Assembly: GCA_025656675.1 (NCBI GenBank)
Contig: JAHXHN010000001.1
Location: 711,501 to 775,500, forward strand
Source: Candidatus Thiodiazotropha sp. (ex Codakia rugifera)
GTDB taxonomy: Bacteria; Pseudomonadota; Gammaproteobacteria; Chromatiales; Chromatiaceae
Direction: 5' to 3'
Length of the DNA: 64,000 bases
Shown here: in pieces, positions 1-64,000 of the stretch
Numbering within the stretch: position 1 is the first letter of the stretch
Layout of the letters: the number at the start of each line of letters is the position of its first letter
Made by a program: the position numbers and the translations under genes
The notes under the pieces: generated by a model
What the model was told of the DNA's origin: nothing
The model's database searches: none
The model's input: only the letters and a program-made list of their open reading frames with translations

Positions 1-632
1 ATCATCTTAAAAATCTCAAGCAGTTGGTAGACCGCTTCGAGCCTGGACTGGTTTCTGAACACCTTTCCTGGAGCCATGGCTATGAATGGTACACCCACGA
101 CCTTATGCCGTTGGTCTACACCGAAGAGACACTGCAATTGATTGTGGACCATATCAATCAGGTACAGGAAACCCTACAAAGGCAGATCCTGATTGAAAAT
201 CCATCCAGTTACCTGCAATTTAAAAAAAGCGAAATTCCAGAGCAGATTTTTTATGTCGAAGCTGCCAAGCGCAGCGGTGCCGGTTTACTACTGGACATCA
301 ATAATGTGTTTGTATCCTGCAGAAACCATGGATGGAGCATAGAGGAGTACCTGGACGCGGTCCCTGCCGAGTTGGTAGGGGAAATTCATCTTGCGGGCCA
401 TTCGATACAGGATCTCGAAGGACAATCCCTTCGCATTGATGACCATGGCTCAACCGTTTGCCCGGAGGTCTGGGAACTTTATCGAAATTATGTCGAGGCC
501 TATGGCGCTGCCCCCACCCTGATCGAATGGGACAGTAATATTCCGCAATTTACCGAACTTTATCGGGAAGTGCGATTTGCCGAAGCGTATCTACAAAGCG
601 CGCATGAATGTATCCGTGATGTCATTAGCTGA
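1..632 (+). CDS. bufB: MNIO-family (DUF692) peptide-modifying oxidase, BufB-like, 5' partial
   Basis: The reading frame is open from the window edge (HLKNLKQLVDRFEP...), so the true start lies upstream and the TTG at 24 is not the start. About 210 residues are visible of a family usually near 280. DUF692 hallmarks seen include SEHLSW near the beginning, IENPSSYLQF, LLDINNVFVSCRNHG, EIHLAGH, DDHG and LIEWDSNIP; the His/Glu/Asp residues in these segments bind the iron centre in this family. Family knowledge: multinuclear non-haem iron oxygenases modify cysteines of a small DUF2282 precursor (bufferin, HvfA, GigA) that chelates copper or related metals. It overlaps the DUF2063 gene, as in known buf/gig/hvf operons. 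The precursor gene should lie just upstream, outside the window. Confidence 0.88.
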   Translation, partial: HLKNLKQLVDRFEPGLVSEHLSWSHGYEWYTHDLMPLVYTEETLQLIVDHINQVQETLQRQILIENPSSYLQFKKSEIPEQIFYVEAAKRSGAGLLLDINNVFVSCRNHGWSIEEYLDAVPAELVGEIHLAGHSIQDLEGQSLRIDDHGSTVCPEVWELYRNYVEAYGAAPTLIEWDSNIPQFTELYREVRFAEAYLQSAHECIRDVIS

Positions 633-1389
633 TCTGCAACGAAGCTTTTGTGATGCGCTTCGGTCACCGAACGCTCCGCCCGACACATTGCTGGATGAAT
701 TGCTTGACGATGGCCTTGCGTTGCAGCGGTTTAATGTCTACCGAAATAATTTTATTGTGCTTAATGGCGATGCACTTTCAGAAATGTACCCGGTTATCAA
801 ACGTCTGGTCGGGGATTCTGCATTCCGTTTGTTGGCATCTGCCTATGTTCGCAAATATCCACCGATGGAAAGGGCTTTACTTGTCTATGGAAAGGATTTC
901 CCCGAATTTTTGGCATCGATCCCTGAATTGTCAACACTGCACTATTTGAAAGATGTTGCACGATTGGAATATGCATGGACAGTCGCTTATCACGCTGAAG
1001 ATGTAGAGAGACTGGAAGAACACCAGATTACAGCACTGCCTGCTGAGCATTTTGAGCTGCTTCATCTGCGACCACATCCCTCGATGTATTTATTGCATTC
1101 TGAATATCCGGTATACCGTATTTGGGAGGTCAACCAAAGCGAGGATTCTGAGGAGGTAATCTCCTTGGATGATGGTCCAACACACCTTGTCATCATTCGT
1201 CCGGGCGCCAGGGTGGAAACAAGAGTGGTAAGCATTGGAGCCTTTACACTGCTTCAAAAGCTTGGATCTGGAGAGACGATTGGTGATGCCTATATTGCGG
1301 CAACACGAATAGATCCGGTATTCAACTTGGAACGCTTCTTCGCACAGCATCTGTTCGACGGTACTTTTTGTTCACTTACAGAAAATTAA
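604..1389 (+). CDS. bufC: DUF2063 (HvfC/BufC) partner protein of the MNIO enzyme
   Basis: A protein of about 261 residues with the DUF2063 N-terminal pattern: ADLQRSFCDALRSP, then LQRFNVYRNNFIVLNGDALSEMYPVIKRLVG, where the Y-R-N-N-F segment is typical. In the family BufC/HvfC acts as the recruitment partner that presents the precursor peptide to the MNIO oxidase; it is cytoplasmic. The frame can be extended to a TTG at 577, but ATG 604 or ATG 619 fits family length and gives a short overlap with the upstream gene, which implies translational coupling. Start choice between 604 and 619 is not settled. The C-terminal half (SIGAFTLLQKLGSGETIGDAY) matches the second subdomain of the family. Confidence 0.85.
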   Translation: MNVSVMSLADLQRSFCDALRSPNAPPDTLLDELLDDGLALQRFNVYRNNFIVLNGDALSEMYPVIKRLVGDSAFRLLASAYVRKYPPMERALLVYGKDFPEFLASIPELSTLHYLKDVARLEYAWTVAYHAEDVERLEEHQITALPAEHFELLHLRPHPSMYLLHSEYPVYRIWEVNQSEDSEEVISLDDGPTHLVIIRPGARVETRVVSIGAFTLLQKLGSGETIGDAYIAATRIDPVFNLERFFAQHLFDGTFCSLTEN

Positions 1390-1433
1390 AAAAAGCCAAT
1401 CAATTTATTGGAAAGACAAAAGGACCCTTTTAT

Positions 1434-1883
1434 ATGAGCACGCTCATCGATGGCCTAGAAAATATCTCAATTATTCTTAGTAAATCCGTACCCGAATGGT
1501 TGATAGCACTGCTTGCAAGGGGGACGATAGCCTATACTTTTTGGTCATCAGGACGAACCAAAGTGTCTGGCTTCCTGGACATATCCGAATCCACCTACTT
1601 TCTATTCGAACACGAATACAGCGTTCCGGTGATTCCACCGAATATCGCAGCCCACATGGCAACCTATGCTGAACATATTTTCCCCATTCTTCTTGTTCTC
1701 GGACTCTTCACAAGGTTTTCTGCCCTATCATTGCTGATGATGACTGCGGTGATTCAGTTTTTTGTGTATCCGGATGCATGGAACGTACACATGTGGTGGG
1801 CTGTCGCTCTGCTCTATCTCATTCGATATGGTGGTGGTCTGCTATCCCTTGATCGCTTGTTGTGGAACAGGCCCGGTCAGTAG
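1434..1883 (+). CDS. DoxX-family membrane protein (GigD/BufD-like)
   Basis: The 149-residue product has four hydrophobic segments (around residues 18-36, 60-82, 88-104 and 108-128) and the DoxX-type features LLARGTIAYTFWSSGRTKVSGF, EHIFPILLVLGLFTRFSAL and a WW pair near MWWAVALL. Start ATG 1434 is chosen over the upstream frame extension because it follows an AAAAGGA ribosome site and matches family length. It is the last gene of the visible MNIO operon. DoxX proteins commonly end bufferin/gig operons, and their role there is unproved, perhaps quinone or metal linked. No other function is evident from sequence. Confidence 0.8.
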   Translation: MSTLIDGLENISIILSKSVPEWLIALLARGTIAYTFWSSGRTKVSGFLDISESTYFLFEHEYSVPVIPPNIAAHMATYAEHIFPILLVLGLFTRFSALSLLMMTAVIQFFVYPDAWNVHMWWAVALLYLIRYGGGLLSLDRLLWNRPGQ

Positions 1884-2465
1884 CATGCCTGGTTAACGAG
1901 GTTTGCATGTGCTTATAAATTCTAAGAGTAGGCTTGTCATCATCCTTGTTTGGATAACGCGAGAAACCGAACTCACTGTGACTCAAGAATCAAACTTCCA
2001 GCACATCATTGCATGGCACTCATTTCCTAAGGATAGGGCATAACCCTGATTGTGGGATCTGCCGGGTCTCCTGCAGGCCACGGTTACTGTCTTCCTGGCG
2101 TCCGGAGCAGTACTGAGCAGAATTAGGGTTGGGCAGCTGGACTGAGCCGGATCAGAAACACTGAAAATAGACGTGAATGTCAGCGTGAAACGCAAAGAAT
2201 CTCTATAAATCAATGAACTACATATCTGGTTAGAGCAATTATCCAGGTACTTTGCCTGAAAACGGTCTGTATCCTTCCTGATCCTGAATTGGGTTTTATG
2301 ACACCCTTAATCCCCTGGCCCAGTTGTGTTTACTGATGCCTGGCAGCGCCCTGTTCAGGCAGAGGGTACCCACGGATTTCTGTACTGGGACTCTCTGGAC
2401 GTACTGGAAGTAATCAGAACCCATGTAAAAGTGTTACTACCTGAAAAAATTTATGCATCTATCCT
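1884..2465 (+). other. Gap without a recognised gene
   Basis: About 580 bases separate the bufferin operon from the ATP synthase promoter. A 52-codon open frame without a good start ends at 2468 (around FYWDSL/LEVIRTHVKVLLPEKI in translation) and a minus-strand frame covers 1983-2213; neither has a ribosome site or a family I recognise. In many gammaproteobacteria parAB precede the atp operon, but no trace of them is seen here. Confidence 0.4.
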
Positions 2466-2494
2466 TTGACCTTATATGCCAGACCCCTTATACT
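2466..2494 (+). promoter_or_regulatory. Sigma70-type promoter of the atp operon
   Basis: TTGACC at 2466-2471 and TATACT at 2489-2494 are separated by exactly 17 bases and lie about 50 bases ahead of the atpI start. The match to the TTGACA/TATAAT consensus is 10 of 12. Transcription would begin near 2501. Confidence 0.75.
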
Positions 2495-2542
2495 CCTCCC
2501 TCCTTACTGGATAGGCTCATATAGGGGCACCGGGAAACCGGC

Positions 2543-4067
<1,525 letters not shown>

Positions 4068-4122
4068 TTCGGGCCGTTGAGCGAACTCTCTATCATCTCG
4101 TCCAACGAGAGGTAATTCCGGG

Positions 4123-4593
4123 ATGAACATCAATCTGACTCTTATAGGTCAGCTGCTCTCATTTGCGGTGTTCGTGTGGTTCACGATGAAATATGTCTGG
4201 ACCCCGATTATGGGTGCTCTAGAGACCCGCAAAAAAGAGATTGCCGACGGCCTGGCCGCTGCTGAACGTGGACAGCACGAGCAGGAGCTTGCAAAGGAGC
4301 GTGCCAAGGATGTACTGCACGAAGCCAAAGCACAGGCCGCAGAAATTGTAACTCAAGCTCAGAAGCGAGCAGCTGAAATTGTCGATGAATCCAAGGGTAC
4401 GGCACGCACAGAAGGTGAGCGTATTCTGACAGCCGCCCAGGCGGAGATCGAACAGGAGGCCAATCGAGCACGCGAACAGTTGCGTGAGAAGATCGGCTTA
4501 TTGGCTGTGACAGGTGCCGAAAAGATACTCAGAAAAGAGATCGGTGCCGATGCCCATCAGGACATCGTCGCCGCCTTGGCAGATGAGATCTAG
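4123..4593 (+). CDS. atpF: F0F1 ATP synthase subunit b
   Basis: The product has 156 residues: one N-terminal membrane helix (about 5-25, LTLIGQLLSFAVFVWFTMKY) followed by a long charged, alanine-rich coiled coil (about 30-140) that forms the peripheral stalk and ends in a delta-binding tail. Length equals that of E. coli AtpF. The gene follows atpE by 55 bases and precedes atpH by 9 bases. Confidence 0.96.
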   Translation: MNINLTLIGQLLSFAVFVWFTMKYVWTPIMGALETRKKEIADGLAAAERGQHEQELAKERAKDVLHEAKAQAAEIVTQAQKRAAEIVDESKGTARTEGERILTAAQAEIEQEANRAREQLREKIGLLAVTGAEKILRKEIGADAHQDIVAALADEI

Positions 4594-4602
4594 GGCATAA
4601 TT

Positions 4603-5142
4603 ATGGCAGGTGAAGCTACCACAATTGCCCGTCCCTACGCTGAAGCGGTGTTTGCGCATGCGGATGAGAGCGGTCATCTTGAGCTATGGTCCGAGATGCT
4701 GACTTTTCTCTCATCAGTGGTCGAAGATGAGGCTTTTGCCCCCATCGTCAGCAATCCACTGGTGGAACAGCAGGTGCTGACCGAGCTATTGCTCGAAATT
4801 TCAGGTGAACACATCAATGACGAGGGCAGTAATCTGATTAGATTGCTGGTCCAGAACCGCCGTCTTGTCGTGCTGCCTGAAATCAAAACACTGTTTGAAG
4901 AACTCAAGGCAGATAAAGAGCGGGTGATGACGGTTCATGTCACCTCTGCCTATGTACTCAAACCAGCGCAGGAAAAACTTATTGCCGACGCCTTAAAGGC
5001 CAAGCTGGGACGCGATGTTACCATCACCAGTGAAAAAGATGCCGATTTAATCGGCGGAGTTCACATACGTGCTGGCGACATGGTAATCGACGGCTCCGTC
5101 CGTGGAAAACTGCAGCAACTGGCGAACGAATTGGGAATCTAA
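4603..5142 (+). CDS. atpH: F0F1 ATP synthase subunit delta
   Basis: The 179-residue stator subunit caps the alpha3beta3 head and binds subunit b. The N-terminal helical bundle begins [14 protein letters not shown], the usual delta signature, and the C-terminal domain has [23 protein letters not shown], matching the conserved GG-hRhG-D-vhDgSvrgrL pattern. Cytoplasmic face of the membrane. Its stop lies 13 bases before atpA. Confidence 0.96.
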
Positions 5143-5155
5143 GCGAGAAGCCATC

Positions 5156-6697
5156 ATGCAACTCAATCCATCCGAGATCAGCGAACTGATCAAAAGCAAG
5201 ATCGAAAAATTCGATCTTAAGACCGAAGCCCGCAACGAGGGTACGATCATCAGTCTGACTGATGGTATTGCCCGTGTCCATGGTCTCGAGGACGCCATGT
5301 CCTATGAGATGCTGGAGTTTCCGGGTAACACCTATGGACTGGCACTCAACCTGGAGCGTGACTCCGTCGGTGCCGTGGTTCTAGGTGACTACAAGCACCT
5401 GAGCGAGGGTGATGCAGTCAAGTGTACCGGCCGTGTACTCGAGGTCCCGGTTGGCGAAAGCCTGCTGGGTCGCGTGGTCGACTCGCTGGGCAACCCGCTG
5501 GACGGAAAGGGAGATATCGTGCCAGAAGCGACCTCTCCCATTGAAAAGGTGGCGCCAGGTGTAATCGAACGTAAATCGGTAGATCAGCCTGTGCAGACCG
5601 GTATCAAGGCGATCGACGCCATGGTGCCGATCGGTCGAGGCCAGCGTGAGCTGATCATTGGTGATCGCCAGACGGGTAAGTCTGCTGTCGCTATCGATGC
5701 GATCATCAGCCAGAAGGGCACGGGTATCAAGTGTATCTATGTTGCTGTCGGTCAAAAGAATTCCACCATAGCTCAAGTAGCCAGAAAGCTTGAAGAGCAC
5801 GGTGCGATGGAGCACACGATCATCGTTGCCGCACCGGCTGCATATTCTGCTGCCATGCAATTCATCGCCCCCTACTCCGGCTGTACAATGGGTGAATACT
5901 TTCGCGACAAAGGCGAAGATGCACTGATTATTTACGATGATCTTACCAAGCAAGCCTGGGCCTATCGTCAGGTCTCCCTGCTGCTGCGTCGTCCACCAGG
6001 TCGTGAGGCCTATCCAGGCGATGTTTTCTATCTCCATTCCCGTCTGCTGGAACGTGCTGCACGGGTCAATGCCGACTATGTGGAGAAGGCGACCGACGGC
6101 AAGGTCAAAGGTAAAACAGGTTCATTGACAGCCCTCCCGATCATTGAGACCCAGGCAGGTGACGTATCGGCATTCGTTCCGACCAACGTAATCTCCATTA
6201 CTGATGGTCAGATCTTCCTTGAGGCGGATCTTTTCAACGCGGGTATCCGTCCGGCCATTAATGCCGGCCTATCGGTTTCACGTGTAGGTGGTGCCGCTCA
6301 GACCAAGGTAGTTAAAAAGCTGGGTGGTGGTGTACGTCTGGCCCTCGCACAGTACCGGGAATTGGCAGCATTCTCCCAGTTTGCCTCTGATCTGGATGAG
6401 GCGACACGCAAGCAGCTTGAACGGGGTGAGCGAGTAACCGAGCTGATGAAACAGGCTCAATACTCACCGCTTTCCATAGCAGGAATGGCTGTCTCTCTGT
6501 TTGCGGCCAATGAAGGTTATCTGGATGATGTGGAAGCCGTCAAAATAGTCGACTTTGAAGATGCATTGCAGGGTTACATGAAGAGTAGCCAGAAGGCGTT
6601 GTTGGACAAGATCAACGAGTCCGGTGACTACAATGCCGAGATCGAGCAGGCTCTGCACGATGCACTCAAGGACTTCAAGGCCAACCATACTTGGTAA
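5156..6697 (+). CDS. atpA: F0F1 ATP synthase subunit alpha
   Basis: The product is 513 residues, the same length as in E. coli. The P-loop is GDRQTGKS (about 169-176), and [17 protein letters not shown] carries the arginine finger region that completes the beta-subunit catalytic site. ATG 5156 is chosen over the longer frame beginning at 5102, which lies inside atpH. This is the non-catalytic nucleotide-binding subunit of the F1 head. It is flanked by atpH and atpG with short spacers. Confidence 0.98.
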
Positions 6698-6732
6698 GTC
6701 AATCTTCGTCCCACTAGATAAGGTTTAGAGTT

Positions 6733-7593
6733 ATGGCGGGTGCAAAAGAGATCCGGACACAGATCGGCAGCATCAAGAACACCAGCAAGATCACCAAAGC
6801 AATGGAGATGGTGGCTGCCTCGAAGATGCGCAAAGCGCAGAGCCGTATGGCGGCTACCCGCCCCTATGCGGAAAAGATGCGTAACGTTATCGGTCATCTG
6901 TTTCATGCTCATCCTGAGTATAAACATACCTTCATGATCGAGCGTGAGGTAAAGCGTATTGGTTACATCATTGTCTCGTCCGACCGCGGGCTTTGTGGTG
7001 GATTGAACAACAACCTTTTCCGCAGGCTGTTTAAAGAGCTCAAAGAGCATCGAGATGCGGGTGTTGAGGTGGATTTCTGTACCATTGGTAACAAGGCGCT
7101 TGGTTTTTTTGGGCGCTTTGGCGGAAATATAGTCAGTCAGGCTGTTCATTTAGGCGATACACCGCATATCGAAAATCTGATTGGTACAGTCAAGGTCATG
7201 CTGGATGCCTATGCCGACGGCAAGATCGACCGTATCTCTATTGCCTATAATCACTTCGTCAACACCATGACACAGAGTCCGACCTTTGAGCAGTTGGTAC
7301 CCATACCATCGACGGCTGAGGAAGAACTCAAACACCATTGGGACTATATCTACGAGCCGGGTTCGAAAGAGGTGCTGGAAAATCTGCTTGGGCGATATGT
7401 GGAATCACTGGTCTACCAGGCCGTGGTAGAGAACGGCGCGTGTGAGCAATCAGCAAGAATGGTGGCCATGAAGGCGGCCTCAGATAATGCTGGCGATCTG
7501 ATCGACGAATTGCAGTTGATCTATAACAAGGCTCGCCAGGCCGCGATCACCCAAGAGATCTCTGAGATCGTTGGTGGTGCAGCCGCTGTCTGA
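6733..7593 (+). CDS. atpG: F0F1 ATP synthase subunit gamma
   Basis: The 286-residue central stalk subunit has the two conserved ends that form the rotor coiled coil: N-terminal [20 protein letters not shown] and C-terminal [20 protein letters not shown]. The middle Rossmann-like domain includes [12 protein letters not shown]. Standard length and position between atpA and atpD. No insertion of the type found in redox-regulated plant gamma subunits is present. Confidence 0.97.
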
Positions 7594-7602
7594 TGGCAGT
7601 AA

Positions 7603-9042
<1,440 letters not shown>

Positions 9043-9060
9043 TTGCCCGGGAGTTAAAAG

Positions 9061-9489
9061 ATGGCCATGACAATCCATGTGGACATCGTCAGTGCAGAGG
9101 GTGAGATCTTCAGTGGGTTAGCTGAGATGGTCTATGCTCCAGCAGTGATGGGTGAGGTGGGTATCGCACCTCGCCACACCCCGTTGGTGACACAGTTGAA
9201 GCCGGGTGAAGTGCGTGTCGATACAGGTAACAGCAAGGAAATGCAGCACTTTTATGTCTCGGGGGGTATACTCGAAATTCAACCCCATGTAGTCACTGTA
9301 TTGGCAGACACCGCGATCCGTGCCGTCGATCTTGACGAGGCGGCTGCGCAAGAGGCCAAGCGTCGTGCTGAAGATGCGATGTCTGATCGCAGCGCCGAGT
9401 TTGAATATGCCAAAGCACAATCTGAACTTGCGGAAGCTGTTGCCCAGTTACGTGCCATTGAGAGAATCCGTAAGGGTAAGCGCTCTTAA
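9061..9489 (+). CDS. atpC: F0F1 ATP synthase subunit epsilon
   Basis: The product is 142 residues with the beta-sandwich domain (1-85; [38 protein letters not shown]) and the C-terminal two-helix hairpin (about 90-140) that can inhibit ATP hydrolysis. It is the last gene of the operon, 18 bases after atpD. Two starts are possible, ATG 9061 or ATG 9067; the first is retained. Confidence 0.96.
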
Positions 9490-9506
9490 TTCTCCCCATC
9501 TATTTA

Positions 9507-9526
9507 GGGCCTGGTTTTTCAGGCCC
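9507..9526 (+). other. Hairpin between atpC and the FKBP gene
   Basis: GGGCCTG (9507-9513) and CAGGCCC (9520-9526) form a perfect 7-bp stem with a GTTTTT loop. No uridine run follows on the plus strand, so it is not a clean intrinsic terminator; it may protect the 3' end of the atp message or weaken read-through into the next gene. Confidence 0.5.
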
Positions 9527-9540
9527 ACGACTTCCCGGAT

Positions 9541-10029
9541 ATGTCTAAAGAAATCATAAAAAACGGAAAATTCGTTTCCCTTACCTACTCGATTGCGGAC
9601 CCGGAAGGCAACATTCTCGAACAGAGCGATCTCCCGGTTAGCTATATTCATGGTGGTGAAACGGAGTTGATTGGTGGAATGGACAAGGCCGTTGCCGGAA
9701 AATGCCAGGGTGATGCCGTCACACTGAAGATCCCATCGAGTCAGGGTTTTGGAGAGCACGATCCCTCTCTGACCTTTACTGATGCGGTTGAGAATGTTCC
9801 ACCACAGTTTCGTCAACTGGGTGCAGAAGTACAGATGCAAAACGATGAGGGTGAGGTTAAAAACTTTATTGTCACTAAAATCGAGGATGGCAAATTGACA
9901 GTGGATGGCAATCATCCTCTTGCAGGCAAAACGCTTATCGTCAATGTCAAGATCCTGGAAGTCAGGGATGCAACCAAAGAAGATGCTATGCATGTCGGTC
10001 TGCCAGGACAGTCGCATACCCTCAACTAA
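9541..10029 (+). CDS. SlyD-like FKBP peptidyl-prolyl isomerase
   Basis: The 162-residue protein has an FKBP domain interrupted by an IF chaperone insert, as in SlyD. Visible signatures are SYIHGGETELIGGMDKAV, GFGEHDPSLT, and the closing HPLAGKTLIVNVKILEVRDAT. It lacks the long His/Cys-rich nickel-binding tail of E. coli SlyD and ends soon after MHVGLPGQSHTLN, so a metallochaperone role is less likely. Cytoplasmic, probably a general folding helper. It lies 51 bases after atpC and may be co-transcribed by read-through. Confidence 0.88.
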   Translation: MSKEIIKNGKFVSLTYSIADPEGNILEQSDLPVSYIHGGETELIGGMDKAVAGKCQGDAVTLKIPSSQGFGEHDPSLTFTDAVENVPPQFRQLGAEVQMQNDEGEVKNFIVTKIEDGKLTVDGNHPLAGKTLIVNVKILEVRDATKEDAMHVGLPGQSHTLN

Positions 10030-10267
10030 TCCTTGGATTTCAATTTTTGACAGTCCGTTTCATTGGCAGGTTTCCCGCCGCATTTATCACAGTTCAGCAA
10101 GACAGGGCCCAGGCAGAGGCTACCATCATACCCGTGCATGAAGGGGCGGCATCACTCTCGCTTCAATTGTGAGTGTTGATCGCAGCAGCATAGGTTATGT
10201 CTTCAGCGTGATCTTAAGGTATTCTCGTACCTGATAAAGTGATTTCCAACAGTATAGGAGTTAACTG

Positions 10268-11638
10268 ATGCATCTAGGCGTGCTGGTTTTGGCAGCGGGT
10301 GAAGGAACACGGATGCGTTCCAATCTTCCTAAAGTGCTACATCGACTGGCAGGCAAGTCACTGCTTGGCCATGTACTTGATACAGCACGCTCCATAAATC
10401 CGGATGAAATTACCATTGTTTATGGCCACGGCGGCGACCAGGTCCCCTCATCGCTGGCTGCGGCCGATCTGGCTTGGGTGGAGCAGCGGGAAAGACTGGG
10501 AACGGGCCATGCCGTGATGCAGGCACTGCCCACGCTGCAGAGCATAGAGCAGGTGTTGATTCTTTATGGTGATGTACCTCTGATCAGCCGTTCAACCCTG
10601 TCAGGTCTCTTGGGCTGTCTGGCTAAGAGTGATCTGGCACTTCTGACGGTTGACCTGCCTGACCCGACTGGGTACGGACGTATCGTCCGTGATGATAAAG
10701 CGCGAATCGTCCGCATCGTGGAACAGAAAGATGCCAGTCTGGGAGAACAGGCGATCACTGAGATCAACACCGGTATCATGGCGGTTAACCGCAGTCGACT
10801 TGATGGATGGTTGGCGCGACTGGATAACGACAATGCCCAGAAAGAGTATTACCTGACCGATATCATCGCAATGGCTGTTGAAGATGGGATTCATATTCAG
10901 GCTTTACACCCAGGCTCAGCAGAAGAGGTGATGGGCGTGAATGACCGTAAGCAGCTAGCTCATCTGGAGCGTTTTTATCAGCGACAGTGTGCCGATGAAC
11001 TCATGCGGAATGGCGCCTCACTTGCAGATCCTGCCCGAATTGATGTTCGTGGCCGGCTGACAACAGGTAAGGATGTATTCCTGGATTGTAATGTTATCGT
11101 GGAGGGTGAGGTCAGTCTTGCGGATGGCGTTTCTATCGGTCCGAATGTCTTATTAAAGAATTGTTCGATTGATGAAGACACTGAAGTATTTGCCAATAGT
11201 GTTGTGGAAGATGCAGCGATCGGTAAAGCCTGTCGCATCGGCCCGTTTGCCCGGGTGAGGCCAGCGAGTCAAATTGCTGATCATGTCCATCTTGGGAATT
11301 TCGTTGAGATCAAAAAAAGTCAGGTTGCCGAGGGTAGTAAAATTAACCACCTCAGTTACATTGGTGACAGCAGCATAGGCAAGCAGGTGAATATCGGTGC
11401 TGGTACGATTACCTGTAACTATGATGGCGCAAACAAGTACCGTACGATCATCGGTGATCGGGCGTTTATCGGATCAGATACGCAATTGGTTGCACCCGTA
11501 TCGGTAGGTGAAGGTGCGACGATTGGCGCCGGTTCGACGATTACCAAGGATGCACCTCCAGAGAGATTGACCCTCAGTCGATCAAAACAAGTTAACATTG
11601 AAGGTTGGCAACGACCTGAAAAAAAGCCAAAACAGTAG
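10268..11638 (+). CDS. glmU: Bifunctional GlmU: GlcN-1-P acetyltransferase / UDP-GlcNAc pyrophosphorylase
   Basis: The 456-residue two-domain enzyme makes UDP-GlcNAc for peptidoglycan and lipopolysaccharide. The N-terminal uridylyltransferase domain starts LAAGEGTRMRSNLPKVLHRL, with YGDVPL and the NTG segment TEINTGIMAV. The C-terminal left-handed beta-helix has many hexapeptide repeats and the acetyltransferase region NFVEIKKSQ, NHLSYIGD and GAGTITCNYDG. The TAGGAGTTAACTG site just before ATG fixes the start. It sits 18 bases before glmS, which supplies its pathway precursor. Confidence 0.97.
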   Translation: MHLGVLVLAAGEGTRMRSNLPKVLHRLAGKSLLGHVLDTARSINPDEITIVYGHGGDQVPSSLAAADLAWVEQRERLGTGHAVMQALPTLQSIEQVLILYGDVPLISRSTLSGLLGCLAKSDLALLTVDLPDPTGYGRIVRDDKARIVRIVEQKDASLGEQAITEINTGIMAVNRSRLDGWLARLDNDNAQKEYYLTDIIAMAVEDGIHIQALHPGSAEEVMGVNDRKQLAHLERFYQRQCADELMRNGASLADPARIDVRGRLTTGKDVFLDCNVIVEGEVSLADGVSIGPNVLLKNCSIDEDTEVFANSVVEDAAIGKACRIGPFARVRPASQIADHVHLGNFVEIKKSQVAEGSKINHLSYIGDSSIGKQVNIGAGTITCNYDGANKYRTIIGDRAFIGSDTQLVAPVSVGEGATIGAGSTITKDAPPERLTLSRSKQVNIEGWQRPEKKPKQ

Positions 11639-11656
11639 GATCTAGGGAGTTTAGCT

Positions 11657-13483
11657 ATGTGTGGCATCGTCGGTGGCATTGCGCAACGTGATATTGTGCC
11701 GATCCTGATGGAGGGTCTGAAACGGTTGGAGTACCGGGGCTATGACTCTGCCGGTGTGGCGGTGCTGGATGAGCATCAGCACATCCAGCGTATCCGTTCA
11801 GTTGGCAAGGTGGCATCCCTGAAGGATCTGATCGACGGGGCCACCCTCTCCAGCAAATTAGGTATCGCCCATACCCGCTGGGCAACTCATGGCATGCCTG
11901 CAGAAAGGAATGCCCATCCCCATATGAGTGGAGAGCGGGTGGCGATTGTACACAATGGCATCATTGAAAATTATGCCGATTTACGTGAGGAGTTGAGTGC
12001 TAAGGGTTACACCTTTACCTCAGAGACGGATACCGAGGTTATAGCCCATCTACTGGCGGATGTGTTGCAGTCAGAATCCGATTTTTTACGTGCTATTCGA
12101 CGGGCATCGAAAAAACTGGTTGGAGCCTATGCCCTGGCTGTTGTCAGCCCGGACGATCCTGATCAGATGGTGGTTATCAGGGCGGGTAGTCCGCTAGTGA
12201 TCGGTCTTGGGGAGGGAGAGAATTTTATTGCCTCCGATGTATTTGCGCTGCTGCCGGTAACGCAACGATTTATCTTTCTAGAAGAAGGCGATCTTGCCCA
12301 TGTCTCCAGGGATAGTGTGTCGCTGTTCGATAGTGAAGACAGACAGGTTGAGCGTGAAGTCCGAACCTCTCAGGTATCTGCCTCGAGAACGGAAAAAGGA
12401 CCCTATCGTCACTATATGCTGAAGGAGATCTTTGAGCAGCCGGCGGTTATTGCAGAGACTTTAGAGGGACGGATTCATAAGGGAAAGCTGCTCGAAGATG
12501 CTTTTGGGTTTGAAGCGAAGCAGCTGTTGGATAAAACCCAAAATGTACACATCATTGCTTGCGGCACCAGTTTTCATGCCGGCCTGGTAGCGCGTTATTG
12601 GCTTGAGGAGATCGGTGTTCACTGCAGTGTCGAAGTGGCAAGCGAATTTCGTTACCGACAGGTCGTCGTTCCTGAAAACACCCTGTTCGTAACCATCTCC
12701 CAATCGGGTGAAACCGCGGATACCTTGGCGGCCCTGCGTGGTGCCGAATCCCAGGGTTATCTAGGTAGCTTGACGATCTGTAACGTCCCTGAGAGTTCGC
12801 TTGTGCGGGAGTCCGATGTGGCCCTAATGACCCGCGCCGGACCTGAAATCGGAGTCGCATCTACCAAAGCCTTTACCACGCAACTGGTTGCATTGAGGTT
12901 ATTGACACTGGCCTTGGCCAAACGCCGGGGAATGACCGTCGATCAGGAACGGGAACTGGTTGAGGAGCTGCATGCACTGCCACGCCAGGTAGAGGTCATT
13001 CTGAAATTAAGTGATGCCATCCAGGAGATGGCAAATGCATTTGCCGATCGGAAACATGCACTGTTTCTCGGTAGGGGCAGTTTCTATCCCATCGCCATGG
13101 AGGGCGCATTGAAAATGAAGGAGATCTCCTACATTCATGCCGAGGCCTATCCTGCGGGTGAGTTGAAGCATGGCCCGCTGGCACTGGTAGACGCAGAGAT
13201 GCCGGTGATTTGTGCCCTGCCGGATGATCCGCTGCTGGAAAAGGTGATTTCAAATCTACAGGAAGTACGAGCGCGTGAAGGTGAGCTGTTCTTGTTCAGC
13301 GATCAGAAGGTCAAGATCGATCTGGATCATTTCCAGAATCTTACCCTGTCAGATATCTATCCATCGACAGCCCCGATTGTCTATACAATTCCATTGCAGT
13401 TACTGGCCTATCATGTCGCGATACTGAAGGGGACAGATGTGGACCAGCCACGCAATTTGGCAAAATCTGTGACAGTTGAATAG
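11657..13483 (+). CDS. glmS: Glutamine-fructose-6-phosphate aminotransferase (isomerising)
   Basis: The 608-residue enzyme makes glucosamine-6-phosphate from fructose-6-phosphate and glutamine, the first step toward UDP-GlcNAc. The N-terminal nucleophile cysteine is C2 (MCGIVGG), with RWATHG, HNGIIENY and ETDTEV in the glutaminase domain (1-240). Two SIS isomerase domains follow (ACGTSFHAG, SQSGETADTL, GRGSFYPIAMEGALKMKEISY, EAYPAGELKHGPLAL), ending in the characteristic NLAKSVTVE. No glmS ribozyme is expected or seen in this lineage. Confidence 0.98.
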   Translation: MCGIVGGIAQRDIVPILMEGLKRLEYRGYDSAGVAVLDEHQHIQRIRSVGKVASLKDLIDGATLSSKLGIAHTRWATHGMPAERNAHPHMSGERVAIVHNGIIENYADLREELSAKGYTFTSETDTEVIAHLLADVLQSESDFLRAIRRASKKLVGAYALAVVSPDDPDQMVVIRAGSPLVIGLGEGENFIASDVFALLPVTQRFIFLEEGDLAHVSRDSVSLFDSEDRQVEREVRTSQVSASRTEKGPYRHYMLKEIFEQPAVIAETLEGRIHKGKLLEDAFGFEAKQLLDKTQNVHIIACGTSFHAGLVARYWLEEIGVHCSVEVASEFRYRQVVVPENTLFVTISQSGETADTLAALRGAESQGYLGSLTICNVPESSLVRESDVALMTRAGPEIGVASTKAFTTQLVALRLLTLALAKRRGMTVDQERELVEELHALPRQVEVILKLSDAIQEMANAFADRKHALFLGRGSFYPIAMEGALKMKEISYIHAEAYPAGELKHGPLALVDAEMPVICALPDDPLLEKVISNLQEVRAREGELFLFSDQKVKIDLDHFQNLTLSDIYPSTAPIVYTIPLQLLAYHVAILKGTDVDQPRNLAKSVTVE

Positions 13484-13968
13484 GGCAATATTGTAGTTTT
13501 GTGGTGTGCGGGAATGAAGTCCGTCACGGCAGTGCAAAAGTAGCATACTGCGGGTAACGGTTTGGCTGATGCTGCGCGCCGGACTATCAGAATAGTGGCT
13601 TTCGACGCAAAGCATCATCCCACAACTCTATCCATAGGTCCGCAACACGACCATGCCGGTCATTAGGTGCATCTGTAATGGATTACTTGTTCTGATGCTT
13701 TGCAGACCTTCGTTGTAATGGGGAAATCGAATACACACCAGCATTTTTAATTCGAGTAGCATACCTTCATAACTAGACACCTTTCAGCGTTAAACAGCGC
13801 GCCAAGTGTCGTTCTCAGAAATACAGAAATGTGGCGGACGTCACACAAGAATTTCCTTATGTTTGATGAACCGCAATTATCTAATCCGATAGTTGTGAAA
13901 AAGTAGCCGCGATGTAACGGAAAAGTCATTTTTCCTTGAAAGTTACACATATTTATTGAGGTATCACC
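13484..13968 (+). other. Gap between glmS and the DUF2202 gene
   Basis: These 485 bases become AT-rich toward the right. No convincing coding frame or hairpin terminator was found. A GAGGT ribosome site at 13958-13962 precedes the next start codon. A promoter for the secreted DUF2202 gene presumably lies here but no near-consensus box could be picked by eye. Confidence 0.4.
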
Positions 13969-14673
13969 ATGAGTAACTTGAACAAAACACTGATTCTTAC
14001 GATTGCCGCAATGCTTGTTTTAAACACTGGGACTACCCTTGCGGGCAAAGGTCGTCATGGTGGTGGAAAACCAAAGAGTACCGTTATTTCAAGCCTAGAT
14101 AACGTTGAAGCTTCACACCTGACGTTCATGCGCGAAGAGGAAAAGCTTGCCCGTGATGTCTACCTGAGTTTTGCATCTATATACCCAGCCCAACCTGTTT
14201 TCAACAATATTGCAACCAAGTCAGAGCAGACTCATACCGATACGATTCGTGACAAGCTGGATCAGTACAATCTACCTGACCCGAACCCAGCTACAAATGA
14301 TTTACCCACAAGTCTTGGCGTCTTTACAGGCCCAGAATGGGGTTGGTATTTCAACGAAAAATATCAACAACTTACAAAAAAAGGTGCAGAGAGTGAATTA
14401 GCTGCACTCTATGTCGGTGCCTTTATTGAAGAACTGGATATGAAGGACATCTCGGTTTGTCCTCAGGTGATGGTCAACAATGGCTATCCAGCGATATGTG
14501 GCCTGGAATATACTGATGAAAGTACCTTGGTGAACACCTACAGTTCCCTGATCAATGGTTCTGAGCATCACTTACGTGCTTATGTAGGCCAGATCGAGGC
14601 CATCATCGGCACCGGTAACTATGTTGCACAGTATCTCAGTCAAGAAGAGGTGGATGCTATTCTGGCTCGATGA
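13969..14673 (+). CDS. Secreted DUF2202 ferritin-like protein
   Basis: The 234-residue product has a Sec signal peptide (residues 1-25, cleavage after TTLA) followed by a DUF2202 domain: LTFMREEEKLARDVYLSFA, NIATKSEQTHTDTI and DLEYTDES-like segments; here the last reads CGLEYTDESTL. DUF2202 is classed within the ferritin-like helical bundles, and the glutamates in the first helix plus the E-x-x-H in the second could bind a metal pair. Actual function is unknown. Two cysteines (CPQV and ICGLE) may pair in the periplasm. It has its own terminator downstream. Confidence 0.75.
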   Translation: MSNLNKTLILTIAAMLVLNTGTTLAGKGRHGGGKPKSTVISSLDNVEASHLTFMREEEKLARDVYLSFASIYPAQPVFNNIATKSEQTHTDTIRDKLDQYNLPDPNPATNDLPTSLGVFTGPEWGWYFNEKYQQLTKKGAESELAALYVGAFIEELDMKDISVCPQVMVNNGYPAICGLEYTDESTLVNTYSSLINGSEHHLRAYVGQIEAIIGTGNYVAQYLSQEEVDAILAR

Positions 14674-14691
14674 CCAAAATGATTGTAAATC

Positions 14692-14716
14692 GGCCGTTTC
14701 ACTCGGGCGGCCTTTT
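14692..14716 (+). terminator. Intrinsic terminator after the DUF2202 gene
   Basis: GGCCG (14692-14696) and CGGCC (14708-14712) form a stem with an 11-base loop, followed by TTTT and more T-rich sequence. It starts 19 bases after the stop codon. Confidence 0.6.
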
Positions 14717-14742
14717 ACCTTTTATCTCTAAATGGTTTTTCA

Positions 14743-15198
14743 ATGCAGTATAGAATCGGTCCCATCAAGTCGATCCTGATCGCACTGGCGCTGTTTGTGG
14801 AGTCATCATGGTTTCAGGTTCAGGCCAGTGAATCACTCATCGATTCGGATCATGATGGCGTCGCGGATAACTATGACAGTTGTTCAAACACTGCACAGTT
14901 GAAAAAACTACCAGAGAACTTTCGCTATGCACCGGCAGTTAACCCTGCGCGACTCAAGCCCGGCCCAATGGCTTACCCTGTTGATGAATACGGATGTGAA
15001 TTTGATACCGATGGAGATGGCATTGTAAACAGCCAAGACTACTGCCCAGAAGATAGCAAAGAGATGCTATCTAAAGGTATTGCAGCTAATGGTTGCTCGA
15101 AACACAGTGACTTTGATGGTACTCCTGACTATCGGGATCAATGTCCTAACACCCCCCTTGGTGTAATGACCGATGCTCAGGGATGTCCCGTGAAATGA
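14743..15198 (+). CDS. Secreted thrombospondin type 3-like calcium-binding protein
   Basis: The 151-residue product has an N-terminal signal peptide (about 1-28, ending QVQA) and three aspartate-rich TSP3-like repeats: DSDHDGVADNYDSC (about 34-47), DTDGDGIVNSQDYC (about 89-102) and a weaker SDFDGTPDYRDQC (about 125-137). The Dx[DN]xDGxx(D) loops bind calcium in the family, and cysteines pair within repeats. It resembles the repeat part of OmpA-type outer membrane proteins but has no OmpA domain, so it may be a stand-alone secreted protein or a relic of one. It follows a terminator, so it is probably transcribed alone. Confidence 0.7.
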   Translation: MQYRIGPIKSILIALALFVESSWFQVQASESLIDSDHDGVADNYDSCSNTAQLKKLPENFRYAPAVNPARLKPGPMAYPVDEYGCEFDTDGDGIVNSQDYCPEDSKEMLSKGIAANGCSKHSDFDGTPDYRDQCPNTPLGVMTDAQGCPVK

Positions 15199-15479
15199 GT
15201 CAATCCTCACCATCTCAAGGTCAACTATCTGCACACCGGTCATTCAAGCATAGTTGGATATGGCAACTTCTTACACGGGCATCAGGGTTCATATCGACCG
15301 TTTAAAGGTAGGGTTTAACAATACCATCAAAACCGCTAATCATGTATGGCGAACTCAAAGGTCACCTCTAGATCAACTCCTACCTATTGAGTCGTTCCTA
15401 TGAATGTCTGCTCTTGGCTGCGGTTTCAACCGGTCGATGCAACATCCAATCTCTAAAGATAGAGAGGAGGATGTTGACA

Positions 15480-15640
15480 ATGAAGCGACGACCAAGGATC
15501 TATTACACAGAAGAACAAAAGGCGTTGATGTGGGATCGATGGCAGAAAGGTTAATCCTTGGGCTCGATTGCATCATCGACCTCGCTGCCAATATAGCCTC
15601 GGATACTGACGAGTGGACAGATGGGACGAGCCGACAACCT
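15480..15640 (+). pseudogene. Remnant of an IS30-family transposase N-terminus
   Basis: ATG 15480 opens MKRRPRIYYTEEQKALMWDR followed by WQKG, the typical start of IS30-family transposases (RPRIYYTExQKxLMWxRWxKGES). The next codon is TAA at 15552-15554, where the family has glutamate. The same frame continues as SLGSIASS...LPI, meets a TAG, then reads PRILTSG, which fits the following helix-turn-helix and RILxxTGG region. It therefore carries at least two nonsense changes and has lost everything downstream. No inverted terminal repeats were recognised. The longer frame over 15404-15643 on the same strand is a shadow. Confidence 0.65.
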
Positions 15641-15789
15641 TAGCTTTTTAGTTGGGTTCTAGGAAAATGCTTGAGTTATACTTCCGTCAACTCGATTTGA
15701 TCCGATAACCTGCCTTGATCACAAAGGCACTGGAGAGATCGGCTGAATTCGGCCTTTCTCTCCTTGTGCCCAACTATAAAGAGGACCCT

Positions 15790-16356
15790 ATGCACGTCCC
15801 CACCAAGCCCATTAGGGAATATCCCTGGTTCATCCGTCTATTCTTCTGGAACCAGAAACGTCGTTACGGAAAGGTGCTGGAGCCTGGCATGCTGTGGGGC
15901 CGTTCACCGTGGGTGTTCGCAACCCTGGCTTTGTTGTACGGGGCGCTGGATCGGAAACGCTCGCCACTCTCACCGGTGTTAAGATCTCTGATCACGGTCC
16001 GGGTCTCCCAGATCAACCACTGCGAGTTCTGCGTTGACATCAACTCGGCGACACTGGTGAAGCGCGGCGTTTCGGAAAACAAGATCGAGGCCCTGTGGGA
16101 GTGGAAGGAGAGCCCGCTTTTCGACCAGACTGAGCGAGTCGCACTAGAGTACACCGAGGCCGTAACCCACTCGGAACTCTTTGTGGATGTAGAGTTAATG
16201 GCACGGGTGAAGGAACACTTCGACGACGACGCAGTGGTTGAGCTTACCGGCCTCATCGCCTTCCAGAACCTCTCCAGTAAATTTAACGATGCACTAAATG
16301 TAGCGCCCCAGGGTTTTTGCCGTCTGCCTCCCGTACCCCCAAGTCACGAATCCTGA
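15790..16356 (+). CDS. Carboxymuconolactone decarboxylase/AhpD-family protein
   Basis: The 188-residue protein has the AhpD-like core LRSLITVRVSQINHCEFCVDINSA with the CxxC redox pair (C81 and C84 approximately) and an adjacent helix, then DQTERVALEYTEAVTHS and VVELTGLIAFQNLSSKFNDAL, all typical of CMD-family peroxidase-like proteins. The N-terminal 60 residues are an extension rich in aromatic and basic residues. Start ATG 15790 follows an AAAGAGGA site; a TTG extension to 15715 is rejected. It probably acts as a thiol-dependent peroxide or radical-handling protein, but the substrate cannot be told. Confidence 0.75.
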   Translation: MHVPTKPIREYPWFIRLFFWNQKRRYGKVLEPGMLWGRSPWVFATLALLYGALDRKRSPLSPVLRSLITVRVSQINHCEFCVDINSATLVKRGVSENKIEALWEWKESPLFDQTERVALEYTEAVTHSELFVDVELMARVKEHFDDDAVVELTGLIAFQNLSSKFNDALNVAPQGFCRLPPVPPSHES

Positions 16357-16470
16357 CAGCCCTCGAACTCAATTACTGGATAACGCGGACGGTAGACGTT
16401 ACAGGTTGAAGGGCCGCAGTTGACTGTAAGGACCCTACTGCACATTTTTTGCATTATCTATCAGCTGCAC

Positions 16471-17298
16471 TTAGCTTTTACGGGCAATTACCCCAATAAA
16501 TTCCACATTTGAATTAATAGGTGCTCCCGTAAGATCACTCGTGATTTTGACAACGGTGAATCCAGCATCACTCAATTCTTTCACTATCATCTGAGACGTA
16601 TAGTGTTGGAACCAGTTGTATACCTGCCATATCTCATTAGGTTCGATGATGACATACCGATCAAGAGAGAGATGGAGATCTTCGTAGATAAATGATTTCT
16701 GAATACCCACATAATCCCCCTCAGACCAAAAGCCCCCCATCAGCTTATCTTCGATCAGGGTAACCTCCTGTTTGCCGACTAATAACCCAACTCCTGCGAC
16801 ATCTATTACAATTGTCCCAGACGGATTGAGCATTTTACGCATTTTGCCTAGCAATCTGGCTCTTTGATCAGGTGACAGAACACAAAGATCTGTGTAGATC
16901 AGCGTGATAGCATCAAATCCTGATGGTAACTCGTCTTCAAGGTAGTCGGCATGGATATAACAAACAGAATGCTCAGAATGCTTCCTGGCATAACTTAAAG
17001 AGTTTTCTGAAAAATCGACCCCCGTTACCCTAGCACCAAGTGCAGAGAACCTTTCTGTATATAGACCTGGGCCACATCCAAGATCGCAAATATTTTTACC
17101 TGAAAGTGTAAGCTCAGAGTCGATCCACTCGACAGTGCTTTCGATCATCTCAAATCTACGTGAAGCGAGATCTGTCTCCTGATCTAGATGGTACTTGAGC
17201 ATCTGACGAGACAGGTGTGGTCTCGTCCACAATGCTTTTGCTGTGTATCTGGAAAAAGGTGTAGGACGAGTAGAAATATCATGAACAAAATCATACAT
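16471..17298 (-). CDS. Class I SAM-dependent methyltransferase
   Basis: The 275-residue protein has the canonical methyltransferase motifs: motif I ICDLGCGPGLYTERF (about 90-104), an acidic residue at the end of strand 2 in VTGVDFSENSL, motif II around FDAITLIYTDLCVL, and motif III LNPSGTIVIDVAG. The first 85 residues carry no domain I recognise. The substrate is unknown. The gene is single, with gaps on both sides and lower GC than the housekeeping genes, so it may be acquired. Confidence 0.82.
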   Translation of the reverse strand: MYDFVHDISTRPTPFSRYTAKALWTRPHLSRQMLKYHLDQETDLASRRFEMIESTVEWIDSELTLSGKNICDLGCGPGLYTERFSALGARVTGVDFSENSLSYARKHSEHSVCYIHADYLEDELPSGFDAITLIYTDLCVLSPDQRARLLGKMRKMLNPSGTIVIDVAGVGLLVGKQEVTLIEDKLMGGFWSEGDYVGIQKSFIYEDLHLSLDRYVIIEPNEIWQVYNWFQHYTSQMIVKELSDAGFTVVKITSDLTGAPINSNVEFIGVIARKS

Positions 17299-17990
17299 TA
17301 TAGTAATCCCTTAAAGCTGTCTGGCTTCAATGAGTTGTTGATGGGTGTGGGATATTGCGGGCAACAGGTAGTCGGGCTTCCCCCTTTATCAGAAAAAGCC
17401 GAAGTAATGTCCCGCGAATGTAGATTAAATGTTCATAACACGATTATTTTAATGCACTTACACCAGCCCATCAACTTCATGTAGGTGGTTTGTCCGCTCC
17501 TGGCCGCGTTCATCCGTAGAAATAAGGACCAACAAATATCCGCTTATGACCGCTATACGATGTATCTGAGGTGTATCGTTCATGTATTTCAGCAAGGAAC
17601 TGCTGCGGATCAAAATCCATAATCAGTGGGCTGTTTCTGCCAGTCTGCAGTTTTACCTAAGGGCTATCAGTTTTGCTTCATTTTCTTGTAGTTCAGGTAC
17701 CATATCTATTTTTACTGTTGACCGAAAACAGTAGTGTTCTGAAACAGTCGAAGTCCTTCATCATGTTAGATATAAAAAACGTTCTATTAATGGAACATCG
17801 CGTGATGTTCTGAACAATATTTGTAATTTTATTGTATATAAAGCTATATGAAGGAATGGAATCTCTTCTGCATAACTTTGATAAGCTGAAGGTTCGATAT
17901 TACAGTTTAGGTGTAAGTTAAAAAATCAATGATTTATCTAACAGACATATTCTAGTGAGTATAATTACTGCCGCGAAGGATAGTGACGCG
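17299..17990 (+). other. AT-rich gap upstream of the methyltransferase
   Basis: About 690 bases with no supported coding frame over 60 codons. The sequence is AT-rich, especially 17750-17960, and holds a TATAAT at 17960-17965 ahead of the small frame at 17991. No RNA gene was recognised. Confidence 0.35.
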
Positions 17991-18104
17991 ATGGTCAGAA
18001 TACCCCCGGAATATGAGCAGCCAGATCATCATCAGATAGCCGTTGTTCGAGACGAATCAGATACTCCATTCTCTTTTGCTTGTTACATGCCTGTTGCCGA
18101 GTAA
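17991..18104 (+). CDS. Possible 37-residue small protein
   Basis: ATG 17991 opens a 37-codon frame (MVRIPPEYEQPDHHQIAVVR, then DESDTPFSFACYMPVAE) ending at TAA 18102. An AAGGA motif lies about 10 bases before the start, and a TATAAT box at 17960-17965 is placed to give a short leader. The amino-acid mix looks protein-like (acidic, one cysteine, no run of low complexity) but no family is recognised. It lies alone in a 1-kb gap. Confidence 0.35.
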   Translation: MVRIPPEYEQPDHHQIAVVRDESDTPFSFACYMPVAE

Positions 18105-18139
18105 GTCTATGTCTCCCATGAGCAGGTATGACGGGTGGG

Positions 18140-18155
18140 TGTGATGTGTATCACT
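18140..18155. promoter_or_regulatory. CRP/FNR-family binding-site-like palindrome
   Basis: TGTGA-TGTGTA-TCACT matches the CRP consensus TGTGA-N6-TCACA in nine of ten positions, and its core TGAT-N4-ATCA also fits FNR-like sites in four bases per half. It lies in the gap left of the DUF4405 gene, not close to an annotated start, so the target is unclear. Confidence 0.4.
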
Positions 18156-18220
18156 TAATATTAGGAGTTGTGCCTGAAATAATTCTACCAGTGTAGAAAA
18201 TATGGCCGAAAATAAAATAC

Positions 18221-18271
18221 CCTGGCCAGTTATGAACCGGTTTCCATCGCTCACATGTTCATATGGCCAGG
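18221..18271. repeat. Long nested inverted repeat
   Basis: CCTGGCCA (18221-18228) pairs with TGGCCAGG (18264-18271), and inside it ATGAAC (18232-18237) pairs with GTTCAT (18257-18262), leaving a 19-base loop. It begins 24 bases beyond the stop of the minus-strand DUF4405 gene, so it may end or stabilise that transcript. No clear T-run follows on the minus strand. Confidence 0.5.
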
Positions 18272-18294
18272 TAATATTGGCGGGTTATTCAGCC

Positions 18295-18783
18295 CTAGTT
18301 GAAAAGTACATGCATCAATTCTTTTGAAGAGGCATCATTGGCTGCGGCAATCTGCGCTATCGATAAATTTGGATTCTCAACAGTGAAACCGGCAGCCTCG
18401 AATTTGGCAACAATACCACCGGCATCCTCATCGAGGAGTGGTGCGACTTCAGTGAGTGGGGAACTTTCGTAGCTGTTAATCATGCTCATCATCGGGTTTC
18501 CCCCGGACTGAGTCATTGATGTGGCGATGAAGGCAGAAGTCGCAAGGACTACAGCACCAACGATGTTTAATGTAAGGCGTTGCGAAAAATAGCTTTTAAA
18601 AGGCCGCCAGTGGTTCAGTATGTGCAGAAATATTGCAGCGGCAAAGGCCATGCCAATCCATTCATGGGCCAGCTCAAGAGGGTTGTGTACACCCAGGAAC
18701 ATCAACACACCGGATAGGGAAACAAAGGTGCCGGTGCCGATAATAATGGGCGTGGACCATTTTCTTGTATTGAATTTACTCAT
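18295..18783 (-). CDS. DUF4405-like haem-type membrane protein
   Basis: The 162-residue product has three membrane segments in the first 100 residues (about 11-30, 38-55, 70-92) with histidines suited to haem ligation: LAHEWIGMAFAAAIFLHILNHW. This matches DUF4405/cytochrome b561-like small proteins. The C-terminal 65 residues are soluble, with SPLTEVAPLLDEDAGGIVAKFEAAGF, and may face the periplasm. ATG 18783 is preferred; the frame can be extended 10 codons to 18813. It lies downstream of a PepSY-like gene on the same strand, separated by a hairpin, next to a divergent two-component system, suggesting a membrane redox or stress function. Confidence 0.65.
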   Translation of the reverse strand: MSKFNTRKWSTPIIIGTGTFVSLSGVLMFLGVHNPLELAHEWIGMAFAAAIFLHILNHWRPFKSYFSQRLTLNIVGAVVLATSAFIATSMTQSGGNPMMSMINSYESSPLTEVAPLLDEDAGGIVAKFEAAGFTVENPNLSIAQIAAANDASSKELMHVLFN

Positions 18784-18855
18784 TTTTTTAACTCTAAGTA
18801 TGAAGACTTCCAATCGATGTTGACAAAGATATTGTGAATGTTCGGAAGTGATTTA

Positions 18856-18880
18856 ACGACCCACTTTAGCGGGTCGTTTT
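18856..18880. terminator. Hairpin terminator between the PepSY-like and DUF4405 genes
   Basis: ACGACCC (18856-18862) and GGGTCGT (18871-18877) form a 7-bp stem with an 8-base loop; TTT follows on the plus strand and TTAAAT on the minus strand. It lies 24 bases after the PepSY-like stop, so it probably separates the two minus-strand genes. Confidence 0.6.
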
Positions 18881-18900
18881 CATTGGGTGGTCAGGGTGAG

Positions 18901-19293
18901 TTACTTCTTGGGACCGAAAGGTCCGCGTGGCATACCGTTGTCCCGGTCAACCTCGATCTGGCGAACCAGTGAGTTGTCTACCGTCACGATATCGATCAGA
19001 TAAGTATCCTGATCCTTCTCGGTTACCTGGCCTACCTTGAGTCGATCATTGCCACGCATAATCAGTCGAGCCTCAACAAGTATCCTTGCCTCATCTGACG
19101 TCAGGTCCAGATCACGATCTGTCATCGGGCCTCCTTTTCCCATCCGTTTCATCATCATGCTGTCTCCGCCGCGCATTTCGCCGCGGTCACAGTTTCCACG
19201 ATGGTCACCCCAGCCGGCTGAAGCACCTACGGCTGTCAGACCGGTTACGGCAGCGACGACGGTAATAGCGGTATATTTTGCGATCTTGTTCAT
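18901..19293 (-). CDS. Small periplasmic PepSY-like protein
   Basis: The 130-residue product has a signal peptide (1-26, ending ASA), a low-complexity Gly/Asp/Met/Arg linker (27-57) and a domain with LTSDEARILVEARLIMRGN, VGQVTEKDQDTYLIDIVTVDNSLVRQIEVDRDNG, which has the strand pattern of PepSY-type modules. PepSY-like periplasmic proteins often accompany OmpR/EnvZ pairs. Here it is divergent from such a pair with a 182-base shared control region, so it may modulate the sensor or be its target. The Met/His-rich linker could bind a metal; that is inference. Confidence 0.55.
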   Translation of the reverse strand: MNKIAKYTAITVVAAVTGLTAVGASAGWGDHRGNCDRGEMRGGDSMMMKRMGKGGPMTDRDLDLTSDEARILVEARLIMRGNDRLKVGQVTEKDQDTYLIDIVTVDNSLVRQIEVDRDNGMPRGPFGPKK

Positions 19294-19475
19294 TCAGAAT
19301 TCCTCATGTTGGAGTGGATGTGTCTCTTCGACGGTGTCTATTTCACGCCTGAAATGTGTTGGGACGTTGTCAAAAAACAGCCTTTTTGTGACGGCGTGTG
19401 ACAAGGCGCCTGGTTGACATAATCCGTCACAAAGTTCCATGCAGCGCGCTGTTTATATGGGGTAGACTGTCTGCC

Positions 19476-20210
19476 ATGGATAAACAGCCGCACATCCTGG
19501 TCGTCGACGATCATTCGGAGATTCGTGAGTTGATAGAGCGTTTTCTCAACGATCACGGCTATCGCGTCACAACGGCCGCGGACGGCGCCATCATGAAACG
19601 GGTACTGGACGATAACGCCATCGACCTGGTTGTACTGGATCTCATGATGCCGGGTGAGGACGGCCTGACGCTCTGTAGAAACCTGCGCGCAGAGTCCGAC
19701 ATTCCGGTGATCATGCTGACGGCAATGGGAGAGGAGACCGATCGTATCGTGGGTCTTGAGATGGGGGCCGATGATTACCTGGCCAAGCCGTTTAATCCGA
19801 GGGAACTGCTGGCCCGCATCAAGGCGATTCTGCGCCGTGCCGGCAGTGCTCATGAACGGGTACCTCGGGAGGCGCCTGAGCAGATTGAGTTTCTGGGTTG
19901 GACCCTACTGCCGAGAGCGCGGGAGTTGATCGATCCGGAGCAAACGCTGGTGCCGGTCAGTACGGCGGAATTCGCCCTGCTGATGGCCTTCGTCAGTCGA
20001 TCCGGGCGGGTACTCAGTCGCGATCAACTGCTCGACTTGGCAAGGGGGCGGGATTCACGGGCTTTCGACCGTTCCATCGACACCCTGGTCAGCCGTCTGC
20101 GCCGCAAGCTTGGTGATCCGCCCCGGAATCCGCAGATTATCAAAACCGTACGCGGCGGCGGTTATCTTTTCGTACCCAAGGTGAAACATCGTCATGCGCC
20201 TGTGGCCTGA
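19476..20210 (+). CDS. OmpR-family response regulator
   Basis: The 244-residue protein has a receiver domain (1-120) with acidic pair VDDHS, phosphoacceptor D55 in VVLDLMMPGEDG, T in VIMLTAMG and K in YLAKPFNPRE. The C-terminal winged-helix domain (about 140-235) includes LLMAFVSRSGRVLSRDQLLDL and RSIDTLVSRLRRKLGD. ATG 19476 is selected over an upstream frame start because the receiver domain begins directly after it. The closest named types are OmpR/ChvI-like. It overlaps the sensor kinase gene by 17 bases. Confidence 0.92.
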   Translation: MDKQPHILVVDDHSEIRELIERFLNDHGYRVTTAADGAIMKRVLDDNAIDLVVLDLMMPGEDGLTLCRNLRAESDIPVIMLTAMGEETDRIVGLEMGADDYLAKPFNPRELLARIKAILRRAGSAHERVPREAPEQIEFLGWTLLPRARELIDPEQTLVPVSTAEFALLMAFVSRSGRVLSRDQLLDLARGRDSRAFDRSIDTLVSRLRRKLGDPPRNPQIIKTVRGGGYLFVPKVKHRHAPVA

Positions 20211-21561
20211 TACGCTTGCCGGGCGCACGCTGTCGCTCCTGATCGGCATGACTTTGGTACTGATCATCGGCAGTGCCTGGTTGCTGCATGACGAACGCCG
20301 GGAACGTTTCGACGAGCGCAATCGTTTTCAGTTGCTGGACCGCGTGGTGACCCTGGCGCGTCTGCTGGGTGATGCGGATGATGAGGAACGGTTGCGTATC
20401 ATCGAGCGGGTTGCCGAGAGGGGCGATGAGATTAGTTTGAGTGACCAGCCTCTTGTGAGCACGCCGCCGAGACACCCGTTGGAGCACCGGATTTCACACG
20501 ATTTGAGACGCCGTCTTCATCTCACCGATAAGTCGTCAGTTTGGGTTAGCATTGAGTTTGATGTGCATGAGAAGGGATTGCGTGACGAGAGGTATGGCCG
20601 GCATGAGCCTAGTGGTCATCCGCGGGGTTTGGACGGTATCAGCTTATCCATTCGTATGTGGGATGGTACCTGGCTTAATATCCACACAGATGATTTTGAA
20701 GGGCCGCCACCTTGGGCCGGCAAGACGTTGCAGCTGTTGGCGTTGTTGCTGATATTGGTGATTCTCAGCGGTCTCTTCATCGCCAGGCGGATGGCGCACC
20801 CGATGGCGCAGCTCGCCGATGCGGCAAACCGTTTTGGTCTTGGTCAAGCGCAACCGCCTTTGGATGAAAAGGGTCCGCGTGAGGTACGCAATACCATACG
20901 TGCTTTCAACCGCATGCAGGAACGCCTGCAGAAACACATCACAGACCGTTCGCAAATGCTGGCTGCAGTCTCCCATGATCTACGCACGCCGATCACCACC
21001 TTACGCCTTAGGGCCGAGTACATCGAAGATAGTGAGATGCGTGAGAAGACACTTGCCACGCTGGCCGAAATGGAGACCATTCTGTCCGCCACGCTTGGCT
21101 TTGCCCGGGATGAAGCAGCCGATGAAGCGGCACGCTCCACCGACTTGGCCGCGCTACTGACAAGCCTGGTGGATGACCATTCCGATCTGGGTGGTGATGT
21201 GAGTTACGAGGGCCCTGACAGATCGATCTTCATGTGTCGACCAATCGCACTGAAGCGTGCTTTGAATAACCTCATCGATAACGCAATGAAGTATGGAGAA
21301 GCAACCAGGGTCAGGCTGATTGAGAGTGGCGAAGGTGTCGAAATCGTCATCGATGACAGTGGTCCCGGTATCCCGGAAGAGAGCCTGGAAGAAGTATTCA
21401 CACCCTTCTTCCGTCTGGAGGCTTCACGTAATCTTGAGACCGGGGGTACCGGATTAGGGCTCGCGGTAGCGAGAACAATTGTGCATGCGCATGGCGGACA
21501 GCTCAGATTGTCGAATCGTCCAGAGGGGGGACTACGTGCCGTGATACGTTTGTCTCGGTAA
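20194..21561 (+). CDS. EnvZ-type sensor histidine kinase
   Basis: The 455-residue protein has an N-terminal membrane helix (about 13-30), a periplasmic domain of about 140 residues, a second helix (about 178-195), a HAMP linker, then the dimerisation domain with phosphorylated H261 in AAVSHDLRTPITTLR. The ATP-binding domain shows N box NNLIDNAMKYG, G1 DDSGPGIPEE, F box FFRLE and G2 GTGLGLAVA, so it should be active. The periplasmic part is arginine/glutamate/histidine-rich and may sense an ion, pH or metal; nothing more specific can be said. Translationally coupled with the regulator gene. Confidence 0.92.
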   Translation: MRLWPDTLAGRTLSLLIGMTLVLIIGSAWLLHDERRERFDERNRFQLLDRVVTLARLLGDADDEERLRIIERVAERGDEISLSDQPLVSTPPRHPLEHRISHDLRRRLHLTDKSSVWVSIEFDVHEKGLRDERYGRHEPSGHPRGLDGISLSIRMWDGTWLNIHTDDFEGPPPWAGKTLQLLALLLILVILSGLFIARRMAHPMAQLADAANRFGLGQAQPPLDEKGPREVRNTIRAFNRMQERLQKHITDRSQMLAAVSHDLRTPITTLRLRAEYIEDSEMREKTLATLAEMETILSATLGFARDEAADEAARSTDLAALLTSLVDDHSDLGGDVSYEGPDRSIFMCRPIALKRALNNLIDNAMKYGEATRVRLIESGEGVEIVIDDSGPGIPEESLEEVFTPFFRLEASRNLETGGTGLGLAVARTIVHAHGGQLRLSNRPEGGLRAVIRLSR

Positions 21562-21851
21562 TGTCAGTGGAAATAACATTTATTTGGCAGAAGACGACAG
21601 TAGCAAATTGGATCCCAGCCAGGTTTACCGAGCTCTTTAAGGCTAATAATAAATAGTCAAGACATCTATGGACACCCCGGGTGCGGGCGGTTGTATAAGT
21701 CGAGTTCCCAATAAAGCTATAAATAATAGGGCATCCTCTGATCTCTTATTCCACAAAATTTGCTAACCTTAGTTAATAACCTGAGTCTGACAAGAATGAT
21801 CAACACGAATGGAGGCAAGGTGTAACAAGTACGACTTAAGTAGGTAAAGAA

Positions 21852-24059
21852 TTGCATAAACTACGAAAAAATGTATGGCTACTCTTCATAGCAGCCGTAT
21901 TTCTTTCTATCCTTTTGGCACTCGCTATGACAGTGTACACATGGGATAAACACTTTTTCGCCATCAAATCAGACCTTATTCACGTCCATGCACTGGCAGA
22001 AAACTACCTTTCCGCAAAATTCGGAAAGCTAAAAAATGCCTTCCAACTCATAGATAAGGCAGATAATAATCAAGATCAAGTCAGTTTGATTCTCAGCACA
22101 TTCATTGACACGATTGACTTTGATAGAAACTCAGGAACGAGCTTCTTTCAGGGTCACTTGACATTTGACAGGGATTATCTTGAAAAGCAGGAACCTGAAC
22201 AGGTATTTTTTAAAAATAGCTTCTACTACCCAGCCCATAAACAATGGGTAGCCCCCATCTGCTATCGATTCAATGCTGGTGATACCGGGTGCTTTGCCAT
22301 TGATATAAAAGACCTAACAGTGCTGTTTACCAAGGGCACGAAAACAACGGGGATTATCCACGTCATATCAACGACGGACTACTGGTTAATACATAACAGT
22401 AGTCTTGATGAAGATCAGTTTGAGACATTGTACACAACGAATATGATGAGGGGTCCGCTAGGAAAACTCTTAGAGAGTCATTCGAAAACAATAAAAGAAG
22501 AAATTGGATTATCACTAGACGAATTCCTGGCGGGAGAAAATAGTCACAGTTATAAGCAAAGACTGCGCACTGGAGAGCGCGCTTTGTTCAACTTTAGTAC
22601 TATGCCTGCCTATAAGATTTTTATCGCATCCGGTTATACATATTCAGAGATATGGCGGCAGTTTCTCAACTACACCTATGGAATCATACTATTGACCATA
22701 GGGTTTAATTTAGTTCTTTTTCTTTTATTTCGTCGATACGACAAACTCAACGAAATGCACCGCCTCGATCTCGAGTACAAAAGCAAACATGATGGCTTAA
22801 CCGGTCTGCTTACAAGACGTGCATCAGAGCAGATGTTTATGGAAGAGCATCCTATTAACGGAACCCACTTATTTGCCGCAATCTCCATTAATAAATTCAA
22901 TCTTATCAATGAGCGTTTTGGACATCATGTTGGAGACCTGCTGCTGCAATATATCTCGAACTATCTCAAGAATTACTGTGCCGACCCTTGTTATTTAATA
23001 CGCGATATCGGCCCGGATTTTTTTATCATCTCACCAGAATCAGAATCCGATAAAATAGAGCTCGCCATAGAACACTTGCTTGAAAACATGAGAAAACCCA
23101 TAGCAATGGGTGACGTTATATTAAGACCCAATATTAAGGCTGGCGTCTTCAGGGGGGATCTATCCTCCATGTCCTATAGAGAAGCACTAAAATGTGTCGA
23201 TCTGGCACTATGGAAAGCGAAAAAGGAGCAAGTCAACCTGTATGCTTACACTGAGGAGACTCATGAGCTGGTATTGCAACGCAGCCGGATAAGAGAGCTT
23301 TTGGATGAAGGTATTGCCAATCATGAATTCCACCTTGTATATCAGCCACAAGTTGATCCAAAAACCGGTATTTTAAATGGAATTGAGGCGTTGGCGCGCT
23401 GGAACTGTGCAAAGCTGGGGTTCATTCCCCCAGATCAATTTATTGAAATTGCGGAAGAGTCTGGGCTTATCCTGGATTTAGGGCGTGAATTGACTGCCAT
23501 CGCCATTAATGATTTCAAGGATATATTGGCGAAAACCAACAAAGAATTCACGCTGTCTATCAACTTCTCCATCTATCAATTTCTAAGTGACACCTTTTTA
23601 AATGACATTGATGAATTTGTCGGCAATTCCGGTATTCCACCAAAATTATTAACGCTCGAGATCACTGAGAGTATTTTCGTTGAAGAATTAGCTTATATAA
23701 AAAAATTATTACTTCAGTTACACGAAAGGGGGTTTCACATTTCTCTTGATGACTTTGGCACAGGCTACTCATCACTAAGCATGTTGAGCAAACTCCCTAT
23801 TGATGAAATCAAGATTGACAAATCATTTATCGACAACATCCACCGCTCTAGGCCAGATTATATGTTGGTGAGAAATATTCTTGCCATTGGAGAGACACTG
23901 GATGTAAAGGTTGTTGCTGAAGGCATTGAGCACAGTGATCAGGCCGATATCCTGAAAAAGCACCATTGCCACTCCATTCAGGGTTACCTATATTCAAAAC
24001 CACTGCCTAAAGATGAAATCATAGCATTTGCTAACAAGAACAGCATCAATACGAAATAA
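21852..24059 (+). CDS. Membrane EAL phosphodiesterase with degenerate GGDEF domain
   Basis: The 735-residue protein has membrane helices near 8-29 and 273-297 enclosing a periplasmic sensor domain, then a GGDEF-type domain whose signature reads IGPDF (386-390), so cyclase activity is lost. The EAL domain is intact: EAL 512-514, NFS, LEITES, DDFGTGYSSL, IKIDKSFI, AEGIEH and QGYLYSKP. It should hydrolyse c-di-GMP. The start is TTG 21852, because no ATG lies between the upstream stop and the first helix. The gene is distinctly AT-rich compared with its left neighbours, suggesting acquisition. It stands alone, so no operon partner indicates the target. Confidence 0.88.
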   Translation: MHKLRKNVWLLFIAAVFLSILLALAMTVYTWDKHFFAIKSDLIHVHALAENYLSAKFGKLKNAFQLIDKADNNQDQVSLILSTFIDTIDFDRNSGTSFFQGHLTFDRDYLEKQEPEQVFFKNSFYYPAHKQWVAPICYRFNAGDTGCFAIDIKDLTVLFTKGTKTTGIIHVISTTDYWLIHNSSLDEDQFETLYTTNMMRGPLGKLLESHSKTIKEEIGLSLDEFLAGENSHSYKQRLRTGERALFNFSTMPAYKIFIASGYTYSEIWRQFLNYTYGIILLTIGFNLVLFLLFRRYDKLNEMHRLDLEYKSKHDGLTGLLTRRASEQMFMEEHPINGTHLFAAISINKFNLINERFGHHVGDLLLQYISNYLKNYCADPCYLIRDIGPDFFIISPESESDKIELAIEHLLENMRKPIAMGDVILRPNIKAGVFRGDLSSMSYREALKCVDLALWKAKKEQVNLYAYTEETHELVLQRSRIRELLDEGIANHEFHLVYQPQVDPKTGILNGIEALARWNCAKLGFIPPDQFIEIAEESGLILDLGRELTAIAINDFKDILAKTNKEFTLSINFSIYQFLSDTFLNDIDEFVGNSGIPPKLLTLEITESIFVEELAYIKKLLLQLHERGFHISLDDFGTGYSSLSMLSKLPIDEIKIDKSFIDNIHRSRPDYMLVRNILAIGETLDVKVVAEGIEHSDQADILKKHHCHSIQGYLYSKPLPKDEIIAFANKNSINTK

Positions 24060-24673
24060 CTGCCTAGTAGAGCTCGACAGCGACCAATCGTAAGCTTCCC
24101 CAAAATCTTGACAGTTCATAACTGGAATTTTCTGGTATACCAAGCACAGGGGGGGCACTTATGAAAATGCCAATATTCACAAGAATCGAAAAATTTAGGT
24201 TATATCAAACGGGCAAATACCGGAATTAAGGAGTCGAAACTATGTCGTAAAGCATGGCATCTCCGGTGCAGAAGCACCACTTGATACACTAATTGCCAGC
24301 AAGTGTTTTTAGCGTTTAAAAAGTCCAACTCCGTAAAAATTGATCATTTGTAATCCAAATATGTAGACCAAGATGATTTCATGCTCCTTAATCGCTACCA
24401 GCAATAGAGAGCAAAGCGTTGGCAGGTAATCATCCCTGCAGCTTTGAGGCCACCCTGCTTACCCGATGTACTTTGCGCTAAACCTGAGGCAAAGTAGGCA
24501 TCGGGACACGGTGTCAAGTTTATCGGGTGCTGGCTAAGAAGCGGTAACGAGATTAGACAAGACACCCACTCTGATGATCTTTCATTATTGCGAGTAAGCT
24601 AAACAAGATAACCATACTGCTAGTAACGATCAATCGGGCTATTTGGCCAACTTCAGAGGAGAATATAACATTG
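24060..24673 (+). other. AT-rich gap with a tiny open frame
   Basis: No gene is supported over 614 bases. A 22-codon frame at 24161-24229 (MKMPIFTRIEKFRLYQTGKY) follows a strong AGGGGGGG ribosome-site-like run, and GGTGC/GCACC at about 24270-24283 makes a small hairpin. Neither is assigned a function. Confidence 0.3.
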
Positions 24674-25279
24674 CTAAGTTACCGCCAGGCCGCCCCATGC
24701 CCGATAAATTTGACCTGTTTCACCACCTTCAACAGATTGAATAAATAATTCAGCCACTTGATCGGCGCTAACCAAGCCCTTACCAACGCTTGCTGGTTCG
24801 ACGATGGGCGCTGGACTCACTACATTCAACCGTATACCCCGTTGCAAAAGAGGTGCAGCTTGCTGGACAAAGGTGTCAATCGCTGCATTGAATGGTCCCG
24901 TTGCGAGGCTATGGGGATTGGGGTAGTGACTCAGAAATCCACTGGTCAAGGTTATTGAGCCTCCATCTGACAGGTATTTCTCAGCTAACAGAACTATTCT
25001 GAATTGGGCAACTAATTTCCTTTCAGCGCCATGCCTGAAGTCATCGTCAGTTAATTCATGATAGTCTTTAAATACACTATCCCCTCCCACTGAGACCAAA
25101 ACGGCATCCAGTGGTGCCGTTTGTTTCAAAGCATTTTCTACTGACGATCCATTGGTGTAATCGACTGTGATATCACCACTTCTGGAGCCTATTCTGACAA
25201 TCTCATGGCTTTTGTTTTCTAGCTGAGACGCAACCTGTGAGCCAATCTTTCCAGTCGCTCCGAATAGGGCAATTTTCAT
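24674..25279 (-). CDS. Short-chain dehydrogenase/reductase-like protein
   Basis: The 201-residue Rossmann protein has the cofactor motif FGATGKIGSQVA (5-16) and a conserved acidic strand (ITVDYTN) in place of the common D(V). The usual YxxxK catalytic pair is absent: the aligned helix reads TGPFNAAIDTFVQQAAPLL, with RGIRLNVVSPAP after it. This matches a small SDR subfamily (about 200 residues) in which the Tyr is replaced. The family is often annotated only as short-chain dehydrogenase, and substrate is unknown. It is divergent from a LysR regulator, the usual arrangement when the regulator controls it. Confidence 0.75.
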   Translation of the reverse strand: MKIALFGATGKIGSQVASQLENKSHEIVRIGSRSGDITVDYTNGSSVENALKQTAPLDAVLVSVGGDSVFKDYHELTDDDFRHGAERKLVAQFRIVLLAEKYLSDGGSITLTSGFLSHYPNPHSLATGPFNAAIDTFVQQAAPLLQRGIRLNVVSPAPIVEPASVGKGLVSADQVAELFIQSVEGGETGQIYRAWGGLAVT

Positions 25280-25359
25280 GATATTTCTCCTGATTCATTC
25301 AACATAACGCCATATTAGGTGCTTTAATAATTTTGCAGAATAGGCTATTTTGAAAAAAT

Positions 25360-25373
25360 ATTATTCGCATAAT
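25360..25373. promoter_or_regulatory. Candidate LysR-type operator
   Basis: ATTAT (25360-25364), TCGC, ATAAT (25369-25373) form a dyad just before the LysR start and inside the divergent spacer. LysR proteins bind dyads of T-N11-A type. AT-rich sequence makes chance dyads common. Confidence 0.3.
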
Positions 25374-25380
25374 ACAAAAT

Positions 25381-26268
25381 ATGAATAAGTTAAAAGCTAT
25401 TGAAATATTTGTGGAGATTGCAGATCAGGGCTCTATGGCAGCAGCGGCCAGAAGCCTAGGTGTTGTAAACTCAGTGATCACTAAAAACCTGAATGAGTTA
25501 GAGGGTTGGCTAGGCAGAAAGCTCATCTTTCGCTCAACCCGGAAAATGCGTCTTAGCAAAGATGGATTGGAATACCTTGAGGAGTGCCGCCATATTCTGG
25601 AAAGTGTTCATAACCTCGAAGCCAAAGGTCGCAAGGATGAGGATATTATTTATGGCGAAGTAAAAATAACCGCCCCCATTTATCTTGGTCAATATGTTTT
25701 TGCACCTTTAATCGCGGAGTATCACAAAACTTTCCCTGAGGTTAGTATCAATCTCATCTTAAGCGATGACTTTAAAGATATGATCGATGAGGGGTTTGAT
25801 ATTGCTATAAGAGCGTCTCAAATGCCTGATTCCAGTTTTGTATCCAAACGGTTACAAAAGGCCAGCCTAGTAGTGGTTGCAAATAATCAATATATTGAAA
25901 AACACGGTGCGCCTTCGTCCCCCAAAGATTTGCGTAACCATGCATGTTTGATTGAAGACGACTCAGATAACAGACGACGATGGCGGTTCAAAGGAAAAGG
26001 TGAAAAACAAAATAGTGTATCCATCAATGGAAAAATTCGCGTTAATTATGGTGGCATGATAAAAGCTGTGTGCAAAAAAGGGCTTGGTATTGCTCAACTG
26101 CCCGATTTTATGGTCCAAAATGAAATAAAAAACAACGAGCTTGTTAGGCTTTTACCCGATTATGAATTGGATAATTTCTTTATACACTTGCTTTACCATA
26201 AGCGTTCGACAACAAACCGTGCCATAAAATCTGTTATCGACTTCATCTATGGAAAGTATAAAAACTAG
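25381..26268 (+). CDS. LysR-family transcriptional regulator
   Basis: The 295-residue product starts with the LysR winged helix (1-60): LKAIEIFVEIADQGSMAAAARSLG, then SVITKNLNELEGWLGRKLIFRSTRKMRLSKDG. The effector-binding domain (about 90-292) follows, with IRASQMPDSSFVSKRL characteristic of the group that controls divergent oxidoreductases. It probably regulates the adjacent SDR gene. The gene is AT-rich like its neighbours. Confidence 0.9.
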   Translation: MNKLKAIEIFVEIADQGSMAAAARSLGVVNSVITKNLNELEGWLGRKLIFRSTRKMRLSKDGLEYLEECRHILESVHNLEAKGRKDEDIIYGEVKITAPIYLGQYVFAPLIAEYHKTFPEVSINLILSDDFKDMIDEGFDIAIRASQMPDSSFVSKRLQKASLVVVANNQYIEKHGAPSSPKDLRNHACLIEDDSDNRRRWRFKGKGEKQNSVSINGKIRVNYGGMIKAVCKKGLGIAQLPDFMVQNEIKNNELVRLLPDYELDNFFIHLLYHKRSTTNRAIKSVIDFIYGKYKN

Positions 26269-26415
26269 TGTCTGATTGGGACAACAATGGGTAAGCCACT
26301 TTTTATTCATTATTTCACTCAGGCTGTTCAAGAAAAAATAATGCTTAACAAGCACATCAAGTTGTTCACTATCGTTCTCTGGGAAACAATCACTCCAGCA
26401 TCCTTTATGTAGGCA

Positions 26416-26859
26416 TTAGGGCTCGAGAGTTTCAGTTAATTTACGCAATATCACAGAAACATTTTTTAAATCCTTGACGTCAAATCCATCAGCAACGGCG
26501 TTAACCCAGGGGATTTGTTTTCTCTCCATAATATCGAAGTATTCTTTACCTTTGCCTGTTAATATCTGATATTTCGCACGCTTATGGCCGGGATTAGTTT
26601 GAGTGTCCAGTAGACCGTCTTCTTTCATCTCATTGACCAACCGCTGTACAGCTTGTCTTGTTTGCCCCATTGATCTTGCAATATCAGGTACGGTCATTGG
26701 TCTGCCTGCCCCTGCCAGAGCACCAAGTACCTTCCAGCGTGCACTGGTCAATCCCAATTCCTTAGTCAGTTGATCTCCTTCCAATACCAATAAACCACTC
26801 AGTTTGAATACTTCAAGAATGATCTCGGTCATGAGTGTTCCTGCATCTGTACGGTTCAT
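26416..26859 (-). CDS. MarR-family transcriptional repressor
   Basis: The 147-residue protein has the MarR winged helix: LTSARWKVLGALAGAGRPMTVPDIARSMGQTRQAVQRLVNEMKEDGLL, followed by the wing TQTNPGHKRAKYQILT. ATG 26859 follows a GGAGGGAAG site; the 12-codon extension to 26895 runs through an operator and is rejected. Two near-identical palindromes in the divergent spacer are likely its binding sites. It probably represses itself and the two membrane-protein genes. The inducing ligand is unknown. Confidence 0.88.
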   Translation of the reverse strand: MNRTDAGTLMTEIILEVFKLSGLLVLEGDQLTKELGLTSARWKVLGALAGAGRPMTVPDIARSMGQTRQAVQRLVNEMKEDGLLDTQTNPGHKRAKYQILTGKGKEYFDIMERKQIPWVNAVADGFDVKDLKNVSVILRKLTETLEP

Positions 26860-26878
26860 AACTTCCCTCCCCAATAAT

Positions 26879-26894
26879 TGACAACATATTGTCA
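26879..26894. promoter_or_regulatory. MarR operator 1
   Basis: TGACAA-CATA-TTGTCA is a perfect 6-4-6 palindrome immediately upstream of the marR-type gene. Its right half serves as the -35 box of the divergent promoter. Confidence 0.7.
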
Positions 26895-26917
26895 AAATGT
26901 ACTGCTTCGCCTACAAT
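26889..26917 (+). promoter_or_regulatory. Promoter of the DUF2269 gene pair
   Basis: TTGTCA (26889-26894) and TACAAT (26912-26917) are separated by 17 bases. The -35 box is half of operator 1 and the -10 box abuts operator 2, so repressor binding would block polymerase. Confidence 0.6.
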
Positions 26918-26932
26918 GGTAACATATTGTCA
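26917..26932. promoter_or_regulatory. MarR operator 2
   Basis: TGGTAA-CATA-TTGTCA repeats operator 1 with two changes in the left arm. The shared 12-base core is AACATATTGTCA-like minus the first position. It lies 24 bases before the DUF2269 start. Confidence 0.6.
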
Positions 26933-26956
26933 TATTCCAGTTGGGAGGTATAGATA

Positions 26957-27541
26957 GTGGATTATTCTATTTTGAAGTACTTTCATATACTTGGCGCTGT
27001 CTTGATGGGGGCGGGCTTAGTCGGCGTATGGCTTGCAGACCTTCGCTCAAGACAGCATAGAGACCTGGTTCGTTTCTCTGAAGCCGTTAGATATATTGCT
27101 GTGTTTTATGATGGTGTGGTTGTCCCAGGGGCATTGGTTCTACTCACATCCGGCACCTGGTTTATCATCCAGTACTATGGTGGGTGGGATTTTCTGAAAC
27201 TATCCTGGCTGACCGGCATGATTGGCCTGTTTCTTTTTGAATTTATTGAAGGAAACACAATTACCAGGCTCTATTTTATGAAGCTCCGCCGTATTACCCA
27301 AAATGCACTGGATAAAGGCAAGATAACTGCTGAACTTGAAAGGGAAAGAGCAAAGCTGGTACCAACATTTACGCATTATCTGGATTTGCCCATGTTGTTC
27401 CTCATCATTGCACTGGGAGCGCTTAAGCCAACGACATGGACGACGTTTTTTTATGGCGCTGTTATTTCAATAGCTGTTGCAACGCTGCTTACAGTAGTAG
27501 TTCCTCGTATATATCCATGGGGTGAGGCACAAAATGATTAG
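26957..27541 (+). CDS. DUF2269-family integral membrane protein
   Basis: The 194-residue product has about five membrane segments (7-24, 50-68, 78-96, 143-160, 165-184). DUF2269 features seen are ILKYFHILGAVLMGAGLVG at the N-terminus and the conserved YYGGWDF...W...G...FEFIEGN stretch. A ribosome site GGGAGG precedes the start. Histidine H10 and H139 might bind haem or metal, but the family function is unknown. It is the first gene of a two-gene unit under likely MarR control. Confidence 0.7.
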   Translation: MDYSILKYFHILGAVLMGAGLVGVWLADLRSRQHRDLVRFSEAVRYIAVFYDGVVVPGALVLLTSGTWFIIQYYGGWDFLKLSWLTGMIGLFLFEFIEGNTITRLYFMKLRRITQNALDKGKITAELERERAKLVPTFTHYLDLPMLFLIIALGALKPTTWTTFFYGAVISIAVATLLTVVVPRIYPWGEAQND

Positions 27542-27992
27542 TTATCATACCGAACGCAAAATTCATTTATCGGTAGCTGTTATTGCCACCTTATCTATTG
27601 CTACCTTTTTCACATCAACGGTGATTGTTGAGTTATCAGGATCGCATGAGCAGATTGCAACGGTAAAGCGCTTAATTGTAATGCCAGGGCTATTTATTCT
27701 TGTGCCGGCTATTGCCATAACAGGTGGTACTGGTTTTGCCCTATCCAAACAAAGAAGCGGTAGTTTGGTGGATAGAAAAAAGAAACGGATGCCAATCATT
27801 GGGGCAAATGGCCTGCTTATTTTACTGCCGGCAGCGATATTTCTGGATCAGTGGGCATCCTCCGGTTCGTTTGATGTGAAGTTTTATATCGTACAGACGC
27901 TGGAATTATTAGCAGGTGCTGTTAATTTAACCTTAATGAGCATGAATATTCGTGATGGTTTAAGGTTGTCTGGTAGGTTGAACAAAATGTAG
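27534..27992 (+). CDS. Membrane protein paired with the DUF2269 protein
   Basis: The 152-residue product has four membrane segments (about 13-32, 47-67, 84-104, 118-140) and no recognised domain. ATG 27534 overlaps the upstream stop by 8 bases, so translation is coupled and the two proteins may form a complex. Its layout (IxxPGLFILVPAIAITGGTGFAL) recalls the DUF2269/DUF2214 group, so it might be a distant relative of its neighbour. Function unknown. Confidence 0.6.
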   Translation: MISYHTERKIHLSVAVIATLSIATFFTSTVIVELSGSHEQIATVKRLIVMPGLFILVPAIAITGGTGFALSKQRSGSLVDRKKKRMPIIGANGLLILLPAAIFLDQWASSGSFDVKFYIVQTLELLAGAVNLTLMSMNIRDGLRLSGRLNKM

Positions 27993-28095
27993 GTTTTCAA
28001 AACAAATCTTTGCAATACCTGCGGGTGCAGAAATAAATATTTGAGGTGACTTCCATGATTGATACGGCTGTACAGGCCCTATCCTTATGAATAGT

Positions 28096-28362
28096 TCAAA
28101 ATAGATTTCCCATGATCATATAGCGGGATGCAAGCTTTATGAATCGGGAACGAGAGAGAGGATGGTAGACGTCTTTGTTACAGGGTTGAGAGAAAAGAAA
28201 TCGCCTCTGATTCGTGGATTGGTTAATGTCCAGCAGGCGTTGATAGAGCTGTACCCTCCCTTTATCATGAGTCGATAAGGGAGGTGTGTGCTCCATGATT
28301 TCAGTGCGGTAATAGTCATCTCTCTCTTCTCGAGAGAGTACAAATAGTGCCAGATAGTCCAT
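28096..28362 (-). CDS. Small protein of a tandem paralogous pair, copy 1
   Basis: From ATG 28362 the frame encodes 88 residues starting MDYLALFVLSREERDDYY, then EHTPPLSTHDKG and LYQRLLDIN. The first 50 residues align without gaps to the neighbouring 59-residue protein (copy 2), with MD, F, S-x-E-x-R, YY, I-x-EHTPP, HD, YQ, LD-x-N shared, about 21 identities. That agreement in one frame is strong evidence that both are coding. The C-terminal 35 residues (from about RRFLFSQPCN) have no counterpart and could be an extension or a frameshift. GTG 28371 is an alternative start. Soluble, no signal. Function unknown. Confidence 0.55.
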   Translation of the reverse strand: MDYLALFVLSREERDDYYRTEIMEHTPPLSTHDKGRVQLYQRLLDINQSTNQRRFLFSQPCNKDVYHPLSRSRFIKLASRYMIMGNLF

Positions 28363-28558
28363 AGCGCACACCCAATAGTAAAGATTATCGAAAAGCTTAG
28401 TCAGGCGTTTGTGTCAAGAGCAGTAGTAATTCCCCTACCTGTGTATTGGCAATTACCTCTCTTACAGCCAGTGAAAGCCTTTATTAGGTCGATATTCTAT
28501 TGGGCGGTCGAATGACTTTCAGTAACAGTATATTTTCGGCGCTTTTTGTGTGGACTAC

Positions 28559-28738
28559 TTAGTTTAATCGATGCCCGATCAGAACATTCTCTAACTTATT
28601 CCTGTCGAGGAAACTCTGATACATCTCAATCATCTCTCTGTCATGGTCATTGACTGGCGGTGTATGCTCGGAAATCCTTTTTTGATAATACTCACACCGA
28701 TCCTCAGTTGATACAGCGAAGAATTTTACGAGATCCAT
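28559..28738 (-). CDS. Small protein of a tandem paralogous pair, copy 2
   Basis: A 59-codon frame from ATG 28738 reads MDLVKFFAVSTEDRCEYYQK, then ISEHTPPVNDHDREMIEMYQ and SFLDRNKLENVLIGHRLN, ending at TAA 28559. An AGAGG ribosome site lies 5 bases before the start. It matches copy 1 downstream on the same strand over the whole shared length. It is predicted helical, acidic and cytoplasmic. No family is recognised. A CRP/FNR-like palindrome lies about 110 bases upstream, on the side expected for a promoter. Confidence 0.6.
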   Translation of the reverse strand: MDLVKFFAVSTEDRCEYYQKRISEHTPPVNDHDREMIEMYQSFLDRNKLENVLIGHRLN

Positions 28739-28848
28739 ATGCGCCTCTTGGTGATTATTGACGTCTGCGAAAAGCTACTAAAGAAATATTAAGGAATGCT
28801 GAAGGTTTCCTGCTTTTAGCACGGATGATAGAGGAACAGGCTTAAATT

Positions 28849-28864
28849 TGTGATGTGCATCACA
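28849..28864. promoter_or_regulatory. CRP/FNR-family binding site
   Basis: TGTGA-TGTGCA-TCACA is a perfect match to the ten conserved positions of the CRP consensus and also keeps the TGAT-N4-ATCA core of FNR-like sites. It is upstream of the minus-strand small gene starting at 28738, centred about 118 bases from that start. Confidence 0.6.
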
Positions 28865-29268
28865 GAGACTGTCCTTTTGAAAAAGCAGTGATGCCCTGTT
28901 AAGCAAAATGATCGGAATGCAAGGCCTGTAACAGGATTGAGAAAATCGGTTTCACTATTGCCATAGGCTTGCGCAGCACAAACTGCGATGAACCGAAAAT
29001 TTCGCCAACATATCCGGTCATGACAGAGGAAAACCACCATCGAATGAGGTGTATTGGGCATTTGACAGCAAGTGTATGTCTGTTGTGCCCATGCATGCGG
29101 TAGCACCCATTTTCGTGATATCGATAGTACTGGAGCAGGCCTGGTTAGCGCCGGGTGGAGTAGCCAGGGGTAGTGAAATATGATCCCTGTACGGGTTGTC
29201 TTCCTACTATTCCACAGTCCGCTCCCTGAGGGTGAAGGGTCTCGTTACTGGCAGTCGGAATCATGGTC

Positions 29269-29291
29269 AGGGTGCGGCAAGGCCGCACCCT
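29269..29291. other. Perfect 10-bp hairpin beyond the OmpA-like gene
   Basis: AGGGTGCGGC (29269-29278) and GCCGCACCCT (29282-29291) pair perfectly around a 3-base loop. It lies 55 bases after the stop of the minus-strand OmpA-like gene. No T-run follows in either direction, so it could act as an RNA-stability element or a dispersed palindrome. Confidence 0.5.
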
Positions 29292-29346
29292 ATGACTCAA
29301 TCGCTTCAGGGAGTGGCCTGCCGCAGTGGTCGCGGCCGGCTCTCTA

Positions 29347-30180
29347 TCAGTCCCGAATGACGATCTCCACGCGACGATTCTTCAGGCGACCGGCACTGGT
29401 GCTATTGTCCGTAACCGGTGTGGTCTCGCCCAGTCCGAGGGTATCGATCCTGGAACCGTCTACACCGGCCTGCATTAAGGCATTCTTGACAGATAGCGCA
29501 CGTCTTTCTGACAGGTCCTGGTTGTAGGCATCACTGCCTACGTTATCGGTGTGGCCCTCCACCAATACGGTTTTTTCCGGATATTCAGCCAGGAATTTTG
29601 CCAATTTATCGATGGTGCTCATGGCGCCTGGCAAAAGCTCGGTTTTTCCAGTGGAGAAGAGTACGTCACCGAGGGTCATGACCATGCCCCGCTCGGTCTT
29701 CTTTGCCTGAAGCTCGGCAAGTTCCTGGCGTAGCGCTTCAGCTTTGGCTAGCGCGTTTTCCCGCTCCATCAAGGCTGCCTCCTTATCGCGCAAGGCCTCA
29801 TCCTTTGCATGTTGTTCGAGCTGAATCTCTATCTCTCTCGCCTTCAGTCGTTCCTTGTTTTTTATTTCGCCCAGCTCTTCGAGTTTCGCTGTGGCCGCCT
29901 TACGCGCGGCAACTGACTGAGCAATCATAACCCGTGTCTTACCGACATATGCGAGCGATGTCATATCTTCTTCTGTTTCAGCGGTTGCGGCACGGGTAAG
30001 GGCTTTACTGGCACGTTCCAGTTCAGGTGACGCATAGCGGAGTAACTGCTCATTTTGTTTGGCTTCTGCATAGGCTTGCTCAGCATCGGTCAGTGCCTGG
30101 TTCTTTTGCATGCTGCTGCAACCACTCAGCAGTAGTGCCAGTGAGGTTGCGGCGATCAGATTGATCATTGTTCGAGACAT
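29347..30180 (-). CDS. OmpA-family lipoprotein with N-terminal DUF4398 domain
   Basis: The 277-residue protein has a lipoprotein signal peptide with lipobox LLSGC (C21), an alanine/glutamate-rich helical DUF4398 domain (about 30-150; QALTDAEQAYAEAKQNEQLL, YASPELERASKAL) and a C-terminal OmpA/MotB peptidoglycan-binding domain (about 165-277) with VEGHTDNVGSDAYNQDLSERRA and GRLKNRRVEIVI. It would anchor the outer membrane to the cell wall. It is 36 bases downstream of a second DUF4398 lipoprotein on the same strand, so the two probably act together. Confidence 0.9.
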   Translation of the reverse strand: MSRTMINLIAATSLALLLSGCSSMQKNQALTDAEQAYAEAKQNEQLLRYASPELERASKALTRAATAETEEDMTSLAYVGKTRVMIAQSVAARKAATAKLEELGEIKNKERLKAREIEIQLEQHAKDEALRDKEAALMERENALAKAEALRQELAELQAKKTERGMVMTLGDVLFSTGKTELLPGAMSTIDKLAKFLAEYPEKTVLVEGHTDNVGSDAYNQDLSERRALSVKNALMQAGVDGSRIDTLGLGETTPVTDNSTSAGRLKNRRVEIVIRD

Positions 30181-30216
30181 TGTAAATCTCCCCTTATCAT
30201 TGGGTGTGTTTATGGT

Positions 30217-30612
30217 TTACCTACTCCTGGCACGCATGATCTCTTCACGCAACACCTGAATGCTGTTTTGCAACTCTTTTACGGCCTTCTCCGTATCTGT
30301 TTTGGCTGCAATGGCTTGTGCCAGTTCAGCATCGGCCTGGGCCTCTTCTGCGAGTCTTCTTGCTTCGTCAAACTCCTCCTTGGCAATAGCAGTTTCTGCG
30401 CGTTTCAGTTTCTGTTTGGCACGATCCACAGCGACTGGTGCATGCATCAGTGTCTCTTGACTATCGGCAGCAATAAGCGAGGTTTTTGCTGCTGCCATTT
30501 CAGCAACCGGTTCCGGGGTTGAGCTACAGCCAACGAGAGAGGTAAAAATCACAGCAGTGACAAAGGGGAGTGCGCGATTTCGCCTTTGTGGGGGAGTCTT
30601 ACAGATCATCAT
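30217..30612 (-). CDS. DUF4398 lipoprotein
   Basis: The 131-residue protein has a long basic n-region, a hydrophobic segment and lipobox LVGC (C29). The mature part is almost wholly helical (EMAAAKTSLIAADSQ, DRAKQKLKRAETAIAKEEFD, EARRLAEEAQADAELAQA), matching DUF4398, and ends in an arginine-rich coil. It may form a periplasmic coiled coil with the adjacent OmpA-like lipoprotein, whose N-terminal half is of the same family. Function unknown. Confidence 0.75.
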   Translation of the reverse strand: MMICKTPPQRRNRALPFVTAVIFTSLVGCSSTPEPVAEMAAAKTSLIAADSQETLMHAPVAVDRAKQKLKRAETAIAKEEFDEARRLAEEAQADAELAQAIAAKTDTEKAVKELQNSIQVLREEIMRARSR

Positions 30613-31050
30613 GACAATGTTCCTTTATTGGTATGTGTGGCTGTCCAGAATGAGTATTCCCAGGCTGGATATCCTTGATTATTGGAGTGAATGCTAGCTT
30701 CGTCAACCAAAGCCTCTAACAGTTGGCAGTTTATCTGCTGCCATCACTTAGGGGTAGGATATTTGTAAGGATAGAGTATCATCTGCCTTAAAGCACACGC
30801 TTGGGTTACAACGGGTAGTGTCCCATATTAAGGGTCAGGTCAGAGTCTGCCCTAAATTACCTTGTGGAGCGAGAAAGGCTGGATTGTGATTACAAAATTT
30901 TACGATTTTCTATGACCGATTTTTGGTTTTGTTACCCAACGCTATCTCATGCAGTTCAGCTCACCCAGTGCCCCACAGTAAATGGTTTTGGTGTAGGCAC
31001 TGGGCATTCTGAGTTTAGAAAGTGTAACCGGTCATGATACCAAGTCAGCG
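30613..31050. other. Gap between envelope lipoproteins and the DUF3501 operon
   Basis: No coding frame or RNA gene is supported in these 438 bases. It must hold the promoter of the DUF4398 gene on the minus strand and the end of the DUF3501 operon transcript. No convincing terminator was found. Confidence 0.35.
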
Positions 31051-31635
31051 TTAATGAAGGTCTTTTATCAACGAATCTCTGACAGGCGATCCGAGCAGTT
31101 CGATTGTGTGGTTATAGGCTGGGTGATCAATACCTGCCGATAGGGCTGCCCCCCCCTTCAATGCATCGATCATCGACTGACTCAGTTCGAAGCGGAGAAA
31201 GTGTACAGCTGATGTCTTCTCTTCAGTGGTGCGTTGCAGATCTTCATTGGCGATGGGTCTAACCTTTTCGAAACCATCGACTTCAATCCAGATGGCCGTT
31301 TCGATGCCGATCAGTCTTGCCAGCGCCTGTTTCCGCTCCTCCACGTCGTGGTACTCCATCATGAAGGTGGCCTTCCAGTTCATTCCATCTGGAATCAATG
31401 GGTTATAGACATCTAACTCATCCTGGATGCCCTGTTGCTCAAAGATTCGTTCAATGCGCAACATCTCCTGTACCTGGTACTGCATGGTGAGCTCATCTTC
31501 GAAATAGAGGGCCGCATGGGGACCTATAGCCAGCCGCCGGCTCTTCTTGTGGTCGATTACACGAGCCCTGAACTCAGGTCGGATACGGGCATACTCTTCG
31601 AGACTGTATAGGTCAGAATGTGAAAGATGGGTCAT
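31051..31635 (-). CDS. DUF3501 family protein
   Basis: The 194-residue soluble protein starts HLSHSDLYSLEEYARIRPEFRARVIDHKKSRRLAIGPHA, followed by LYFEDELTMQYQVQEMLRIERIFEQQGIQDELDVYNPLIPDG, the core DUF3501 pattern, then RFELSQSMIDALKGGAALSAGIDHPAY. ATG 31635 follows an AGGAGAT site; the five-codon extension is rejected. In many proteobacteria DUF3501 genes sit next to rubrerythrin and a GlpC-like Fe-S protein, as here, but no biochemical role is established. It is the last gene of the four-gene operon. Confidence 0.85.
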   Translation of the reverse strand: MTHLSHSDLYSLEEYARIRPEFRARVIDHKKSRRLAIGPHAALYFEDELTMQYQVQEMLRIERIFEQQGIQDELDVYNPLIPDGMNWKATFMMEYHDVEERKQALARLIGIETAIWIEVDGFEKVRPIANEDLQRTTEEKTSAVHFLRFELSQSMIDALKGGAALSAGIDHPAYNHTIELLGSPVRDSLIKDLH

Positions 31636-31693
31636 CAATATCTCCTGCAATGAGTTCTTTCGATTGTTAGGCGCTAATGGGTTTTAGCAGGCC

Positions 31694-31981
31694 CTATTCG
31701 TGCGCAATGGGTTTATCGGTAAAGAGGTAATCTTTGAGCTCTTTGTCAAAACTGGGATCTTGTCGTCTTATCCATTCCAAGACCATTGCAGCATGCTCTT
31801 TCTCTTCATCTCTGTTGTGCGCAAGGATAGCCCGTAATTCAGTGTCGCTGCAGGCATCAACGCGTTGGTTGTACCAATCGACAGCCTCCAGCTCCTCCAT
31901 TAACGAGACGATGGCCCGATGCATGTCCCGGGTTTCATTACTCAGTTGCTCCACAGGTTCGTGATAGCCTTCGTTAGACAT
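31694..31981 (-). CDS. Encapsulated-ferritin-like (EncFtn) protein without cargo tail
   Basis: The 95-residue two-helix protein closely resembles Rhodospirillum rubrum EncFtn in the segments IVSLMEELEAVDWYNQRVDA and AHNRDEEKEHAAMVLEWIRR. The ferroxidase residues are kept: E30, E60 and H63 correspond to E32, E62 and H65, with W36-Y37 next to the site. EncFtn oxidises Fe(II) at a dimer interface in a decameric ring and normally delivers iron into an encapsulin shell. Here the protein stops at FTDKPIAHE, just after the helical domain, so no encapsulation peptide is present, and no encapsulin gene is in the window. It lies 15 bases after the Fe-S gene. Confidence 0.85.
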   Translation of the reverse strand: MSNEGYHEPVEQLSNETRDMHRAIVSLMEELEAVDWYNQRVDACSDTELRAILAHNRDEEKEHAAMVLEWIRRQDPSFDKELKDYLFTDKPIAHE

Positions 31982-31995
31982 GATTTTCTCCTTGA

Positions 31996-33339
31996 TTAAA
32001 TACCGTAGGCCTTGCGTACCAGGGTGATCGGATGTTCTGGCTGACGACCGTCACGCAGACCGTTTTCAATATGTTGGCCTGCCATTGGGCAATCACTCCC
32101 ATAGTGATCCGCTTCGGCCTGTATGACCCGGTTGACAACGGGTTTGCCGATTTTCATCGCATGCTGATGGAATTCGCTTTTAACCGCATAAGTGCCGTCG
32201 TGACCTGAACAACGCTCAATGACCGTGACCTGCGTGTCCGGGAGCAGCGTGAGCAGCTCCTTTGTTTTGGCCCCAACATTCTGTACCCGCTGATGACAGG
32301 CTGCATGATACGCTACCTTGCCCAGACCCTGTTTGAAGTCGTTCTTTAGCAGTCCCTCTTTGTGGCGAATAATCAGGTATTCAAAAACATCAAAGATGGC
32401 CTTTGACACCTTTTGTACTGCCGGGTCATCCGGGAACAGCAGGGGCAACTCCTGTTTGAACATCAGTGCACAGGAGGGAACGGGTGCGACAATGTCCCAG
32501 CCATCATCGACCAGCTTGGCCAGTATAGGAATATTGGCATTCTTTGCGACCTCCACGGCCTCAAGATTACCCAGCTCCAGTTTCGGCATACCACAACACT
32601 GTTCTTTCTCTGCGATGGTGACCGGGATGTCGTTATGTTCGAAGACGGCAACCAGGTCTTCCCCCAGATGGGGTTCGTTATAGTTGCCGTAACACGTACT
32701 GAACAGGGCAACCTTGCCTGTGGTGGTGCCGGCAGGTGTACCTTCTGCCGTTCTGTTTTTTCGATCAGCCAGACGCTTTCGTAGCAGCTTGCTGTGAAAT
32801 TCGGGGAGTTTGGCTTCTGGATGCACACCGAGGGAATGATCCAGAATCTCACGGAAATTCTTAGCCTTGTTGAACCTGTTCACGACACCCGCAACGATTG
32901 GGATACCTGCCAGTTTACCAAGGTTATCGGTGCTTGTAAGGAGGCGGTCCCGCAACCTGACGTCACCCTTTTGATACTTGACCGCTTTTCCCCTAAGCAT
33001 GAGATGTGGAAAGTCGATATTCCACTCATGTGGGGGTACGTAGGGACACTTGGTCATGTAACAGAGGTCACAGAGGTAGCAATGATCAACCACCTGCCAA
33101 TAATCATTTTTATCGACACCATCGACCTCCATGGTTTCCGACTCGTCAACCAGATCGAACAGGGTTGGGAAGCTTTTACACAGGCTGACACAGCGTCTGC
33201 AGCCATGGCACAGGTCAAACACCCGTTCCAGCTCTGCCATTAGCTTCTCTTCGTTGTAAAAATCCGGGTTCTTCCAATCGATGGGATGCCGTGTCGGGGC
33301 CTCCAGATTGCCTTCTCTCTGGCCGGTGGGTGCTGCCAT
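31996..33339 (-). CDS. GlpC/HdrD-like Fe-S oxidoreductase with two CCG domains
   Basis: The 447-residue protein starts at ATG 33339; a longer frame to 33408 runs through a hairpin and is rejected. Two [4Fe-4S] ferredoxin motifs are visible: C44-x2-C47-x2-C50-x3-C54 (CHGCRRCVSLC) and C87-x2-C90-x2-C93-x4-C98. Two CCG (DUF224) domains follow, with EQCCGMPKLELGN and a first cysteine in YHAACHQ plus ERCSGHDGTYAV. Such proteins pass electrons between quinones or thiols and a partner. Its place in a rubrerythrin operon suggests it supplies electrons for peroxide reduction, which is inference. Confidence 0.85.
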   Translation of the reverse strand: MAAPTGQREGNLEAPTRHPIDWKNPDFYNEEKLMAELERVFDLCHGCRRCVSLCKSFPTLFDLVDESETMEVDGVDKNDYWQVVDHCYLCDLCYMTKCPYVPPHEWNIDFPHLMLRGKAVKYQKGDVRLRDRLLTSTDNLGKLAGIPIVAGVVNRFNKAKNFREILDHSLGVHPEAKLPEFHSKLLRKRLADRKNRTAEGTPAGTTTGKVALFSTCYGNYNEPHLGEDLVAVFEHNDIPVTIAEKEQCCGMPKLELGNLEAVEVAKNANIPILAKLVDDGWDIVAPVPSCALMFKQELPLLFPDDPAVQKVSKAIFDVFEYLIIRHKEGLLKNDFKQGLGKVAYHAACHQRVQNVGAKTKELLTLLPDTQVTVIERCSGHDGTYAVKSEFHQHAMKIGKPVVNRVIQAEADHYGSDCPMAGQHIENGLRDGRQPEHPITLVRKAYGI

Positions 33340-33367
33340 TGTGCTATATACTCCTGAATGAGGCATC

Positions 33368-33387
33368 GGGCGGCCCGCAGGCCGCCC
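33368..33387. other. Intra-operon GC hairpin
   Basis: GGGCGGCC (33368-33375) and GGCCGCCC (33380-33387) pair perfectly around a CGCA loop; CATGGG/CCCATG immediately to the right forms a second small dyad. It lies between the rubrerythrin stop and the Fe-S gene start. There is no T-run, so it is likely an mRNA-stabilising or processing element that raises rubrerythrin over the downstream genes. Confidence 0.6.
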
Positions 33388-33433
33388 ATGGGCTGAACCT
33401 GAACCCATGAGCTCAGGTTACCATGCAGTGAAC

Positions 33434-33850
33434 TCAGTCCATTTCGTCCAGGGCTCTCTGGTAACGGTTGGCGTGAGAACGCTCAGCTTTTGCAAGGGTC
33501 TCGAACCAGTCTGCAACCTCATCGAATCCTTCGTCACGGGCCGTCTTGGCCATACCAGGGTACATGTCGGTATATTCGTGGGTTTCACCGGCAACAGCTG
33601 CTTTCAGGTTGTCACCGGTTGGACCGATCGGCAGACCGGTTGCAGGATCGCCACACTGTTCCAGGTATTCCAGATGGCCGTGAGCATGGCCTGTCTCTCC
33701 CTCTGCGGTTGAGCGGAACAGGGCAGCGACGTCATTGTAGCCCTCAATATCGGCTTTGGCGGCGAAATAGAGGTATCGACGATTGGCTTGTGATTCCCCT
33801 GCGAAAGCGTCTTTTAAATTTTGCTCAGTATTACTACCTTTGAGTTCCAT
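33434..33850 (-). CDS. Rubrerythrin lacking the rubredoxin domain
   Basis: The 138-residue protein has the rubrerythrin di-iron four-helix bundle: N-terminal [40 protein letters not shown], then [23 protein letters not shown] and the final [19 protein letters not shown]. These give the E, ExxH, E, ExxH ligand set. The C-terminal rubredoxin (two CxxC) found in classic rubrerythrins is missing, so electrons must come from another protein, perhaps the Fe-S protein next in the operon. It reduces hydrogen peroxide to water. An Irr-box-like repeat lies 68 bases upstream of the start. Confidence 0.93.
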
Positions 33851-33917
33851 ATCTGGTTCTCCGAAATGATGGTTATTGTGGAAAGAGACGTCGAGCCATA
33901 GCGGCTCTTCGCTGCTG

Positions 33918-33934
33918 TTTAGAATAGTTATAAA
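33918..33934 (-). promoter_or_regulatory. Irr/PerR-box-like operator before the rubrerythrin operon
   Basis: TTTAGAA-TAG-TTATAAA differs at one position from the rhizobial Irr (ICE) core TTTAGAA-N3-TTCTAAA and is also close to the PerR box TTATAATNATTATAA. It lies in the divergent spacer between the rubrerythrin operon and the Fur-family regulator. Confidence 0.55.
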
Positions 33935-34132
33935 ATTGATTGGAAGCTAATGGTCTTTTCAATGGTATTGATAGTCTATGCCTAATAATCCCTGGACAGG
34001 TATTCAGCTCAGATCAGCGCCTATCGATGACCTTTATCAAATGGCTGCTTTGGTGACCAACCAGAAGCGATATCGATCGATAAATAGGGCTAGCCCTTGG
34101 CAATACCCTAGAAGAATACTTATACTCTCCAG

Positions 34133-34567
34133 ATGGAAACGAACATCAGCCAATCGAGACAGCAACAGCAGTGCATTGATAAGCTGCTTAACGCCCATGG
34201 GGTCAATTTGACCCGACAGCGGCGTGTTATTGCAGATACCCTCTTCGCACGTGATCAACATGTGACAGCAGACAAGCTGTTTGAGGCGGTTAACAACAAT
34301 GGCGCCAAGGTATCCAAAGCCACGGTATACAATACACTTGGCTTGTTTGTCAGAAAGGGGCTTGTACGGGAGATCTTCATTGATGCCACCCGTACCTTCT
34401 ACGATTCCAATACCAGTCGCCACCACCATTTCTACAATGTCGATACCGGTGATCTGATCGATATGAAAGAGCGATTGGCACCACACTTTATTGATCAGGA
34501 TCTCCCGGATGGAACGGCAATGGATATGGTAGATCTGGTGATCAGGGTTAAAAACAAGGCCCCTTAA
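34133..34567 (+). CDS. Fur-family regulator of Irr/PerR type
   Basis: The 144-residue protein has the Fur winged helix (about 12-88) with GVNLTRQRRVIADTLFA, HVTADKLFEAV and recognition helix KVSKATVYNTLGLFVRKGLV. The dimerisation part carries H97-H98-H99 in SRHHHFYNVDTGDLI, the HHH haem/iron motif of Irr, but neither the CxxC structural zinc pairs nor the HHHDHx pattern of Fur. Only one cysteine (C14) is present. It is therefore closer to Irr than to Fur, Zur or PerR. It is divergent from the rubrerythrin operon and 378 bases ahead of a cytochrome c peroxidase gene and probably controls both. Confidence 0.85.
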   Translation: METNISQSRQQQQCIDKLLNAHGVNLTRQRRVIADTLFARDQHVTADKLFEAVNNNGAKVSKATVYNTLGLFVRKGLVREIFIDATRTFYDSNTSRHHHFYNVDTGDLIDMKERLAPHFIDQDLPDGTAMDMVDLVIRVKNKAP

Positions 34568-34719
34568 AGCCAATCCGGCTTATATGTAAACGGACGGTCA
34601 TTCCTGTGCAATCAGGTATGACGCCTCATTTTTTTATCACTTCTCTGAATCCTGTTTCTGCAGCATAGCCAATTCGTCAATTTCCCTTCCCTATCAGACG
34701 AAACAGTTGATCTGCATCA

Positions 34720-34748
34720 TTGTTCTAGAATTAGACTAATTCTAATAT
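34720..34748 (+). promoter_or_regulatory. Promoter with palindromic operator before the peroxidase gene
   Basis: TTGTTC (34720-34725) and TAATAT (34743-34748) lie 17 bases apart. The spacer is occupied by the perfect dyad TAGAATTAG-A-CTAATTCTA (34726-34744). A window within it (34730-34746) also fits TTAGA-N-TAA-TTCTAA, an Irr-box-like match with a few changes. A repressor bound here would cover the promoter. Confidence 0.65.
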
Positions 34749-34945
34749 CTACCACGCTATGTGTAGGGTATTTCTGTAGCCTAGCTGACAACAGAGATCG
34801 TTGGATCGCTTTCAGAATAGAAAAATCCAATCAAATACCCCAATGGCCTAGCTATCACCTCCTTCAGGTAACGTGATCCAGAAGGGTGTGGTTTAACCAA
34901 ATGAGGGGATGGTTTTCCAGCCTTATAACTATCAGGTAAAAGGAT

Positions 34946-35935
34946 ATGACATTTAAACGAACTGCCATTTTTTCTCTTCTGTTGGGCTTATCTCCAACGC
35001 TATTTGCAGTAGATGAACCGATTCAACCCATTAAGCCGGTACAAAGTATCAATCTTGGTCAGGTTGAATTGGGTAAGAAGCTCTATTTCGATCCCCGCCT
35101 CTCCAAGTCCGGTTTTATCTCTTGTAACTCCTGCCATAACTTGAGTATGGGCGGAACGGACAATCTCAAGACATCGATCGGCCATAATTGGCAACAGGGT
35201 CCAATCAATGCCCCTACTGTACTTAACTCCAGCTTAAATCTGGCGCAGTTTTGGGATGGTCGTGCGGCTGATTTAAAGGCTCAGGCTGGTGGACCGATCG
35301 CCAATCCAGGTGAAATGGCGGCCAGTCACACGCTGGCAATCGATGTATTGGCATCGATCCCTGAATATGTCATGGAGTTCAAGCAAGTCTTCGGCACAAA
35401 TAAGATCACTATTGAGGAAGTGACTCAGGCGATAGCAGAGTTTGAAAAGACCCTGGTGACGCCAAACTCCCGATTTGATCAGTGGTTGCTCGGAGAGAAG
35501 GCGGCTTTGACCGCTGATGAGTTGACGGGATATAAACTGTTCAAAGAGAGCGGTTGTGTCAGTTGTCATAACGGCGAGGCTGTCGGTGGCAACTCCTTCC
35601 AGAAGATGGGTATTGTTGAAGCATACAGCACCAAGAGTTCAGCCGAGGGCCTGAGTGGCGTAACGGGGAAGGATGCCGATCGCTTTAAGTTCAAAGTGCC
35701 AACACTGCGGAATGTGGAGATGACATACCCCTATTTCCATGATGGTGAGGCAGGGACCTTGACCGAAGCGGTTGATGTGATGGGACGTCTGCAACTGGGA
35801 AGGCAATTCAGTGATCAGGAGAATAGTCAGATTGTGGCGTTCCTGAAAACCTTAACGGGTGATCAGCCTGCTTTCCAGATGCCGATTCTTCCTCCCTCAA
35901 CGGATAAGACGCCAGTACCAAGACCTTTCGACTGA
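34946..35935 (+). CDS. Di-haem cytochrome c peroxidase
   Basis: The 329-residue protein has a Sec signal peptide (1-21, ending LFA) and two c-type haem sites, C60-N-S-C63-H64 and C204-V-S-C207-H208, in the spacing of bacterial CcpA/MauG proteins. The segments FDPRLSKSG, PTVLNSSLN, FWDGRAADLKAQAGGPI and VPTLRNVEMTYPYFHDG are family hallmarks; the last holds the conserved metal/haem region. It reduces hydrogen peroxide in the periplasm with electrons from cytochrome c. It is downstream of the Irr-like regulator and has its own operator-bearing promoter. Confidence 0.95.
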   Translation: MTFKRTAIFSLLLGLSPTLFAVDEPIQPIKPVQSINLGQVELGKKLYFDPRLSKSGFISCNSCHNLSMGGTDNLKTSIGHNWQQGPINAPTVLNSSLNLAQFWDGRAADLKAQAGGPIANPGEMAASHTLAIDVLASIPEYVMEFKQVFGTNKITIEEVTQAIAEFEKTLVTPNSRFDQWLLGEKAALTADELTGYKLFKESGCVSCHNGEAVGGNSFQKMGIVEAYSTKSSAEGLSGVTGKDADRFKFKVPTLRNVEMTYPYFHDGEAGTLTEAVDVMGRLQLGRQFSDQENSQIVAFLKTLTGDQPAFQMPILPPSTDKTPVPRPFD

Positions 35936-36001
35936 AAACCTGATGATCGATCAGGTCTGATACCCTGATCCATATCGGATACATTTGAGTCTGTCATTGA
36001 A

Positions 36002-36019
36002 GCCCCCCTGGCGGGGGGC
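36002..36019. terminator. GC hairpin between convergent peroxidase and glucokinase genes
   Basis: GCCCCCC (36002-36008) and GGGGGGC (36013-36019) pair perfectly around a TGGC loop. CCTGAT/ATCAGG at about 35939-35956 forms another dyad just after the peroxidase stop. No strong T-run is seen, so termination efficiency is uncertain, but the position between two converging genes supports the call. Confidence 0.5.
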
Positions 36020-36056
36020 AATCCGACAACATGGGTTGGTAGCGATGGGTAAGCTG

Positions 36057-37040
36057 TTACTGCTTCCGGGCATACTGAGCCGCACCATTCAAAGCGGCTT
36101 TGTCATTGAGAATCACCCTGACCGGCATTGCTTCCATGATATGGCGCATCCGGCCTTTGGCAAGAAAGGCCTCCATGAACAGCCCCTGTTGCAGAATTGG
36201 CAGGATTTGTGGTGCTATCCCTCCTCCCAGGTAGACTCCTCCCGTGGCCATGATTTTAAGGGCGTGGTTACCCGCCTCCCTTGCGTATAAGCGGGTAAAC
36301 AACTCGAGGGATTCCCGGCACACTGGGTCAGCGGATTCAAGCCCTGCAGCGGATATCGCGGGTGCGGCGCCCATGTCATCCATCTTTTGCTGCAGCCATG
36401 TCGGTATCTCAGCCTCATGGTAGTGGATTAGATAGTTGTAGATGTTCTCCAGACCAGGACCCGATACCAGCCGTTCCCAACTGACATGTCCATAGCGTAC
36501 AGAGAGGGCTTGGTAGAGCGAGAATTCCAGGCTGTTGGAGGGGCTGAATTCACTATGCCCCCCCTCAGACGGGAAGGGGTGATAAGTACGACCATCCCAA
36601 TAGAGCCCTGCCTCTCCCAGGCCGGTACCGGCGGAGATAATCGAGCGATTGCCTGCTGCATTGTCAGCACCGGGATTGAGGGTGTAGATGTCACTGCTGT
36701 CTAGGACCTCAATACCCCAGGCGTTGGCTTCCAGATCGTTGAGCAGCCAGGTGGCTTCGAATCCGAACTGGCGGTTGATTTTCCGGGCAGAGACCTGCCA
36801 GGGTAGATTGGTTGTTTCGCAGACCTGGTCGATAACCGGTCCGGCCAGTCCAAAACAGGCCCGGTCGATCTCCTGTGCTGATGGTTGTTTGAGAAATTGT
36901 TGCAGTATGGCCTCAATGGCGTCATAGGCCTGACTGGAGTAGGTCTGTTCCAGGATAGGATTGAGGGGTGAAGCGGGGGTTGAGTGATAGAGTGCAAGAC
37001 GGGTGTTAGTGCCACCGATATCACCAGCCAGAATCTGCAT
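36057..37040 (-). CDS. glk: Glucokinase
   Basis: The 327-residue product starts MQILAGDIGGTNTRLALY, with the phosphate-binding GDIGGTNT, AGPVIDQVCETTNLPW and WLLNDLEANAWG (catalytic Asp in the ND), then ISAGTGLGEAGL and FPSEGGHSEF, all typical of E. coli Glk. It phosphorylates glucose with ATP. ATG 37040 follows a GAGG site; a four-codon extension to 37052 is rejected. The C-terminal region with MATGGVYLGGGIAPQILP closes the family pattern. It may serve glycogen turnover, with PFK further right. Confidence 0.93.
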   Translation of the reverse strand: MQILAGDIGGTNTRLALYHSTPASPLNPILEQTYSSQAYDAIEAILQQFLKQPSAQEIDRACFGLAGPVIDQVCETTNLPWQVSARKINRQFGFEATWLLNDLEANAWGIEVLDSSDIYTLNPGADNAAGNRSIISAGTGLGEAGLYWDGRTYHPFPSEGGHSEFSPSNSLEFSLYQALSVRYGHVSWERLVSGPGLENIYNYLIHYHEAEIPTWLQQKMDDMGAAPAISAAGLESADPVCRESLELFTRLYAREAGNHALKIMATGGVYLGGGIAPQILPILQQGLFMEAFLAKGRMRHIMEAMPVRVILNDKAALNGAAQYARKQ

Positions 37041-37235
37041 GCTGAACCTCAATTGTTAATACTTTTGGTACTCATTGATTCACGGCCATTAACCCATGAG
37101 CGATGCAATCGGTCGATCCATTGTCGCCTCAGTCATGCTGTCCAGCACGGAATCAGGATAATTCTAACGGAAATAGCGGTGAATCGGGTATGGGATGTGG
37201 CTTTTCCAGGGCCAGGATGAGTAATATACCGAGTT

Positions 37236-39398
37236 ATGGATGTCTCGCCGATTCTCGATCCCCTGAATGATGCACAACGCGATGCGGTAACAGCGCCAGT
37301 TGGCAATCTACTGGTTTTAGCTGGTGCCGGCAGCGGGAAGACCCGTGTGTTGGTGCATCGAATCGCCTGGCTGTTGGCCGTGGAGGCCGCCTCTCCCTGG
37401 TCAGTTTTGGCGGTCACCTTTACCAATAAGGCGGCCAAGGAGATGCGTCAGCGCATCGAGGCCTTATTGGGGCAGCCACTCGGTGGTATGTGGGTTGGCA
37501 CCTTTCATGGATTGGCGCATCGGCTGTTGCGCGCCCACTGGAATGAGGCCGGACTGCCTCAGAGTTTTCAAATCCTCGATGCGGATGATCAGTTTCGTCT
37601 TATAAAGCGACTGCTGAAGAGCCTTGATCTCGATGAGGCCCGCTGGCCTCCTCGACAGATACAGTGGTTCATCAATGGACGAAAGGATGAGGGGTTGCGT
37701 GCGCAGCATCTGGATGATGGTGGTGATCCCTACCAACAACAAATGATCCGACTTTACAGTGAATATCAGGCCGCCTGCGAACGGGGAGGGCTGGTCGATT
37801 TTGCTGAGCTGTTACTGCGTGCCCATGAGTTGTGGCGTGAGCGGCCGGATGTACTGCAACACTATCAGGAACGTTTTCAACATATCCTTGTTGATGAGTT
37901 TCAGGATACCAACTCGATTCAGTATGGCTGGTTGAAGTTACTGGCGGGTCCTCGAAATAATCTTTTTGTGGTGGGTGATGACGACCAGTCGATTTACGGT
38001 TGGCGTGGTGCGCGGGTAGAGAATATCCAGAATTTTCAGACTCACTATCAGGCAGCAACCTTGGTGCGGCTGGAGCAGAATTACCGTTCCACCGGCAATA
38101 TCCTGAATGCAGCCAACGCATTGATCAACAACAACCCTTCACGTCTGGGAAAACAGTTGTGGACCGAGGATGGCGAGGGAGAGCCAATCAATCTCTATGC
38201 CGCCTTCAATGAAATCGACGAGGCGCGTTTCGTTATAGAGAGGATTCGACAGTTTATCGATGAGGGCAATAGGCGTGCTGAAGCAGCGATTCTCTATCGC
38301 ACCACAGCACAGTCTCGTCTGTTTGAAGAAGCACTGATTCAAGGGGCTATCCCCTACCGGGTCTATGGTGGATTGCGTTTTTTCGAGCGTGCAGAGATCA
38401 AGGATGCCCTGGCTTATCTGAGACTGCTTAGCAATCCGCAGGATGATGGCGGTTTTGAGCGTGCGGTCAATATGCCGCCAAGAGGTATTGGGCCGAAGAC
38501 CATGGATGCAGTGCGTGCTCATGCCAGAGATTTTTCCTGTTCGCTCTGGCAGGCGGCAGGTGAGTTGCTGAAGGGTGGCGCCATGCCAAAGCGAGCGACC
38601 AGTGCACTCCTGGGCTTTCTTGATTTAATCGAGGAGCTTCGAGTGGATACGGCGAATCTCGCACTGCCTGAGAAGGTTGAGCAAGTGCTCAATGCCAGTG
38701 GTTTACCCGCCCACTTTGAGAAGGGTCGGGACGGTAAGGGAATCGACCGTAAGGAGAACCTCGAGGAGTTGGTTAATGCCACGCGTCAGTTCGGTTATGA
38801 AGCCGATGAAGAGGTAGGGTTGGACGAACTTTCCTCGTTTCTTTCTCATGCTGCACTGGAAGCCGGTGAAGCTCAAGGTGACCCCTCCGATGATTGTGTC
38901 CAGCTGATGACCCTGCATTCGGCCAAGGGTCTGGAATTTCCACTGGTCTTTCTGGTCGGTATGGAAGAGGGCCTGTTCCCTCACAGTATGTCGGCTGACG
39001 ATCCTGCTCGTCTGGAGGAGGAGCGGCGGCTCTGTTATGTGGGGGTGACACGTGCCATGCAGGTACTCTATCTTTGCCATGCAGAGAGCAGGCGGTTGCA
39101 TGGCAACGATAGCTACCCCCTACCCTCCCGCTTCATTCGTGAAATGCCTTCGGAATTGATGCGTGAGGTACGTGCTGGACCCGCTATCAGCAAACCAATT
39201 TATGGTGGTGCTCCCTATCTGGAAACCGGAGAGTTGACTGGCTTTAATTTGGGTCAGCGAGTTCGCCACGCCAAGTTTGGCGAGGGTGTGGTATTAAATG
39301 CAGAGGGCCAGGGTCGTAGTGCCCGGGTTCAAGTCAATTTCGAGGATGTCGGCAGCAAATGGTTGGTAGTAGCCTATGCCAATCTATCACCCTGCTGA
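37236..39398 (+). CDS. uvrD: DNA helicase II
   Basis: The 720-residue SF1 helicase acts in nucleotide excision and mismatch repair. Motifs: Q motif LNDAQRDAV, I AGAGSGKT, Ia TFTNKAAKEM, II VDEFQDTN, III GDDDQSIYGWRGA, IV LEQNYRS, V VQLMTLHSAKGLEFPLVFL and VI EERRLCYVGVTRAM. The C-terminal region with GQRVRHAKFGEGVVLNAEG is the UvrD/PcrA Tudor-like RNA polymerase-binding domain. Length matches E. coli UvrD (720). It is transcribed alone. Confidence 0.96.
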   Translation: MDVSPILDPLNDAQRDAVTAPVGNLLVLAGAGSGKTRVLVHRIAWLLAVEAASPWSVLAVTFTNKAAKEMRQRIEALLGQPLGGMWVGTFHGLAHRLLRAHWNEAGLPQSFQILDADDQFRLIKRLLKSLDLDEARWPPRQIQWFINGRKDEGLRAQHLDDGGDPYQQQMIRLYSEYQAACERGGLVDFAELLLRAHELWRERPDVLQHYQERFQHILVDEFQDTNSIQYGWLKLLAGPRNNLFVVGDDDQSIYGWRGARVENIQNFQTHYQAATLVRLEQNYRSTGNILNAANALINNNPSRLGKQLWTEDGEGEPINLYAAFNEIDEARFVIERIRQFIDEGNRRAEAAILYRTTAQSRLFEEALIQGAIPYRVYGGLRFFERAEIKDALAYLRLLSNPQDDGGFERAVNMPPRGIGPKTMDAVRAHARDFSCSLWQAAGELLKGGAMPKRATSALLGFLDLIEELRVDTANLALPEKVEQVLNASGLPAHFEKGRDGKGIDRKENLEELVNATRQFGYEADEEVGLDELSSFLSHAALEAGEAQGDPSDDCVQLMTLHSAKGLEFPLVFLVGMEEGLFPHSMSADDPARLEEERRLCYVGVTRAMQVLYLCHAESRRLHGNDSYPLPSRFIREMPSELMREVRAGPAISKPIYGGAPYLETGELTGFNLGQRVRHAKFGEGVVLNAEGQGRSARVQVNFEDVGSKWLVVAYANLSPC

Positions 39399-39628
39399 GG
39401 TTTTTTTAATATCTGCGCTTCCGGACGAATCAAGCGCTTGAACGATGCGCCCCGATGAACTCACGGATTCAGGTAAACCTAAAAACCGTAGTTGACCGCT
39501 CCACCCTGATGGTAAGGTAATGCATTTGACGGGAATTACATTTGGAAACGCATTCACCCATCGGGTGAGTCCACGCTACAGGGCGGATGGCACGCTTGCG
39601 GCAGCGCATGGCTGGGTTACAACGCCTT

Positions 39629-39647
39629 GGAATAGAATGACTATTCC
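39629..39647. repeat. Possible dispersed repeat hairpin
   Basis: GGAATAG (39629-39635), AATGA, CTATTCC (39641-39647) form a 7-bp stem, flanked by GCG/CAACG-type words (CAACGCCTT left, CGTCGTTGCGCC right). The compact hairpin with GC-rich flanks looks like one copy of a dispersed intergenic repeat. No second copy was found in the window. Confidence 0.4.
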
Positions 39648-39744
39648 GCGTCGTTGCGCCTTGCCCCGCACCCCCGTAAACGCACCCTCTGCCTTGTTCA
39701 ACTGCGGTTTCTAGGTTATTGAATTGGCAGAACAGGAGAGAGGC

Positions 39745-40830
39745 ATGAAACGTCGTGAATTTATTAAGCGTGCGGGTAGCACAACCCTGGCTGTGAGCAC
39801 CGGTATGGCCGGCGTCAGGGTTGCTGAGGCAAAGGAGACGATCAAGTGGAAAATGGTAACCACTTGGCCGAAGAATTTCCCCGGTCTCGGTACCGGTGCC
39901 AACAAGCTTGCTGAGTCAATCAATGAGATGAGCGGCGGCCGCATGCATGTCAAGGTATATGGTGCTAAAGAGCTGGTGCCTGCCTTTGAGGTATTCGATG
40001 CCGTCTCGCGTGGTACGGCAGAATTGGGCCATGGTGCTGCCTACTACTGGAAGGGTAAAGTTGAGACTGGGCAGTTCTTCTCCACTGTCCCATTCGGTAT
40101 GACCGCTCAGGAGATGAACGGTTGGCTCTATTTCGGTGGCGGGTTGGCGCTCTGGCGTGAACTCTATAAACCTTTCGGCCTGATTCCCGCGCCAGGCGGC
40201 AATACCGGCATGCAGATGGGGGGATGGTTCAACAAAGAGATCAACAGCGTTTCTGACCTGAAAGGATTGAAGATGCGTATCCCAGGCCTCGGTGGCGAAG
40301 TACTCAAGCGGGCTGGAGGGACACCGGTTAACCTGCCTGGGGGTGAACTCTTCACCTCTTTGCAATCAGGGGCCATCGATGCGACTGAGTGGGTTAATCC
40401 CTATAATGATCTGGCCTTTGGCCTCTTTAAAGCGGCAAAATACTACTACTACCCAGGTTTTCATGAGCCAGGCACCACCCTCGAGGCGCTCATTAATCAG
40501 CAAGCCTTTGAGGCACTGCCGAAAGACCTGCAGGCGATTGTTCTGAATGCATGCAAGATCGCCAATCAAGCGATGCTCGCTGAGTATACTGCGCGTAATC
40601 CGGCAGCACTGAAAACCCTGGTGGAGAAACATAAGGTCGATATCCGCACCTATCCTGAAGATGTGCTTGAGACCTTGCGTAAATTCTCGAACGAGGTGGT
40701 CGAGGAGTTGGCCAACAAAGATGCATTTGCCAAGCAGGTATATACCTCTTATATGGATTTCCTCAAGGGCTCGAGGGAATGGGGCGCTATCTCGGATTTT
40801 TCCTATCTTCAGGCCCGAGACAAGGCTTGA
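39745..40830 (+). CDS. TRAP transporter substrate-binding protein (DctP/TakP type), Tat-exported
   Basis: The 361-residue product starts MKRREFIKRAGSTTLAVSTG, a twin-arginine signal (RREFIKR), and continues with the TakP-like pattern TTWPKNFPGLGTGANKLAE, then GAAYYWKGK, GGNTGMQMGGWFNKEI, LKMRIPGLGGEVLKRAGG and DATEWVNPYNDLAFG. TakP-type proteins bind alpha-keto acids or lactate with a cation and feed a TRAP permease. ATG 39745 has an AGGAGAG site; the TTG extension is rejected. The permease genes (DctQ/DctM) are not adjacent, so it is an orphan in this window. Confidence 0.9.
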   Translation: MKRREFIKRAGSTTLAVSTGMAGVRVAEAKETIKWKMVTTWPKNFPGLGTGANKLAESINEMSGGRMHVKVYGAKELVPAFEVFDAVSRGTAELGHGAAYYWKGKVETGQFFSTVPFGMTAQEMNGWLYFGGGLALWRELYKPFGLIPAPGGNTGMQMGGWFNKEINSVSDLKGLKMRIPGLGGEVLKRAGGTPVNLPGGELFTSLQSGAIDATEWVNPYNDLAFGLFKAAKYYYYPGFHEPGTTLEALINQQAFEALPKDLQAIVLNACKIANQAMLAEYTARNPAALKTLVEKHKVDIRTYPEDVLETLRKFSNEVVEELANKDAFAKQVYTSYMDFLKGSREWGAISDFSYLQARDKA

Positions 40831-40946
40831 TTATGCGATCGTGCTGACGATGGCAACGGGTATGTTTACCCTACTACGCAGTTGCCATCTTCAGCTTGGC
40901 CGGCATACCCAACAGTGAGCGTCCTGATTTCAGGTATAACACCACA

Positions 40947-42107
40947 TTGATACAATCCCCCCCGCTCTCTCTCTATATCCATATCCCATGGTGTGTTCGT
41001 AAATGCCCTTACTGTGATTTCAATTCACACGCCATGAGAGAAGTGATTGATGAAAGGCGCTATGTCGAGGCTTTGCTAAAGGATCTGAGCGTAGATCTGG
41101 AGTGGGCCGGTGAGCGTCCCATCGAGACAATTTTCATAGGTGGTGGCACCCCGAGCCTGTTTTCTTCAGAGGCCATTGGGCAGCTGCTGCAGGGTGTACA
41201 GAAAAGGGTTGAATTCGGATCTCAGGTAGAGATCACACTTGAGGCGAATCCAGGAACACTGGAGGCCGAACAGTTCCCGGGTTATCGGGATGCAGGCATT
41301 AACCGTCTCTCCCTGGGTGTACAGAGTTTGAATGCAGAGTCACTTCGGGCGCTGGGCCGTATTCATGGAACACAGGAGGTTTACGCTGCTGTGGAGAGGG
41401 CCAGGCAGGCGGGTTTCGAACATATCAATCTGGACCTGATGTTTGGATTGCCACAACAAACACTCGCTATGGCGCTGTCAGATCTGGCATCAGCCATTGC
41501 ATTGGAAACCGGGCATCTCTCCTACTATCAGCTGACCTTGGAGCCCAATACGCCATTTCATCAATCTCCACCGCATCTGCCAGACGAAGAGATCCTTTGG
41601 CAGATGCAGCACCAGGGGCAGGCGATTTTGGAAAAGTCGGGATTTATTCAGTATGAGGTGTCGGCATTCGCTCGACTGGGGGAGCGGTGCCAACACAATC
41701 TGAATTATTGGCGTTTTGGGGATTATATTGGTGTCGGAGCGGGAGCGCATGGCAAATTGACTACCAAGGAAGGCGTCATCAGGCGGCATTGGAAATGGCG
41801 CCACCCAAATGACTATCTTGCCGCTGCAGCTGGCTCTAAATCGTTTACTCAAGGCGATCGAACACTCCAGTCCGATGATCTTCTGATTGAGTTTATGATG
41901 AACGTTCTGCGCCTGCGGGAGGGAGTAGAGCGCGGGCTTTTTCAAGCAACAACAGGCTTGCCTCTGGTGGCCATTACTGAACGGCTGGAGCGTGCCATCG
42001 ATAAGGGGCTGTTGCTGCCGGACAGTGAGCGGCTATGCCCCACTCCCTTTGGCAGGCGCTTCCTGAATGATTTATTGGAGATTTTCGAAGTTAAGGGCTT
42101 TAGTTAA
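40947..42107 (+). CDS. hemW: Radical SAM haem chaperone HemW
   Basis: The protein of about 386 residues has the HemW/HemN radical SAM core: LYIHIPWCVRKCPYCDFNSHA with the CxxxCxxC cluster followed by the fourth cysteine-free F-NS signature of HemW, FIGGGTPSLFSSEAIGQLL, EANPGTLE, RLSLGVQSLN and LDLMFGLPQQT. HemW inserts haem into membrane proteins rather than oxidising coproporphyrinogen. Start is uncertain: TTG 40947 lies near the usual family N-terminus and follows AGGT, while TTG 40896 gives 17 extra residues with no ribosome site. It follows the TRAP gene by about 116 bases. Confidence 0.9.
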   Translation: MIQSPPLSLYIHIPWCVRKCPYCDFNSHAMREVIDERRYVEALLKDLSVDLEWAGERPIETIFIGGGTPSLFSSEAIGQLLQGVQKRVEFGSQVEITLEANPGTLEAEQFPGYRDAGINRLSLGVQSLNAESLRALGRIHGTQEVYAAVERARQAGFEHINLDLMFGLPQQTLAMALSDLASAIALETGHLSYYQLTLEPNTPFHQSPPHLPDEEILWQMQHQGQAILEKSGFIQYEVSAFARLGERCQHNLNYWRFGDYIGVGAGAHGKLTTKEGVIRRHWKWRHPNDYLAAAAGSKSFTQGDRTLQSDDLLIEFMMNVLRLREGVERGLFQATTGLPLVAITERLERAIDKGLLLPDSERLCPTPFGRRFLNDLLEIFEVKGFS

Positions 42108-42354
42108 ATTAAATTTGATATACATACCGTAAGATATTAAATTTGTGTAACTATCTCGGTAATGAGGTATGCTTTACATTCAGGAGTAGTAAAACCCCTC
42201 GTCTAATCTGGATACGCGAGCTGTAATGCAGGGAGCGAATCGGACCCTAACACTTGTTCATGAATAGCGTTTTTAACTGAATGAGTATGGCTGTCCAAAC
42301 CGATTCCAGTCCTAGTGTGTGGGGGCGCGGCGCGATGGGCGCTGCGGTAGTGAA

Positions 42355-45048
42355 ATGCAGCTCAAAAGCAAAGTTGTTGCAGCTATGGCAGCGATATTCT
42401 TTTGCCTTTTTGCCGTGGAAGGATACCTGGACTATCGTCAGATCAGTGCAGAGGTTTTGACCCGTACCCATCAACCTCAAGTGGGTCAAACGGATAATCC
42501 TACAGCGGCGGCCCCGCTCGGTACGGACTCATTATCCCATATCAAACAGCAGATGATGGCCATCCTGATAGAACGGGCTGTTATCTATGCCGTGGGACTA
42601 TTGTTAATTTTTATTGCCCTCTCTTGGCTACTGAATAAGAGCCTCCTCTCGCCGGTGACACGCCTTAAGCAAGTGGCGCTTGAGCTGGCAAGAGGTAACT
42701 ATCTTGCCGCAGATAAATTGCCCGACAATGATGAGCTGACCCATGTTTCTCAGGCATTTAAACGGATGGCAGCTGAAATCGCAAAGCGAGAGCAAGCCGT
42801 CAATCGTCAGAAGGGACTCTACGCAGCACTCTCACAAACCAGTAAGACCATTCTACGTAACAGCTCTCCTCAGGTGTTGTTTGAGCGTGTGTGCGATATC
42901 GCTGTGACCTTTGGTGGTTTCAACGCTGCCTGGGTCGGTGAAGTGAATACGATTGGCAAAACCGTGCAGCCTATTGCCAGTGCAGGAATCAATCTGCAGA
43001 CGCTTAAGGCCTGTCAGTTTGATATCGATCTCTCTGATCCACAGGCGGACAGTCCGCTGGCTATTTCGGTATATGGAAAGTGCCCCTCTGTCGTCGATGA
43101 AGTGGATGCCGATCCGGGTAAAACCCCTTGGCATCGCTTGGCACGCTTAAGTGGTGGTCGTTCTGCGGCTGTATTCCCGATTGTTGTCCACCAGCAAGTA
43201 GTGGCGGCTCTGAATGTCTACGCACAAGAGCGTCATTATTTTACGATTACTGTGCATGATCTGTTAGATGAAATGGTCAATGATCTTGCCTTTGCGATTG
43301 AAAACTATGAGCGCAACCAAGCACATCAGGCTGCACATGAATCCCTTGAAGTGTCCTCGAAACAGCTTGAGGATGTTTACAAGCAGATGTCGTTACTGCT
43401 GGAGTCTACCGGAGAGGGGATATTTGGCATTGATGAGCATGGTCTCTGCACTTTTATCAACAAAGCCGCTGCAGCGATGCTTGATTATTCCCAGGAGGAG
43501 TTGCTGAATCAACCCATACACAAGTGTGTTCGCATGTTTGATGAAGCGGGCAAATCATTTAATCGAGCTGTCCTGCATCGTGGTGAAGCGGTACAGGTCA
43601 AGGATGAGTCGTTCCTGCGTAAGAATGAGACCCTGTTTCCCGTCGAGTATTCAACCTATCCGATCCTGGAGGAGGGACGATTCAAAGGATCGGTGACAGT
43701 ATTTCGTGATGTCACTTCAACCCGTTCCATGATGCGCGAAATGCGCTTTCTTGCAACACATGATTCGTTGACCCACCTGCTCAACCGTCACGCCTTTGAT
43801 CAACGTTTGCGACAGGCCTTCTCCAATTCGAAGGATCATGGCATACAGCATGTACTGCTGTATATGGACCTTGATCAGTTCAAGCTGGTCAATGACACCT
43901 GTGGTCATGTGGCAGGCGATATGATGTTGCGGCAGCTATCTCATCGACTGCAGCGAACTATCAATGGCAATGATATTTTAGCGCGCCTTGGTGGAGATGA
44001 ATTCGGATTGCTGATGGAAAATTGTGAGCTCGATCAGGCACAACGATTGGCCAATAAGATATGCAGTGTGGTCAAGGACTATAGATTCTCCTGGGAGGGA
44101 AGGACTTTCTCAACCGGTGTGAGTATCGGTATTTTCGCAATTGGGCCCACGACGGAGAGTCCCCACAGTGCGCTTAGTTCGGCCGATGCGGCATGCTATG
44201 TGGCGAAAGACATGGGGAGAAACCGGATTCATGTATTTCAACCCTACGACGAGGAGATCAATCGACAACAGGGGGAGATGCGTTGGGTCAGCAGAATTGA
44301 GAGTGCGATTGATCATCAGCGTTTTTCCCTGTTACAACAACCGATCATGTCACTTCGTAGCACCGCAATTGGTGATGAACATATCGAGGTGCTGCTCCGT
44401 ATGCAGGATGAGCGGGGAAAGCAGATCATGCCAGGTGCCTTTATCCCTGCGGCAGAACGCTACAATATCATGGGCAGTTTAGACCGGTGGGTGATCGGCC
44501 ATGCATTCAAATGGCTTTCAGAAAATCCACAACGACTAGAGGAATTGGGGCTTTGTGCAATCAACCTCTCCGGTCAATCGCTGGGTGATGGGAATCTGCA
44601 CGAATATATCCTGACACAGCTGCGGAAATATGATCTGCCTGCAGAAAAGATCTCATTTGAAATTACCGAAACAGCTGTGGTCAGTCGGCTTGATCAGGCC
44701 GCGCGTTTCATCAGTTTATTGAAACGTAGAGGTTTTCGCTTTGCGCTGGATGACTTCGGTACCGGTATGTCATCCTTTTCATATCTCAAACGTTTGCCTG
44801 TGGACTATTTGAAGATCGACGGCAGCTTCGTGTGTAACATGCTGAATGATCCTGTCGATAAAGCAATGGTAGAATCGATTAACGAAATCGGGCACTTAAT
44901 GGGATTGCAGACCATTGCTGAGTATGTTGAAAGCGATCAAATCCTTGAACAGTTAATCGATATCGGGGTGGATTATGCACAGGGGTATGGTGTGGTTAGA
45001 CCATCGCCTCTACTGGCTGCCGGATCCGGTCCTGTCAATGCCGCGTGA
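42355..45048 (+). CDS. Multi-domain GGDEF/EAL c-di-GMP protein with HAMP, GAF and PAS
   Basis: The 897-residue protein has a membrane helix (about 8-24), a short periplasmic loop, a second helix (about 70-92) and a HAMP linker, a GAF domain (about 155-320), a PAS domain (about 340-450; GEGIFGIDEHGLCTFINKA), an intact GGDEF motif RLGGDEF (546-550) and a C-terminal EAL-type domain in which the signature reads EVL (678-680). The rest of the EAL site is kept (NLSGQSL, FEITETAVVSRL, LDDFGTGMSS, YLKIDGSF, AEYVES, QGYGV). Both synthesis and breakdown of c-di-GMP are possible. ATG 42355 is chosen, as the 12-codon extension begins with a GTG in GC-rich sequence. Confidence 0.9.
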   Translation: MQLKSKVVAAMAAIFFCLFAVEGYLDYRQISAEVLTRTHQPQVGQTDNPTAAAPLGTDSLSHIKQQMMAILIERAVIYAVGLLLIFIALSWLLNKSLLSPVTRLKQVALELARGNYLAADKLPDNDELTHVSQAFKRMAAEIAKREQAVNRQKGLYAALSQTSKTILRNSSPQVLFERVCDIAVTFGGFNAAWVGEVNTIGKTVQPIASAGINLQTLKACQFDIDLSDPQADSPLAISVYGKCPSVVDEVDADPGKTPWHRLARLSGGRSAAVFPIVVHQQVVAALNVYAQERHYFTITVHDLLDEMVNDLAFAIENYERNQAHQAAHESLEVSSKQLEDVYKQMSLLLESTGEGIFGIDEHGLCTFINKAAAAMLDYSQEELLNQPIHKCVRMFDEAGKSFNRAVLHRGEAVQVKDESFLRKNETLFPVEYSTYPILEEGRFKGSVTVFRDVTSTRSMMREMRFLATHDSLTHLLNRHAFDQRLRQAFSNSKDHGIQHVLLYMDLDQFKLVNDTCGHVAGDMMLRQLSHRLQRTINGNDILARLGGDEFGLLMENCELDQAQRLANKICSVVKDYRFSWEGRTFSTGVSIGIFAIGPTTESPHSALSSADAACYVAKDMGRNRIHVFQPYDEEINRQQGEMRWVSRIESAIDHQRFSLLQQPIMSLRSTAIGDEHIEVLLRMQDERGKQIMPGAFIPAAERYNIMGSLDRWVIGHAFKWLSENPQRLEELGLCAINLSGQSLGDGNLHEYILTQLRKYDLPAEKISFEITETAVVSRLDQAARFISLLKRRGFRFALDDFGTGMSSFSYLKRLPVDYLKIDGSFVCNMLNDPVDKAMVESINEIGHLMGLQTIAEYVESDQILEQLIDIGVDYAQGYGVVRPSPLLAAGSGPVNAA

Positions 45049-45158
45049 TTTCAGCGCCGGAGCCTGAAATTGCCAATGTGATTGTCACTGCCAAGACCAT
45101 TATTTTGTCCAGCAAGGCACAACAGTGACAATCAAATGAGTGTTAACAGGCCCTGGTC

Positions 45159-45611
45159 TTAAAGTCGACACTTTTCCAGAAATGCCTCTATACCCATCTC
45201 CTCTGCATAGGCCTTAAGCACCTTGGGCCTTGGGCCTTTTTCCTTGACCTCAAAGATCACATCGGGATTATCGGGCAGGTTTCCGTACTTACCAGCAGGT
45301 ATCTTAATGGTTGCCGTCTTCGCTTTAGCGGATTTACGGCCTCTTCGGGCAACGCTCTTTTTGCTGGATGTCTTGCTTTTATTGGCAACTTCGCCTGTTT
45401 CAGCCTCTATTTTATGGATGAAACGGCTCGCCTTTTTAAAGTTGTATCTAATGTAGGCCTCAAAACTGATGCCATTATCTTTCAGGATTTTTTCAATCTG
45501 GCCATTAGCCGTACCGAGCGCCTTTTTTTCCGCTTCGGCCTTTTTCTGTTCCTTTTCCAGGCGTGCTATCTTTGCCCGTAGACCCTCTATCTCTTTTTTA
45601 ATGTTTGCCAT
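45159..45611 (-). CDS. H-NS-like nucleoid-associated protein
   Basis: The 150-residue protein has an N-terminal coiled coil (about 1-50; KEIEGLRAKIARLEKEQKKAEAEKKAL), a basic linker with an AT-hook-like RRGRKSAKAK (about 89-98) and a C-terminal part with KYGNLPDNPDVIFEVKEKGPRPKVLKAYAEEMG. The coil-linker-DNA-binding layout and the charged profile recall H-NS, but the canonical W-G-R-P-W motif is missing, so membership is tentative. It could be an xenogeneic silencer. It stands alone between a c-di-GMP gene and rof. Confidence 0.5.
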   Translation of the reverse strand: MANIKKEIEGLRAKIARLEKEQKKAEAEKKALGTANGQIEKILKDNGISFEAYIRYNFKKASRFIHKIEAETGEVANKSKTSSKKSVARRGRKSAKAKTATIKIPAGKYGNLPDNPDVIFEVKEKGPRPKVLKAYAEEMGIEAFLEKCRL

Positions 45612-45735
45612 AATCCCCAGACCTTTAGCATGTACCTGAATTCAATTATTCAGAATGATTAGAACTTGCTGATTTTACAGCCGTTTTAGATCCAATAGCA
45701 AATAGTGTACATATCGCCGAAATAGCTTGGAGAAG

Positions 45736-46014
45736 ATGAAACAGAAAATGACTAATGAACCCTACCAACCCATCTCATGTGCACTACATGAGGCCTATCA
45801 ATATGCTGTCATGAGCCGGTCGTTGTTAGATCTATGCTGGCGTGACGAAGAGAATAAAGCGCATCATACAAGGGCACTACCCATTGATGTTCTAACCCAT
45901 GGCAAAGCAGAATATTTGGAATTGGAGCTTAGGGATGGTACCCGGCAGCGCGTGAGGCTCGATCAACTTTTAAAAGTGATTGTGGTCCAAGGTGGAGAAC
46001 ACCTGCTGGGTTGA
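45736..46014 (+). CDS. rof: Rof (YaeO) family Rho-binding antiterminator
   Basis: The protein of about 92 residues has the Rof pattern YQPISCALHEAYQYAVMSRSLLDL near the start and AEYLELELRDGTRQRVRLDQLLKVIV at the end, matching the small Sm-like barrel that blocks the Rho primary site. ATG 45736 is supported by GGAGAAG but with short spacing; ATG 45748 is also possible. TTG 45727 is less likely. It would reduce Rho-dependent termination. Family assignment is by pattern; identity to E. coli is modest. Confidence 0.8.
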   Translation: MKQKMTNEPYQPISCALHEAYQYAVMSRSLLDLCWRDEENKAHHTRALPIDVLTHGKAEYLELELRDGTRQRVRLDQLLKVIVVQGGEHLLG

Positions 46015-46091
46015 GTGGCAGAAGTCAAAATATCGTCATTTACGCGGGAATCGCTCTAAATGATTGTAATATAAGGTAATAGTGTTCAGTG

Positions 46092-46134
46092 TGTCCCCGC
46101 TATACTCGAAATTCAGGAATTTCCATCGGGGACA
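46092..46134. repeat. Nested inverted repeat between rof and the DUF3135 gene
   Basis: TGTCCCCG (46092-46099) pairs with CGGGGACA (46127-46134), and inside it GAAATTC (46108-46114) pairs with GAATTTC (46117-46123) around AG. The internal loops are unequal (8 and 3 bases). T-rich sequence follows about 20 bases later. It may be a terminator for rof or a structured leader for the next gene. Confidence 0.55.
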
Positions 46135-46186
46135 GTTGTGGTTTGCTGTGGTAGTTTTTCCTTTAGAGTCGTAGGAGGTTAGTCGG

Positions 46187-46534
46187 ATGACACAGTTAGA
46201 CAACCGCAAGTTTGATTTTGATCACCTTCTCAATCTGGCGAAGAGGGATCCGGTACGTTTTGAGGATATGCGACAGGAAGCCATCGATGACTTCATTGCC
46301 ACGCTGCCGGCAGACAGACAGCAGCGGATGCGACAGCTTCAATGGCGTATTGATCAAGAGCGCAGGAACCGCTCTCCTCTTAGTGCCTGTTTAAAGATCT
46401 CCAGCATGATGTGGGAACATATGGTCGGGCCACGTGGATTGCTTGGATACCTGCAAGGCGAGGTAAGGGCCAAAGCGGATCCAATAAGCAAAAAAGGGAT
46501 TGTTGTGGATTTCCCTATACAGCCCTCTCGCTGA
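46187..46534 (+). CDS. DUF3135 family protein
   Basis: The 115-residue protein matches DUF3135: FDFDHLLNLAKRDPVRFEDMR (8-28) and MRQLQWRIDQERRNRSPLSACLKISSMMWEHM. It is small, basic and likely cytoplasmic. A GTAGGAGG site about 10 bases before ATG gives strong initiation. The family occurs near sulfur-metabolising gammaproteobacterial genes but has no known function. It begins 52 bases after a long nested inverted repeat. Confidence 0.75.
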   Translation: MTQLDNRKFDFDHLLNLAKRDPVRFEDMRQEAIDDFIATLPADRQQRMRQLQWRIDQERRNRSPLSACLKISSMMWEHMVGPRGLLGYLQGEVRAKADPISKKGIVVDFPIQPSR

Positions 46535-46635
46535 TAGAGACTTGACCTTGGCGCGTGTCTTGGCATATCATTCCGCGCTTTCCCTGCCCGAGTGGGTAGA
46601 TTGTCAAAGATATCCTTCTCACAAGTGAGTCAGTC

Positions 46636-46839
46636 ATGAAACCGGATATTCATCCTCGTTACGAGGAGATCAAAGTCGTTTGTAGTTGCGGTAACGAAAT
46701 CGTTACACGTTCCACCCTGGGTCAGGAAGAGATCCATGTTGAGGTTTGTTCCTCTTGCCACCCATTCTATACGGGTAAGCAGAAGATCCTCGATACTGCC
46801 GGCCGAGTGGATAAGTTCCGCAAGAAATACAACCGCTAA
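46636..46839 (+). CDS. rpmE: Ribosomal protein L31, zinc type
   Basis: The 67-residue protein reads [20 protein letters not shown], with the second pair in [21 protein letters not shown], so it is the zinc-binding L31 with C16, C18, C37 and C40. It ends in the basic KFRKKYNR. It binds the 50S central protuberance. The gene has its own strong terminator downstream, which overlaps the next reading frame. Confidence 0.97.
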
Positions 46840-46867
46840 GTTAACTTCACGGCTGCCGTGTGTCGTC

Positions 46868-47671
46868 ATGGCGCTGCTGGTTGAGTTAGTAAAATTATTT
46901 AAAAGGGCTCCGCAATGCGGGGCCTTTTTAATGCTGCTGTCCCTATCCAACCTATTCCCACACATTGCCAATGCGACATCATGTACGCCCTGTCGTGGAA
47001 AACTGTATGAGGTCACCAGTGTCTATGATGGCGACACGCTCCACCTGAGGGATGGACGAACCATTCGTCTGATTGGAATCAACACCCCAGAGCTTGGACG
47101 GCAGGGAGCCGACGACGACCCTGGTGCACAGAGAGCCAGGCTGGCGTTAGAGCGACTTGTCGATCTAAGTGACCGGCAGGTAAAAGTATGCGAGGGAATT
47201 GAGAGACGTGATAGATATCGTCGTCAACTTGCTCATCTTTTCACCAAGCAAGGCGTTAACATCAATCGGCAGCTGATTCAGCTCGGCGTTGGTTACGCAA
47301 TCGCTGTCCCACCCAATCTGAAAAATCTTGCCTGTTATGCAAGTGCGGAGAATAGGGCTCGTGTGGCGGGTCTGGGTGTCTGGCGTGGGCCGATTCAGGA
47401 CGCATCATCATTGCGTGGGGATGAGACAGGTTTCCACCTGCTCCGTGGTTATATTATCCGGGTTGGTCAGAGTCGCAGTGGAGTATGGTTGAATCTTGAA
47501 GGCGGATTAGCACTCCGCATAACTTGGGAGGACTGGAACACTTTTGCGATTGAAGACCCGGACTCACTCCTCTACAGTTTGCTTGAGGTGCGGGGGTGGA
47601 TCTACCACCGAAACGGGCAGCAACGGCTACGAGTGCGGCATGTCGCTTCGGTCCGCTGGATAGAGCGTTAG
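46868..47671 (+). CDS. Secreted thermonuclease-family protein
   Basis: From ATG 46868 the product is 267 residues with a plausible signal peptide (KLFKR, then GAFLMLLSLSNLFPHIANA) and a staphylococcal-nuclease domain: VYDGDTLHLRDG, IRLIGINTPELG and ERRDRYRRQLAHL, which carry the catalytic D, R, D/E and R residues. The C-terminal 90 residues (RGYIIRVGQSRSGVWLNLEG) form an OB-like extension as in many proteobacterial homologues. ATG 46931 would drop the n-region and give a weaker signal. The rpmE terminator lies within the leader region if 46868 is used, so expression probably needs read-through or an internal start. Confidence 0.82.
   Translation: MALLVELVKLFKRAPQCGAFLMLLSLSNLFPHIANATSCTPCRGKLYEVTSVYDGDTLHLRDGRTIRLIGINTPELGRQGADDDPGAQRARLALERLVDLSDRQVKVCEGIERRDRYRRQLAHLFTKQGVNINRQLIQLGVGYAIAVPPNLKNLACYASAENRARVAGLGVWRGPIQDASSLRGDETGFHLLRGYIIRVGQSRSGVWLNLEGGLALRITWEDWNTFAIEDPDSLLYSLLEVRGWIYHRNGQQRLRVRHVASVRWIER
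46901..46929 (+). terminator. Intrinsic terminator of rpmE
   Basis: Positions 46901-46913 (AAAAGGGCTCCGC) pair with 46917-46929 (GCGGGGCCTTTTT) around an AAT loop, giving an eight-pair GC-rich core plus A-T pairs, ending in a T-run. It lies 62 bases after the stop codon and inside the 5' part of the nuclease frame. Confidence 0.85.
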
Positions 47672-47733
47672 TGTGGTAACAGTCAGCATCACACGCCTCT
47701 GCGTTCGGCCCGCTTAATTGAGTAGGAGTAGTA

Positions 47734-48861
47734 ATGACTAAACATATCGGAATATTGACCTCAGGCGGGGATAGTCCTGGACTCAATGCCGCCATTCGCG
47801 GTGTTGGGAAAGCGGCTTCAGGCTTCTACGATATGCAGGTTATTGGTATACGTGACGGTTTTCGAGGTTTGGTGGAGAACCGGACCATGCAACTGGATGG
47901 CACTATGCTATCGGGAATCCTCACTCGAGGGGGAACTATCCTGGGAACCAGTCGGGATAAACCCCACCGAATGCATTTTAACGGCAAACGTCAGGATATG
48001 ACGGACGTTATCGTGGAAAATTACCAAGCTCATCACCTTGATGCTTTGGTCTGCATTGGTGGCGGGGGTACTCAGAAAAATGCCTTGCAGTTGGTGGAAC
48101 AGGGATTGAATGTCATTACTCTGCCTAAGACCATCGATAACGATGTAGTGGGTACCGACACGACTTTTGGCTTTGATACCGCATTAGGTATTGCCACCGA
48201 TGCGATTGATCGTCTGCACAGTACCGCCCATAGTCACCATCGTATTATCGTCGTGGAAATCATGGGTCATCGTGCTGGGTGGTTAGCCTTGGGATCAGGT
48301 GTCGCTGGCGGTGCGGATGTTATTCTTTTACCAGAGATACCTTATGATATAGAGCGTGTGGCCGAGGCGATCAGAGGGCGTGCTGCGGGAGGCAAGCCTT
48401 TCAGTATTGTTGCAGTGGCTGAAGGCGCGCTTCCGAAAGGTGATGCTGAGCAATATCAAGGGTTACGTGATAATAAAAGCAGGGTTTCGGATAAGAAAGA
48501 GCGAAAAAAGATAAAGGCTGAACTGGCTTCATTTGAGGCTGCCCATGCTAACCATACCGTTACCCTGTCGCGTCAGCTCGAAGAGTTGACGGGTCTGGAG
48601 TCACGGGTAACCATCCTCGGCTATCTACAACGTGGCGGAACCCCGTCAGCGGCTGATAGGCTACTTGCCACGCGCCTGGGGACAGCCTGTGCCGACCTGA
48701 TTGCTGAAGGTGTTTTTGGCGTGATGGTGGCTGCACGAGGTGAACTCGCAGTCCCTGTTCCCCTGGTCGAGGTGGCGGGCAATAAAAAGCTGGTGCCACC
48801 AGATCATCCGTGGGTAGTCAGCGCAAAAAGGGTGGGTACCAGTTTTGGTGACAAGGGTTAG
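47734..48861 (+). CDS. pfkA: 6-phosphofructokinase
   Basis: The 375-residue enzyme phosphorylates fructose-6-phosphate. Motifs: [15 protein letters not shown] (9-23), [12 protein letters not shown], the donor motif GGGGTQKN (109-116), PKTIDNDV (131-138), [11 protein letters not shown] and [14 protein letters not shown]. The donor motif has Gly where E. coli has the Mg-binding Asp (GGDGS) and keeps Lys132, a residue associated with pyrophosphate use, so the phosphoryl donor (ATP or PPi) is unclear. An AGGAG site lies just before ATG. Confidence 0.92.
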
Positions 48862-48891
48862 ATGTCGCTGGGCCGGCATTTGCCGAATCGA

Positions 48892-49635
48892 TTAAAACGG
48901 TAAAAATTTACCCATACCGTTCATCACCGGACTGACCGTATGTGACATTGCACCCACATCCTGGGTCATTACGCCCACATTGCGGTTCAGGTGATTCATG
49001 TTGCCATTCATGCCCTTAACCTGGGTTGTAATAGCCTGCATATTTCCATTCATCTGAGACATCTGCTGATTCATTTCGGTGACACCACCGGACATTGCAT
49101 GGGTATCTGTACCGATAGAGGCGATGTGACCTTGGATCTGATGTATGTCGGTAGACATGCTGGTCATGGAGCGCTCCATGATATGTACAACGTAGAACAG
49201 ATAGATCAGAGCAACAATCGCAATCAGTGTGCCGGGTAGGGAAAACAGCTTGATGCGCTGGATCCTGTAGGACTGCTCTTTTTCAATTGCATCCAGTCGC
49301 TCTTGTAAAAGCCTCTCCTTCTCTTCAGCTTCCGAGTGGGTCTGCTTGAAGGCCTGGGTCAATCGATCACTGAACTCCTCAATGATCTTCTCCTGGTGAT
49401 CCTCGCGGACACGGTTATCCTTATGGATCTTATCGAAGACCGACTGAAGGCCTTGCAGCAGTCCCGGTATTATGCGGCTATCGCTAGACTGTTTAGTCGA
49501 TTTAGCAGGTGATTTTGACGATGTTTGTGCGGTGGATTGCCTTTTTTGAGTGCTCTTTTTACTGACTTTTGTGGTGCTGGCAGAACGCTTTGCTTTGGCA
49601 GGCACCGCCTTTTTTTTGCTGGTGTTGTTGGGCAT
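48892..49635 (-). CDS. Membrane protein with histone-like basic N-terminus and Met-rich coil
   Basis: The 247-residue protein has a Lys/Ala/Ser/Thr-rich basic N-terminus (1-50, H1-like), a charged coiled coil (about 70-122), one membrane helix (131-151, LFSLPGTLIAIVALIYLFYVV) and an extracytoplasmic tail (152-247) with many methionines and Asn/Gly in heptad-like spacing (QQMSQMNGNMQ, GMNGNMNHLNRN). The N-terminus is probably cytoplasmic. It resembles no family I know. The Met-rich tail may bind copper or simply form a coil. It is single, with PFK convergent to it. Confidence 0.7.
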   Translation of the reverse strand: MPNNTSKKKAVPAKAKRSASTTKVSKKSTQKRQSTAQTSSKSPAKSTKQSSDSRIIPGLLQGLQSVFDKIHKDNRVREDHQEKIIEEFSDRLTQAFKQTHSEAEEKERLLQERLDAIEKEQSYRIQRIKLFSLPGTLIAIVALIYLFYVVHIMERSMTSMSTDIHQIQGHIASIGTDTHAMSGGVTEMNQQMSQMNGNMQAITTQVKGMNGNMNHLNRNVGVMTQDVGAMSHTVSPVMNGMGKFLPF

Positions 49636-49821
49636 TGGATTGTACTACTTGAGTGAGACTAAATAAGTTTATTATAAATAGCTTATTTATAATTGGATAT
49701 CTGTCACGCTTTTTATTCGTTGTCACGGGCCTTCTCAGTGGCTCAGCTGAGACAAGCCACTCTGAATGCTTCCTATGAGGCATGCATCGGCCTGATTACC
49801 TGCCCCACCCATCACGGCTAT

Positions 49822-51063
49822 TTACTGCTCAGCCAGCAGTGCATCGATGACCTGAACCACCTCTTGGTTATCCCAGTTGATAGCACGGTTGGCAGAGTAG
49901 CGGATTCGCCCCTGTCGATCGATAATGAAGGAGCTGGGAAAGCTGAACACCTGCCAGGCCAGGGATGTCAGGCCGTCCCGGTCCATTAATACAGGGAAAT
50001 CGACGGGTATATCCTTGAGAAAAGCCTGCATCTCCTGTTCCGTTTCGCGGTAGTCGACAGAGACAATACGGAGATCTCGCCCCTCATAATGGGTCTTAAG
50101 GCGATTCAATGAAGGGATCTCTTCGACACAGGGTGGGCACCAGGTGGCCCAGAAGTTAAGCAGAATAACCTTGCCATGAAGCGAGCGGGTATTCAAATGT
50201 CGACCCTGACTGTCGCTGAGGCTTACTTCAGGGGCTTGTTTTCTCTCATTATCACGCACGAGGGTATGGATTGTACCGGCAGGAACGCTATCCTTGGGGA
50301 GTGGTATGGCTGAAGTGGGTTTAGGGTGATGCTCAAGTAACCTGGCCAGTAGTCGGATCTGTGCTGGGAGTCGGGCGACTGCCTGCCTGTCCTCCTCCGT
50401 ATATTCACCTTCACCCATGATGAACCAATCCCTTACTTCAGGTACCAGGTAGACATAGGCTGGGGAACCTGCCTGCCACAGCGACGACATCACGCTATTC
50501 AGTCGCCAACGCTGACTGCCCATTGCCGGTTGATAGATCACCAGTGGCAGATTGGTTGCGGCGAGAATAGGATCGAGCTCAGGAGCTTCACCGGCAACCG
50601 GTGGCGGGCCAAACAGGTTTGGATAAAGAAGGATGGCCCCCAGTAGCCGGGAGTCGGGATGTCCTGTCTGCCAATGGTTGACTCCTCGTAGGAGTGGTAA
50701 AGGCATACGATCGTAGCTGACCAGGAGTACATGCTTATTGCTGTGCCTATGAGCGGCATTCAACACCGCCATTACACCCACTCCATCCAGTGTGCGAACA
50801 GTTTCGCTGGAGCGGGGAAGAAAGTAGGATTGGAGTAGATCAACGCGCCAGACTTCGATCCCCGCCTGGTTGACTTGATGTAACAGGCTGTCGAACAGGG
50901 GCCGAGGCTCATCATGATCGACAAGCCAGATTGTCAGTAGATCACCTTCGGCTTCGGCAACTTCGATTTCAATATCGTTGCCATTCTGGTCAGTCACAGA
51001 GCGCTCGAGCGCGGAACAGGCGAAGTTGATCAACAGCAGTGATATGAAAAGCAGTATGTGCAT
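49822..51063 (-). CDS. Fusion of a hydrolase-like domain and a TlpA-type thioredoxin
   Basis: The product of about 413 residues has a signal sequence (MHILLFISLLLINFACSA, possibly a lipobox at NFAC), then an alpha/beta-hydrolase-like domain (about 35-260; VLLVSYDRMPLPLL, LLYPNLF, PLVIYQP), and a C-terminal TlpA-like thioredoxin (about 280-410) with LLNFWATWCPPCVEEIPSL and FPSSFIIDRQGRIRY. The hydrolase nucleophile elbow reads SYD rather than GxSxG, so it is likely inactive or altered. The thioredoxin CxxC is intact. It would act in the periplasm, reducing disulfides. ATG 51063 is preferred over an upstream frame that runs into the divergent gene. Confidence 0.75.
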   Translation of the reverse strand: MHILLFISLLLINFACSALERSVTDQNGNDIEIEVAEAEGDLLTIWLVDHDEPRPLFDSLLHQVNQAGIEVWRVDLLQSYFLPRSSETVRTLDGVGVMAVLNAAHRHSNKHVLLVSYDRMPLPLLRGVNHWQTGHPDSRLLGAILLYPNLFGPPPVAGEAPELDPILAATNLPLVIYQPAMGSQRWRLNSVMSSLWQAGSPAYVYLVPEVRDWFIMGEGEYTEEDRQAVARLPAQIRLLARLLEHHPKPTSAIPLPKDSVPAGTIHTLVRDNERKQAPEVSLSDSQGRHLNTRSLHGKVILLNFWATWCPPCVEEIPSLNRLKTHYEGRDLRIVSVDYRETEQEMQAFLKDIPVDFPVLMDRDGLTSLAWQVFSFPSSFIIDRQGRIRYSANRAINWDNQEVVQVIDALLAEQ

Positions 51064-51153
51064 GCTGGAGATGTTACCGTTGGTGCAGTGTGAAGTGTAG
51101 AGCAAGTATTCGGTTGCCGGATCAATAATCAGTTGAACAGGAGAAGAGGTGAA

Positions 51154-51942
51154 ATGAACAGGCATTTAATAATCTTTTTTATGTGTTTACTTCCCCTTAC
51201 CACCCACGGTGGGGTGGTTGGTGAGCCGGTGATGTATCGTCAAGGCGAGACTCAGATGAAGGGATACCTGGCCTACGATGATGCTGTGAAGGATAAACGA
51301 CCGGGTATTCTGGTCGTGCATGAGTGGTGGGGGCACAATGACTATGCCCGGAGTCGTGCTGAGCAGTTGGCAGGTATGGGATATACAGCGCTTGCTGTGG
51401 ATATGTACGGTGATGGTAAACAGGCCGATCATCCGAAAGATGCCGGTCGATTTGCCGGAGAGGTAAAGAAGAATATGGATAGTGCAGCCGCACGATTCGA
51501 GGCGGCAATGAAGTTATTGCAATCCCATACAACTGTGGTGCCGGACGATATCTCGGCAATCGGTTACTGCTTCGGTGGTGGAATCGTATTGGAGATGGCC
51601 AGGCGTGGAGTCGATCTCGATCTGGTCGGTAGCTTTCATGGGAGCCTCCCAACCGCCAGTCCGGCAGCAAAGGGAGCGGTCAAGGCGGAGGTTCTGGTAT
51701 TCAATGGGGCCGACGACCCCTTCGTCAAGGCTGAGCATATCGAGGCCTTCATGTCGGAAATGGATCAGGCGGAAGTGAAATACAGTTTTACGAACTATCC
51801 TGGTGCCAAACACTCATTTACCAACCCAGGTGCGGATAAGTTTGGTAAAGCCTTCGATTTGCCATTGCAATACAATCGTGAGGCTGATGAAAAGTCTTGG
51901 GATGTGTTATCGAAGGCATTGAAAGCGATTTACGAAGAATGA
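51154..51942 (+). CDS. Secreted dienelactone hydrolase-family protein
   Basis: The 262-residue protein has a signal peptide (about 1-22) and a dienelactone hydrolase fold: LVVHEWWGHNDYARSRAEQLAGMGY, nucleophile Cys in IGYCFGGG, Asp in NGADDPF and His in PGAKHSF, giving the Cys-Asp-His triad. Family members cleave lactones or act on other esters; the substrate is not known. Start ATG 51154 is supported by GAGAAGAGG. It diverges from the thioredoxin fusion gene. Confidence 0.9.
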   Translation: MNRHLIIFFMCLLPLTTHGGVVGEPVMYRQGETQMKGYLAYDDAVKDKRPGILVVHEWWGHNDYARSRAEQLAGMGYTALAVDMYGDGKQADHPKDAGRFAGEVKKNMDSAAARFEAAMKLLQSHTTVVPDDISAIGYCFGGGIVLEMARRGVDLDLVGSFHGSLPTASPAAKGAVKAEVLVFNGADDPFVKAEHIEAFMSEMDQAEVKYSFTNYPGAKHSFTNPGADKFGKAFDLPLQYNREADEKSWDVLSKALKAIYEE

Positions 51943-51964
51943 AGATAGGGTCTGCTGACAGACC

Positions 51965-52168
51965 CTAGTCATCTTCGCGTTTCACCACAACCTTGAGTAT
52001 CTGTGTGTCATCGTTGGTGATTTCCAGAGTGAGTGGTCGGCAGCAGACAGAGCAGTCCTCGATGTAGGATTGCTCAGGCAAGCTGCAGTCGACCACTATT
52101 TCGATGCTCTCACCACAATAGGGGCAGTTGATGAGCTCGGTTTGCAGCAGGTTCAATCGCTCTGACAC
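51965..52168 (-). CDS. CPXCG-motif cysteine-rich protein
   Basis: The 67-residue protein has INCPYCGESIEIVVDCS, and ECD-like DCSVCCRPL, i.e. two Cys pairs suited to a zinc ribbon, and a short acidic/basic tail. This matches the CPXCG cysteine-rich family. It overlaps the gene upstream on the same strand by 16 bases, so translation is coupled. Function is unknown. Confidence 0.8.
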   Translation of the reverse strand: MSERLNLLQTELINCPYCGESIEIVVDCSLPEQSYIEDCSVCCRPLTLEITNDDTQILKVVVKREDD

Positions 52169-52932
52169 CTTAGTCGACGACAGACACTTTCAGCGCGATT
52201 TTTGGCATGATTTTCCATGAACATGGCGAAGTGTATCTGCTCTGTATCGATGGGGTCCCCCCGCTCTAGAGAGGTGAGCACATCCTCGGGCAAATGGCGT
52301 AGCCAGGATAAGACAAAGCGCTCACGTCCACCCTGAATTTCGCAACGTTCGGCGTGAGCCAACTGGTGTAGGAGTTGCATCGACAGGATGGGTGATTGGG
52401 GGTCGGTCCAGGCAATGATTTGACTGTTGTCGGCACAAAATATCTGTCGGCAATCGGTAAAACAACCCTTTGAGAGGGCCTTGCTTTGCCCCAGCTTGAT
52501 GGTTTCCAGATTGAGTCCGGAAAAAAAGATAGAGAGCTGATTCAGGGATGCCTTAGGCAGGCGAAGTGATTGACCAACCTGTTGTCTTTCAATCTCCTTC
52601 ATGAGTCTATTGAAATGCTCCAGCACTTGACGTTTCTTTGCGGTGGCCAGATTGCTGGATGATCTGTTCAGATTCGGTGGGCGTTCATGACGTAGATCGC
52701 GACAGGCTGAGAAGGCAGTACCCGAATTCCCCTTAAATTGCTGGATAACCTCAAAGCCTCGTGGGCATTTGTTGCGTGAAACAAAGCAGGGCAAGCGATT
52801 ATTTTCACGGTAGTCATTGCAGACGGTGACAGCCATCTGGCGATTGCTACGCCGATCAGTGTGTGGGTCTGCATAGCTACAAAACACAACCAACAGACCC
52901 AGGCAGAAAAGAGCGATGTGCCAGTGGTGCAT
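52153..52932 (-). CDS. Exported ten-cysteine protein with an HQLAH segment
   Basis: The 259-residue protein has an N-terminal signal peptide (1-21) and ten cysteines in the mature part (C38, 49, 56, 77, 157, 161, 166, 197, 251, 256), so it is probably disulfide-rich and periplasmic. A segment HQLAHAERC (189-197) resembles HExxH metallopeptidase helices, but the catalytic Glu is Gln. No family is recognised. It is coupled to the CPXCG zinc-ribbon gene by overlap. A relation to a metal or redox function is possible but only inferred. Confidence 0.6.
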   Translation of the reverse strand: MHHWHIALFCLGLLVVFCSYADPHTDRRSNRQMAVTVCNDYRENNRLPCFVSRNKCPRGFEVIQQFKGNSGTAFSACRDLRHERPPNLNRSSSNLATAKKRQVLEHFNRLMKEIERQQVGQSLRLPKASLNQLSIFFSGLNLETIKLGQSKALSKGCFTDCRQIFCADNSQIIAWTDPQSPILSMQLLHQLAHAERCEIQGGRERFVLSWLRHLPEDVLTSLERGDPIDTEQIHFAMFMENHAKNRAESVCRRLRCQSD

Positions 52933-53111
52933 GGTCAGGTTCCCGGGATAATTAGCTTAGCGTTTTAGCTTTATTGACCCCACCCTGTCTTGTAGGCATT
53001 GGGTAGTATCATTACTCAGCATAGACGCTCCATTTTTTTTTGCATCTCGAAGCCGCAGGCAAGTTGCCAAATGAGTATGGGCCGCACCCCATATGACGCA
53101 CCTGGATCTGT

Positions 53112-53984
53112 TTAGCGCTTCCCTAAGTGTTTGCGCATCTCGGCAAATCGTTTGGCTTCATCCTTGACGACCTTCGGATATTGGGGATCCATGCTTTGCA
53201 GCGTCTTGCGGATTATGCGTGAGACCTGCCAGCGCATATAGGGTTTGTTGTCAGCCGGTATGGCGTACCAGGGTGCCCAGGGCCGGGAGCTTGCAGCGAG
53301 GGTTTGATGGTAGGCATGCATATAGCTATCCCAGTGTTGCCGTTCCTCTACATCCTTGAAGGAGAATTTCCAATGCTTACTAGCTTCGTCAAGACGTGAT
53401 AAAAAGCGCCTGCGCTGTTCTTCTTTACTGACATTCAACCAGAATTTCAGCACCATCGTGCCGTTATCGGCAAGGTGTTTTTCATAGTGGCGTATCGAGT
53501 CAAAACGTTGTTGCCAAAGCTGATCGAGATCGGTGGGGATTGTAATGCGTTGTGCCTTAAGGTAGCTGGGGTGGACCCGGACCACCAAAGTCTCCTCATA
53601 GTAGCTGCGGTTAAAAATACCGATCCGTCCACGCTCGGGTAGCGCGCGTGTTGAGCGCCATAAAAAGTCGTGATCAAGCTCCTCTTTGGAGGGCTGTTTA
53701 AATGAAAAAACCTGACAACCGCTCGGATCTATACCCGTCATGACTGCACGGATGGTGCTGTCTTTCCCGGCAGCATCCATGGCTTGAAAAATAACCAGTA
53801 ATGAACGTCGGTCCTCAGCATAGAGTCTGCGTTGTAATTCGTCGAGCTGATCGATCTCTTTTGCCAGTGCCTTTTTACAGCCTTTTTTGTCAGGGGTGTC
53901 GTCTGGTGGCTGGGTGGTGAACGCGTCGTTCCCTTGCTTACCATCGAACGGCACTAGGTAGGGGCTTGATAGGGGTAGATTCAT
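53112..53984 (-). CDS. ppk2: Polyphosphate kinase 2
   Basis: The 290-residue protein is a PPK2-family kinase: Walker A FQAMDAAGKDSTIRAVMTGI, lid/substrate segments FLWRSTRALPERGRIGIFNRSYYE, and the final FSFKDVEERQHWDSYM and WYAIPADNKPYMRWQV. Single-domain members of about 290-300 residues transfer phosphate between polyphosphate and nucleoside di- or monophosphates. ATG 53984 follows an AAGGAA site, and the frame can be extended to 54011. It is a lone gene near sucD. Confidence 0.93.
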   Translation of the reverse strand: MNLPLSSPYLVPFDGKQGNDAFTTQPPDDTPDKKGCKKALAKEIDQLDELQRRLYAEDRRSLLVIFQAMDAAGKDSTIRAVMTGIDPSGCQVFSFKQPSKEELDHDFLWRSTRALPERGRIGIFNRSYYEETLVVRVHPSYLKAQRITIPTDLDQLWQQRFDSIRHYEKHLADNGTMVLKFWLNVSKEEQRRRFLSRLDEASKHWKFSFKDVEERQHWDSYMHAYHQTLAASSRPWAPWYAIPADNKPYMRWQVSRIIRKTLQSMDPQYPKVVKDEAKRFAEMRKHLGKR

Positions 53985-54137
53985 GGTCATTTCCTTAAGG
54001 CCTGTTAACACGCGTTGACCCGGAAAGCTATCTTGTTAACGCAAAGCATGCAAAGAAAACTAACTATAACTAAACCAAAATAATTGATTGCTTCATCACG
54101 CTTTACATTGTCAGTTATCGGTGTTTCTGAACAGACG

Positions 54138-55007
54138 CTAGCGCAGTAATTCAGCCATACGACTACCCATCTCGGCGGGTGACCTGACTACCTTGGCGCC
54201 AGCGGCTTCCAGTGCCTCGAACTTGGCTTCAGCGGTGCCCTTGCCACCGCTGATAATGGCCCCTGCATGTCCCATGCGCTTGCCGGGTGGTGCAGTGACA
54301 CCGGCTATATAGGCAACAACGGGTTTGTTGATGTGAGCTTTGATAAAGTCAGCCGCCTCCTCCTCTGCTGAGCCACCGATTTCACCCACCATAATGATAC
54401 CATCAGTCTCTTCGTCAGCTTCGAATAGCTTCAGGCAATCGATAAAGCTGGTGCCGTTGATGGGATCACCGCCAAGGCCAACGCAGGTACTTTGTCCGAG
54501 ACCGGCCAGGGTTGTTTGGTGCACAGCTTCATAGGTCAGGGTGCCAGAACGGGACATGACACCGATTCGTCCAGGCTGATGGATAGCCCCGGGCATAATG
54601 CCTATTTTACAGGCACCAGGCGTAATGATGCCGGGACAATTTGGGCCGATCAGGCGGGCATTGTAGGATTTCAGTGCCTCCTTGACCTTCAGCATGTCGA
54701 GAATCGGGATGCCTTCGGTGATACACGCGATCACTTTAATGCCAGCGTCCGCCGCCTCAATGATGGCATCCGCAGCAAAGGGTGGCGGTACATAGATCAT
54801 GCTGGCATCGGCACCGGTGGTGGTTACGGCATCATGAACGGTGTCAAAGACAGGCTTTTCCAGGTGAGATTGTCCGCCTTTGCCTGGGGTTACGCCACCG
54901 ACAAGGTTGGTCCCGTAGGCAATTGCCTGTTCTGAGTGGAAGGTACCCTGTTTTCCGGTGAAGCCCTGACAGATAACCCGGGTATGTTTGTCGACGAGAA
55001 TGCTCAT
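54138..55007 (-). CDS. sucD: Succinyl-CoA synthetase alpha subunit
   Basis: The 290-residue subunit binds CoA (N-terminal Rossmann domain: [19 protein letters not shown]) and carries the phosphohistidine in [20 protein letters not shown] 55007 ([11 protein letters not shown]) is the usual start; the frame extends to 55139 without support. It acts with SucC in the TCA cycle. The gene follows sucC by 28 bases on the minus strand. Confidence 0.97.
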
Positions 55008-55035
55008 AGATATAGATGTCCTGTTAAGTAAGGGC

Positions 55036-56196
55036 TCAGGCCGCTGCTGTGACCGCCTTCTTCGCGGCTTCGGTAAAATCATTGGCAGTGAGAAAGTCGA
55101 GACCGCTGGACTCAAGCATCTCGAGTCCCTGCTGGGCATTGGTGCCCTCTAATCTGACGACGACGGGTACTGGGACACCGATAGTTCGAGCGGCGGTAAT
55201 GATGCCTTCAGCGATCAGATCACAACGGACAATTCCACCAAAAATATTGACCAGAACAGTTTTTACCTTATTGTCAGAAAGTATGAGTTTGAAGGCCTCT
55301 GTGACCCTTTCTGCAGTTGTGCCGCCGCCGACATCGAGGAAATTGGCAGGCTCGCCGCCATGTAGTTTCACCATGTCCATGGTGGCCATGGCGAGACCGG
55401 CGCCATTGACCATGCAGCCGATACTGCCATCCAGTGTGATGTAGTTGAGATCATGTTGGCCGGCTGCGGCCTCCTTCTCATCCTCTTGAGTGATATCGCG
55501 CAATGCAACCAGCTCCTGGTGTCTGTAGAGCGCGTTGCTGTCCAAATTGATTTTTGCATCCAGAGCGATCAGCTGTCCGGATTTCGTAACGATTAACGGA
55601 TTGATCTCAATCAGGCTGATATCCTTTTCAGAATAGAGCCGATAGAGCGCCATCATTATTTTCGAAAACTGTTTTATCTGATCACCCTGCAATCCCAGGC
55701 CGAAAGCCAACTTGCGGCATTGGAAAGGTAGCATGCCCGTTGATGGATTGACGACGGTGGTAAGGATTTTGTCGGGTGTTTCGGCGGCCACCTCCTCAAT
55801 GTTCATACCACCGGCGGCAGAGGCCATAAAGGCGATGCGCGAACGGGTTCGATCCAAAAGTGCGCCAAGATAGAGTTCCTGGGCAATTTCACTCCCCTCT
55901 TCCACAAGCACATTGTTGACAGGCAGTCCATTAGGGCCGGTCTGGTTGGTGACAAGGGTCATGCCAAGGATTTCACTTGCAGCCTGTTCTACTTCATCAA
56001 GGGTTCGGCACAATTTCACGCCGCCTGCCTTGCCCCTGCCGCCAGTGTGGGCTTGAGCCTTGACGACCCATACATGACCGCCGAGTCCCTGGGCTGCTGA
56101 TCTTGCGTCATTTGGGCTCGACACGGATTGTCCCTGGGGAACAGGAATGCCGTAATTGGCAAACAGCGATTTTGCTTGATATTCATGTAGGTTCAT
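55036..56196 (-). CDS. sucC: Succinyl-CoA synthetase beta subunit
   Basis: The 386-residue subunit starts [20 protein letters not shown], the family N-terminus, with ATP-grasp domain features ([37 protein letters not shown]) and the CoA-ligase part [33 protein letters not shown] 56196 is used; the frame extension to 56283 is rejected. It forms the alpha/beta enzyme with SucD, just downstream. Confidence 0.97.
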
Positions 56197-56689
56197 GTTG
56201 CAGCCTATGGTGGAATTGATAGAATTTTTGCTGTTGTTTTTGCTTATGGGTATATAAGTTGAATTATGACTGTTGATGAGCATTATTTATAGTGCTTTGC
56301 ACAAAAAACTCATTATCAGTCATGCGTTGCATGATGGGGGTAAGGCCACCTCCCTGCTATTTTTATATATTTAACAGATGTGTCAATACAGAAAGATTTC
56401 AGTATTGCATATTTCAATATAATGTTAAAATCCGCTATAATTTGATATATGCTGCGTAATACTGATAAATACAGTTAAATGCGCGTATTGTACAATAAGA
56501 TGCTTGGCGGACTTTTTGCTGCTCAGGCAATTGTTTGTTAGGGTACGTCTCCTTCTGCCCGATCCTCTGGATGTTTCGCGAAACTGGATTCGCGACCTGA
56601 GTCGCTGCCGACCGCCAGGGCCAAGGGCTGCATTTTCCAACCATTTGAGGGATCCCTGGCAGGTATTTGGATCTCTTTAGGAGCCGACT
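56197..56689. other. Divergent control region between sucC and the KamA-like gene
   Basis: About 490 bases, AT-rich on the left half, GC-rich with dyads on the right half (for example TTTCGCGAAA around 56573-56582). No coding frame is supported. It should hold promoters for sucCD (minus) and for the KamA-like gene (plus), though none could be fixed by consensus. Confidence 0.35.
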
Positions 56690-58039
56690 ATGCCGCGGAA
56701 TTCCCAGTTGACCAAGTCATTGCTTCATGCAGTTGATATTGATTACGCACCACAACGATTTACCGTCTACACGGCGCGGGATCTGGACCGTATTGAACAA
56801 TTAGAGCAAGTGCCCGAATCCTTGCGTTTTGAGATGAAGGTTGTCTCATCCGTACTGCCCTTTCGCGTCAATGAGTATGTATTGCGTGAACTCATCGACT
56901 GGGAGCGGGTACCGGATGACCCGATGTTTCAACTTACCTTTCCGCAGCGGGGTATGTTGTCAGATGTGCATTTCAACCGTATGGCAATGGCAATACGATC
57001 CGGGATGGATAAGCAGGGTTTGCAGGCATTAGCGAAAGAGATCCGTGCTGACCTTAATCCCCATCCGGCAGGCCAGCTGGAGCATAATCAGCCGCTAGAT
57101 GCGAATGGTGAGCTCATAAATGGGTTACAACATAAATACCGAGAGACGGTGTTGTTCTTTCCCAGTCAGGGACAAACCTGCCACAGTTACTGCACCTTCT
57201 GTTTCAGATGGGCTCAGTTCGTCGGTGACAAGGCATTACGAATGGCCACGACCGAAGCTGATAAGTTGTATGGGTATCTTCGTGCTCATCCTGAAGTAAC
57301 CGATCTTTTGATTACCGGTGGCGATCCCATGGTGATGAAGAGCAGGCAGCTCAAGGCCTATCTTGAACCACTGCTGCATCCCGAGTTCAATCATATCCAG
57401 ACCATCCGTATCGGGACCAAGGCACTAACCTTTTGGCCTCAACGGTTTATCACTGATGATGATGCGGATGAACTGATTGAATTACTGCATCATATTGTGT
57501 TGGCAGGTAAGCATGTTGCGATCATGTCCCACTATAATCACTGGCGGGAGCTCAGTACCGATATTGCACGGGCCGCTATTCGCCGACTGCGTGCCACGGG
57601 TGCTGAGATACGAAGCCAGGGGCCGTTATTAGCGCATATCAACGATAACGCCGATGATTGGGCCAAGTTATGGAATGAACAGGTCAAGCTGGGTATCGTG
57701 CCTTATTATATGTTCGTGGAGCGAGATACCGGGGCACATCGCTATTTCGAAGTCCCTCTCTATAAGGCTTGGCAGATCTATCGTGATGCGATGAAGAACG
57801 TCTCCGGATTGGGACGCACTGCCCGGGGGCCAAGTATGAGTGCAGGGCCGGGTAAGGTCGAAGTCCAAGGAATCACTGTGGTGAATGGGGAAAAGGTCTT
57901 TGTCTTGCGTTTTATTCAGGCAAGGGAGCATGATCGGGTCCAGCAGCCATTCTTTGCACAGTATGACGAACAGGTGACATGGTTTGATCAGTTGAAGCCG
58001 GCATCTGGGCAGGATCCCCGTTTATTTGAAGCAATATAA
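56690..58039 (+). CDS. KamA-family radical SAM protein (lysine 2,3-aminomutase-like)
   Basis: The 449-residue protein has the radical SAM cluster motif C164-x3-C168-x2-C171 in CHSYCTFCFRWAQF, the segments LLITGGDPMVMKSRQLKAYLEPLL and HYNHWREL, and the C-terminal pattern SGLGRTARGPSMSAGPGKVEV of KamA-related proteins. The family includes lysine 2,3-aminomutase and EpmB, but this longer type is distinct from EpmB (about 340). The PLP lysine is not clearly identified. It has an AGGAG site before ATG and is monocistronic between sucC and gltA. Confidence 0.82.
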   Translation: MPRNSQLTKSLLHAVDIDYAPQRFTVYTARDLDRIEQLEQVPESLRFEMKVVSSVLPFRVNEYVLRELIDWERVPDDPMFQLTFPQRGMLSDVHFNRMAMAIRSGMDKQGLQALAKEIRADLNPHPAGQLEHNQPLDANGELINGLQHKYRETVLFFPSQGQTCHSYCTFCFRWAQFVGDKALRMATTEADKLYGYLRAHPEVTDLLITGGDPMVMKSRQLKAYLEPLLHPEFNHIQTIRIGTKALTFWPQRFITDDDADELIELLHHIVLAGKHVAIMSHYNHWRELSTDIARAAIRRLRATGAEIRSQGPLLAHINDNADDWAKLWNEQVKLGIVPYYMFVERDTGAHRYFEVPLYKAWQIYRDAMKNVSGLGRTARGPSMSAGPGKVEVQGITVVNGEKVFVLRFIQAREHDRVQQPFFAQYDEQVTWFDQLKPASGQDPRLFEAI

Positions 58040-58339
58040 GACGCTCCTGGGTTAATCGTAGGATTCTACTGCGCCAGGTGTGCCGGTTTCGCCTGTAAGA
58101 GCCGCTATAAAGGTGGGGTATCTGGCGGATACCGACAACGGCCTGGTAAAATACAATAGTTATCATTTACATAATCAGGTTGATGTACGACTCCTGCTTC
58201 GGGCTATAATTTAGGCCCTTATAAAAAATATATATGCGACTGAATATGATTTTATACCACACGCAGGGTAGGGTATGGGCCTCATGCAGAGGCACAATAT
58301 CTATCTTACGAATGCCTGAAGTAACTCATGGAGCTCACA

Positions 58340-59641
58340 ATGGCGGATAAACAAAAGACCTATACCTTGACCAATGATGAGACTGGCGTATCGGTCAAAC
58401 TGCCCGTTCGCGAGTCGACGCAGGGACCGCCTGCAATCGATGTATCATCCCTCTACAAAGATGCTGGCGTCTTCACTTACGACCCTGGTTTTATGTCCAC
58501 GGCAAGCTGTAAGAGCAAAATCACCTTCATTCAGGGTGAGGTAGGTATTCTGGAATACCGGGGTTACCCCATAGAGCAGCTGGCACAAAGTGGTGATTTC
58601 ATCGAGACGGCCTATTTGTTGCTTAATGGTGAACTGCCCAGTCAGACGCAGTTACAGGATTTTAATAGCCTGATCAGTCGCCATACCATGCTGAATGAAA
58701 CCCTGACCCATTTTTTCAATGGATTTCACTATGATGCCCATCCAATGGCGATCATGGTGGGTGTGGTAGGTTCACTTTCCGCTTTTTATCACGACTCGCT
58801 GGATATCAACGATCCGGAATTACGTCGTGTTGCAGCCCACCGACTCATCGCGAAAATGCCGACGATTGCAGCAGCCAGTTACAAGCACAGTGTCGGTGAG
58901 CCATTCATGTACCCGCGGAATGATCTTTCTTATTGCGCAAACCTGCTGCATATGATGTTCGCCACGCCCTGTGCTGAATATGAGGTTGATCCGGTCGCAG
59001 AAAAGGCACTGAATCTGTTGTTTATCCTGCATGCGGATCATGAACAGAATGCAAGTACATCCACAGTGAGGCTTGCCGGTAGTTCACTGGCCAATCCATT
59101 TGCCTGCATCGCCGCGGGTATAGCCTCTCTTTGGGGGCCAGCCCATGGTGGTGCGAATGAAGCCGTGCTGGATATGCTGAACGAGATTGGCGATGTCTCA
59201 CAAATCGACAAGTATATCGATAAGGCCAAGGATAAAGACGATGGTTTTCGTCTGATGGGATTTGGGCATCGTGTGTATAAAAAGTACGATCCTCGCGCCG
59301 GTATTATTCGTGAGGTTTGTCATCAAGTACTGGAACGTTTGCCAACTGATGATAATCCGATGTTCGAACTGGCGCAGCGCCTGGAAGAGATTGCACTGAG
59401 TGATGAGTACTTTATCGAGCGTAAGCTCTACCCGAATGTCGATTTCTATTCAGGCATCATCTACCGTGCGTTAGGGATTCCAAACAATATGTTTACAGTG
59501 ATGTTCTCTATTGCCCGTACCGTCGGCTGGGTAGCACACTGGCAGGAAATGATGAATGACCCCAGACAGAAGATTGGTCGTCCTCGCCAGATTTATAAGG
59601 GTTATGCGCGACGGGATTATGTACCTGTGGATGAGCGTTAA
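58340..59641 (+). CDS. gltA: Citrate synthase, type II
   Basis: The 433-residue enzyme condenses oxaloacetate and acetyl-CoA. Catalytic residues are in [10 protein letters not shown] (His), [12 protein letters not shown] (His) and [14 protein letters not shown] (Asp region with substrate-binding HR), with the hexameric type II N-terminal domain ([13 protein letters not shown]). Start ATG 58340 follows GGAG; a four-codon extension to 58328 is possible. It lies alone between KamA and a hypothetical gene. Confidence 0.97.
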
Positions 59642-59659
59642 CGCTATTCGGATGAATCG

Positions 59660-60280
59660 TTAACCTGGATCCGTGTGTTCAGGTTGAGGATCAAGCAGCC
59701 ATTTTAGTTGTTTGATATTGGCGCCCTGCATGGGTTGGTTGTCAATCGGGTCAAGCGGTCGTTTGTGTGGGTTCCCTGCAGGTAGGACAGTCAGCTCAAA
59801 TACCACGCCATCTGCGCTGAACAGAAAACTGGGTAAGGTATTACGACTACCATCACTGAACAGGGCTGTTTGTTGTTTTTCCTGCCAAGGGATATGCAGA
59901 TCACTGAGGGTAAAAAGAATGTCTTCAGGCGTATCAGCGAACAGGTGCAACTTCACACGGCTGTTGCTGTCTGCTGTTCCCTGAAAGACTGAACCGACAA
60001 GGATGGGCTGAAATTGCTGTAGTGCCTGCATTGCAGCCAGAGCGCTGAGACGCAGGTTCTGCATGACATCAGGCTGCTGTTCACCACGCAACAATCGCTG
60101 TTGCTCTCTTAATGCTTGCTCGACCTCTTCCCTGCTGGGCATCATTTGACGTCTGGTTACACCATATTTGGCCGCGGCCTTTTGGCAGGCATGCGTGACG
60201 TTGTCGGAGCGTAGTTCTGTCAGAATACGAGCCGCCTCATAGGCGATACGGCGCTGCAATTCACGTTTGCCTGTTCCCAT
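59660..60280 (-). CDS. Conserved hypothetical protein, nucleotidyltransferase-like
   Basis: The 206-residue protein has an N-terminal helical part (1-75; RELQRRIAYEAARILTELRSDN and VTRRQMMPSREEVEQALR) and a beta-containing part with LVGSVFQGTADSNSRVKLHLFADTPEDILFTLSDLHIPW, which recalls nucleotidyltransferase folds (GS...GxA) but lacks a clear Dx D pair. Function unknown. It is 8 bases beyond the PBP1A stop on the same strand, so it is probably co-transcribed with mrcA. Confidence 0.65.
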   Translation of the reverse strand: MGTGKRELQRRIAYEAARILTELRSDNVTHACQKAAAKYGVTRRQMMPSREEVEQALREQQRLLRGEQQPDVMQNLRLSALAAMQALQQFQPILVGSVFQGTADSNSRVKLHLFADTPEDILFTLSDLHIPWQEKQQTALFSDGSRNTLPSFLFSADGVVFELTVLPAGNPHKRPLDPIDNQPMQGANIKQLKWLLDPQPEHTDPG

Positions 60281-60288
60281 GTTACGGC

Positions 60289-62751
60289 TCAGAAGGGATC
60301 TTCAATGGGGGTAACGGTCGTTGTGGTATCAGTCCTGCCCCCTCTATTTGAGTTGCGGTCATTGGGTGGTTTGGGTGCATTATGAACCTCGAACACCTCA
60401 AAAATCGAATTTGGACTGCCAACCCCAACCGGCTCACCCGTATCCACATCGATGCGCATGGTGACCATATCAGCCGGCATTTCAGGTAAAATCTCCTCGA
60501 TACCATTGAGTGCTATACGCATGTAGTCAATCCAGGCAGGGAGAGCAGCTCGTCCCCCGACCTCACCGCGTCCCAATGGCTTGACATCGTCAAAGCCGAT
60601 CCATGTGGTGGTCACTAAATAGTGGTTGAATCCATTGAACCAGGCATCGCGTTGATCATTGGTTGTGCCGGTTTTACCCGCAATATCTCGACGTCCCAGA
60701 GCCCGGGCTTTACGCGCTGTTCCATGCTGAATCACATCGCGTAACATCGAATTCATCAGATAGTTATTCTGTTTTGTAATGGCACGTTTGGCACAGTGGG
60801 GAATATTGGGTTCAGTACCATCATTTTCAGTATCGGTTGGTGATGTAGAGTTCCCATCAGCAGAAGCTTTGGCCAGTTTGGTCATCTCCTTGCTACAAAC
60901 CTGCGCAGGATCTGCCTGATAGAGTGTTTCACCCTTGTCATCTCGGATGGAATCGATGACATGAGGGGAAACATAGTAGCCACCGTTTGCCAGCACGCTA
61001 TATCCTTTACTCATGGCAAGCGGTGTGACGGCACCACTTCCCAGCGCAAGGGAGAGATCACGAGGCAGATCATTTTTGTCGAAGCCGAAGCGACTGGCAT
61101 AATCGATGGCATGCTTGATCCCCATTTTGCGTAACAAACGTATTGAGACCAGGTTACGCGAGTGGGTTAATGCATAGCGAAGGCGTGTGGGCCCAAAAAA
61201 TTTGCCGCTGTAGTTTTCAGGACGCCAGGCGGCTTCTAGGGCATCATCATCGAATACGACAGGCGCATCGTTAATCATACTCGCCGGGGTAAATCCTGCC
61301 TCCAGTGCGGCAGAGTAGATGAAGGCTTTGAATCCTGAGCCCGGTTGGCGTTTGGCCTGCGTGACCCGGTTAAATTTACTGAGATAGAAGTCGTACCCGC
61401 CTACCAGTGACTTGATCGCGCCGTTTTGAGGTGATAGTGATACCAACGCACCGGATACCTCTGGAACTTGAGCTAATCGCCAGAGAGGCTCGCCTTTTTC
61501 TGGAGTCTCCTGATACAGGTATATTGTGTCACCAACCGAGAGAACCTCACTGGCCTGTTTGAGTTCACCCTTTTTGTGATCGTGATCGATATAGGCTCTC
61601 GCCCAGGAGAGGGCTGGCCAATCGAGTGTTATTTCATCGCCTTGTGGGGTTAGGACCTCTGCGGTCTGCTCGTGTACTGCGGTAACAATAGCCTTTTCCA
61701 TGCCTGTGACATTGGGTTGGTCCGCAAGTAGTGAAATTAACGAAGATTGTTCGGTAATATCAGTGATATCATGATGTCCCGTGACACCGCGGTAGCCGTG
61801 CCGTTTGTCATAGGCCTGAATAGCCTGGCGTAAAGCACTATTTGCCGCTGTCTGCAGGTGGCTGATGATGGTGGTCGTTATTGTGTAACCGCTTGTGTAT
61901 GCATCCTGGCCAAAGCGTGCAACCGCTTCAGCTCTGGCCATTTCTGCAACATAAGGGGCTTCGACTTCACTGGGTGTAGTGTGAAGTTCTGCAGTAACAG
62001 GTGATGCCTTGGCTGTGTCGTACTCAAGTTGGCTGATATAGTCCAGATTGAGCATGCGACCCAATACGTAATTGCGGCGTATTAATGCTCTTTGTGGATC
62101 GGATATTGGATTGTAACGCGATGGTGCTTTTGGCAGCCCGGCGATCATCGCAATTTCAGAAAGCTCAAGTTTTTCCACTGGCCTGCCGTAATAGACTAAG
62201 GCAGCAGCACCAACACCGTATGAACGGTGGCCGAGATAGATCTTGTTGAGGTAGAGTTCGAGTATCTCCTCTTTGGAGAGCATCCGCTCAATCTTCAATG
62301 CGAGTAAGATCTCGTTGAGTTTTCGAGTGTAGGTTTTTTTGCTGCTGAGGAAGAAGTTCCTGGCTACTTGCATAGTAATGGTGCTTCCGCCTTGCCGGCG
62401 CTCTCCAGTGAGCAGGAGTTGCGAGGCAGCGCGCAGGATACCTTGGTAGTCAACGCCGGGATGTTGGAAAAAGCGGTCATCCTCGGCAGCCAGGAAGGCT
62501 TCGATCATTACGGGTGGGATCTCGTCGAAATCGAGAGGTTCACGACGTTTCTCACCAAACTCTGCGATGAGCAGGTGATCGTTGCTATAGATTCGAAGGG
62601 GGACCTGTAGACGTACATCCTTGAGTGTATCAATGGATGGCAACTTGGGTTCTAAATATAGATAGGCGCCAAAAAGTCCGCCGGCTCCTATCACGGATAG
62701 GCCGAATAAGAAGTAAACGAGGTATCTTAAGAGTCTGTAAATCGACTTCAT
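60289..62751 (-). CDS. mrcA: Penicillin-binding protein 1A
   Basis: The 820-residue bifunctional enzyme has an N-terminal membrane helix (about 8-30), a glycosyltransferase domain with catalytic Glu in EDDRFFQHPGVDYQGI and GGSTITMQVARNFFLS, an OB-like insert (about 310-400), and a transpeptidase with SxxK in PGSGFKAF, SxN in SRNL and KTG in AGKTGTTNDQRDAWF. It builds and crosslinks peptidoglycan at the inner membrane. ATG 62751 is chosen; GTG 62763 is an alternative. It diverges from pilM, the usual mrcA-pilM arrangement in gammaproteobacteria. Confidence 0.96.
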   Translation of the reverse strand: MKSIYRLLRYLVYFLFGLSVIGAGGLFGAYLYLEPKLPSIDTLKDVRLQVPLRIYSNDHLLIAEFGEKRREPLDFDEIPPVMIEAFLAAEDDRFFQHPGVDYQGILRAASQLLLTGERRQGGSTITMQVARNFFLSSKKTYTRKLNEILLALKIERMLSKEEILELYLNKIYLGHRSYGVGAAALVYYGRPVEKLELSEIAMIAGLPKAPSRYNPISDPQRALIRRNYVLGRMLNLDYISQLEYDTAKASPVTAELHTTPSEVEAPYVAEMARAEAVARFGQDAYTSGYTITTTIISHLQTAANSALRQAIQAYDKRHGYRGVTGHHDITDITEQSSLISLLADQPNVTGMEKAIVTAVHEQTAEVLTPQGDEITLDWPALSWARAYIDHDHKKGELKQASEVLSVGDTIYLYQETPEKGEPLWRLAQVPEVSGALVSLSPQNGAIKSLVGGYDFYLSKFNRVTQAKRQPGSGFKAFIYSAALEAGFTPASMINDAPVVFDDDALEAAWRPENYSGKFFGPTRLRYALTHSRNLVSIRLLRKMGIKHAIDYASRFGFDKNDLPRDLSLALGSGAVTPLAMSKGYSVLANGGYYVSPHVIDSIRDDKGETLYQADPAQVCSKEMTKLAKASADGNSTSPTDTENDGTEPNIPHCAKRAITKQNNYLMNSMLRDVIQHGTARKARALGRRDIAGKTGTTNDQRDAWFNGFNHYLVTTTWIGFDDVKPLGRGEVGGRAALPAWIDYMRIALNGIEEILPEMPADMVTMRIDVDTGEPVGVGSPNSIFEVFEVHNAPKPPNDRNSNRGGRTDTTTTVTPIEDPF

Positions 62752-62906
62752 GCACTGGTTCACAGAATTAGTTAATCAGGACGGACCAGAATGGTCCGTA
62801 TGAAAGATCGATAGTCTAGCAAATAAAATGTGAGCTTTTTTAGCTCTTTTGTGAAAAAATGTCTTCACAAAAAAATCATTTGCTGCTATATAGTTACTTA
62901 CTCTAG

Positions 62907-64000
<1,094 letters not shown>

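Follow-up and report, generated by a model that had tools for sequence, protein, structure and literature searches.

A probable peroxide-defence locus built on the aerobic-type rubrerythrin trio, with a short EncFtn-like protein and an Irr-like regulator, in Candidatus Thiodiazotropha

In a window of 64,000 nucleotides (the whole stretch of DNA analysed) from Candidatus Thiodiazotropha sp. (ex Codakia rugifera), very probably a clam symbiont, we find a locus that we judge, with somewhat better than even confidence, to serve peroxide defence. It is built on the aerobic-type rubrerythrin trio and would combine an electron path through the Fe-S protein RFO, the short EncFtn-like protein s-FLP, Irr-like control, a stem-loop and a cytochrome c peroxidase (CCP) arm. 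All six open reading frames named in an earlier note on this DNA were recovered by ORF check and Pfam matches. The features, in window coordinates, are as follows.

31051–31635, minus strand: DUF3501 protein, 194 aa from the ATG (first-listed TTG start at 31650); PF12007 at 246 bits, solved relative 3fjv.
31694–31981, minus strand: s-FLP, short EncFtn-like protein, 95 aa, no targeting peptide; PF22277 at 155 bits, full-length match to 3k6c.
31996–33339 (ORF to 33408), minus strand: RFO, GlpC-like Fe-S protein, 447 aa from the probable start; CCG twice, 15 invariant Cys, predicted fold.
33368–33387, minus strand: intercistronic stem-loop with 8 G-C pairs and a 4-base loop; a strong stem stands at the equivalent place in 48 of 55 operons.
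33396–33419, minus strand: second stem-loop, nearer rbr, from folding.
33434–33850, minus strand: rubrerythrin (RBR) of the aerobic type, lacking the rubredoxin domain, 138 aa; PF02915, nearest solved chains 9onm and 4di0.
33919–33933, no strand assigned: candidate Irr-type box TTAGAATAGTTATAA, 68 bases upstream of RBR, from sequence alignment and pattern.
34133–34567, plus strand: Irr-like Fur-family regulator, 144 aa, HHH motif, no CxxC; Pfam FUR and NCBIfam.
34707–34722, no strand assigned: FNR-like site TTGATCTGCATCATTG, a conserved block in a 20-sequence alignment.
34731–34745, no strand assigned: candidate Irr-type box TTAGACTAATTCTAA, upstream of CCP, from sequence alignment and pattern.
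34946–35935, plus strand: di-haem CCP, 329 aa, hydrophobic signal-like N-terminus by hydropathy; PF03150 at 207 bits.

The core of the locus is a conserved unit. In all 55 clusters fetched in addition to that of the window (21 from the genus, 34 from outside it), RBR, RFO and DUF3501 share one strand and one order; 52 of these loci come from DUF3501-found genomes (all 52 found besides the window's own), and three were reached via s-FLP. This is the ‘aerobic-type rubrerythrin’ trio published by Cardenas et al. 2016 (PMC5114695), and the system is also found in protist mitochondria (PMC7050145). The 2016 paper has the same three families, co-located, with an RBR devoid of rubredoxin, and proposes, as here, that RFO takes over from the lost domain as electron donor. 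The main inference of the earlier note, a peroxide-reducing chain fed by RFO, is sound as a proposal and not new. Four features were not found in the accessible part of that paper: the s-FLP insertion, an Irr-like regulator and its boxes, the post-rbr stem-loop and the linked CCP.

The earlier note had also proposed to check whether the six families co-occur in conserved order elsewhere. The trio does so well beyond the source genome and s-FLP does so in part, but the linkage of CCP was seen only within the genus, and a general six-gene unit is not borne out. CCP adjoins the cluster in 19 of the 21 genus loci and in none of the 34 outside at >60% identity, while outside the genus a regulator of this kind is present in the fetched neighbourhood of 6 of 34 clusters and s-FLP in 7 of 34 (4 of 31 once loci fetched via s-FLP are excluded). 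Of the 22 genomes of the genus, 15 have s-FLP placed between RFO and DUF3501 and 7 lack it, and the four-gene operon including it recurs in Sedimenticola selenatireducens DSM 17993 (L240) and Sulfuricella sp. T08 (L190).

RBR (Pfam Rubrerythrin 8.4e-29; the window's genome holds 5 PF02915 matches) indeed lacks a rubredoxin domain, its only Pfam matches being PF02915 and the weaker PF00210. The helix stretches holding the di-iron ligands are invariant in 16 rows. RFO probably starts at 33339 rather than 33408, because the longer ORF runs over the stem-loop at 33368–33387. Its nearest NCBIfam model is GlpC, at 236 bits against a cut-off of 278. Two CCG stretches are matched (Pfam CCG 5.3e-14), as claimed earlier, although the second reads CSG; 15 cysteines are invariant in 56 of 56 rows, and the predicted fold resembles EtfD and HdrB. 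RFO has a ferredoxin-like part and two CCG domains in common with EtfD (9ojn), HdrB (5odc, 8rwn), LutA (9a6l, an integrative model) and, by profile, GlpC, from which it differs in the CSG, in its partner genes RBR and DUF3501, and in that a hydropathy scan revealed no membrane segment (19-residue maximum 1.18). A role as electron donor to RBR would fit the predicted fold and the invariant cysteines. For DUF3501 (Pfam 3.2e-73; AF2 model mean pLDDT 90), structure comparison gave no informative fold neighbour other than 3fjv.

Stem-loops are in excess after rbr. The whole 94-base region folds with a z of −2.28, 5 of 200 shuffles being equally good, and stems of equal strength also occur 3′ of DUF3501 in 14 of 55 operons. 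That these structures are partial terminators, merely uncoupling rbr from rfo, is a serious contender from which we lean only slightly away: outside the genus, 6 of 34 operons show at least five T within 8 bases past the stem, but such a run was not met in the other 28 or in the window, whose stem-loop was not picked up by a simple terminator scan.

The gene called EncFtn in the earlier note does belong to the EncFtn-like family (Pfam 5.3e-46), but it is a short form. PF22277 and alignments to 3k6c and 5da5 show EncFtn sequence and ferroxidase residues, with E29, E30, E32, E60 and H63 invariant in 11 rows; a GSL-type C-terminal targeting peptide was found neither in s-FLP, whose tail reads LFTDKPIAHE, nor in any of 80 relatives. 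The window's genome (G000) has no PF04454 encapsulin, and neither do 30 of the 31 genomes bearing s-FLP; in the sole exception, a targeted EncFtn adjoins that encapsulin. The SrpI-like encapsulin PF19307 was met in 0 of the 31, in a search run without a positive control. In a 2024 review (PMC11202242), the tail of s-FLP is entered as a putative targeting peptide. This assignment appears unlikely, because a PF04454 encapsulin is lacking in 30 of the 31 genomes with such a tail; judged from sequence, s-FLP apparently works without the usual protein shell. The closest parallel is the s-FLP, or ‘Non-EncFtn’, of Nitrosomonas europaea NE0167 (PDB 3k6c), which matches over its full 95-residue length, ferroxidase residues and tail, LFT(D/N)KPIAHE, included; unlike NE0167, the present protein sits in a rubrerythrin operon, in genomes without PF04454 encapsulin.

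Is s-FLP functionally coupled to RBR? Of 80 s-FLP genes, 74 lie outside the trio operon, with no specific recurrent neighbour, and none of the 99 regions examined at EncFtn genes there contains an Irr box when up to 1 mismatch is allowed; s-FLP is therefore not an obligate partner. It could be a passenger, a small ferritin gene profiting from expression of the operon, and the 7 changes that its presence costs on a 56-row tree, as well as a decayed copy in one locus (L088), fit such a role. We hold this to be a genuine possibility but not the better one, as in all 21 fetched clusters containing s-FLP, and in the window, it occupies the same slot and strand. EncFtn and DUF3501 also co-occur above expectation in a phylum sample that excludes the window's genome and 10 EncFtn matches under cut-off (among 348 genomes, 20 have EncFtn, 20 have DUF3501 and 6 have both; Fisher 3.8e-4, kinship ignored), the two being apart in 5 of those 6 genomes.

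The Fur-family protein (Pfam FUR 9.8e-19) scores highest with the NCBIfam models IrrA and Irr, at 116 and 110 bits, against 88 for PerRA. Since both scores fall under the respective cut-offs of 150 and 170 bits, we name it Irr-like, not Irr. The Irr-like identity proposed earlier is supported by the ranking of Irr over Fur and PerR models, by the lack of CxxC and by an HXH within HHH, HXH being the defining haem site of Irr (PMC7762939). A cysteine-based haem regulatory motif, which is described for only some Irr proteins, was not found: the single cysteine, C14, is followed by Ile. Alignment with 2fe3 further shows residues kept at PerR-type regulatory positions (H43, D91, H97, H99, D110), and the best solved relative, 5nl9, entered as a Fur-family regulator, is presumably Leptospira PerR. 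Together with the PerRA score, these features leave some room for PerR-like control, in which H2O2 is sensed via Fe(II) oxidation at this site, with no haem sensor and plainly peroxide-inducible genes. We regard that as plausible yet second to Irr-like control, given the higher Irr scores, the haem site within HHH and a profile of the regulator and its homologues that defines a group well separate from ordinary Fur.

Boxes of the TTAGAANNNTTCTAA type precede both RBR and CCP, and from their sequence both are probable operators. The RBR box is conserved in the genus, a good copy being missing in three loci (L086, L092 and L103, with 4 mismatches). In 31 genomes outside the genus, presence of the box goes with presence of an Irr-like gene (14/1/3/13; Fisher 4e-5), more weakly at no more than 1 mismatch (10/1/7/13, p 0.007); in descent-corrected pairs, too few for power, about 3.8 of 5 run in the same direction and 0 in the opposite one (p 0.125). 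The genome pattern was derived from the two sites, so that their match is by construction, and a scan with 1 mismatch gave 14 matches, no excess over a reversed control pattern (38). A similar arrangement is known for Irr of Rhodobacter sphaeroides (PMC3413700), with two predicted targets, the rubrerythrin-family gene mbfA and the cytochrome c peroxidase gene ccpA, and Irr-type boxes at both. The present locus differs in lying outside Alphaproteobacteria, in having the regulator gene adjoin its targets, and in targeting a soluble aerobic-type RBR operon instead of membrane-bound MbfA. In R. sphaeroides, most genes stood at higher levels in the presence of Irr than in its absence, and ccpA went down under H2O2; repression by the Irr-like regulator is therefore not certain.

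CCP (Pfam CCP_MauG 3.1e-61) carries two CxxCH motifs, and its nearest solved chains are CCPs, not MauG. The closest, 1iqc, a di-haem peroxidase of the Nitrosomonas europaea type, matches over 307 residues (2.9e-143); unlike peroxidases of that type, CCP here is linked to the rbr locus and an Irr-type box. The nearby TTGATCTGCATCATTG resembles the FNR motif.

From these observations, we infer the activities, electron path, regulation and stem-loop effect as follows. RBR would reduce cytoplasmic H2O2 with electrons that RFO, an EtfD/GlpC/HdrB-type Fe-S protein, draws from a reduced carrier (quinol, or thiol/ferredoxin), and DUF3501 would be a soluble accessory. The s-FLP, a putative shell-less ferroxidase inserted in the operon in this lineage, may oxidise or store Fe(II) and so lessen Fenton chemistry. 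The Irr-like regulator, divergent from rbr, would bind TTAGAA-N3-TTCTAA-type boxes before the rbr operon and ccp, most likely repressing iron-rich products at haem or iron shortage, or until inactivated. The post-rbr stem-loop would let RBR be made in excess over RFO and the remaining products, and CCP, which also has an FNR-like site, would act as the periplasmic arm, its linkage being seen only within this genus. That RBR instead serves mainly iron handling or repair, with RFO and DUF3501 acting on another substrate and peroxide reduction incidental, is unlikely. In its favour, no activity data on the trio were found in the literature, 3fjv is the only informative fold neighbour of DUF3501, and Thermoproteales have RBR and DUF3501 without RFO; against it, the di-iron helices are invariant and rubredoxin-less rubrerythrins (sulerythrin, ferriperoxin) are reported functional.

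One of the most abundant transcripts of a related clam symbiont encodes a rubrerythrin (PMC13137333), although it may stem from another of the PF02915 genes. More broadly, and only tentatively, aerobic-type rubrerythrin might be under the standing control of Irr-type regulators throughout Proteobacteria, also beyond Alphaproteobacteria, and the short EncFtn family might be a free-standing, shell-independent ferroxidase that recurs in operons only with this peroxidase system; RBR and s-FLP would then make up a single cytoplasmic module for peroxide and iron detoxification, in which the conserved post-rbr stem-loop brings about over-production of rbr. The genomes with s-FLP, mostly without PF04454, bear on a point left open by the 2024 review (PMC11202242). 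For the aerobic rubrerythrin trio, the literature, as far as its text was accessible, gave no demonstrated electron donor, named regulator or DUF3501 role. A known peroxide-defence trio has here taken in s-FLP and seems to be under an iron/haem-type regulator, and the locus makes a poorly understood defence system testable, since it offers an operator open to test, a candidate for the regulator and an operon of four genes.

The six open reading frames that the earlier note combined into a peroxide/iron locus (31051-35935) were confirmed in position and, by profile matches, in family. They lie in a genome of 4.65 Mb on 19 contigs. The features discussed here are the following.

29347-30612: OmpA-like and lipoprotein-like genes (named by reading), recurring beside the cluster in many genus loci
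31694-31981, minus strand: short EncFtn-like ferroxidase (s-FLP, P0002), 95 aa
33360-33433: stem-loops between rbr and rfo; strong stem at this place in 48 of 55 operons
33368-33387: stronger-paired stem-loop of the window, GGGCGGCC-TGCG-GGCCGCCC
34133-34567, plus strand: Irr-like Fur-family regulator
34707-34745: FNR-like site followed immediately by the Irr-type box that precedes CCP; kept across the aligned genus loci
34946-35935, plus strand: di-haem cytochrome c peroxidase (CCP)
36057-39398: glucokinase-like and UvrD/Rep-like genes (named by reading), recurring on the other side of the cluster in many genus loci

When co-occurrence and gene order were compared, the core of the proposed unit held, but its periphery did not hold generally. 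Rubrerythrin without rubredoxin (RBR), the GlpC-like Fe-S protein (RFO) and DUF3501 are encoded on one strand and in one order in all 55 clusters fetched besides the window's (21 from the genus, 34 outside), whereas s-FLP is found in just 7 of the 34 outside loci (4 of 31 when loci fetched through s-FLP are subtracted). Of these clusters, 52 represent every other genome in which DUF3501 was found and three were reached through s-FLP; because sampling went via DUF3501, which 21 of the 349 genomes in the phylum sample carry (counting the window's), this tally tells us that RBR and RFO accompany DUF3501, not how frequent the trio is. CCP, for which 1iqc is the nearest solved chain, is the cluster's neighbour at 19 of the 21 genus loci; the other two are contigs shorter than 4.5 kb. 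At more than 60% identity it was found beside the cluster in none of the 34 outside loci, although a match of 34% lies near the cluster of one of them, L106. The linkage of CCP is therefore specific to the lineage, and its membership in a general six-gene unit is not supported.

The mechanism proposed earlier, in which the Fe-S protein donates electrons to rubrerythrin, is reasonable but not new. It was largely anticipated by Cardenas, Quatrini and Holmes (PMC5114695), who describe DUF3501 and a COG0247 protein, which they name RFO, as co-located with a rubredoxin-less RBR, report the triple co-occurrence in 185 genomes and propose RFO as a substitute for the absent rubredoxin. The trio is also reported from protist mitochondria (PMC7050145).

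The regulator has an HHH motif, one cysteine, no CxxC, and residues that align with PerR-type ligands. A search of 51 genomes with a profile built from nine regulators (A2) split the matches into those of at least 138 bits and those of at most 77 bits; five of these genomes had supplied profile rows. The Irr-like group occurs in 17 of 31 DUF3501 genomes, which are mixed, versus 1 of 20 without DUF3501, all from the window's class. In six of the 34 outside loci a regulator of this type lies in the fetched neighbourhood, five times ahead of rbr and reading the same way and once (L110) downstream of DUF3501 on the opposite strand. Irr is described as confined to Alphaproteobacteria, with few exceptions (PMC7762939).

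Candidate operators were read from 20 aligned intergenic sequences (the window and 19 genus loci), most of which have TTAGAATAGTT(A/C)TAA ahead of RBR; ahead of CCP, immediately after the FNR-like site, stands TTAGACTAATTCTAA or a variant. With at most one mismatch, TTAGAANNNTTCTAA matched the RBR region in 17/20 genus loci and 11/34 others, whereas ten permuted palindromes, tested 340 times outside the genus, matched once; the outside regions that precede RFO and those that precede DUF3501 gave 0/34 each. Allowing two mismatches, the outside count was 15/34 versus 13/340 for permuted controls. In the 16 of 19 CCP-bearing loci whose CCP regions were cleanly cut, 11 matched with at most one mismatch and all 16 with at most two. 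TTAGANTANTTNTAA, a pattern drawn from the two sites of this locus, matches the window's genome exactly at two positions, both of them in this locus; allowing one mismatch, it occurs at 14 places genome-wide, fewer than the 38 of the reversed control pattern. Across the 31 DUF3501 genomes, which are from outside the genus, the box is associated with the Irr-like gene (≤2 mismatches, 14/1/3/13, Fisher 3.9e-5; ≤1 mismatch, 10/1/7/13, p 0.007). A descent-corrected comparison has just five pairs, too few for power; about 3.8 of them agree and none disagrees (p 0.125). A close parallel is Rhodobacter sphaeroides Irr, whose two predicted boxes, at mbfA and ccpA, were both bound in vitro, resembling the rbr and ccp boxes here (PMC3413700). 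The same source reports that the irr mutant is more H2O2-resistant and that the majority of affected genes are higher with Irr than without. From this mixed Irr literature we infer, by analogy, that the regulator would repress under low haem/iron.

The s-FLP aligns with 3k6c across all 95 residues, and the equivalents of the R. rubrum ferroxidase ligands named in PMC5012862 (numbering offset 2 by alignment) are invariant in 11 aligned rows. It lies within the RBR cluster in 15 of 22 genus genomes (the window's and 14 of 21 other loci), which have no second EncFtn match above the cut-off; the remaining seven have none above it, a few weak 20-24-bit matches aside. Its slot is identical wherever the cluster contains it. 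A quick 56-cluster tree requires seven changes in its presence, indicating that loss, gain or transfer recurs, and an internally deleted remnant in a same-genus genome (L088:7830-8000) is a loss in progress. Named genomes contain at least 528 relatives; of the best 80, 74 do not adjoin the trio, though some contigs are short, and neither another specific recurrent neighbour nor a GSL-type tail (0/80) was found.

Among the 31 genomes that carry s-FLP, of which 29 are at least 90% complete, PF04454 encapsulin occurs in one (a 41-aa fragment in G026 was left out). That genome, G038, offers an internal contrast, since its second EncFtn, with LGVGSLKEGNT in the tail, directly adjoins the encapsulin. 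The same genome (locus L166, G038:C5) has an s-FLP inside the rubrerythrin operon. In G318 and G175, too, an EncFtn gene that carries a targeting tail has encapsulin alongside. Six more genomes (G037, G107, G054, G292, G295 and G351) have EncFtn of 56-66% identity that lacks a targeting tail, and PF04454 encapsulin is missing from them as well; loci L127-L131 hold such tail-less genes of 95-105 aa, 56-61% identical to the window's, in genomes without PF04454 encapsulin. Of four genomes with distant EncFtn (G088, G108, G159, G310), two have encapsulin elsewhere. Among the targeting peptides tabulated in PMC11202242, LFTD(E/N)KPIAHE is entered as putative and uncharacterised, and the paper calls a shell-binding sequence in the short tail unclear; the genomes that keep the tail without PF04454 encapsulin argue against that role.

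A strong hairpin (score at least 20) lies within 100 bases 3' of the rbr stop in 21/21 genus and 27/34 other operons. The counts are 0/21 and 3/34 after RFO, 4/21 and 10/34 after DUF3501, and 0/21 and 2/34 inside each of RFO and DUF3501; 4 to 7% of shuffled rbr regions have one. Since post-rbr sequences differ between lineages, it is the structure itself that recurs. A T-rich tail follows the stem in 6/34 outside operons. Given the window's stem-loop at 33368-33387, RFO probably starts at 33339.

Table 1 of PMC13137333 contains a rubrerythrin entry with median TPM of 11,389, 11,097 and 16,627; under the terms searched, neither DUF3501 nor Fe-S oxidoreductase was found with it in that paper, although the table omits hypothetical proteins. 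Because of that omission, and because the window's genome has five PF02915 matches, correspondence to the rbr of this locus is suggestive only. Additional rubrerythrin/ferritin-like frames, scoring low against PF02915, lie outside the window at G000:C6:146056-146472, G000:C3:867353-867772 and G000:C1:1057360-1057734 (G000, the window's genome).

The core trio was already known, and the locus is a new variant, an Irr-linked aerobic rubrerythrin locus bearing s-FLP. What it adds that is new and testable is the operator with its regulator, an EncFtn that goes without a shell, and the stem-loop after rbr.
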